Source: a virus. From it: a DNA stretch of 27,849 bases. Shown here one piece after another: positions 1 through 27,849 of this stretch. Location: positions 1 to 27,849 of the IMG/VR virus record IMGVR_UViG_3300015265_000015; one strand, written 5' to 3'. Within the stretch, counting starts at the first letter, position 1, and the number at the start of each line of letters is the position of its first letter. The notes beneath the pieces were generated by a model that searched no databases, was not told the DNA's origin, and saw only the letters and a list, made by a program, of their open reading frames with translations. Position numbers and translations under genes: made by a program.

Positions 1-215
1 GCCTTGGCCGCGTCATTGACCCGGGCACGGTTACCGACCTTCAGATAGGCCCCCACCTCCAGCAGCTTCACCACCGGATCACTCTCCAGCGGCGCGCTCC
101 AGTTATCGCCCATGTAGCCGCGAAACGTGCCCAGGGCTTCGTCATAGGTGACTTCGAAGTCCAACGGCTCCAGCACGTCCGGCGCCGGCAGCGCCGACAG
201 ATCCACGATGCTCAT
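1..215 (-). CDS. J: Baseplate assembly protein J, N-terminal part (cut by window edge)
   Basis: The minus-strand reading frame starts at ATG 215 and runs off the left edge, giving about 71 residues beginning MSIVDLSALPAPDVLEPLDF. The acidic 'LEPLDFEVTYDEAL' stretch followed by 'PLESDPVVKLLEVGAYLK' is typical of the P2 gpJ family, which forms the baseplate wedge of contractile tails. The start overlaps the stop of the upstream W/gp25 gene by an ATGA, so the two are translationally coupled. The V-W-J order is that of P2 and R-type pyocins. The C-terminus and the rest of the tail genes are outside the window. Identity is firm for so short a piece because order and sequence agree. Confidence 0.85.
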   Translation of the reverse strand, partial: MSIVDLSALPAPDVLEPLDFEVTYDEALGTFRGYMGDNWSAPLESDPVVKLLEVGAYLKVGNRARVNDAAK

Positions 216-538
216 ACGCTCACCTCAAACAGAAAACGGTCGCCGAGGTATTCGCCGGCAATGCTCAGATTGATTTGCCCGCCCAGCACCGAGATAGCGC
301 GAACGCGCTCCAGCTTGACGCGCGATTCCCAACGGCTGATCGCCCGGACCGCCTCCGCTTGCACCGAGCTTTTCCAGCCCTCGTTAACCGGCATGTCAAC
401 GTACAAGGGGACATTGCTGCCGTACTCCGGCCGCTGCCGGCGACTGCCCACCCGTGTGCCCAAGATGTCGGCAATGCACTGGCGCAGATGCTCGATGCCG
501 GAGATGGGTTGGCCGGTGTGGCGGTCCATTCCGATCAT
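212..538 (-). CDS. W: Baseplate wedge protein W (gp25/GPW family)
   Basis: A 108-residue protein starting MIGMDRHTGQPISGIEHLRQ. The N-terminal 'G.D..TG..ISG..HL.Q.I.DIL.T..GSR..RPEYGS' pattern is the signature of the gp25/P2 gpW baseplate family. Members sit at the baseplate hub-wedge interface and bridge it to the tail sheath. Length is normal. A GGAG ribosome site lies 8 bases before ATG 538. It follows a small unknown gene and overlaps gene J by four bases (ATGA), fitting a coupled baseplate operon. No unusual residues are seen. Confidence 0.92.
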   Translation of the reverse strand: MIGMDRHTGQPISGIEHLRQCIADILGTRVGSRRQRPEYGSNVPLYVDMPVNEGWKSSVQAEAVRAISRWESRVKLERVRAISVLGGQINLSIAGEYLGDRFLFEVSV

Positions 539-543
539 CTAAC

Positions 544-759
544 TCACTCCAGCGGTTCGAATTCTTCGTGGGCTTTCAGGTAGCTGACCGCCTGCTCATC
601 GGACGCGGAGACCTCGACGCAAGCCTTGGCGACCGGCAGCGTGCGGCCCGTCCCGGGAATGATCAGGGTGCGCGACGTGAACACGGTGTCGCGAAACTTC
701 AACAGCAGATCCGCCGCCGGCGACTGATCGACGGCAGGCTTTTCGGTGGTCTTGGCCAT
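544..759 (-). CDS. Small conserved-type phage protein between V and W
   Basis: Seventy-one residues if started at ATG 759 (MAKTTEKPAVDQSPAADLLL), where GGAG lies five bases upstream. An in-frame ATG at 774 falls on the T-tract of the preceding terminator and is unlikely. The protein is acidic at its C-terminus (EEFEPLE) and has no recognised domain, membrane segment or cysteine. Its place between spike protein V and wedge protein W suggests a tail or baseplate accessory role, but that is inference only. It ends five bases before the W start. Confidence 0.7.
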   Translation of the reverse strand: MAKTTEKPAVDQSPAADLLLKFRDTVFTSRTLIIPGTGRTLPVAKACVEVSASDEQAVSYLKAHEEFEPLE

Positions 760-774
760 GTTTTCTCCAGGCAT

Positions 775-798
775 AAAAAAGCCCGCATGGGGCGGGCT
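775..798 (-). terminator. Rho-independent terminator after gene V
   Basis: On the minus strand an AGCCCGCC/GCGGGCT hairpin with a four-base loop is followed by six T. It lies between gene V (stop at 814) and the start at 759. Transcription of W and J must read through it, so it is probably partial or antiterminated. The T-tract runs directly into the next gene's ribosome site. Confidence 0.8.
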
Positions 799-813
799 GG
801 GAAGGGTTACTAA

Positions 814-1419
814 TTAGTGCGAGTGATGGTTGTCGCTTGCTCCGGCGGCCATGATCGTGGTCGCACCGGTGACGGCCTGCGTAACGTGTAACGGACCGTC
901 GATGGTCACCGCGCCGACCAGCTTGATGGCCGCTGATTTGACCGTGGCCGAACTCGGCGTCAGCGCCACCTCAGTGCCGCCAACCTTGGCCGTCACGGCG
1001 TTATCCGTAACGACCACCTCCGTACTGCCGACCTTGATCGTCACCGTACCGCTGGGCAGGGTGATCGTGTAGCTCTTGGCCTCCCAGTCATAGACCAGCG
1101 AACCGCCGTCATCGAAACGCCACACCTCCACATGGTCGCGGTTATCCGGCGGAGCGCCAGCATTTCCGTACAGCCCCGGGATAAAGGTGCCCATGCCGGC
1201 CTGACCGCTGGGGTTGAACAGCACCCCCTGCTCGCCCAGGCTCGGCGCCCGCCAATGCCGCGCCTTACCGGCGGCGAGGCTGTGCCAGCGCACCCAGGCG
1301 CTCGTCCACTCGCCATTCGACACCCGCACCGCCGGCCCCACCAGATCCACCCCGACCACCGCGCAGGGCATCAACATGGCCGCGATCATGCGGTCATGTT
1401 CGGCCTCGACGTAACTCAC
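814..1419 (-). CDS. V: Baseplate spike protein V
   Basis: A 201-residue P2 gpV-type spike protein, the needle at the centre of the baseplate that pierces the outer membrane. The N-terminal OB-fold-like part (about 15-110, 'GVDLVGPAVRVSNGEWTS...FNPSGQAGMGTFIPGLYG') precedes a repetitive beta-helical stalk rich in T, V and K (about 120-190). The last residues, NHHSH, contain the HxH motif that binds iron at the spike tip in gpV. The start is GTG 1419, with GGAGG four bases upstream and a GTGA overlap with the preceding stop. It ends just before a terminator. Confidence 0.9.
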   Translation of the reverse strand: MSYVEAEHDRMIAAMLMPCAVVGVDLVGPAVRVSNGEWTSAWVRWHSLAAGKARHWRAPSLGEQGVLFNPSGQAGMGTFIPGLYGNAGAPPDNRDHVEVWRFDDGGSLVYDWEAKSYTITLPSGTVTIKVGSTEVVVTDNAVTAKVGGTEVALTPSSATVKSAAIKLVGAVTIDGPLHVTQAVTGATTIMAAGASDNHHSH

Positions 1420-1919
1420 AGATCCTCCGGCTTAACCGGGTCATCACCCGGCTCAACGCTGATCACCAATGAACCCGGCGGCTCGTCCGGCCACGGCCAT
1501 TCCAGCTCACCGACCTCAAAGGCCTGCGTCCACTGGATCGACCACATGACGAACTGCTCAAGATCCTGTGTCGGGGCTTCCGGCTGGGCGTGCACGTTCT
1601 CCGGCACGCCGGTGACAAACTCCACGCCCCAGGTCTGGTTATGCAGCACCACTGCCACCTGAGCGGCCAGAATAGCCGCCTGTAGCGACGCCTTGTCGCG
1701 CGTCGCCTCGATCAGAATGCAGGACTGAAAACGGCCGATCAGCGCCGTCCTGCCCTCCCCGCGATCGATGCCCGGTGACAAGTCGGTCAGGCCGTACAGC
1801 AGCGCCGGGATTTTGATATCAGCGTCCAGCTCAGGGAATTCCTCGACGTGCAGCAAGGCCGGCATCCGCTCGCGCAGCGTGCGGGTGATGGCCTCATGTA
1901 ATGTCGTCAGTTCGCTCAT
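1416..1919 (-). CDS. Phage tail/neck completion-type protein, unassigned
   Basis: A 167-residue protein (MSELTTLHEAITRTLRERMP). The pattern 'PELDADIKIPALLYGLTDLSPGIDRGEGRTALIGRFQSCILIEATRDKASL' resembles a group of Gp37-like or tail-terminator-like phage proteins that close the neck or tail end. Between residues 100 and 140 there are several W (WGVEF, MWSIQW). It overlaps the upstream gene by 26 bases and the downstream gene V by a GTGA. The position between the head-tail joining protein and the spike supports a tail-completion role. I cannot name the family with certainty. Confidence 0.6.
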   Translation of the reverse strand: MSELTTLHEAITRTLRERMPALLHVEEFPELDADIKIPALLYGLTDLSPGIDRGEGRTALIGRFQSCILIEATRDKASLQAAILAAQVAVVLHNQTWGVEFVTGVPENVHAQPEAPTQDLEQFVMWSIQWTQAFEVGELEWPWPDEPPGSLVISVEPGDDPVKPEDL

Positions 1920-2277
1920 TGTTCACACTCAGCACCACGTCAACCATGCCCGCACCGTCAGGCTTGAAGCGGACGACCTTGTATTGGCCGCCGCCGTCTT
2001 CTGTCGGCAACAGCACAGTTAGAACGTCGTCCTTCTTAACGCCGATCATGTCGACCACCCGGGCGGTAAAGGTCGGCTCTAACACTGCGTCGGCATTGAT
2101 AGTCGCGCCCAGCTTCACCGACCCCCCTCGGGCGCCGCCGATTTCGGCACCGACAAAGGGGGACGCGAAGGCCCCAAACACCGGGCGCCCGTCCGCCAGC
2201 GTGACCTCATCACCCAAGCGACTGACCAACACGGCGTCCATGCGGCCAGCCACCGCGCGAAAGCGCCCGGCATCCAT
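1894..2277 (-). CDS. Head-tail joining protein (FII-like, tentative)
   Basis: A 127-residue protein of mainly predicted beta structure, with 'MDAVLVSRLGDEVTL' and 'YKVVRFKPDGAGMVDVVLS'. Size, composition and place right after the decoration protein fit the small gpFII/Gifsy-2-like head-tail connectors that bind the neck below the portal. The start ATG overlaps the stop of the decoration gene (TAATG), so it is coupled. No catalytic motif is seen. The assignment rests on gene order plus general resemblance, not on a diagnostic motif. Confidence 0.6.
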   Translation of the reverse strand: MDAGRFRAVAGRMDAVLVSRLGDEVTLADGRPVFGAFASPFVGAEIGGARGGSVKLGATINADAVLEPTFTARVVDMIGVKKDDVLTVLLPTEDGGGQYKVVRFKPDGAGMVDVVLSVNNERTDDIT

Positions 2278-2591
2278 TACTGAACCAACAACGCGGACGC
2301 GAAACCACCGACCGCATCACTGGTCAACTTGCCAAACGGCACCGCGTCGGGCGTCGCCGGCGCTACCAGCACACCGGCCAACAGGCTGACTTTCTGGCCT
2401 TGCTTCAGCGCACCCTCGACCGCCACGCGCCACTCGCCACCTGTAACCCCCGTCAGCGGGGTGCCCTTGGGGCCGCCGGACAGCGGCACCACCACCAAAT
2501 CATTAAGGGCCAGCGGCTGACCCGCTACGGCGCCCCCGGTCGGCGCTACAAAACTGATGGTTTTACCTTCACCTACGTGATTCGTGGCCAT
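2277..2591 (-). CDS. Capsid decoration/stabilisation protein (DUF2190 family)
   Basis: A 104-residue protein with the typical DUF2190 layout: 'NHVGEGKTISFVAPTGGAVAGQPLALNDLVVVPLSGGPKGT...TGGEWRV...QGQKVSL'. Such proteins coat or stabilise the expanded capsid. The ATG at 2591 is preferred over an upstream TTG at 2597. AGGAG at 2601-2605 is nine bases from the ATG but only three from the TTG. The gene follows the capsid fusion gene and a hairpin terminator, as decoration proteins commonly do, and may be made in large amounts. Confidence 0.8.
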   Translation of the reverse strand: MATNHVGEGKTISFVAPTGGAVAGQPLALNDLVVVPLSGGPKGTPLTGVTGGEWRVAVEGALKQGQKVSLLAGVLVAPATPDAVPFGKLTSDAVGGFASALLVQ

Positions 2592-2610
2592 GGCCAATTT
2601 CTCCTGTGCA

Positions 2611-2640
2611 AAAACAACAAGCCCCGCACTTGGCGGGGCT
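2611..2640 (-). terminator. Terminator after the capsid gene
   Basis: On the minus strand AGCCCCGC and GCGGGGCT form an 8-bp stem (2620-2627/2633-2640) with a five-base loop, followed by a T-rich run. It lies between the capsid fusion stop (2659) and the decoration protein start, where it could trim transcript levels. Confidence 0.75.
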
Positions 2641-2658
2641 CTGAGGGCGAACGGCGGA

Positions 2659-4707
2659 TTAAGCGCCGGTGGATTTGTTCAGGCCGCGACGATCGAGCGG
2701 CGCCACACCGGCATCGATCCGCACCTTGCTGACCACACCGTCGACGCTGAAGCCTTGGGTTTGCTCGATGTACGGTTGTTCGACGCCGTCCAGATAGGCG
2801 ACTTCGATGGTGTCGGTGCCCTGTTTGGCCGCCAGATACCAGGCCGTCGACGACGCATCATCCAGCCGCGGCTCGGCGATCACTTCGGCAAAGTTTCGAA
2901 TCGGGTTGTCGATGCCGGCATTGCTGGTCGCACCCGGCACCGAGGCCGAACGAATCAATTGATTGGCCTTGTCTTCCAGGCAGACCGGCACCAACACAAA
3001 CGCCGGGCGAATGTTCAAGGTGCGGCCCTTGACGCCTTCAGCGGCCGGCGCCTTTTGCAGCGCCATCGCGGTCTTGGCCGCGCTGAGCGCTTCGATCGAC
3101 ATCGCCGAGCCGGCACCGCTGAACAGGTTTTTCAGGCTCGCGTCAAACAACGCCTTGGTGTCGCTCAGCTTCGGCGCGGTGGTCAGCACGTCATAGACCA
3201 GATCGCCGATGGTGGCACGCGCGGCCAGCCCCATGTTGTAAGGCACGGTGCTGAGCTGATCGAGGTCGTCGTTAATGATCGCCTGACGGGTGATGCCGAA
3301 CAGCTCGCCGTAGCTGGCCAAGCGGATGGCTTCGCCACGGTCGCCGGTGGTGATGTACTTGTATTCAGCACCGGGGCGCACTTCGCGCAGGCTGCCGAAG
3401 GCACCCATGCCCACCCGCTTGACCGTTTTAAAGTCGCTGAGGCGGCCTTTCTTGGTCCATTTGTCGAAGGTTTCCGGCGCTTCGTCCCAGCCCTGCAACA
3501 CCGACTTGCCGGCGATATCCAGCAGGATGTTGCCGAAGTCGCTGGAGTCGTGAGTGAACGACAGGCCGACCATCTGCATGGGCGCCAGGGTCGCCACCAA
3601 AATGCCGCGATCTTGCAGCGAGGCACGGGCCAGCTCGCGCAGGCTCATATGGTTATAGGCGTTGTCCTTTTGCGCCTCGGACTGACCGACCCGGCTGGCC
3701 AGCGACGCACGTACCGAGTCGCCCACCAGATTGCCGTTGGAGATATGGCCGTGGATGATTTGCGAACCGGTCGGGGTGGTGCTGGTGCCCAGGGCTGCCA
3801 GCAACTTCGCGTTGGCCGTCTCAACCGTGCAGTTCACGTCGTTGAGGCAGGTGTCTTTCAAGGCCGCGTGAGCCGCCGCAAAGGGCGCACTGAATGCGGC
3901 ACTGATGGCCGCGCGACGGGTGGTGTCATCGGCCAGGGCCTGGGCGCGAATCTGATCAGGCGTCAGGTTCACCGGGGCAAGTGCATTGACCGGCGGGACC
4001 ACTACAGGCGGCAGAGTGACCGAGCCGCGCGGGGTCAACAGTTGTTTAAAAGCTTCTGGCATGTTGGTGAACTCCTGCATGCGTTGCGATTTGATGTGCC
4101 CGAAGGCCTTTAATGGCTCAAGGATTTTGTCTGCGAAACCGGCCTCTACCGCCTCGCTGCCGAACATCCACGTTTCTGCATCAAGCAAGGCGTGGATTTC
4201 CTCGGCGGTCTTGCCGGTCTTGGCGACATACGCCTGGACCAGCGAGCCCTCGACCTGATCGAGTAACTCGGCGTAACGCCGCATGTCCTCGGCATCACCG
4301 CCCTGAATCCCCCAGGGCTTGTGGATCATGATCGCGGCGTTTTCCGGAATGTTGACCGTGTTGGCCGCCATCAGGATCACGCTGCCCATGGACGCCGCCA
4401 GCGCCCCCACCGTCCCGTCAATGTTGGCCGGGTGATGTTTGAGCATGTTGTAAATGGCGATCCCCTCGAACACTTCACCGCCCGGGGAATTTACGTACAT
4501 GTTGATTTGTGACACGTCACCGAGGGCCTTGAGGTCTTTGGCGAATTGCTTGGCCGTGATGCCCCAGGCGCCGATTTCCCCCTCAATGCGCAGCTCGCCG
4601 ATGTTGGCCGACAGCGCGCGCATCGAGTACCAGCTTTCGCCGGCCTCAGTCGCCGCTGTGATCGAGGCCCTTGGCCGCATCAGCGGCATCTTTTGCAGTT
4701 TGTTCAT
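2659..4707 (-). CDS. ClpP-like prohead protease fused to major capsid protein
   Basis: A 682-residue fusion. Residues about 30-195 are a ClpP-fold protease: 'NSPGG' (oxyanion strand), 'GALAASMGS' with the nucleophile Ser106, 'AIMIHKPWG' with His129, and an acidic residue in 'LLDAETW'. Residues about 210-330 are an Ala/Pro-rich linker that could serve as scaffold. The rest resembles a Mu gpT-type major capsid protein. The protease would cut out the scaffold and free itself during prohead maturation. ATG 4707 (MNKLQKMPLM) is chosen because the frame further upstream runs inside the portal gene. It overlaps the portal gene by 62 bases and the ribosome site is weak. Such fusions are known in temperate phages of proteobacteria. 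Confidence 0.88.
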   Translation of the reverse strand: MNKLQKMPLMRPRASITAATEAGESWYSMRALSANIGELRIEGEIGAWGITAKQFAKDLKALGDVSQINMYVNSPGGEVFEGIAIYNMLKHHPANIDGTVGALAASMGSVILMAANTVNIPENAAIMIHKPWGIQGGDAEDMRRYAELLDQVEGSLVQAYVAKTGKTAEEIHALLDAETWMFGSEAVEAGFADKILEPLKAFGHIKSQRMQEFTNMPEAFKQLLTPRGSVTLPPVVVPPVNALAPVNLTPDQIRAQALADDTTRRAAISAAFSAPFAAAHAALKDTCLNDVNCTVETANAKLLAALGTSTTPTGSQIIHGHISNGNLVGDSVRASLASRVGQSEAQKDNAYNHMSLRELARASLQDRGILVATLAPMQMVGLSFTHDSSDFGNILLDIAGKSVLQGWDEAPETFDKWTKKGRLSDFKTVKRVGMGAFGSLREVRPGAEYKYITTGDRGEAIRLASYGELFGITRQAIINDDLDQLSTVPYNMGLAARATIGDLVYDVLTTAPKLSDTKALFDASLKNLFSGAGSAMSIEALSAAKTAMALQKAPAAEGVKGRTLNIRPAFVLVPVCLEDKANQLIRSASVPGATSNAGIDNPIRNFAEVIAEPRLDDASSTAWYLAAKQGTDTIEVAYLDGVEQPYIEQTQGFSVDGVVSKVRIDAGVAPLDRRGLNKSTGA

Positions 4708-6175
4708 TGGTCTGATTTTTCCCATAGAACTGGTGATAGGCGTCGGAGCTGAACACCAGCCCTTTTGCCCGGTTGGTTTTAATCTCCGCTTCACGCGAGC
4801 GTTTGAGTTCTTGCGGGTTGCGCTGACGCGCCCGGGCCACTTCGGCCTCATCCGCAAAGCCCGCCTTGGTCAAGATTTCCCAGGCATTCGCCTCATGCAC
4901 CGGGTTGATCCACGGCATCACCGGCCCTTGATAAATCGCGCCGTACACGGTGCGCGGGTCGACGCTGGGCGGAACCTTGATCACGCCGCTGATGATCGCC
5001 ATGCGCAGCCAGTCGCGATAAACGCGCCGGCACCAGTAGTCGATAAAGTCGTGTTGCAACTGGTCGTAACCCAACTGGGCCTCGACCAACTCCTGACGCT
5101 GTGACGAATAACTGCCGTCATAGCTGCGCGACAGGCTGGAGTAGCCGACCCGCGTGCCCGACGCGACCGCCTTTAACTGGCCGTTACGGAAGCCCTCAAG
5201 GAAGGGGTTAGGCCGATCGCTTTTGATCATGCCGACCTCTTCACCCGGTAACAGGGTGTCGATCACCATCCCCGGCGCCATCTGGAACGTGCGCTGTGAC
5301 GCGTCTTTCGGCGCCACGTAGTCGTCCGGCGCGCCCTTCTTGATGTACATGGCCAGCGCCGCACTGATCCGCGCCGCGACCCGCTCGCTTTCTTCGTAAT
5401 CCTTGATGTCCGCCAGCCGGGTGATCACCGCGTGCAGCAGGGGCTGGCCACGGTTCTGACCAATGCGCTTGCGATACGCGACGTGAATCATCTGCTCGAC
5501 CGGCACGCGCTTGGTGTCCAGCGAAAGGCTAAAGCCCAGCGAATCGCCGGGGTGGCGTTTCAACAGGTGAAAGGCCCGCACGCGGCGCCACGCGTTGCGC
5601 TCGACGCCCTGGACAATGCCCAGCGCTTCGTCGTTTTTCTCCCAGGGCAGATAGTCCGGCTCCAGCAGCTCCAGCGAATACGGCACCGGGTGCAGGTGCT
5701 GATAACCGGGAACATTGCCCATCACCTCCTGGGCCAGCGCCTCGCCATCGCGCAACCAGGTGCGGCACACCAAACGTTCCATTTGCGGCCGGGACAGCTC
5801 CCCGGAGGTTTCCGGGGCCAGCGACCACTCCGACCAATGCCCCTTAATCTCGGCGGCAAAATCCAGATGCACCGCGCCGGTGTAATCCAGCGGAATCGGC
5901 TCGACGGAAATACCCGGGCCGCCCACCACCCGTTCTTCCAGCCGGTCAAACAGACCGGTGACAATGTCGTGGTTTTGATCCAGGGCCCGGCACTGATCGC
6001 GCATGGACTTGGCGGCATGCTGTAGCGACCTGTTCGCGCTGCGTGTTTCGCGCTTGGCCTTGTGCGTGCGACTGGGCTCCGCCGCCTCAAACGCCTGAAT
6101 CACATGCCGGGCTTTCAGGCGCTCCATCACCATGTGCGGGAAAAACGGCGCCAGCGCCTTATCGAGAACGTTCAC
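4646..6175 (-). CDS. Portal protein (lambda gpB family)
   Basis: About 509 residues forming the dodecameric DNA channel at the capsid vertex. Family features include 'RSANRSLQHAAKSMRDQCRA', 'NHDIVTGLFDRLEERVVG', 'VPVEQMIHVAYRKRIGQNRG' and 'SGTRVGYSSLSRSYDGSYSS', all characteristic of lambda-type portals. I choose GTG 6175 because it overlaps the stop of the joining-protein gene (GTGA). The open frame continues upstream to 6247, but only through that gene. The C-terminus ends within the start of the capsid fusion gene. Confidence 0.9.
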   Translation of the reverse strand: MNVLDKALAPFFPHMVMERLKARHVIQAFEAAEPSRTHKAKRETRSANRSLQHAAKSMRDQCRALDQNHDIVTGLFDRLEERVVGGPGISVEPIPLDYTGAVHLDFAAEIKGHWSEWSLAPETSGELSRPQMERLVCRTWLRDGEALAQEVMGNVPGYQHLHPVPYSLELLEPDYLPWEKNDEALGIVQGVERNAWRRVRAFHLLKRHPGDSLGFSLSLDTKRVPVEQMIHVAYRKRIGQNRGQPLLHAVITRLADIKDYEESERVAARISAALAMYIKKGAPDDYVAPKDASQRTFQMAPGMVIDTLLPGEEVGMIKSDRPNPFLEGFRNGQLKAVASGTRVGYSSLSRSYDGSYSSQRQELVEAQLGYDQLQHDFIDYWCRRVYRDWLRMAIISGVIKVPPSVDPRTVYGAIYQGPVMPWINPVHEANAWEILTKAGFADEAEVARARQRNPQELKRSREAEIKTNRAKGLVFSSDAYHQFYGKNQTNEQTAKDAADAAKGLDHSGD

Positions 6176-6390
6176 GGAAACACCGCCAAGGCATGACCCG
6201 GGCGCCCCAGCGCCGCCGATTCCTGAGCCGCCACTCGGCGCTCCCAAAACAGTCGGCCCTTCTGAATATCGGCGAGGTCCGACATGACCATTTTTCGGCC
6301 CATGAACATCGTTTCTTTGCCATCGAGAACGGCGATTTCGGCCGCCATGTAACGCTCGACCATGTCTTGAGCGGTGATTGCTACAGCCAT
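6172..6390 (-). CDS. Head-tail joining protein, lambda gpW family
   Basis: Seventy-two residues from ATG 6390 (MAVAITAQDMVERYMAAEIA). The pattern 'Y..AE.AVL.GK....GR.......L..I...R..WE.R' is that of lambda gpW, a small protein that docks on the portal to receive the tail. The length is close to lambda gpW. It overlaps the terminase gene by ten bases and ends in a GTGA overlap with the portal gene, so the three are tightly coupled. The order terminase-W-portal is exactly that of lambda. Confidence 0.88.
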   Translation of the reverse strand: MAVAITAQDMVERYMAAEIAVLDGKETMFMGRKMVMSDLADIQKGRLFWERRVAAQESAALGRPGHALAVFP

Positions 6391-8468
6391 GCGCCTTGTC
6401 CTGTATTGACCCAAGCGCCGCCCTCGTCCGACGACGATGGGGGCGGTGGTGGTGGGGGTGGTAGTTCGGGCGTTACGGGTAACGCGTCCGGCTCATCCGG
6501 TGATTCCTCAAGCGCTGGCCGAGATTCGACGGCCGGCACATGCCACACGCCGCTTGGCAATTGCTTGGCGAGCAAGTCCAGATCCAGGCCAAAACGCGCC
6601 TGACTGATCCGCAACGCGGCCAAGGCATACACCAAACAGTCGAGCGCCTCGTTTCGGCGGCCGCCAGCGTCCCAGCGCTGGACCCGCCGATGTTTGACGA
6701 TCACCCACTTGCGCCGCTCGGCGGTTAGCTGCCGCAACTCATCCTCGCCACACAAGTCGTCATTGGCGGGCAAGTGAATGCAGCCCGGAACACGCACGCC
6801 AGAGGCGTCAGGCTGAATCGTCAGGCGGTTGTAAATCAGTTCCTTGGCGTTGTCCGTGCCGACCTCAACGAGGTAAATGCGGCCACCCTTGACCTTGGTT
6901 TTCTTGCGTGGCCAAGTGGCAATGGGCTTGCCGTAGGTCGAGGCGCCAAACACGGGAACAATCCAGTTCACCCCATGCTTGATGCTTTCTTCCCGCACTT
7001 CGTCCGAGTAGTGCCCGCCTTGGTCCCAGCAAGCCCGCTCCAGCGTCATGACCGTGCCGTCAGCACGGATGAAACGCTTTTTCAGCTCAAGGCCGACTTT
7101 CTTGCGCAGCTCGACGCTGGCCGGATCGCCCTGCAGGACAAACTTGTGGATTAACCACGCTTCCTCACCCGCACCGAAGCCCCAAAAACGGCCCTCGTAA
7201 CGATCGTCTTGGGTATCGACACCGCCGAAAATCGCCACCACCCAGGGCGGCACCTCGGGGTAGACCTCACGCCGGAGCTGGAGCTGTTGCCACTCCAATT
7301 GCTCGCCCTGGTCTTCTTCCCAGGCCTCGCCCAACGTGGTGTTGATAAACGTCTTGAGCTTGCCCCGATCTTTCTTGACCTTGACCCACTCGCTGACGAC
7401 TTCCGCCCAGGTCACAAACTCTGAATACACGGTCCAGATATGGAACGTCACCGAGCGCGGCGCCTGCATGGGCTTGTCGGCACTGGTGAACCACTCCATG
7501 CCGTCGCGCGTCCAGATCCCGGAACGTTCGCAGATGTAGCGGCCGCTCACCGAGGCGGCAATCATTTCGTGATATTCGAACGTGCAGCCGTGGCCGGACT
7601 CGCACGCATACCACGCTTTGTCGACCTGTTTTAGATCGTTCAACAGCCACTTGATACCAAACGGCGTATCGGGATCGCCCCACTTCAAGTGCTGCTCCGT
7701 GTCACAGTGCGGGCACTTGATATTGAAGCGCAGCAGGTGCGGGGAATCGTCCGCCGCCCGGGTAATCTGGCAGCCTTCGCCGCTCGTTTCTTCCCCTTCA
7801 GCCGCCGGAATAATGGTGGTTGGGGTCGAGCCGCGAATGGACTTTTTGAACGTCGCCCCTTCCAGGCGCTTGTCGCCCAAGATGGTCGGGGCACCCTCGC
7901 CCTCGATGTCCGCGTCAAACTTCGACAGCTCGTCGTAGATCACTTCGTCCGGGCTTTTCTCGCGGTAGTTCTTCGCCGCTGTACCGCCCAAACACCACAG
8001 CATCTTGGCGTTATCGAAACGCTTTTCATCGAGCGTGTTATCTCGATGTTTCATGCCCAGCCAAGGCGCCAACGCCTTCACCACCGGCACGTCGCGGATC
8101 ATCGTTTCGATGTGCCGTTTCATCATGCCGTCCGCGTCCCCGTCAGTCGGGCACCACGTCAGGACGTTGCGTTTCTTGTGCTGGATCTTGTAGCCCATGT
8201 TGGCTACCAGCATTTTCGTATAGCCGACCCGCGCCGATTTCAGCACGTTGACTTCACGGATCAGGTCGTTGCCCATCGCGTTCAGGATCGCGACTTGAAA
8301 CGGGGCGGTGGTCCATTTGCCTTCTTGGTAGGAGGATTCGGACGACAGATAAAAGTGTTTGTCGGCCCACTCCGTCGCGGTCAGCGGCGGTTCTTTGTAA
8401 AGCCCCTCAAGCCCTTTACGGACACTTTCAATCAGCGCCCTCATCCAGGGAATCGACGAACTCATCAA
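6381..8468 (-). CDS. Terminase large subunit (lambda GpA family)
   Basis: A 695-residue ATP-driven DNA packaging motor with cos-cleaving nuclease. The Walker A variant 'KSARVGYTK' (77-85) is almost identical to that of lambda gpA, 'VIYDELSKF' (Walker B, Asp179/Glu180) follows, and 'GGVDTQDDRYEG' marks the nuclease domain. Two Cys pairs (CPHC, CESGHGC, about 250-290) may bind a metal. The C-terminus carries an eight-proline run before 'GGAWVNTGQGAWL', the part that in lambda docks on the portal. Two adjacent ATG codons (8468, 8465) are both possible starts. The gene overlaps the small subunit gene by about 40 bases. Confidence 0.95.
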   Translation of the reverse strand: MMSSSIPWMRALIESVRKGLEGLYKEPPLTATEWADKHFYLSSESSYQEGKWTTAPFQVAILNAMGNDLIREVNVLKSARVGYTKMLVANMGYKIQHKKRNVLTWCPTDGDADGMMKRHIETMIRDVPVVKALAPWLGMKHRDNTLDEKRFDNAKMLWCLGGTAAKNYREKSPDEVIYDELSKFDADIEGEGAPTILGDKRLEGATFKKSIRGSTPTTIIPAAEGEETSGEGCQITRAADDSPHLLRFNIKCPHCDTEQHLKWGDPDTPFGIKWLLNDLKQVDKAWYACESGHGCTFEYHEMIAASVSGRYICERSGIWTRDGMEWFTSADKPMQAPRSVTFHIWTVYSEFVTWAEVVSEWVKVKKDRGKLKTFINTTLGEAWEEDQGEQLEWQQLQLRREVYPEVPPWVVAIFGGVDTQDDRYEGRFWGFGAGEEAWLIHKFVLQGDPASVELRKKVGLELKKRFIRADGTVMTLERACWDQGGHYSDEVREESIKHGVNWIVPVFGASTYGKPIATWPRKKTKVKGGRIYLVEVGTDNAKELIYNRLTIQPDASGVRVPGCIHLPANDDLCGEDELRQLTAERRKWVIVKHRRVQRWDAGGRRNEALDCLVYALAALRISQARFGLDLDLLAKQLPSGVWHVPAVESRPALEESPDEPDALPVTPELPPPPPPPPSSSDEGGAWVNTGQGAWL

Positions 8469-8982
8469 GTAACTCCGGCAGTTTGTCCGCCAACTTGACG
8501 GCGTCGTTTCGCGCTATGGCGACCTCGCGCTGTACAGCCTCAAGGTGGCGCACTTCGATATCCGGGCATTTGCGTTTGACCTTGGCGTGCACGGTGTCCA
8601 GGGTTGAGCCGAGCATGGCGCTCAACTTGCCCAGGGCGAACACGGCAAAATCGACCGGCACCAGCTTTTTGGCCTTGACCTGATTTCGCATTGCCTGGGC
8701 GTCGGCCTGCTCAGTTGTCAGGCGCAATTTCTGTTGCGCCTGCTTGTACTCAATGAGCGGATCCAGAGGATTGCCGTCATCGTCCACAGGTTGATCTTTC
8801 GCGCCTTGATGCTGGAGACGATTGGCCAACACCGATTTGGCGTCATAGAACGCCTCGCGGCCGATCCGCTGAACCGGCTCAACCTTCCATTTATCAAAGG
8901 CCTGAACGGAAATTCCGAGGCTCGCCGCCATGCGTGACTTGTTCAGCCAGCCGGGTTGCTGGGCGATGGACTTCGTAGTCAT
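8428..8982 (-). CDS. Terminase small subunit (Nu1 family)
   Basis: A 184-residue protein starting MTTKSIAQQPGWLNKSRMAA. The N-terminal winged helix ('WLNKSRMAASLGISVQAFDKWK') recognises cos DNA in Nu1-type proteins. A basic/acidic helical centre (about 75-110) is followed by a long helical C-terminus for oligomerisation and large-subunit binding. It precedes and overlaps the large subunit gene, as in lambda. The upstream 187-bp gap holds repeats and palindromes expected for its binding site. Confidence 0.88.
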   Translation of the reverse strand: MTTKSIAQQPGWLNKSRMAASLGISVQAFDKWKVEPVQRIGREAFYDAKSVLANRLQHQGAKDQPVDDDGNPLDPLIEYKQAQQKLRLTTEQADAQAMRNQVKAKKLVPVDFAVFALGKLSAMLGSTLDTVHAKVKRKCPDIEVRHLEAVQREVAIARNDAVKLADKLPELLDEFVDSLDEGAD

Positions 8983-9009
8983 GATCGAAACAACAACCTC
9001 GATTCAAAA

Positions 9010-9169
9010 ATGGGTCATATGTAGCGAAGCAGCGGGGCCCGAATTACCCCCTATGGGGGGTGGGGCCAGAGGGACCCGCTCGATTTCCTGCCGGGCGCCC
9101 CTGTCAAGCGAAAACCGCACGAAAGGTCGTCTTTTTTCGGTATTTTCGACATTTTCGACCTCCTAGCGG
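9010..9169 (-). other. Candidate cos packaging site
   Basis: The gap just upstream of the Nu1-like gene is where lambda-type phages keep cos. It contains nested symmetry. An outer pair, AGCGGGGCCC at 9031-9040 and GGGACCCGCT near 9075-9084, encloses an inner ACCCCCTATGGGGGGT. Further upstream, the minus strand carries GTCGAAAAT twice in tandem and then ACCGAAAAA (about 9138-9165), which could be cosB-like terminase contacts. The arrangement (repeats plus a GC-rich symmetric element) is what is seen. Assigning cleavage and binding roles is inference; the exact nick position cannot be read from sequence alone. Confidence 0.5.
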
Positions 9170-9910
9170 TCAGGGCTTGGCCGTCGCCTTGGCATAGGCG
9201 AAGGCATCGGCGAATTCGACCGGATAGCCGGCCTTGACGATGTTCTCGGCGATCTTGAAGAACGGGAAAATGGTGCGGTAATGCGGCGCCGAGCTACTGA
9301 AGACAAAGACAGGCCGGACTGCATCGCCCGCCGCCATCGTCTTGCGCTCCCACACCCCACGCGCGCCGTCGACATCACCCGAAAAGAAGCGATGGGCATT
9401 GCCCTTGCGCTTGCTTCGGGCGCTACCACTGGCGTTCGCCTGATAACCGAGCCCCGTCTCGGCCGCGCCCAAGCCCGACAGGATCTTGGTCATGGTGCCG
9501 CGCGAGACGTTGCCGTATTGGTTCATGAACGGCGCGGTCGGCACGGCGAACTCATTGGCCTGCATCACACCGCGCGCAATCAGCGCTTTCTCGAAACGCT
9601 TGTGAGGCCGTAGCCCGCCGCTTACCGCTTGCTGTAGGTAGGTATCCGCCGGGATGCCCGACGCCCATGAATCCTTGAAATAGACCTCGGCCGCCTTCCC
9701 CTTGGTCGCCATCTTGACGAACAGGCTATTGAGCGTGGTCGGGGTCGGCCGATCGAGGCGATCTTTCATCACCTTGATGGTGCCCTTCTTGACCCGCTGG
9801 GCCAGCCGGGTCGCCGTCAGCATCAGCACAAACGGCAAATGCTTGTGCTCCAGCTCCCGCATGCCCGCCGTGATCGGCGCCGCGTCTAACGACAGATCCA
9901 GCTTGAACAT
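9170..9910 (-). CDS. Phage structural protein, possibly minor tail protein Z-like
   Basis: A 246-residue basic protein (MFKLDLSLDAAPITAGMREL) with a good ribosome site (AGGGGG, four bases from ATG). The pattern 'LPFVLMLTATRLAQRVKKGTIKVMKDRLDRPTPTTLNSLFVK' and the Gly/Ser-rich 'GLGYQANASGSARSKRKGN' are reminiscent of lambda gpZ or neck proteins. It contains no transmembrane segment or catalytic motif. It lies upstream of cos and the terminase genes rather than with the tail genes, an unusual place for a tail protein. The function is uncertain. Confidence 0.5.
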   Translation of the reverse strand: MFKLDLSLDAAPITAGMRELEHKHLPFVLMLTATRLAQRVKKGTIKVMKDRLDRPTPTTLNSLFVKMATKGKAAEVYFKDSWASGIPADTYLQQAVSGGLRPHKRFEKALIARGVMQANEFAVPTAPFMNQYGNVSRGTMTKILSGLGAAETGLGYQANASGSARSKRKGNAHRFFSGDVDGARGVWERKTMAAGDAVRPVFVFSSSAPHYRTIFPFFKIAENIVKAGYPVEFADAFAYAKATAKP

Positions 9911-9934
9911 GCGACCCCCTTAAAGGCGCGCCGC

Positions 9935-10273
9935 TTAACCTAGCGGCCTCACAAACTGGTCATAAGCCATCAACCCAGCATTGACGACCAGGGCACCAAA
10001 CATCAGCCAATCAAGAGCGCTCCAGCGCGGTCGAAAAGCAGTCACAACGGCGCCCAGCACCGGCTCAAGCGTTGGCGGTGGACAAAGCGCCGGGTCTTCA
10101 ATCACCTGAATGCCGCTACCGGGCGCGGTGAAATAGACAAAGCTTTTGAACTGAGCCTTGAACACACCATTCGACAGAAGGCGAATCCCGCCATTGCGAA
10201 ACAGCACCGTGTCGGCCTCAACCAAGATCACGCCTTCGTCAACCGTACAAACGCGAAAAGCTGTCTCACTCAT
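9935..10273 (-). CDS. Small protein with C-terminal membrane anchor
   Basis: A 112-residue protein (MSETAFRVCTVDEGVILVEA). Residues 1-80 look globular and beta-rich. A single hydrophobic segment, 'WLMFGALVVNAGLMAY', lies near the C-terminus with only a short tail after it. It is the third in a run holin, small membrane protein, this gene, and its start lies inside the end of the preceding gene. It may belong to the lysis or late membrane module, but I recognise no family. Confidence 0.65.
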   Translation of the reverse strand: MSETAFRVCTVDEGVILVEADTVLFRNGGIRLLSNGVFKAQFKSFVYFTAPGSGIQVIEDPALCPPPTLEPVLGAVVTAFRPRWSALDWLMFGALVVNAGLMAYDQFVRPLG

Positions 10274-10397
10274 AAATCACCTCGTTATGCGTAACGGCCG
10301 GCGCCTGACAGGCTTCCGACTCTCGACAATCCACATGGGCCGTGAAGGCATAAGCCAGCACGACCACCAACAGCGTCACCAACGGGTTACGCCTCAC
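10266..10397 (-). CDS. Very small secreted or membrane protein after the holin
   Basis: Forty-three codons from GTG 10397, which overlaps the holin stop (GTGA), to a TGA at 10266-10268 that overlaps the next gene's start. The product begins VRRNPLVTLLVVVLAYAFTA, a positively charged end followed by a hydrophobic stretch, then a short tail with two Cys (DCRESEAC). The design suits a signal-anchored micro-protein. Tight coupling on both sides argues it is real. It could act in lysis control, but no function is established. Confidence 0.6.
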   Translation of the reverse strand: MRRNPLVTLLVVVLAYAFTAHVDCRESEACQAPAVTHNEVIYE

Positions 10398-10720
10398 AGC
10401 GAATCCGCCTTTTTCTCAGCCCAGCGGCGGCCGAGCTGGCGAACCTGCTCGACGCCCAGGACACCGACAACACCGGCGACCGCATAAGACAGCCCGCCAC
10501 CCATGCCGAACTTCTCGGCGCCGATACCGACCAGGAACACCAGCACACCGCCCAGCGCGGCCTCGATCAACTGACGATCCCAACGCGGCTCTTTGTCGTC
10601 GTAAAGGATCCGCAGATAGCTCAGACCGAAGGCCAGCAGCCCGGCCAAGCCGTGTTCCTTGAGTGCAGCGGCAACAATGACCCAGAAAGTCGGGTCTTTT
10701 TCTGGGGGCATGTTTGGCAT
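10394..10720 (-). CDS. Holin, lambda S family
   Basis: A 108-residue class I holin. It aligns by eye with lambda S over the whole length: N-terminal PEK motif, 'LAGLLAFGLSYLR' (first membrane helix), 'LIEAALGGVLVFLVGIGAEK' (second), 'SYAVAGVVGVLG' (third) and a charged tail 'RRWAEKKADSL'. It would form holes in the inner membrane at lysis time. Two candidate starts, Met1 and Met4 (MPNMPPEKD), recall the dual start of lambda S (MKMPEKHD). GGGAG lies nine bases upstream of Met1. It opens the late operon and is far from the endolysin and spanin genes at 26.4-27.6 kb. Confidence 0.85.
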   Translation of the reverse strand: MPNMPPEKDPTFWVIVAAALKEHGLAGLLAFGLSYLRILYDDKEPRWDRQLIEAALGGVLVFLVGIGAEKFGMGGGLSYAVAGVVGVLGVEQVRQLGRRWAEKKADSL

Positions 10721-10753
10721 CTCGTTTGTCTCCCGAAAGCCGGGGAATGGGCA

Positions 10754-10786
10754 TAAAAAAACCCCCGACCTGTGAGGGCCGGGGGC
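10754..10786 (-). terminator. Strong terminator upstream of the holin
   Basis: On the minus strand GCCCCCGGCCC pairs with GGTCGGGGG around a short loop, followed by seven T. It lies between the 11377 gene/candidate late promoter and the holin. A Q-type antiterminator made from the early operon would be needed to pass it, matching lambda logic. Confidence 0.8.
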
Positions 10787-10863
10787 AAAAGGGAGTTCGC
10801 TGATAGGGTCGAGGCGTCCGCAAAAACACCACGATGGAGCAAAGAGTAGGGGAAAAGCTCACG

Positions 10864-10920
10864 CCTGTAAACACGTTACCTGTAAAAAACATTAATCCTG
10901 TTAAACCGAAATACTGTCAA
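10864..10920 (-). promoter_or_regulatory. Candidate late promoter with CCTGT repeats
   Basis: On the minus strand a perfect TTGACA (10915-10920) is followed after 18 bases by ATTAAT (10891-10896). Transcription would run into the terminator at 10754-10786 and then the holin and packaging genes. The plus strand shows three CCTGT(T)AAA copies starting at 10864, 10879 and 10897, which could bind a regulator. The -10 match is only moderate, so the promoter call is tentative. Confidence 0.5.
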
Positions 10921-10942
10921 CCCTGCGTTTTTTGCTCGGGCC

Positions 10943-11377
10943 TCACAGCTCCAGGGCGATCTCCGATCGCGCCAAAAGGCACCGCGCCTCACGACCCCAA
11001 ACCCCACCGCAGCCCCGTGGCAGTGGCTTTTGACAGTTTTTGCACGATCGTCCCGCTAACTTGCCGAGTTGTTCTTGCAGCAGTCGGTTGTCATTTCGCA
11101 GCAGGGTCAAAAGATACTCGGTTGCGGTATAGGCAACGCCCTGAGAGCCCCGCGCCTTGCGGCCTTCAGCCAAAAAGGCCTGTTCCGCCGGGCCCAGTTT
11201 CAGCTCGATCACCTCAACCCCGGCCGCTTTTTCGCGTTCGCGCTGGTCCTTTTTGCGCTTGGCCTCAGGACTCAGCGCGTTTTCGTCAGCGTTGTGACCG
11301 GTCACAGGCCACGGCACCGGAATTTCAACCCGCCCATGATTCATGCCGTCCCCGGTAATTTTTGCCGCGTCGCTCAT
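10943..11377 (-). CDS. Unrecognised phage protein with a C-terminal Cys motif
   Basis: A 144-residue charged protein (MSDAAKITGDGMNHGRVEIP). The middle ('AKRKKDQREREKAAGVEVIELKL') is a strongly charged helix. Residues about 85-108 ('TEYLLTLLRNDNRLLQEQLG') suggest a coiled coil, and 'CKNCQKPLPRGC' near the end could bind zinc. An AGAGGA ribosome site lies upstream, and an AT-rich stretch with a TATAAG separates it from the integrase stop. It is the last gene before the late promoter region. A DNA-binding or regulatory role is possible but unproven. Confidence 0.65.
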   Translation of the reverse strand: MSDAAKITGDGMNHGRVEIPVPWPVTGHNADENALSPEAKRKKDQREREKAAGVEVIELKLGPAEQAFLAEGRKARGSQGVAYTATEYLLTLLRNDNRLLQEQLGKLAGRSCKNCQKPLPRGCGGVWGREARCLLARSEIALEL

Positions 11378-11417
11378 ATTTAAAATCCTCTTATATGATT
11401 AATTTTGGTTTTGGGCG

Positions 11418-12683
11418 CTAGACCAGCCAGCCCGCCGGGTCCACGGCAGCGGGCTTAACCGCGCGTCTTGCTCCTGTCTTGTCCTGCAACGCGTCAAAAC
11501 CCTGCGCATCGAGCCAGCCGTGCCAGCGCTCCAGGGCGTTGCGCTTGACCTGCTCGCCCATCGCCTGGAAGTAGGTGCGCTCCAGATCGGTCGTGGCATG
11601 GTTGAGCAGCAGCTTGCCCACCAGCGGATCGACGCCCAGGTTGGCCCATATAGAAGGCGCGAGTTTGCGCAGGTCGTGACTGGTCCACTCGCCGGCACCG
11701 TAACGAGTGAACACGGCAAAGGCCTGACTGCGGGACATCGGCCGGCCCGGATGCGCAGTGGACGGAAACAGATAGGCCCCGGCATACCCCCGGGCCTTTT
11801 GGTTGTCTCGGTAACGCTCCAGAAAGGCCACGGCTTGCGGGGTCAGCGGTAACAGGTGGTCGCGCTTGGATTTGGTGTCAGCACCGGGCACGAACCACTC
11901 CCCCGCGTCCAGGTGGATGTTTTTCCACTTGGCCAAGCGGGTTTCAGTGATGCGGGTCGCATGGGTCAGCATCAGCACCATCAGGGCCACCCCGGCCGGA
12001 TCGGTGACGAAGGTTTCGGCCCACACGGCCAGCAGATCGACCACGGCGACATGCCGCAAACGCGCACCCTTGGGGCGGATCTTGGCCTTGGTGAAGTTAC
12101 CGAAGGTCACCCCGGCCATCGGGTTAACGGTGATCTTCTTGAGGGTCCATGCCCGGTTAAACACCACCTTGAGCACGTCCAACGCCGATTTGACGTAGCC
12201 CAGGCTGTACTCTTCCTGCATGTGCCAAATCAGGTGCCGGTCCAAGGTGTCGGGGTTGAGTTTGTTCAGGTGCAAGTCGCCCAGGGCGGGCACCAACTGG
12301 CGGTTGATCAGCGACATCGAGGACGCGCGGCGCTCGCTGGATAACGCCCGGTCCGCCTTCAGCCGCTCGACGTACCAGGCCAGCACCTGGCCCACCCGCT
12401 CCCAGCCATCCACGGTGGCCGGCGCCTTCGGATCCGCCAGCCAGCGGGCCAGCACCCCGGGCACGCTGTCGATCATCAGGCGGGCCGGCACGTCGGGCCA
12501 ATTGGCGGCCTTTCTCCAGATGTCGCCCTTGTCATGCCGGACAATGTGCCAACTGCCTTTAGTGCGGTCGTTACGGTAACGAAAGCGCAGCGGGTGACGC
12601 GGGTCGTTCAGTTCATCAACGGTCGGATCGTCGGCATATCGCTTAATGACCGAGTCGGACAGGGAGACGTTAAGTGTTGCCAT
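11418..12683 (-). CDS. int: Tyrosine recombinase / phage integrase
   Basis: A 421-residue site-specific recombinase. The catalytic set looks complete: Arg in 'HATRITETRLAKW', Lys in 'TKSKRDHLLPL', His-x-x-Arg in 'SHDLRKLAPSIW', His in 'LLLNHATTDLERTYF' and the nucleophile Tyr in that same segment. The N-terminal arm-binding and core-binding domains are present (SAM-like 'ERLKADRALSSERRASSM'). ATG 12683 is chosen over 12707 because GAGG lies eight bases upstream. It would integrate or excise the phage, or resolve multimers of the plasmid form. No tRNA-like attP was recognised next to it. Confidence 0.93.
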   Translation of the reverse strand: MATLNVSLSDSVIKRYADDPTVDELNDPRHPLRFRYRNDRTKGSWHIVRHDKGDIWRKAANWPDVPARLMIDSVPGVLARWLADPKAPATVDGWERVGQVLAWYVERLKADRALSSERRASSMSLINRQLVPALGDLHLNKLNPDTLDRHLIWHMQEEYSLGYVKSALDVLKVVFNRAWTLKKITVNPMAGVTFGNFTKAKIRPKGARLRHVAVVDLLAVWAETFVTDPAGVALMVLMLTHATRITETRLAKWKNIHLDAGEWFVPGADTKSKRDHLLPLTPQAVAFLERYRDNQKARGYAGAYLFPSTAHPGRPMSRSQAFAVFTRYGAGEWTSHDLRKLAPSIWANLGVDPLVGKLLLNHATTDLERTYFQAMGEQVKRNALERWHGWLDAQGFDALQDKTGARRAVKPAAVDPAGWLV

Positions 12684-12801
12684 GGTGCAAGCCTCGGTGA
12701 TGCCCACGGCTAGGCCGGCGGGCGGCGTTGTCTTTCTTCAGGCAAAGCGAAGCCCTGACGCGCAAGGCGCCGGGGTCGCTAAGGAATGCTTTTGCTAGGG
12801 A

Positions 12802-13185
12802 TTAAACGGCTTGAGGCAGGTGTTTCGGGGGCGCGAAGGGGATCGGCGCACCGCAGGGACAGCGGATGTCGTCACCCATCACCGACACACAAAAGCCCGC
12901 GCCATAGCAGTCAATGCACGGCGCCCCGGTCTGCCACCACGTCGCCGCGTTACGAGTCAGGGGCTTGGCGAACATCAGGCAATGCGCCCCGGGCGCGTCC
13001 CAGCCGCCGACAAAGCCGAAGCCGGCCAGATCGCCACCCTCACGCATTCTGGCCCGTTGCAGCGGGTTAAGCGTGGCCGGCAGTGACCCCAGCGCCGTCT
13101 CGACGTGAATCGTAAAACCGAGGGCAGCCCCTACGGCGTAAGGGTTTTCGCCTTTGAAACCAGCAAACAACGGGTGAAAAGTCAT
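12802..13185 (-). CDS. Cys-rich small phage protein
   Basis: A 127-residue protein (MTFHPLFAGFKGENPYAVGA). The second half holds two Cys clusters, 'CIDCYGAGFC' and 'RCPCG', which could bind a metal. A Trp pair (TWWQTG) precedes them. Its ATG overlaps the stop of the Q-like gene by ATGA, so it is the last coupled gene of the early operon before the integrase. I do not recognise the family; a zinc-ribbon-like fold is only suggested. Confidence 0.65.
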   Translation of the reverse strand: MTFHPLFAGFKGENPYAVGAALGFTIHVETALGSLPATLNPLQRARMREGGDLAGFGFVGGWDAPGAHCLMFAKPLTRNAATWWQTGAPCIDCYGAGFCVSVMGDDIRCPCGAPIPFAPPKHLPQAV

Positions 13186-13601
13186 TGAGCCCCCAACTGA
13201 GTCTCGATAGTGTCGCGCGCCTCGGACAGCCGGCGCTTATAGGTGGCAAAACTGATCCCCAACGCGGCGGCCTTTTCAAACTGGCCAATGCTTCGGGGGT
13301 CGTAATTCTCGATACCTCGGCGCTGCGCGACCCGCCACCACCCGGCGTCATACTCCAGGCGCAACACGTCGGCACACAGGGGGGCGGTCACGGCCATGGC
13401 CACCACCAGGGACTCAATGGCCGCCTCCAGGCTGTCGGCCGGCTCACTGGAACCGCCCGAGCCACCAAAGAAAATCTCGCCCTTGTTGTCGATCAGCTTG
13501 GCCAGCATGGTGCGCCCGGCGCTGATCACCCCGCCGGCGTCGCACCACTGAGCCCACAGCTCATAGCCGGCGGCCATCTGCTTACGTCCTCGCCTTGCCA
13601 T
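13182..13601 (-). CDS. Antitermination protein Q-like
   Basis: A 139-residue protein starting MARRGRKQMAAGYELWAQWC. The C-terminal 'SIGQFEKAAALGISFATYKRRLSEARDTIETQL' is a sigma-region-4-like helix-turn-helix found in phage Q-type late regulators and other small phage regulators. The centre has 'VLRLEYDAGWWRVAQRRGI'. AGGGGA lies four bases before the ATG. As the penultimate gene of the early operon, ahead of the holin and head genes, it sits where lambdoid Q sits. It would let polymerase pass the terminator before the holin. The Q identity rests on HTH, size and position. Confidence 0.65.
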   Translation of the reverse strand: MARRGRKQMAAGYELWAQWCDAGGVISAGRTMLAKLIDNKGEIFFGGSGGSSEPADSLEAAIESLVVAMAVTAPLCADVLRLEYDAGWWRVAQRRGIENYDPRSIGQFEKAAALGISFATYKRRLSEARDTIETQLGAQ

Positions 13602-13609
13602 TACATCCC

Positions 13610-13822
13610 CTAGCCGCCGGCTTTAGGCGTCAGCTTGTGGCCTTTCTTGGTGTCGCGGCGACAGGCCGGGAACGTCAAATTACTGAGGCAGACCAGCGAG
13701 CCAAACACCGATTCGGCGCGCTCGCACAACGAACAGCCGCCTTCGCGAATCTGCCGGGCTTCGATGATCTTGGCCGGGTCGCCGTAGGCATAGGCCGGGA
13801 GTGCCCGGCTCAGCTCAGCCAC
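13610..13822 (-). CDS. Small four-cysteine phage protein
   Basis: Seventy residues from GTG 13822, overlapping the preceding stop by eight bases. The start is set by that coupling, since an upstream ATG would lie well inside the previous gene. The sequence has a C-x2-C...C...C arrangement (CSLCERAESVFGSLVCLS, then PACRR), suggesting zinc or Fe-S binding, and a basic tail 'RRDTKKGHKLTPKAGG'. Similar Cys-rich small proteins are common in early operons of Pseudomonas phages. The function is unknown. Confidence 0.65.
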   Translation of the reverse strand: MAELSRALPAYAYGDPAKIIEARQIREGGCSLCERAESVFGSLVCLSNLTFPACRRDTKKGHKLTPKAGG

Positions 13823-14285
13823 GGGCGAGCCGCCGGGTGTTGTGGCGCGCCGCCAGCCCCAAGGCCAGCAGGTACTCGGATAACGCCTCAAGCGGCGCCA
13901 GGACGTGACCGAAACCGTTTTCGCCCAGGGTCACCATGCGATCGGCGCGGCGAATCGGCACCAGGGCCGAAGGCTTGGCCCCGTAGACGTGCCACACCTC
14001 GCCACCGCTTTCGCGCACCACCACCGCTTCTTCCAGGGTCAGGCAATGCACGATCACCAGCCCGCCCGCCACGGGCGGCCGCGCTTCCAGTCCGTCGATG
14101 GCCTGGGCCAGTCGCGTCGCGCGGGCCTTGCCATCGAGCGGCGGCAGCTTCTTCACCGTGGCACCACGGCGCAGCGGCGGATTCATGGCAAAGCCGGCCA
14201 AGCGCGCCTTGCCGGACGTCACAAGGCAATCACTGATACGTTCACGGTCGGCGATTTCACCGCCAGATAAGGCAATCAAAAACAC
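13815..14285 (-). CDS. Unrecognised protein, possible nucleotide-binding fold
   Basis: A 156-residue protein if begun at GTG 14285 (VFLIALSGGEIADRERISDC), where AAGGGGA lies five bases upstream. An earlier GTG at 14306 lacks such a site but is possible. The N-terminal 'FLIALSGGEIADRE' resembles a degenerate P-loop. 'AGGLVIVHCLTLEEAVVVRESGGEVWHVYG' is an alternating beta/alpha stretch as in small kinase-like folds. The true P-loop lysine is missing, so catalysis is doubtful. It lies between the replication-type protein and the Cys protein in the early operon. Confidence 0.55.
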   Translation of the reverse strand: MFLIALSGGEIADRERISDCLVTSGKARLAGFAMNPPLRRGATVKKLPPLDGKARATRLAQAIDGLEARPPVAGGLVIVHCLTLEEAVVVRESGGEVWHVYGAKPSALVPIRRADRMVTLGENGFGHVLAPLEALSEYLLALGLAARHNTRRLARG

Positions 14286-14306
14286 AGCATTCCCCTTGCT
14301 GCGCAC

Positions 14307-14900
14307 TCAAGTGAGCGCGCGAAGTTTGTCGAGGCGAAGGGCCTTCAGATGGTCATGCAAGACAGCCGGGTGGGGTGCCTCGCCGGCTTTTATGGCGCGC
14401 GCGGTGGCGGCCTCCACTTCGTCGACGGTGACGTTAGTCGCACACCAGCGGCGGAATAGTTGACGGGTTGAGGAATCGTTGAGCAGGTACGGCGGGCAGT
14501 TCAGGTCGGACTTGAACCACTCGACCCACTCTTTATCGGTGCTGAATAGCAGCCGCTCGCCCTTGACCTTGGCCGGGGCATCCGCCGGGGCAAAGCGCGC
14601 GACCAGCTCGCCGACCAGCGTCAGGCGCAGCCGGCCGTCTTCGTCGCCGCGATCCAGTACCCGCGCGTGATCGCAGTAGCTCAGGAACTCGCCGGCGTCT
14701 TCCTGATTGCAATGCAGGGCCGCGAGAAAATCGCCCCAGGCGAGAACCGCCGAGGGGGCCGTGCGTGAGCCATCGGCGCGCTCAAGCACCAGCTCGACCA
14801 GCTTCAGCAGCCGGCCAATGCCGAGCAGGCCAAAGCGTTGCTCGACTTTGCGCCCGATCACCATTTCTGACAGGCCAACGGGAAAAATGGCCGCGCTCAT
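14307..14900 (-). CDS. Phage replication-type protein (DUF4373/Lin1244-like N-terminus, tentative)
   Basis: A 197-residue protein (MSAAIFPVGLSEMVIGRKVE). 'VEQRFGLLGIGRLLKLVELVLERADG' resembles the N-terminal winged-helix region of Lin1244/DUF4373 proteins, which are linked to phage replication initiators. The C-terminal half ('WFKSDLNCPPYLLNDSSTRQLFRRW') has no match I know. As the second gene after the Cro/CII-like gene it occupies the position of lambda O. Its start overlaps the upstream stop by ATGA. The call is moderate to low. If right, the element would have both a phage-type and a plasmid-type replication gene. Confidence 0.5.
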   Translation of the reverse strand: MSAAIFPVGLSEMVIGRKVEQRFGLLGIGRLLKLVELVLERADGSRTAPSAVLAWGDFLAALHCNQEDAGEFLSYCDHARVLDRGDEDGRLRLTLVGELVARFAPADAPAKVKGERLLFSTDKEWVEWFKSDLNCPPYLLNDSSTRQLFRRWCATNVTVDEVEAATARAIKAGEAPHPAVLHDHLKALRLDKLRALT

Positions 14901-15160
14901 TCCTTGAAACTCAAGGCTTGGTCGGGCAGCTTGAACTTGGCCGAGCCCTCGACCAGTGCGCGCCAGAACGGGTTATAGATGCCGTTAAAGTCGACCACAC
15001 CACGCGACACCACGACGATATTGAGCGCCGCCCGAAAGGACGGTGGATTCTCAAAACGGCGCCATGAATCGACCGTGCGGCGTTTCTCGTTCAGCAAATT
15101 TGCTGCGACTTGAGACGCACCGAGTGGCGAAAGGCTATCAATCCAGGCGTTCAGTTCCAC
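14897..15160 (-). CDS. Cro/CII-like early DNA-binding protein (tentative)
   Basis: Eighty-seven residues from GTG 15160 (VELNAWIDSLSPLGASQVAA), with CGGA six bases upstream. 'LGASQVAANLLNEKRRTVDSW' is a plausible helix-turn-helix. It is the first gene leftward from the cI regulatory region, divergent from cI, which is the classic position of cro or cII. Its start codon and ribosome site lie inside a 14-bp sequence (15159-15172) repeated exactly beyond the other end of cI. The length is in the Cro/CII range. Confidence 0.6.
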   Translation of the reverse strand: MELNAWIDSLSPLGASQVAANLLNEKRRTVDSWRRFENPPSFRAALNIVVVSRGVVDFNGIYNPFWRALVEGSAKFKLPDQALSFKE

Positions 15161-15175
15161 AGCAATTCCGTTTTT

Positions 15176-15257
15176 AACAGATATGCTGTTTATCGTGGAC
15201 GACGACAAACCCAAACACAAGTTCTTTTTAGTGTTTTTTACACTTTGAATGTATATT
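15176..15257. promoter_or_regulatory. cI / early operon control region
   Basis: The gap between the divergent early gene and cI holds an AACAG-N5-CTGTT inverted repeat at 15176-15190 next to the early gene. It also holds AGTGT-N5-ACACT (15230-15244), overlapping a TTTACACTT..AATGTA element (15237-15253). TATATT at 15252-15257 is a good -10 for cI, and the element overlaps it, so cI is probably autoregulated. On the minus strand TTGTCG-17-CATATC could be the early promoter over the first repeat. The -35 elements are weak. Confidence 0.55.
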
Positions 15258-15289
15258 CAGTGCCTGGAATGATTCCTACAGAGACGCCC

Positions 15290-15949
15290 ATGTTTGATAT
15301 CAAAGACACCATATCCACCCGCTTAAAGGCTTGCCGCGCGCAAAAAGGGTGGACCTTTGCGGAAACCGCCACTGAGCTGTCACGAATCACCGGGGCCAAG
15401 TTCATCCCTTCGCGTTACGGTAACTGGGAACTCGGGATCAACGTCCCGCCGTTGGAAATGATCTTCGCCCTGAGCACCCTGTTCAGCAAACCCGGGGCAT
15501 ACCTGGCCGGACTCACCGACGACGACGGCACCTCACCGGAAACGCGCAAATACGCCATTCCAGTGCAATCGACCGTGCCCACCCCGAACGGCCTGATCAA
15601 CCTCGGCGACAACTCCCTGGCCTTTCGCCTGCGCTTTCTCGAAAGCATCAACCTCGACAAGGAAAAGATCCTCTTGGTGGTCGCCCCGGACGACAGCATG
15701 GCCGGCATCATCGAAGAAGGCGATTTGGCTTTGATCGACCTCAGCGAAACCGCCGTTACGCGTGACGACGTGTTCGCCATCATGGTCAAGGGCCGCTTGT
15801 GGCTGCGCTGGATTCGCCAATCCATCAAAGGCGACTACGTCATTCAGGCCGAGCGCCGCGACCATTACCCCGACACCACCCTGAGCGAAGACGAATTAGC
15901 CGAACTGCACATCCTCGGCCGCGTCCGCATGATCACGCATTTACGCTAA
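15290..15949 (+). CDS. cI: CI-type repressor (HTH plus S24/LexA-like domain)
   Basis: A 219-residue repressor from ATG 15290 (MFDIKDTISTRLKACRAQKG). Residues 5-75 form an XRE-type HTH ending in 'YLAGLTDDDG'. Residues 125-215 are an S24 peptidase-like dimerisation domain with the serine motif 'DDSMAGIIEEGD' (Ser136). Where the catalytic lysine is expected ('GRLWLRWIRQ', residue about 173) there is arginine. RecA-driven self-cleavage may therefore be lost. An earlier in-frame ATG at 15269 is less likely. It is the only long plus-strand gene in the left half, divergent from the early operon, as expected for the master repressor. Confidence 0.9.
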   Translation: MFDIKDTISTRLKACRAQKGWTFAETATELSRITGAKFIPSRYGNWELGINVPPLEMIFALSTLFSKPGAYLAGLTDDDGTSPETRKYAIPVQSTVPTPNGLINLGDNSLAFRLRFLESINLDKEKILLVVAPDDSMAGIIEEGDLALIDLSETAVTRDDVFAIMVKGRLWLRWIRQSIKGDYVIQAERRDHYPDTTLSEDELAELHILGRVRMITHLR

Positions 15950-15954
15950 TAAAA

Positions 15955-15973
15955 TGCCCCACGTCGGGGCTTT
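15955..15973 (+). terminator. Hairpin after cI
   Basis: GCCCC and GGGGC flank a short loop directly after the cI stop, followed by a short T run (TTTG). It is a weak intrinsic terminator for the cI transcript. Confidence 0.5.
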
Positions 15974-15994
15974 GCTACGCTTACAATTTACAGT

Positions 15995-16021
15995 TAAACT
16001 GTTTAAAACAGCAATTCCGTT
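15995..16021. promoter_or_regulatory. Operator-like cluster downstream of cI
   Basis: TAAACTGTTTAAA (15995-16007) lies within the overlapping inverted repeat CTGTTTAAAACAG (15999-16011). It is followed by ACAGCAATTCCGTT (16008-16021), an exact copy of 15159-15172. The first 13-mer also recurs at 26263-26275 in the rep upstream region. Confidence 0.5.
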
Positions 16022-16106
16022 AATCCGCACTTTCCCGCTTTTGTCCTGCCCTGTAATCTCAGATCAGCACCGGCGACACCGTTCAAACCCTTGCTGTAAT
16101 TGCCTT

Positions 16107-16273
16107 TTGCCATCATGCGCGCCGTTCTCTATAGTGGCGACCTTGGATCCACAAGAGGCCTGCACCGGATTGAAAGGCCCAGCCAAAAGCGAATAACGCC
16201 CCACTTTGGGGCACGAATGACCATACTTTTACACTTAAAGTGTAATTAACAGTTTGCAAGGTAGTAATCTGAT
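16107..16273 (+). promoter_or_regulatory. Promoter and structured leader upstream of the LuxR-type operon
   Basis: TTGCCA (16107-16112), a 17-base spacer and TATAGT (16130-16135) make a strong sigma-70 promoter. The RNA would start near 16142 and has no open frame until 16274. It contains two hairpins (GGCCT...AGGCC near 16157-16180; GCCCC-N5-GGGGC near 16198-16213). It then crosses the palindrome TTACACT-TAA-AGTGTAA (16229-16245). That palindrome overlaps a second possible promoter (ATGACC-18-TGTAAT, 16217-16246). Together they fill the 324-bp gene-free gap after cI. Confidence 0.5.
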
Positions 16274-16558
16274 ATGACCCCAGGACTTTTAACCGCAATC
16301 GACCCTGCCTCCACCGCCCTTGCCATCGGTGCCGGCATCCTCATTTTCAGCGAAGAAACCCAGCGCTTGCTGTGCACGCGCATGAACCGCAAGGCCGCCA
16401 TGGCCGCCGGCATTGGTGCGCTGGCCATGCGCGCGATCGACACCGGCGACACGGACGGCGTCCTTGACCTGATCGCCGCCATGGCCGACGACCTCACCGA
16501 AGAACTTCAAAACCTAGCCAGCATCGCTGGCCAACTCAAAGCCGCGAAAGCCGCCTAA
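16274..16558 (+). CDS. Unrecognised small protein upstream of the LuxR-type regulator
   Basis: A 94-residue protein (MTPGLLTAIDPASTALAIGA). The Ala-rich 'NRKAAMAAGIGALAMRAIDTGDTDGVLDLIAAMADDLTEEL' is predicted almost fully helical. It contains one Cys and no membrane segment. The ribosome site is weak. It lies 27 bases before the LuxR-type gene, shares its operon and sits behind the TTACACT palindrome. Perhaps it is a partner of that regulator; the function is not known. Confidence 0.65.
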   Translation: MTPGLLTAIDPASTALAIGAGILIFSEETQRLLCTRMNRKAAMAAGIGALAMRAIDTGDTDGVLDLIAAMADDLTEELQNLASIAGQLKAAKAA

Positions 16559-16585
16559 TCAATCACAGGGTTAAGGAAACACACG

Positions 16586-17047
16586 ATGTACGCTGAAAGG
16601 GAAATTCAAGGCGAAGAGGTTATAGGGCGACTGAGTCAGGCGCTCAATGACACCGAGTTACGCGTACTGGTCGGCCTCGCCGATGGTGAAAGCCCCAACA
16701 CCATCGGCACCATGCTCGGCGTCGACAGCAGCGGTTTCCGACTGCTAGAACGCACCATCAAAGCTAAACTCGGCGCCAAGACCCACCCCCACATGATCGC
16801 CCGCGCCTTTACCCTAGGCGTGCTGATTCCGCGCGCGCTGTGCCTGCTATTGTCGGTCCTGTGTGCCACCGAACACGTCGACGATGGCAACCGCAACCAA
16901 ACCCGCCGGGGCGGCCGTACCGCACCGGCCTCCCGCGTTGCCCGCAGCAGCGTCAGCCGTGCCGCCAGCGGCCCGGGCGACCATCAGGAAAGCGTGCGCT
17001 TGGCCGAATGCTTTCAGATAGCCAGCGCCCTGCGCATCGCGAGCTGA
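16586..17047 (+). CDS. LuxR-type helix-turn-helix regulator
   Basis: A 153-residue protein (MYAEREIQGEEVIGRLSQAL) with AAGGA eight bases before the ATG. Residues 18-75 match a GerE/LuxR HTH: 'LNDTELRVLVGLADGESPNTIGTMLGVDSSGFRLLERTIKAKLGA'. No receiver or autoinducer domain is present, so it is a lone DNA-binding unit. A hydrophobic stretch 'PRALCLLLSVLC' follows, then a basic, probably disordered tail. With the 94-residue gene it forms the only plus-strand operon besides cI. It could be a lysogeny or replication regulator. It ends before a strong bidirectional terminator. Confidence 0.75.
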   Translation: MYAEREIQGEEVIGRLSQALNDTELRVLVGLADGESPNTIGTMLGVDSSGFRLLERTIKAKLGAKTHPHMIARAFTLGVLIPRALCLLLSVLCATEHVDDGNRNQTRRGGRTAPASRVARSSVSRAASGPGDHQESVRLAECFQIASALRIAS

Positions 17048-17094
17048 TCCCGCGCCTTTTTCCGCCGCCGCCCCCCCCCAACCATCAGACACAA

Positions 17095-17143
17095 AAAAAG
17101 GCCTTGTAAGGATATTGATTTAATATCCTTACAAGGCCTTTTT
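17095..17143. terminator. Bidirectional terminator, 22-bp perfect stem
   Basis: The left arm 17095-17116 and right arm 17122-17143 are perfectly complementary around a five-base loop. The outer part of the stem is A5/T5, so both strands end in a T-tract. It separates the convergent LuxR-type operon and the partition operon. Confidence 0.93.
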
Positions 17144-17207
17144 AATTCTATTCTCGGGTTACTAACGCATTAATAACCCGTTCCGCCGCTCCCGCCGCTG
17201 GCCGCCC

Positions 17208-17471
17208 TCAGTCCTTCGGACGCGCCAAGCTGACCCCGTTGGCCAGCATGTTGTTGATCGCCATGTTGATCAACCCAGCCCGCCCCATACTCAGCTCGCT
17301 GGCCATGTCGTCGACGCGCTGCAATTGCGCCGGATCGATGGTCAGGCTGATTTGCACCTTGTTGCCTTTCTTCACGCCCGGCCCCTTGGTCGCCGCATCA
17401 GGCGCGGCCTGAATAAAGGTGTCGATGTCCTTCACCGGCGGCACAGGTTTGGCTTTCTTTACAATGGTCAT
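17208..17471 (-). CDS. Ribbon-helix-helix partition protein (ParG/ParB-type)
   Basis: An 87-residue protein (MTIVKKAKPVPPVKDIDTFI). A flexible basic N-terminus precedes a C-terminal RHH domain: 'KVQISLTIDPAQLQRVDDMASELSMGRAGLINMAINNML' (strand, helix, helix). It follows parA in the same operon. That is the type Ib layout, in which the RHH protein binds the centromere and the parA operator and stimulates the ATPase. Size and order resemble ParF-ParG. AATATTAAAAA in the 38-base gap between the two genes may be an extra operator. Confidence 0.82.
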   Translation of the reverse strand: MTIVKKAKPVPPVKDIDTFIQAAPDAATKGPGVKKGNKVQISLTIDPAQLQRVDDMASELSMGRAGLINMAINNMLANGVSLARPKD

Positions 17472-17509
17472 GGTCGTTGTTCCAATATTAAAAACAGATT
17501 AATTGTATA

Positions 17510-18154
17510 TCAAAATACAGCGGCAATAAGCGCCTTTAGCTCGGCGATCGCCTTGGGGTCTTTGACTTTCACCTCAGTGACCGACAACCCAGCCCCGGCC
17601 GCATTGGAGTAGGCCTTGCGCCGGCGCAGGATCTTCGGCAAGTACTCGATTTGCGGGAAGTCCGCCACAGCCTCGGCCGCGTCGCGGTTATCCGTGGACA
17701 GCACGCCCGGCTCGGCTTTGTTCAAAAAGGCATACACCCGCAAACCGTCGCGCACGCTGCGCACCTCATCGACCAGTGCGGCGATGTCCTCCAGCGCCCA
17801 TACCTCAAAGCTACGCGGCTCAAAAGGCACCAGCAGCACGTCAGCCAGCGACATCGCCGCACGCAAGGCGGTCGAGTCGCGCCCGCCGGCATCAATAATG
17901 ATGTCGTCGTAAAGATCCTTTTGCGTCAGCACCTGGGAACGCAGCACCGGCCCGTCAAAATAGGTCGCGCAGGCAATCGCCGGCAATACCCCGGCTTCAT
18001 CACGAATGGCGATCGCCTTTTGCGCCGTCGCCTGTCGATCGCCATCAACCACCAGCACCCGCCGCCCAGCCCGGGCGCGCTCAATGGCCAGCTCGATCGC
18101 CGTCGTGGTCTTGCCCACACCGCCCTTTGTGTTCCCCACCACCACTATGGTCAT
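17510..18154 (-). CDS. parA: ParA-family partition ATPase
   Basis: A 214-residue Walker-type ATPase from ATG 18154 (MTIVVVGNTKGGVGKTTTAI), with GAGGGA just upstream. The frame extends to 18214 but only across the palindromic operator. Deviant Walker A is KGGVGKTT (residues 9-16), 'VVDGDRQATA' is the second motif, and 'IIIDAGGRDSTALR' is Walker B. No N-terminal HTH is present, so it is the small type Ib ParA. It would segregate the plasmid form over the nucleoid. It pairs with the RHH gene 38 bases downstream and is preceded by a 32-bp palindrome. Chromosomal phages rarely keep such a gene. Confidence 0.93.
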   Translation of the reverse strand: MTIVVVGNTKGGVGKTTTAIELAIERARAGRRVLVVDGDRQATAQKAIAIRDEAGVLPAIACATYFDGPVLRSQVLTQKDLYDDIIIDAGGRDSTALRAAMSLADVLLVPFEPRSFEVWALEDIAALVDEVRSVRDGLRVYAFLNKAEPGVLSTDNRDAAEAVADFPQIEYLPKILRRRKAYSNAAGAGLSVTEVKVKDPKAIAELKALIAAVF

Positions 18155-18163
18155 ACCATCCCT

Positions 18164-18195
18164 CGCATACTTTTTTAATATTAAAAACGTATGCG
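18164..18195. promoter_or_regulatory. 32-bp palindrome upstream of parA (operator/centromere candidate)
   Basis: CGCATAC (18164-18170) and GTATGCG (18189-18195) flank the AT-rich core TTTTTTAATATTAAAAA. Fifteen of sixteen pairs are symmetric. It lies nine bases before the parA start, next to a second small inverted repeat (TATCG-tag-CGATA). In type Ib partition loci the centromere and operator lie upstream of parA, so this is the natural binding site for the RHH protein. Confidence 0.7.
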
Positions 18196-18265
18196 TATCG
18201 TAGCGATAACGCACCGTATGTCAATTAAAGAAAGATGCAGAGAGCGAACTAATAAATAGACCGGC

Positions 18266-18293
18266 ATAAAAAAGCCCCGACGTAATCGAGGCT
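18266..18293 (-). terminator. Terminator of the small-gene operon
   Basis: On the minus strand AGCCTCGA pairs with TCGGGGCT (one mismatch) around a short loop, followed by six T. It ends the operon 20946-18315 and isolates parA, which must therefore have its own promoter. Confidence 0.82.
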
Positions 18294-18314
18294 ACTTTGC
18301 GAGCATGTGACCGG

Positions 18315-18557
18315 TCACGACTCCACGGCAAACGAGCGGATGCCGGCCCCCGAAGTGAAGCGCTCGACCGTGTCCAGGCTCGCCCAGGTGCGCACCGCTT
18401 CGCGCTGGGAACGCACGGCCAGCCAGTTCGCCGCCGGACCACCGAGGCGCACATACACCGCCCAGCGATCGCCATGGCGCGCCACCTTGCACTCACGCAC
18501 CGAACCGCCGGCGATCAACTCCAGCAACTGCCCCTCGTCGAAGCCTTTGCGCTTCAT
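18315..18557 (-). CDS. ParC-family partition-associated protein (tentative)
   Basis: An 80-residue protein (MKRKGFDEGQLLELIAGGSV). The pattern 'SVREC.V..HGDRWAVYVRLGG....LA..R...RTWASLDTV..F....GI.SF.VE' resembles small ParC-type proteins encoded beside parA on plasmids and integrative elements. The fold appears to be a beta sheet with one helix. The start overlaps the preceding stop by ATGA. It is the last gene before a terminator and then the parA promoter. The role in partition is inferred from neighbours and resemblance. Confidence 0.6.
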   Translation of the reverse strand: MKRKGFDEGQLLELIAGGSVRECKVARHGDRWAVYVRLGGPAANWLAVRSQREAVRTWASLDTVERFTSGAGIRSFAVES

Positions 18558-18817
18558 AGCGAAGCCGACCGGTCAGCCGCCCGAAAGGTCAGCGTCGACG
18601 CCGCCAGATACCGCACTTCACCGCCTAAGGCCTCGCCACTGGGCAAGGTCACCCGCACGCGCTTCGCGCCCAGGGCGGCCGGCAATGCGTGAGGAAACGA
18701 CAGTTCAAACAACCCGGGCATGGTTTCGCCCAAGGTCACACTCACCGCCGCCTCGACCTCGGCGCCGTCCGCCTGGGCGAACTTCAGCACCGCCGGCCCC
18801 ACATAGGAAAAAGCCAC
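18554..18817 (-). CDS. Unrecognised 87-residue protein
   Basis: I choose GTG 18817 (VAFSYVGPAVLKFAQADGAE) because GAGGGGG lies five bases upstream. The only ATG, at 18850, has no such site. The protein is beta-rich with 'RVRVTLPSGEALGGEVRYLAASTLTFRA' and no Cys or membrane segment. It is coupled to the ParC-like gene by ATGA. The 87-bp gap to the previous gene contains the palindrome GCGTTAC-C-GTAACGC. The function is unknown. Confidence 0.6.
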   Translation of the reverse strand: MAFSYVGPAVLKFAQADGAEVEAAVSVTLGETMPGLFELSFPHALPAALGAKRVRVTLPSGEALGGEVRYLAASTLTFRAADRSASL

Positions 18818-18905
18818 CCTTACCCCCTCAAGACAAAACCCACCCAACAACCCGGGGCAGCGTACCAGAAGGCGCGCGCGTTACCGTAACGCTGGATAGT
18901 CGCCG

Positions 18906-19211
18906 TCAGGGCGCCACCGGCGGCAGGCCACGCGGCAACGGCCCAGGCTGAGCCGAGCGCGCGCACACCTCACACGGCCGATCGCTCGGCCACTCACCCC
19001 GACACGGCACGCAGTGATAGAGCGGCGGTCGGATCTTGCCCTTGAGTTCGCGCCAGTCCAGCAGCTCGACCGGCCGGGCATACACCTTGGCCAGCGCCGC
19101 CTGCACCGCCTGAATATCGCTGTCGTACTCAATCGGAAATTCCGTGTCGATCACCCGCACATGATCCGTGCGCGACGAGGTGCAACGGTAACGAACGTGA
19201 TAACGCGGCAT
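18906..19211 (-). CDS. Small zinc-ribbon-like protein
   Basis: A 101-residue protein (MPRYHVRYRCTSSRTDHVRV). The first 60 residues are basic and beta-rich. 'HCVPCRGEWPSDRPCEVCAR' (about 67-86) has two CxxC pairs 12 residues apart, the usual shape of a zinc ribbon. A proline-rich tail follows. Its ATG overlaps the stop of the previous gene (TAATG). A nucleic-acid-binding role is possible. Confidence 0.65.
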   Translation of the reverse strand: MPRYHVRYRCTSSRTDHVRVIDTEFPIEYDSDIQAVQAALAKVYARPVELLDWRELKGKIRPPLYHCVPCRGEWPSDRPCEVCARSAQPGPLPRGLPPVAP

Positions 19212-19519
19212 TAAAACCCCTCCTGAGGGCCGGCCAGCGGGATCGCTTCAGCCTTGAAGGTTTCGGCCTCGACCTCGGTCAACGCCCCGTACAGCACCAT
19301 CAGATTCAGCCAGTAGGCAAAGCCCAGCAGGGCCACCGGCGACCGGTGCGCGATCGACTCCAGATGATCGAGCAAGGTCAGCTCCAGATTGCCCCGGGGC
19401 AAGGGCGTGGCCTCAGGCTTGAGCGCCGGGGCCACCCGATCGGCCAGCTCGGCACACGCCGGCGACCACGCGCGCAACGTCTCCCACCGATGGTCGACCA
19501 GCCGGCGCAGGGCGCTCAT
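19211..19519 (-). CDS. Unrecognised operon protein
   Basis: A 102-residue protein from ATG 19519 (MSALRRLVDHRWETLRAWSP). A longer frame to 19576 would run inside the upstream gene. The ATGA overlap at 19516-19519 fixes the start. The sequence is mostly helical with 'LLDHLESIAHRSPVALLGFA' followed by 'YWLNLMVLYGALTEVEAETF', a moderately hydrophobic stretch. It is the fourth gene from the 3' end of a nine-gene operon. No family is recognised. Confidence 0.6.
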   Translation of the reverse strand: MSALRRLVDHRWETLRAWSPACAELADRVAPALKPEATPLPRGNLELTLLDHLESIAHRSPVALLGFAYWLNLMVLYGALTEVEAETFKAEAIPLAGPQEGF

Positions 19520-19944
19520 TGGAATTCGTCCTCTTGCAACACACGCGGATCCGCCGTGCGCGCCAGGCGCGCGCATTCGCGGGCGAACTCGGCCGGCGTG
19601 TAGTTGCTCAGGATCGCGATCATGTTTTTCAGCCGCGACTTGAAGTGCCCGGCATTCAGGCCGTGGGCATTCGCCCCGGGCTTGGCCACGCCATCGTCAC
19701 TCAGACCGAGGCGCACCTGGGCGGCCGCCACCGCCCGGCGCCCGTACAAGGCGAAGCCTTCGCCGGCGATCGGGTGATAGCCGTCCGCGACCATCCTTTC
19801 GACGTACCACTTCACATAGTTGCCGGCGTCCTCCAGATCGTCGACCGTCTGCACCTGCTCCACCTCGGCGATCAGGCGCAGCGCTCGGGCCTCCATCGCC
19901 TGGGCGCTGGCCAAGGTCAGCTTTTTGGTTTTTTGGGTGGCCAT
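19516..19944 (-). CDS. Unrecognised operon protein
   Basis: A 142-residue protein (MATQKTKKLTLASAQAMEAR). Helical regions 'ARALRLIAEVEQVQTVDDLEDAGNYVKWYVERM' and 'FKSRLKNMIAILSNYTPAEFARECARLAR' flank a Gly/Ala-rich middle. It starts three bases after the previous stop and overlaps the next gene by ATGA. No motif was recognised. Good coding structure and coupling make it a confident gene of unknown role. Confidence 0.65.
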   Translation of the reverse strand: MATQKTKKLTLASAQAMEARALRLIAEVEQVQTVDDLEDAGNYVKWYVERMVADGYHPIAGEGFALYGRRAVAAAQVRLGLSDDGVAKPGANAHGLNAGHFKSRLKNMIAILSNYTPAEFARECARLARTADPRVLQEDEFQ

Positions 19945-19947
19945 GTC

Positions 19948-20127
19948 CTAACCCCTGCGCTCAAGAACGATTTCACTCATGCCGCCCGGCTTGGGCGTCA
20001 CGCGGTATTGCTCGATCCCACAGGGATCGCTGGCCAGCCCTTCCAGCACCGACGCCACGTAGCGCCGGCGCAGGCTCACGACCTCGCCCCGGGCCAGCAT
20101 CTGGCGAATTTCCGTAATGGTCGCCAT
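19948..20127 (-). CDS. Unrecognised 59-residue protein
   Basis: ATG 20127 (MATITEIRQMLARGEVVSLR) overlaps the previous stop as TGATG, which fixes the start over a longer frame from 20160. The N-terminal helix is followed by a basic 'LRRRYVASVLEGLASD' and ends 'GGMSEIVLERRG'. No domain was identified. Its place directly after the winged-helix gene hints at a linked role. Confidence 0.55.
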   Translation of the reverse strand: MATITEIRQMLARGEVVSLRRRYVASVLEGLASDPCGIEQYRVTPKPGGMSEIVLERRG

Positions 20128-20507
20128 CACACCCCCCCTTGCAGATCCGCCCAGGCCCATGGCTGCACCCGGTACATGCGGTGCGAATACACCGCCTTAC
20201 CCTCCAGGCGCCCCGCTGCTACCAGGCGCGACCAGTGCCCGCGCACCACGCCCTTATCGTCCAGGGCCACCAGCAACCAGCGCGCCCGATCCAGCCCCAC
20301 ACCAAAGCGGCGCATCAGCGCCCGGGGACCGGTGAACGGCCGCGCCGCGACAAAGCGCGTCACCCTTGTCAACAGCGGATCGCCCAACCACAGCGGCGAT
20401 TGACCGAGCGGCGAACACGGCGCCCAGGACGGCAAGAACGGATTAGCGTCGAACACCGACTGAGCAACCGCCTCAAAACTCACCGGCACGACCGGCACGA
20501 CACTCAT
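20127..20507 (-). CDS. Winged-helix protein resembling the FtsK gamma domain
   Basis: A 126-residue protein from ATG 20507 (ATGA overlap with the previous stop). Residues about 40-95 read 'DPLLTRVTRFVAARPFTGPR' then 'ALMRRFGVGLDRARWLLVAL' then 'DDKGVV'. This matches by eye the FtsK/SpoIIIE gamma winged helix (DPLY..AV.FV......S...LQR.F.IGYNRAARL...ME..GIV), which binds KOPS in FtsK. No motor ATPase domain is attached. A free gamma-like domain on a plasmid-phage could regulate genes, steer resolution or imitate FtsK binding. The N-terminal 40 residues and the C-terminal 'YSHRMYRVQPWAWADL' are unassigned. Confidence 0.6.
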   Translation of the reverse strand: MSVVPVVPVSFEAVAQSVFDANPFLPSWAPCSPLGQSPLWLGDPLLTRVTRFVAARPFTGPRALMRRFGVGLDRARWLLVALDDKGVVRGHWSRLVAAGRLEGKAVYSHRMYRVQPWAWADLQGGV

Positions 20508-20653
20508 TGCTCGTCGCCCTCGTCGTCGTCCCGCTGCGACCAACCCGCTTCCTGCTCGGCTTCCTCGGGGGTGATGTCCGCTTGCAACTGTTCCCGGCGC
20601 AGCGCGCGCATATCGGCGTCGTGCGCCGGGTCGTCATATTCCACATAGGCCAT
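20504..20653 (-). CDS. Acidic 49-residue protein
   Basis: ATG 20653 (MAYVEYDDPAHDADMRALRR) has AGGAG eight bases upstream. An in-frame ATG at 20692 has none. The product is highly acidic at its end (SQRDDDEGDEQ) and helical in the middle. Such small acidic proteins are sometimes anti-restriction or DNA mimics, but nothing here proves that. It is coupled to the winged-helix gene by ATGA. Confidence 0.55.
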   Translation of the reverse strand: MAYVEYDDPAHDADMRALRREQLQADITPEEAEQEAGWSQRDDDEGDEQ

Positions 20654-20691
20654 GGGCAAAACTCCTTTTTCAATGGGTGGGTGACGCGTCA

Positions 20692-20946
20692 CTACTCGCC
20701 TTGATTGGCCAACTGGTTCAGGCGCTGGCCCGACGTGCCGGGCATTTCATGGCAGCGCTCGACCGCCTGGGCCTCGGGCGCGAGCGCGGCGGTGATCGCC
20801 TCGTCAACGGTCAGGCCATAACCGATGTATTGCGGATGGGCTTCGTCGTCGTAGACCTCGGCACACCAGCCGGCGCCATGCTCCGGGGTCAGGGCGATCC
20901 GGCGCGACTCGATCAGATCGATCAGCGATTGGTTGGGGGTGGGCAT
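20692..20946 (-). CDS. First gene of the small-gene operon, unrecognised
   Basis: An 84-residue protein from ATG 20946 (MPTPNQSLIDLIESRRIALT) with AAGGAAA upstream. The pattern 'RIALTPEHGAGWCAEVYDDE' with 'AHPQYIGYGLTVDEAITAAL' suggests a small alpha/beta fold with one Cys. It is the promoter-proximal gene of the run ending at 18315 and stands right after tandem operator-like repeats. It is acidic overall. Function unknown. Confidence 0.6.
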   Translation of the reverse strand: MPTPNQSLIDLIESRRIALTPEHGAGWCAEVYDDEAHPQYIGYGLTVDEAITAALAPEAQAVERCHEMPGTSGQRLNQLANQGE

Positions 20947-20982
20947 GGGGCGGTTTTCCTTTTCGAGTGAGGGGCCAGCATT

Positions 20983-21033
20983 GCGTAAAATCATTTACGC
21001 CTAAAGTGATGTATCAGTTTACCTAAAAGTGAT
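20983..21033. promoter_or_regulatory. Tandem operators before the small-gene operon
   Basis: Two 21-bp elements, 20990-21010 and 21013-21033, both run from ATCA to AAGTGAT (or AAAGTGAT) and are two bases apart. The first also lies in the perfect inverted repeat GCGTAAA-ATCA-TTTACGC (20983-21000). Both resemble the cI-region element TTTACACTTAAAGTGTA. The spacing (23 bp, about two helical turns) suits cooperative repressor binding over the operon promoter. Confidence 0.65.
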
Positions 21034-21044
21034 TTGCACGGCCG

Positions 21045-21084
21045 AAAAAAAAGACCCCCGGCAGTCTGGTAACTGACGGGGGTC
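21045..21084 (-). terminator. Strong terminator downstream of the 21116 gene
   Basis: On the minus strand GACCCCCG (with GTCAG inside) pairs with CGGGGGTC, then eight T. It insulates the small-gene operon from transcription coming from 21361 and beyond. Confidence 0.88.
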
Positions 21085-21115
21085 ATTTCACATAAACAGC
21101 GTTACTCGTAACGCG

Positions 21116-21361
21116 TCAGTGCGCCTCTTCGCCTTCCTGCTGCGCCGCGTCGGCCAGTTCGCCCAGCGCCTGCGCTTCGGGCGCATTGATCAGGCCCAGG
21201 CCTTCCAGCGTCCGCAGGCGGCCGTTAACTTCGGCGCGGTGATACAGGCCCGGCGTCCCCGGCATCGTGCGCAGCGCCTCGATTTCTTGGCGAACGTGGG
21301 CCTTGGCGCGATCAATCAGGCCAGCACTGAGGGTAATGGGTTGGGTCATGGTCGTACTCAT
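21116..21361 (-). CDS. Unrecognised small helical protein
   Basis: An 81-residue protein (MSTTMTQPITLSAGLIDRAK). It is helical, with 'RAKAHVRQEIEALRTMPGTP' and 'LEGLGLINAPEAQALGELAD', and has no Cys or membrane segment. An AAGGAA site lies 11 bases upstream; a second ATG four codons on is also possible. The 17-bp leader before it (21365-21381) is repeated before the next upstream gene. A GTTAC-GTAAC palindrome (21099-21114) sits at its stop, then the terminator. Confidence 0.6.
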   Translation of the reverse strand: MSTTMTQPITLSAGLIDRAKAHVRQEIEALRTMPGTPGLYHRAEVNGRLRTLEGLGLINAPEAQALGELADAAQQEGEEAH

Positions 21362-21378
21362 TTTGGCGGGGGTTCCTT

Positions 21379-21657
21379 TCAGTTCGGTTCGTAAGGGGTC
21401 GTGACTTCAACGCCGGGATGGCCCTTGCCCAACTCGCCGGGCGCCCAGGCGATCAACTCGCCTTCCAAGCCGCGATCACTGATCCAGCCGCTTAGCAGCA
21501 GATCCGCGTCTTGGTCCATGGTTTCCGGCTCAGGCGGACAGGCATAGTTTGCCGCCTCCAGGCGGTGCCGGGCGTCTGCCCAGCTTTCGCCGGGCCGGGC
21601 ACCGGCTTGCACCTGGGCGTCGGTCAGCGGCGGCAGTTTGTCGGGAAGCGGCGGCAT
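21379..21657 (-). CDS. Unrecognised small acidic protein
   Basis: A 92-residue protein from ATG 21657 (MPPLPDKLPPLTDAQVQAGA), with AAGGAA eight bases upstream. It is rich in Pro, Glu and Asp, with 'CPPEPETMDQDADLLLSGWI' in the middle. The stop overlaps the ribosome site of the next gene. Its leader copies that of the 21361 gene, suggesting local duplication. No family was recognised. Confidence 0.6.
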   Translation of the reverse strand: MPPLPDKLPPLTDAQVQAGARPGESWADARHRLEAANYACPPEPETMDQDADLLLSGWISDRGLEGELIAWAPGELGKGHPGVEVTTPYEPN

Positions 21658-21671
21658 GGCGGGGGTTCCTT

Positions 21672-21950
21672 TCAATGCGGTTCGTTATGGGTAACGGCAA
21701 AATACGCCATCGTCCGATCATAGATTGCGACCAGCGCCTCGACGTCGGCCGGACTCGGCAGCGCCTTGTCGTCTTCCCACAGCATCAGGCGCGACGGGGT
21801 GACGCCGATCCGCGCCGCCACCTCGGCACGCGTCCAGTTCGGCGCGGTACGGCAGGCAAGGAGGCGCTCGCCCAGGGATGGCACAGACTGGCCGCAGGTC
21901 GGGCAGGCGTGGTTGGGGTTATCGGGAAACTTCGGGGGCTGCTCGATCAT
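21672..21950 (-). CDS. Small regulator with CxxC and XRE-like HTH
   Basis: A 92-residue protein (MIEQPPKFPDNPNHACPTCG). An N-terminal 'CPTCG' half-ribbon precedes 'SLGERLLACRTAPNWTRAEVAARIGVTPSRLMLWEDDKALPSPADVEALVAIYD', a clear helix-turn-helix of the Cro/C1 kind. The joining of a Cys motif to an HTH resembles MqsA-like antitoxins, but only one Cys pair is present. It could regulate the accessory genes. A perfect GTTACGCGTAAC palindrome lies 19 bases upstream of its start and may be its operator. Confidence 0.7.
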   Translation of the reverse strand: MIEQPPKFPDNPNHACPTCGQSVPSLGERLLACRTAPNWTRAEVAARIGVTPSRLMLWEDDKALPSPADVEALVAIYDRTMAYFAVTHNEPH

Positions 21951-21988
21951 GCGGGGATTCCTTGCGCGGTTACGCGTAACGGGTTGAG

Positions 21989-22411
21989 TCAGGCCGCTTC
22001 CAACACCAGCGCCAAGCGCCGGCCCAACACGCCCAGGGCGCGCTCGACCTGCTCGATTTTCGAGGCGTGAATAAAGTCCACCAGCCGATCGACCACCTGG
22101 CGCGAGCAGTCCAGGCGCCGCGCCAGCTCCTTGCGGCTCACGCCTTCGTCACACATGGCGTTCCACAGCATGATCTTGGCCACGGTCAGCGCCGGCAGGC
22201 GCAGGACCAACGCCGGATCGCGCGGGGCCGAGGCCGCCGGGATCTTGCGGCGTTGCTCGACGTACAGCGACAGCGCCGATTCCAGGCCATTCAGGGCCTC
22301 GGCCAAGGCTTCGCCCAGGGTGTCGCCGGCGGCGTTCATTTCCGGCACGTCCGGGCACGACAGCCACACGCCCGGGGCTTCGTAATGCAGTTCTAGCGGG
22401 TATTGATACAT
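21989..22411 (-). CDS. hicB: HicB-family antitoxin
   Basis: A 140-residue protein from ATG 22411 (MYQYPLELHYEAPGVWLSCP). Residues 1-60 are the HicB partial RNase-H-like fold: 'PGVWLSCPDVPEMNAAGDTLGEALAEALNGLESAL'. Residues 85-135 form an HTH ('VSRKELARRLDCSRQVVDRLVDF') that binds the promoter. It should neutralise HicA and repress the operon. It follows hicA by 32 bases. The frame extends further upstream, but only across hicA. Confidence 0.9.
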   Translation of the reverse strand: MYQYPLELHYEAPGVWLSCPDVPEMNAAGDTLGEALAEALNGLESALSLYVEQRRKIPAASAPRDPALVLRLPALTVAKIMLWNAMCDEGVSRKELARRLDCSRQVVDRLVDFIHASKIEQVERALGVLGRRLALVLEAA

Positions 22412-22443
22412 GGCCTCACCTCTGACGGGGGTACAGCTCAACC

Positions 22444-22626
22444 TCAATCCTTGAGGCCGAGCTGTTTGATGATGGTCTTGCGGAGCCCTTCGTGCATTTC
22501 CTTGCTGCCGTGGTCCGCAAAGACGGTCGATTTGCCATTCAAGTAGACCTTGAAGTGACTGCCCTTGGCGCTCTTGAACTGCACGCCTTGGGCCACCAAC
22601 CACCGCCGAAACTCGCTGCACTTCAT
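22444..22626 (-). CDS. hicA: HicA-family mRNA interferase toxin
   Basis: A 60-residue protein from ATG 22626 (MKCSEFRRWLVAQGVQFKSA). It shows the double-stranded-RNA-binding-like HicA fold with the catalytic histidine in 'KGSHFKVYL', and the end 'HEGLRKTIIKQLGL' is typical. As a plasmid-borne toxin-antitoxin pair with hicB it would favour retention of the element by killing or arresting cells that lose it. Length and order (toxin first) are normal. Confidence 0.9.
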   Translation of the reverse strand: MKCSEFRRWLVAQGVQFKSAKGSHFKVYLNGKSTVFADHGSKEMHEGLRKTIIKQLGLKD

Positions 22627-22656
22627 ATTAAAGCCCTTGCCCGTTTCGGTAGAGCC

Positions 22657-22698
22657 ATTATGCAACACTTGTGCTGCCATAGCAACACAAGTGTTGCA
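22657..22698 (-). promoter_or_regulatory. hicAB promoter with 13-bp inverted-repeat operator
   Basis: TGCAACACTTGTG (22661-22673) and its exact inverse (22686-22698) are 12 bases apart. On the minus strand TTGCTA (22680-22685), 17 bases and CATAAT (22657-22662) form a good promoter set inside and across the arms. Binding of the HicB HTH here would block it. Confidence 0.85.
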
Positions 22699-22703
22699 TT
22701 GAA

Positions 22704-23861
22704 TTATTCGCCGGCTTGTCCTCGGTAATCGGTCGACAGGCCGGCCGCCTTGAGCCGCGCAGTCAACACCGCCACCGCGTCGAAGGCTTTGGCCCGATCG
22801 GCAATCTCCTGGGCGTTCTGACTTTTCAGGCTCTCGACTTCGTCGCGCAACTCCCGCGTGTATTGCTCCAGGCGCTCGACCATGCCGCGCTGTCGCTCCA
22901 GCTCGTCGCGCAGAAACGCAGTCGGCCGGCGGGTGCTGCGTTGCGGCTCGGCCAGATAGCGGCCGCCGTCGCCTTCCGGCCACAGCTTGCGCAGCAAGGC
23001 GTCAAACCCGGGCTTTTTGCTGGCTTCCCAGTCTTTCGGGCGATGGTCCAGATCCTCATGGGCCAACAGGCCCAGGCTCAACACCATGCGGTCGGTTTGG
23101 GTCAGCGGAATAGCCTTGAGCCCTTCGGTGTCGGCCAGCTCTTTCAGCCGCAGTCGGTGCCGGCGTTGCCGCTCGGCATTGCTCATCGGTGCCTTGGCGT
23201 TCGGATCTTTCGGCGCATCGCCGAACATGGCCAACTGACCATCCGGGCGCACGCCGGCAAGGGCGTCGGCCAACCACGGGTACACCTTGCGGTCTTTCGC
23301 CGTGCCGTGTTCTTGGTCGATGGCCACCGCCTTGCCTTCGCCGGCGAGCAGCTCCTGCACCTCGGCGCGCACCGCCTGATCCACGGTACGGCCGACGTGC
23401 TGGGCCGGGGCCATGAACTGGTGACGGTAGCCGGTACGGCTGATAAACGGCTGGTCAAAGTCCACCGCGCGCAACTCGGCGCCACAGTGGTTGGCCAGAC
23501 TGCCCACGTCCATCTTGACCACTAGGCGCATGCCCTCGACCTCCAGCAGAAACTCGCCAGCCTGCCCCCACTTCGGCACCTGCCCGGCCGGTGCGGCAAA
23601 CTTGGTCGCCAACGCATCCTGAATGGTCGCCGAGCCGAAGGCCGTGCCGCCGTTGAGCTTGAGCACACACGCGCGGTAGACCAAATGGGCGTCGTCCAAC
23701 GCCTGCACGTCCGCCGCCAGCATGGCGTCATGGTAGAGCTGAAGCACGCGCGAGGCGCGCACCTCCAGCTCGGCCGGATCGATCGGCAAGGCCTCAAGCG
23801 CGGTGACGAACTCGGGGCGTTCTTCCAGGGGGACGTATTGCATGGGTTTCTTGCGGGCCAT
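22704..23861 (-). CDS. Large plasmid-type protein with C-terminal coiled coil
   Basis: A 385-residue protein from ATG 23861 (MARKKPMQYVPLEERPEFVT). Residues 1-200 are alpha/beta with 'FLLEVEGMRLVVKMDVGSLANHCGAELRAVDFDQPFISRTGYRHQF'. About 225-260 is a basic stretch, 'MSNAERQRRHRLRLKELADT'. About 320-365 is a heptad-like coiled coil, 'LRDELERQRGMVERLEQYTRELRDEVESLKSQN'. The layout recalls KfrA-like plasmid-stability or DNA-organising proteins, but I cannot assign the family. It ends just before the hicAB promoter and starts after a GC hairpin. Confidence 0.65.
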   Translation of the reverse strand: MARKKPMQYVPLEERPEFVTALEALPIDPAELEVRASRVLQLYHDAMLAADVQALDDAHLVYRACVLKLNGGTAFGSATIQDALATKFAAPAGQVPKWGQAGEFLLEVEGMRLVVKMDVGSLANHCGAELRAVDFDQPFISRTGYRHQFMAPAQHVGRTVDQAVRAEVQELLAGEGKAVAIDQEHGTAKDRKVYPWLADALAGVRPDGQLAMFGDAPKDPNAKAPMSNAERQRRHRLRLKELADTEGLKAIPLTQTDRMVLSLGLLAHEDLDHRPKDWEASKKPGFDALLRKLWPEGDGGRYLAEPQRSTRRPTAFLRDELERQRGMVERLEQYTRELRDEVESLKSQNAQEIADRAKAFDAVAVLTARLKAAGLSTDYRGQAGE

Positions 23862-23880
23862 CGTCGGCACTCCATCAAGA

Positions 23881-23902
23881 GCCCCGGCCGACCGGCCGGG
23901 GC
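23881..23902 (-). terminator. GC-rich hairpin between two plasmid genes
   Basis: GCCCCGGCCG and CGGCCGGGGC form a perfect 10-bp stem with a two-base loop. Only TCTTG follows on the minus strand, so it is a weak terminator or an mRNA-processing and attenuation hairpin between the 23911 and 22704 genes. Confidence 0.5.
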
Positions 23903-23910
23903 AACTGTCC

Positions 23911-24114
23911 TTAAAGCCCGATTTCATCCATCAGGGCGTCCATGGCTTCGTCACCTTCACGCGCCTGATAGGCCGACAACAGCGCCGCGCGGGCCATGTT
24001 TTCGGCAACCGGCAGAAGGGCGCCGCCCATCAGGCGGACGGCTTCCATCAGGCGCTGGGTTGGCAGTTGGTTGGCGACTTGCTGCATACGTTCGGAAAGC
24101 TGGGCGGTGGTCAT
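23911..24114 (-). CDS. Unrecognised 67-residue helical protein
   Basis: From ATG 24114 (MTTAQLSERMQQVANQLPTQ). It is almost wholly helical, with 'RLMEAVRLMGGALLPVAENMARAALLSAYQA' and an acidic end 'DEAMDALMDEIGL'. It is the first gene of the block leading to the coiled-coil protein. Upstream lies an AT-rich stretch with TTTTTTAATATTAAA (24178-24192), the same core as the parA palindrome. It could thus share control with the partition operon. Confidence 0.6.
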   Translation of the reverse strand: MTTAQLSERMQQVANQLPTQRLMEAVRLMGGALLPVAENMARAALLSAYQAREGDEAMDALMDEIGL

Positions 24115-24171
24115 TGGACTGATCCGGTGGCGACTTGATGGCAAGCATCATGCCGCGTCTGAATCCTTAAT

Positions 24172-24387
24172 TCAACCTTTTTTAATATTAAACCAATATC
24201 TTTTTAATGCTTTAAAAGAATCCTTTACGCCTTTCCGTCGACCACGCTCACGCCCGGCAATCCGCCTCGGACTCGATGCCGGCCGCACCGATCGCCCAGC
24301 CCCGACCGACGATCGCCAGACACACCCGACCCGCGCCGTGAATCCGCCCAGGGCGATCGCCCGGCCAGCCACTGGCGCCTTGGCCAT
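24172..24387 (-). CDS. Doubtful small basic protein
   Basis: A possible 71-residue frame from ATG 24387 (MAKAPVAGRAIALGGFTARV) with a G-rich site upstream. It is very basic, ending 'GRRKGVKDSFKALKRYWFNIKKG', and that tail reads like real protein while the rest is low-complexity Arg/Gly/Ala. It covers the AT-rich TTTTTTAATATTAAA site at its 3' end. It may be a small DNA-binding protein or chance. Codon use cannot settle it. Confidence 0.25.
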   Translation of the reverse strand: MAKAPVAGRAIALGGFTARVGCVWRSSVGAGRSVRPASSPRRIAGRERGRRKGVKDSFKALKRYWFNIKKG

Positions 24388-25035
24388 CGCTTGCCCCCGG
24401 CGACCGCACAGTCGCCCTCGATGCCGAGGGGGCACACGGTCGCGACCCCACCCCCCTCACTGTTTGCCGGAGCGCTTGCGCGACAGGCCAGCCGAAGGCG
24501 GCGCGTGAAGGAGCGAAGGGACGCTACACGGTCTACCGGGTGTAATTGTCGTCAGCGCGGCCCACAGCGACTGGAAGGCGCCTTCCTGACGGAACGGCGG
24601 CGGATGCCTCAGCGAGTTGTCACGTCCCGCCGTGCCGTAGGCACGAATTGCGGGCGGCCTAGTTGCCTGGGCGAAGCTCAGGCGTAGACAAACAGCTCTC
24701 GGCTTGCCGAGGCATTAAAACAAGGCTGGCCGCAGGCAAGCCGCAAGATCTTCGGAAGCTTAAAGGGAAAAGAACACTGACCAGTTAAATCGACTTCTGA
24801 CCTACTTAACATTTGGGGGTATCACTTAATTTTTCACGCGGCTCGCGCCGGCGATCGACGCGGGGTAAGGAGGGGCGACAAAGCGGGGAAAGTGGTGCTC
24901 GCCAGGGCTGATTTCAGCTCGAAACGACGCTTAGGAAGGGGATTGGCAGGGGGCGGACACGGCAACGCCTCGGCGCGACCACAGCGGGTCGCCCGAGGCG
25001 ATCGGGGAAAGGTTTATCGGGGGAGGATCGGTTGG
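24388..25035. other. Gene-free, hairpin-rich region next to rep: candidate origin
   Basis: No convincing gene is seen in this roughly 650-bp stretch downstream of rep, where IncFII- and ColE2-like plasmids have their origin. It carries four closely spaced inverted repeats: GGAAGGCGCCTTCC (24573-24586), CGTGCC-GTA-GGCACG (near 24630-24645), GCCTG...CAGGC (near 24665-24683) and CTCGG-CTTG-CCGAG (near 24699-24712). An AT-rich zone with ACTTAACATTT follows at about 24780-24835, then G-rich tracts up to the rep stop. No exact DnaA box was found. The origin call is positional. Confidence 0.45.
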
Positions 25036-26040
25036 CTAGAGGTTGAGCCGGCGTCGCGCCCAGTCTTCGAACTTCAGGCCGCCATGCTGTGCAAACAGCT
25101 TGGTGCCTTCCATGCCCCGAGGCTTGCGCCCCAGCGCGGCGGCCATGTCGGCATAGACCTGAGCGACGAACACCTGATAGTCAGCCTTCAGGCTGTCTGA
25201 GCCGTTATCGCGCACCACTTCCTTGGGGAACTGGTTTTTCATGGCCGGTGCCGGGAACAGGGATTTTTTCACGCTGGCACTGCGCAGCTCGGCTTCTAGC
25301 TGTTCGGCTTCTGCCTGACTCTGCACGCCGCTTTGCACGGCGCCATTGAGGAACTTGGCGACCTTTTGCGACGCCTTGTTGCGGATGTTCTTCATTGCGT
25401 TTTTAGTGAGGCCGCCAAGGGTGCGCAAAAACTTCTCGCTCACGGTCTTGATCGCCGGGCGGCCGCGCTTGCCGTCCGTGGTTTCCTCGTACTGCTCGTA
25501 GACCTCGATCGCGCCGGCACGCTTGAGCCGCGCCACGCCACGCCAGAAGCGGCTCGATGCGACCAGCTCAATTTTGCTCGGGTCTTTCGGGTTTTTTTGC
25601 TCGCGGGTCAGACCGCAACGGCGGGCGATTTCATCGAACTGCACGTTGCGGAACTCGCCGCGCGCAGTGTAGGTGCCCACACGCAACGATTTGAAGTCGG
25701 TGGCGGCATAGATCGCCGACAGAATCAGGGTTTCGGCTTCGCGGCCCTCGCTGCGATTCTGCCGGGGCGTGCCGTCGCGATTGGTCTTGCCGCCCAGGTA
25801 CGCCAGCAGCTTCACCGACGCAGGGTCGGCAAAATACGCTTCAACGCGCTTGAGTAGTTTGGTGATCACTTGCAGGCGGTGGCCGCCGTTGACCTCAGGC
25901 AAGGCCAGTCGGTCGGTCGCCAAGCGCTGCGGGTCGTGCCCACAGCGGTTTCCCGACCCAAGGTGAAGCCCTGGGTGCGGATAAGTTGAACGACCCCAGA
26001 CTAAAGTCTGCGGGCTGTCCTCGGCCATCATGGCGGACAT
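25036..26040 (-). CDS. Plasmid replication initiator (RepA-type, winged helix)
   Basis: A 334-residue protein from ATG 26040 (MSAMMAEDSPQTLVWGRSTY), with AGGGGA seven bases upstream. The frame extends to 26097 but lacks a ribosome site. The centre shows 'NVQFDEIARRCGLTREQKNP' and 'SSRFWRGVARLKRAGAIEVYEQYEETTDGKRGRP', the wHTH/beta-wing of IncFII-like and other plasmid Rep proteins. A basic stretch follows ('LTKNAMKNIRNKASQKVAKFL'). Its leader has features of antisense-RNA copy control. The exact plasmid family cannot be named by eye. It is the strongest single sign that the phage replicates as a plasmid. Confidence 0.82.
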   Translation of the reverse strand: MSAMMAEDSPQTLVWGRSTYPHPGLHLGSGNRCGHDPQRLATDRLALPEVNGGHRLQVITKLLKRVEAYFADPASVKLLAYLGGKTNRDGTPRQNRSEGREAETLILSAIYAATDFKSLRVGTYTARGEFRNVQFDEIARRCGLTREQKNPKDPSKIELVASSRFWRGVARLKRAGAIEVYEQYEETTDGKRGRPAIKTVSEKFLRTLGGLTKNAMKNIRNKASQKVAKFLNGAVQSGVQSQAEAEQLEAELRSASVKKSLFPAPAMKNQFPKEVVRDNGSDSLKADYQVFVAQVYADMAAALGRKPRGMEGTKLFAQHGGLKFEDWARRRLNL

Positions 26041-26051
26041 GCTGCTTTCCC

Positions 26052-26087
26052 CTAAGCAATAGGCTTGCTTCGAAGGGGACCGTCCAC
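26052..26087 (-). CDS. Putative rep leader peptide
   Basis: A GTG at 26087, four bases after GGAG, opens an 11-residue frame (VDGPLRSKPIA) whose TAG stop overlaps the AGGGGA site of rep, 12 bases before the rep ATG. The frame is open upstream to 26261, so a longer leader is also possible. A perfect 6-bp hairpin (AAGCAA/TTGCTT, 26054-26070) covers the end of the leader. Leader translation could open the rep start, as in other antisense-controlled Rep systems. Confidence 0.45.
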   Translation of the reverse strand: MDGPLRSKPIA

Positions 26088-26178
26088 TAAACTCCAACCT
26101 TGTCGAGGTCTTCCAGAGCTTTTTGCGGAACGATCACCGAAAACCCTAGGCTTGCAGGCCTGGGGTTTTCTTTTTTCT
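26065..26178 (+). ncRNA. Candidate antisense copy-control RNA of rep
   Basis: On the plus strand TTGCTT (26065-26070), a 17-base spacer and TAAACT (26088-26093) form a promoter. About 75-80 nt later a strong terminator lies at about 26138-26178: AAAACCC-AGGC, loop TTGCAG, GCCT-GGGTTTT, then a T-rich run. The RNA would be fully complementary to the rep leader upstream of the leader peptide. A short RNA ending in a tall stem-loop opposite a rep leader is the hallmark of ctRNA control. This is inference from layout. Confidence 0.6.
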
Positions 26179-26262
26179 AAGCCTTTGTAAATCTTAAAAT
26201 TCTTGTCTCTCGGCAGATGCCGGACGCCAAAAGAATAGCAAAGGCGCCCCGTCTTGAACATC

Positions 26263-26275
26263 TAAACTGTTTAAA
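26263..26275. promoter_or_regulatory. Operator-like 13-mer upstream of rep
   Basis: TAAACTGTTTAAA is an exact match to 15995-16007 near cI. It lies just upstream of a weak minus-strand promoter candidate for rep (TGTTCA-17-TATTCT, 26232-26260). The other bases from 26179 to 26414 hold no gene; an AT-rich patch at 26180-26210 and the rep leader fill them. Confidence 0.45.
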
Positions 26276-26414
26276 TATTTCCCCGCTCGCCGTCCGGCGA
26301 CACTTCTTTATGCGCGCTTGGCCAGCCATGGGCCAGCAGCGCCGCCCGATAGTAGCCCCCAAAGCGCCCGCCGATCAAAGGTTTCAGGCTCATGACCAGC
26401 CGACAGCCGGTCGC

Positions 26415-26978
26415 TTATGGCGGCGCCGCCTGCGCCTGACTGGCCCTCACCACTTCGCGCACGTAGCCCTGACACGCCGCCAGGGCGATCAATCCGCGAT
26501 CGCCGGCGTCGGTGATGCCGATAATTCGTTGAGCATGCGCGGGGTCAAGTTCGGCTCTTGGGCTTCCATGAACCATGCCGCCGGCGCTGGCAGCGGCTGG
26601 CACCCCGTCACCACCACCGGCGGCGCCGGTGGCGAGTAGGACTGACAACCGCACATCAGCAGTGGCAAGGCGATCAGACAGGCGTTGCTGAGCTTTCTGC
26701 GCATCAGACAGTTCCTTGTAATGGGTTTCATCGTTGACCTTCAAACGGCCTTCCAGCGCCGCGCGCTTGCCCTGCTCGATCACCAGCAAGGCCTGTGCCG
26801 CGTCGACGCGCGCCTTGGCGTCCTCGGCGGACTCACGGCCCTGCTCGGCGATCGTCTGCCCATAACGCCAGTCTTGCACTGTCCACGCCCCACCGGCCGC
26901 CATGCCGGCGATCGACAGCAGCATCAGGGCGATCGCCCAGGGGCGCACCGCCGGCGGAATCAGATCGATCAGAGACAT
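26415..26978 (-). CDS. Rz: Rz-type inner-membrane spanin
   Basis: A 187-residue protein from ATG 26978 (MSLIDLIPPAVRPWAIALML), with a near-perfect AGGAGGT site. One N-terminal membrane anchor ('WAIALMLLSIAGMAAGGAW') precedes a long charged coiled coil ('DAKARVDAAQALLVIEQGKRAALEGRLK'), then a periplasmic end with 'RIIGITDAGDRGLIALAACQGYVREVV'. This is the i-spanin that spans the periplasm and, with Rz1, fuses inner and outer membranes in the last lysis step. The start lies inside the end of the endolysin gene. The Rz1 gene is embedded in it in another frame. Confidence 0.88.
   Translation of the reverse strand: MSLIDLIPPAVRPWAIALMLLSIAGMAAGGAWTVQDWRYGQTIAEQGRESAEDAKARVDAAQALLVIEQGKRAALEGRLKVNDETHYKELSDAQKAQQRLSDRLATADVRLSVLLATGAAGGGDGVPAAASAGGMVHGSPRAELDPAHAQRIIGITDAGDRGLIALAACQGYVREVVRASQAQAAPP
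26489..26704 (-). CDS. Rz1: Rz1-type outer-membrane spanin lipoprotein, nested in Rz
   Basis: A 71-residue protein from ATG 26704 (MRRKLSNACLIALPLLMCGC), with AAGGA eight bases upstream. A short basic/hydrophobic signal ends in the lipobox 'LLMCGC', so the first of those Cys would be acylated. The mature part is Pro-rich (YSPPAPPVVVTGC), as in Rz1. The frame lies wholly inside the Rz gene in a different frame, the classic embedded Rz/Rz1 arrangement. Confidence 0.85.
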   Translation of the reverse strand: MRRKLSNACLIALPLLMCGCQSYSPPAPPVVVTGCQPLPAPAAWFMEAQEPNLTPRMLNELSASPTPAIAD

Positions 26979-27617
26979 AACACCTCCTTGGCCACCGCCC
27001 ACAGCGTGCGGCGATCGGCCTCGCCATTGGTGCCGCCATTGATCACCCGCGTGATGCGATCGAACAGGCCGGCGTCGGCCAGCTCGTTCAACCCGCGATC
27101 CCACCAGAACCACGCGGCCGACAGCGCGGCGAACTCCGGCTGTTCCAACAGCTCGGGCTGCTCCAGCAGCGGCAAGCCCAGGGCCTGACCACACAGCCGG
27201 TAGTTGTCGCGGCCGGTGATGCCGATCGCGCCCCGGGCGCGGTAGCGGTAGCCGTCGCCCGAGGCCTCGGGACCGTTGCCCATGCGATCGGCGTAGACGC
27301 GGTTGGCCAGCTTTTGCGAATTGCACAAATACGCCTTGGCGTCCTCGACCTCGGCCGGGTCGACCCGACCGTTACGATTGAGGTCAAAGCCATACTTGAA
27401 TAGCTGCGCCACGCGCACCGGATCCTTGTAGTACAGGCTTTCCGACAACTTGGTCAGGTGGCCGGACTCATGCCCGGCCTGGGCGAGAAACGCCGCCTGA
27501 CGCACCGGCGAACCGATGTCAAAGCGCGCCATGGCGCGATTGAGGGCCGGCAAAAACGCCCGCGACAGGGCGGGCGTTGGGCAGGATGCGCAGCAACTGC
27601 GGCTGAGTAAGCGGCAT
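26969..27617 (-). pseudogene. GH19-family endolysin with apparent frameshift
   Basis: The main frame carries a chitinase-like GH19 lysozyme: 'AGHESGHLTKLSESLYYKDP' with the catalytic Glu of 'HES', 'RYRARGAIGITGRDNY', 'LSAAWFWWDRG', ending before Rz. The expected N-terminus, MPLTQPQLLRILPNARPVAG, is found from ATG 27617 with a GGAG site. It is in another frame and would end early (stop near the later 'GAL'). The switch falls at a run of five T on the minus strand (27552-27556): removing one T or adding two bases restores one frame. It may be a true mutation or a sequencing error. An ATG at 27670 in the main frame lies upstream of a terminator and is not credible. Confidence 0.75.
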
Positions 27618-27633
27618 ACAAAAAACTCCAGGC

Positions 27634-27656
27634 ATAAAAAAACCGCACGCGGCGGG
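27634..27656 (-). terminator. Terminator between gene D and the endolysin
   Basis: On the minus strand CCGC-CGCGT-GCGG is followed by seven or more T. It is short but well placed after the gene D stop. The endolysin ribosome site follows, using the same CTCCAGGCATAAAAAA (plus-strand) junction as at 765-780. Confidence 0.65.
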
Positions 27657-27679
27657 TCAGGGGTGCGCAATGCGCGCGG

Positions 27680-27849
27680 TTACAGGTTCACGACTTTGAG
27701 CGGCTTCGCTTGCTTCTTCGGCTTCTTGCCCTTGGCTTTCGCCTTGCCGTGCTTGCCGCCGTTGCATTCGACGGTGGTCGACCAGCCCGCTTGGGTGTAG
27801 ACCTGCTCGACCGAGTCGGTCAGGTACTCGCCATCGAGGCCGACCTTGA
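27680..27849 (-). CDS. D: Tail protein D (late control D family), C-terminal part (cut by window edge)
   Basis: The last 55 or so codons, ending in TAA at 27680-27682. The translated end 'GEYLTDSVEQVYTQAGWSTT' followed by a Lys-rich tail ('KGKAKAKGKKPKKQAKPLKV') is typical of the P2 gpD/late-control-D family, the baseplate hub protein to which the spike attaches. In P2-like phages and R-type pyocins D is followed by the lysis genes, as here. The N-terminal part is outside the window. Confidence 0.82.
   Translation of the reverse strand, partial: KVGLDGEYLTDSVEQVYTQAGWSTTVECNGGKHGKAKAKGKKPKKQAKPLKVVNL

Follow-up and report, generated by a model that had tools for sequence, protein, structure and literature searches.

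The IncFII plasmid R1 encodes CopA, an antisense RNA similar in size to the one proposed below and directed against the rep leader, and RNAI of ColE2 is antisense to the leader of the rep mRNA and acts with no leader peptide. The closest described relative of the locus analyzed here is REx-C, a replication control module of Pseudomonas plasmids reported for repJ of pPsv48C and for repA-PFP, RepA-RA2, and RepA-Pa (Bardaji et al. 2017, PMC5304414). According to its authors, who make no mention of phages and found the module in Pseudomonas alone, incompatibility maps to the module and few changes overcome it, no REx-C sequence was found in ColE2 replicons, and the antisense RNA was in 2017 still called putative (PMC5304414).

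We analyzed a virus contig of 27,849 bases (IMG/VR record IMGVR_UViG_3300015265_000015; this whole stretch of DNA is called the window below), in which the rep gene is preceded, as in REx-C, by three stem-loops (SL-I, SL-II, and SL-III). In both systems SL-I coincides with the terminator of the antisense RNA and has flanking A stretches, and a putative antisense promoter with the TTGC-17 spacing is located in the third stem-loop. Judging from sequence and its conservation, this region probably controls the copy number of a phage-plasmid by means of an antisense RNA of about 77 nt and perhaps the refolding of SL-II, with no leader peptide required. The coordinates of the features are collected in Table 1.

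Table 1. Features of the rep region and the partition gene in the window (L-numbers are labels of the collected records)
Feature	Position	Strand	Evidence or remark
ParA-like partition ATPase	17510..18214	-	PHROG 164, E 8e-45; Pfam AAA_31/CbiA; supports plasmid maintenance
Candidate origin region downstream of rep, about 890 bp devoid of any credible gene	24145..25035	-	Similar gaps in relatives
rep, putative replication initiator, about 334 aa	25036..26040	-	ATG 26040; SD AGGGGA 26048-26053
SL-III, hairpin UCCCCU-AAGCAA/UUGCUU-AGGGGA over the rep SD	26048..26079	-	Sequence
GTG..TAG mini-frame (VDGPLRSKPIA), supposed leader peptide	26052..26087	-	Conserved only within the clade of the window
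Antisense RNA promoter TTGCTT (26065-26070) - 17 bp - TAAACT (26088-26093)	26065..26093	+	Conservation in homologous leaders
SL-II, long stem in the middle of the rep leader	26076..26138	-	z -4.3 and -4.0; compensatory changes
Predicted antisense RNA of about 77 nt (the promoter position gives the estimated 5' end)	26100..26176	+	Promoter and terminator; folding z -4.6
Antisense terminator hairpin and U tract	26139..26176	+	Minus strand of the same DNA is SL-I with the A run before it
AGGCUU immediately upstream of the A run, may pair at a distance with AAGCCU (26061-26066)	26179..26184	-	Duplex permutation test, post hoc
Likely rep promoter, extended -10 TGCTATTCT	26232..26240	-	Sequence; same motif in the same place in L002, L004-L006

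Phage and plasmid genes of the window

The contig encodes a gpA-type terminase, a ClpP-capsid fusion, an endolysin, Rz, and a tyrosine recombinase, and a gene for a CI-like repressor is located at 15110-15949. Plasmid pHN2 of Pseudomonas sp. HN2 (82 kb) matches 64% of the first 25 kb of the window at 81% identity, and a 38-kb plasmid of P. lundensis also matches part of the window. Given the terminase, capsid, and endolysin genes, the CI-like repressor, the ParA-like ATPase, and the pHN2 match, the window is, as judged from its gene content, a phage-plasmid or a fragment of one: structural genes, rep, and par occur together, and relatives are found as circular plasmids. An earlier sequence-only reading had placed the rep gene in a phage genome, and this setting is borne out, the rep gene being of the plasmid type. 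At 21989-22697 the window is about 80% identical to annotated HicA/HicB toxin-antitoxin genes of plasmids from the P. syringae group.

The Rep protein appears to be a distant homolog of the RepA-RA2 plasmid family, and its role as initiator is proposed by homology only. It matches RepA of Drgb7, a plasmid included in the comparison of PMC5304414, with 33% identity over 210 aa (E 6e-18; the database comprised six sequences), and a RepA of the RepA-RA2 type with 32% identity (E 4e-11, in a search of 7.3 Gb of plasmids). A tblastn search with Rep gave matches in 167 plasmids, several of them annotated as plasmid replication protein repA. Rep falls into PHROG 20951, a family of unknown function, and has no match in Pfam or NCBIfam and no relative among the solved structures of the PDB.

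Transcription of the rep mRNA from the minus strand would start near 26225. In L008-L012, too, rep is followed by gaps of about 600-800 bp, comparable to the candidate origin region of the window. This region of the window contains an inverted repeat at 24691-24752, the arms of which include GGCTTGCC and GGCAAGCC and echo the GCAAGCC element of the leader.

Antisense promoter and terminator

Rep homologs were gathered from viral contigs, genomes, phages, and plasmids, yielding 42 distinct leaders from phage-plasmids and plasmids of Pseudomonas, Delftia, Aeromonas, Halomonas, and other hosts. At the corresponding place, 41 of them carry the pattern TTGCNN-N17-TANACT on the antisense strand, against a chance expectation of 0.07 per whole window; the pattern was written after a few leaders had been read, but homology of Rep, and not the pattern, determined which loci were included. 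Among representatives of 11 clusters, the -35 box is identical in its first four bases and the -10 box is 91% identical, with 36% identity in the spacer and 34% in the flank. When all 41 leaders are aligned, the invariant columns are almost confined to the two antisense promoter boxes (-10 and -35) and to the A run of the terminator together with a few stem bases next to it.

The remaining leader, that of L012 (plasmid 5 of A. salmonicida A449, NC_009350), belongs to a homologous rep but lacks the antisense promoter motif, and control of rep seems to differ there from that in the other leaders. A second exact match to the pattern lies at 15972-16000 on the plus strand of the window, just downstream of the CI-like repressor gene, and is probably an ordinary promoter.

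The terminator consists of 14 pairs at 26139-26170 and six T's at 26171-26176, and ranks best of the 10 terminator-like sites in 20000-27849. The predicted folding energy of the 77-nt RNA is -32.2 kcal/mol, compared with -19.9 kcal/mol for shuffled sequences (z -4.6). A search of Rfam gave no match in the window. The antisense promoter agrees with the consensus at 7 of 12 positions, which is weak, and is absent from the list of the promoter scanner; the case for it comes from the comparison of leaders. The poor score could favor a different explanation, in which the hairpins have a structural role or belong to the origin and no transcript arises from the antisense strand. We consider this highly improbable, because no other simple cause would account for the exact hexamers and spacing retained across diverged spacers and for the antisense-side conservation of the U tract. 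The plus strand very likely gives rise to an RNA of about 77 nt.

These results place the plus-strand promoter where the sequence-only reading had put it (26065-26093), and likewise the strong terminator (26139-26176; given there as 26138-26178). Its short RNA antisense to the rep leader is strongly supported by the comparison, that is, by the promoter hexamers and their spacing, the covarying terminator stem, and the U tract. Agreement with the YUNR loop rule, also claimed, is partial, as the CUUG on which it was based appears only when the C that closes the loop (UUGCAG) is included. On the sense strand the loop of SL-I reads UUGGCG in some clades and its complement CGCCAA in others (L009, L011, and L013 versus L007, L020, L075, and L077), and the YUNR motif thus belongs to the mRNA in some clades and to the antisense RNA in others.

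Stem-loops of the rep leader

In an unbiased scan of 386 segment pairs, with native and permuted partners compared over 11 clusters, the top ranks were taken by SL-I (z -5.2) and SL-II (z -4.3 for the base and -4.0 for the apex). Over the 26 pairs of SL-I and SL-II, 96.3% of cells are paired, and 48 cells are compensatory, compared with 14 in shuffles; no shuffle was as high, and slid controls were far lower. In SL-I, compensatory changes affect 5 of 11 pairs. When 34 leaders are aligned by sequence only, SL-II is misaligned and RNAalifold retains just 6 pairs of SL-I; covariation was assessed instead on a Pseudomonas-like subset and by permutation tests. A covariance model trained on the clade of the window, the Pseudomonas-like subset, recovers the divergent leaders of L054, L061, L062, L009, and L020, none of them used in training, with E 4e-8 or better. 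Comparison of the leaders shows the antisense promoter, the terminator, SL-I, and SL-II to be conserved. Weak matches of the model in Pseudomonas genomes (L135-L144, about 30-34 bits) were rejected; L135 on inspection has no such module.

The antisense RNA covers SL-I together with the apex and the 5' arm of SL-II, and the 3' arm of SL-II is left uncovered. The 6-bp hairpin AAGCAA-GCCUA-UUGCUU on the minus strand (26054-26070), which the sequence-only reading had located exactly, forms the top of a 12-bp stem (UCCCCU...AGGGGA) covering the rep SD.

Proposed control of Rep synthesis and alternative mechanisms

We propose that the rep leader folds as SL-I, SL-II, and the SD-covering hairpin before ATG 26040. 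At few copies, SL-II would fold first and hold its 3' arm, and Rep would be made. At rising copies, the antisense RNA would meet the nascent leader via the loops of SL-I and SL-II and pair with it; this pairing would prevent SL-II from forming and set its 3' arm free to pair with the SD and start region, so that translation of Rep would fall. We infer from the conserved elements that the antisense RNA is made and lowers Rep, whereas the refolding step, taken alone, has about even chances of being correct.

The third signal of the scan joins the 3' arm of SL-II to the rep start region (z -3.4), with an uncorrected p of 0.0007 that on its own fails correction for 386 tests. Freeing this arm raises the mean cost of opening the ribosome-binding site from 8.7-11.1 to 15.0 kcal/mol, compared with 11.0-12.0 kcal/mol for shuffled arms (combined z 4.6-5.4, 11 clusters). 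In the window itself the effect is weak (z 0.3-1.0; 12.0 vs 11.8 or 9.4 vs 12.4 kcal/mol, depending on where the arm is taken to end), and cluster L050 shows no effect or one of opposite sign; for these reasons the switch is proposed from the family. The SD hairpin is predicted in both states, with SL-II formed and with the antisense RNA bound. Between full-length and antisense-bound folds the accessibility of the SD shifts slightly (mean 0.36 to 0.30), being lower in 17 of 41 leaders and higher in none.

The sequence-only reading had proposed control of the IncFII/IncB kind. The analogy stands as regards antisense control in general; the specific features of those systems, leader-peptide coupling and a loop-I pseudoknot, find no support. 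In a mechanism of this kind, translation of the leader frame up to the TAG that overlaps the SD would open the SD hairpin, and the antisense RNA would block translation of the leader frame. The overlap of the TAG (26052-26054) with the SD AGGGGA is real, and throughout the clade of the window the TAG lies over the SD and inside the SD hairpin; the GTG with an upstream GGAG opens an 11-codon frame, and the RepJ-type members L115, L133, and L134 have a frame of 36-41 codons starting from the ATG of the module. However, the GTG frame, which begins after SL-I, is broken by indels between near relatives, since it ends early in L001 and L002, reaches the TAG in L003, L006, L008, and L058, and runs to +10 in L015. 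In the leader comparison it is absent from L007, L009, L013, L018, L050, L055, L076, and others, and the start GTG has changed to GCG in L007, L010, and L081, and to GCC in L013 and L017. The ATG of a 69-aa frame (26261) is upstream of the likely rep promoter. No conserved leader frame coupled to rep in the IncFII/IncB manner was found among these leaders, and the leader peptide was rejected as a general component. In REx-C, modules of the RepA-RA2 and RepA-Pa types lack a leader gene, and repI, which precedes repJ, is dispensable, as its deletion had no apparent effect (PMC5304414). Together with the RepJ-type frames this picture suggests that translation coupling may exist in other members; it is unsupported for the window, where we regard it as improbable.

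Two further alternatives involve activation by pairing at a distance. AGGCUU located just 5' of SL-I could open the SD by pairing with AAGCC, which belongs to the 5' arm of the SD hairpin, unless this is prevented by the antisense RNA; this would resemble the pseudoknot-activated IncI/IncB replicons, but with a different pairing partner. Native duplexes beat permuted ones both in the unbiased scan (p 0.003) and in a dedicated test (p 0.0027, 11 clusters) that was post hoc and is limited in reach by the overlap of one partner with the invariant -35 hexamer. The partners AGGCUU:AAGCCU of the window correspond to GGGCUU:AAGCCC in L002, and the helix is present in the computed folds of L002 and L058, but the pairing is broken in some members (L050, L017), and we consider this mechanism unlikely. 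Even less probable, to the point of being very unlikely, is a classical IncI/IncB pseudoknot between the loop of SL-I and a segment beside the rep SD. Several divergent members (L009, L011, L013) do have UUGGCG, the loop known from IncI and IncFII. Yet the loops vary (UUGGCG, CGCCAA, CUGCAAG, CGGCAAG, CUGGCAG) with no consistent downstream complement in the leaders, as judged by eye, and in the scan SL-I segments had no strong partner besides SL-I itself, the SD region reaching at best p 0.015 among 386 tests; the IncI-type pseudoknot was rejected for both reasons. For REx-C modules, a pseudoknot with sequences around the rep gene has likewise been argued against (PMC5304414).

The module in front of other rep genes

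The same module precedes unrelated RepJ-type genes in L115, L133, and L134. In the P. aeruginosa phage-plasmids L115 and L116, where phage tail genes adjoin, the module is 73% identical over 142 nt; a comparison of L115 with the window shows that identity falls off past the ATG. The proteins encoded behind the module in L115, L116, and two Pseudomonas genomes are RepJ-like (31-36% identity to RepJ). A stringent scan covered 398 genomes of the genus of L013, a Pseudomonas, and gave high-scoring matches to the module in 3 of them. The leader frames that precede RepJ-type genes (L115:2647-2766, L133, and L134; ..GRPxxxxG..) resemble the N-terminus of the RA2-type Reps of relatives (LGRPSxMWGRMPYPxxG in L017 and L087), as if the RepJ leader were a stub of a replaced rep gene. 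Two module-bearing records of the phage-plasmid kind have resistance genes, L009 by its plasmid name (pACil-blaVCC-1) and L116 by annotated merR/T/P.

Returning to the preferred reading, antisense control with refolding of SL-II, we tentatively extend it to a widespread antisense module of phage-plasmids that operates with neither leader peptide nor pseudoknot. As a translational pre-emptor switch, such a module might break SL-II and shut the rep start with the 3' arm, move between unrelated Rep families, and through its loop sequences set the incompatibility of phage-plasmids (replicon-level exclusion); this wider proposal is somewhat doubtful. Phage-plasmids of Pseudomonas, Delftia, Aeromonas, and related hosts, some of them bearing resistance genes, gain in the module a concrete candidate determinant of copy number and incompatibility. 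A type of module known only from Pseudomonas plasmids is now extended to phages and other genera, and the comparison of 41 leaders adds covariation and promoter conservation for an antisense RNA that was called putative in PMC5304414.

Comparison with known replicons

Like RNAI of IncB, IncI, IncK, and IncL/M plasmids, the predicted antisense RNA of the window is short, ends in one strong terminator hairpin, and is complementary to stem-loop I of the rep leader; several members of the family also have YUNR-like loops. Unlike in these plasmids, neither leader-peptide coupling nor a pseudoknot partner was found in the family. The locus differs from the CopA/CopT/tap system of IncFII (R1) in that a Tap-like leader peptide is not conserved and no CopB-like repressor was identified in the window; its Rep, with no hit in Pfam, does not match the IncFII_repA (RepA/RepZ) family. 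Rep proteins of the ColE2 type carry primase and PriCT domains, and the Rep of the window differs from them too in its lack of a Pfam match.

REx-C remains the closest system. Besides sharing the stem-loops, each of the two modules has been exchanged among Rep families that lack homology to each other, identity ceasing beyond the start codon, and both lack a leader gene where the Rep is of the RA2 type. They differ in the -10 box, which is TAnACT in the window module and CATAAT in REx-C (TTGCAC-17-CATAAT in pPsv48C, sequence NC_019292, and TTGCAA-17-CATAAT in Drgb7, both read by eye), and in setting: REx-C was described from Pseudomonas plasmids, whereas the window module is found in tailed phage-plasmids and also in Delftia, Aeromonas, and Halomonas. 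A blastn comparison with the 175-194-nt core of REx-C gave a match in p1448A-B at an unrelated place (E 4.5) and none in pPsv48C, and the covariance model matched pPsv48C, p1448A-B, and pDC3000A at the right place, although weakly (16.5-18.5 bits; 18.5 bits, E 0.03, in pPsv48C). The architecture matches, and the similarity in sequence is too low for blastn and weak in the covariance model; we regard the module of the window as a divergent phage-plasmid branch of the REx-C type and not a strict member of it.
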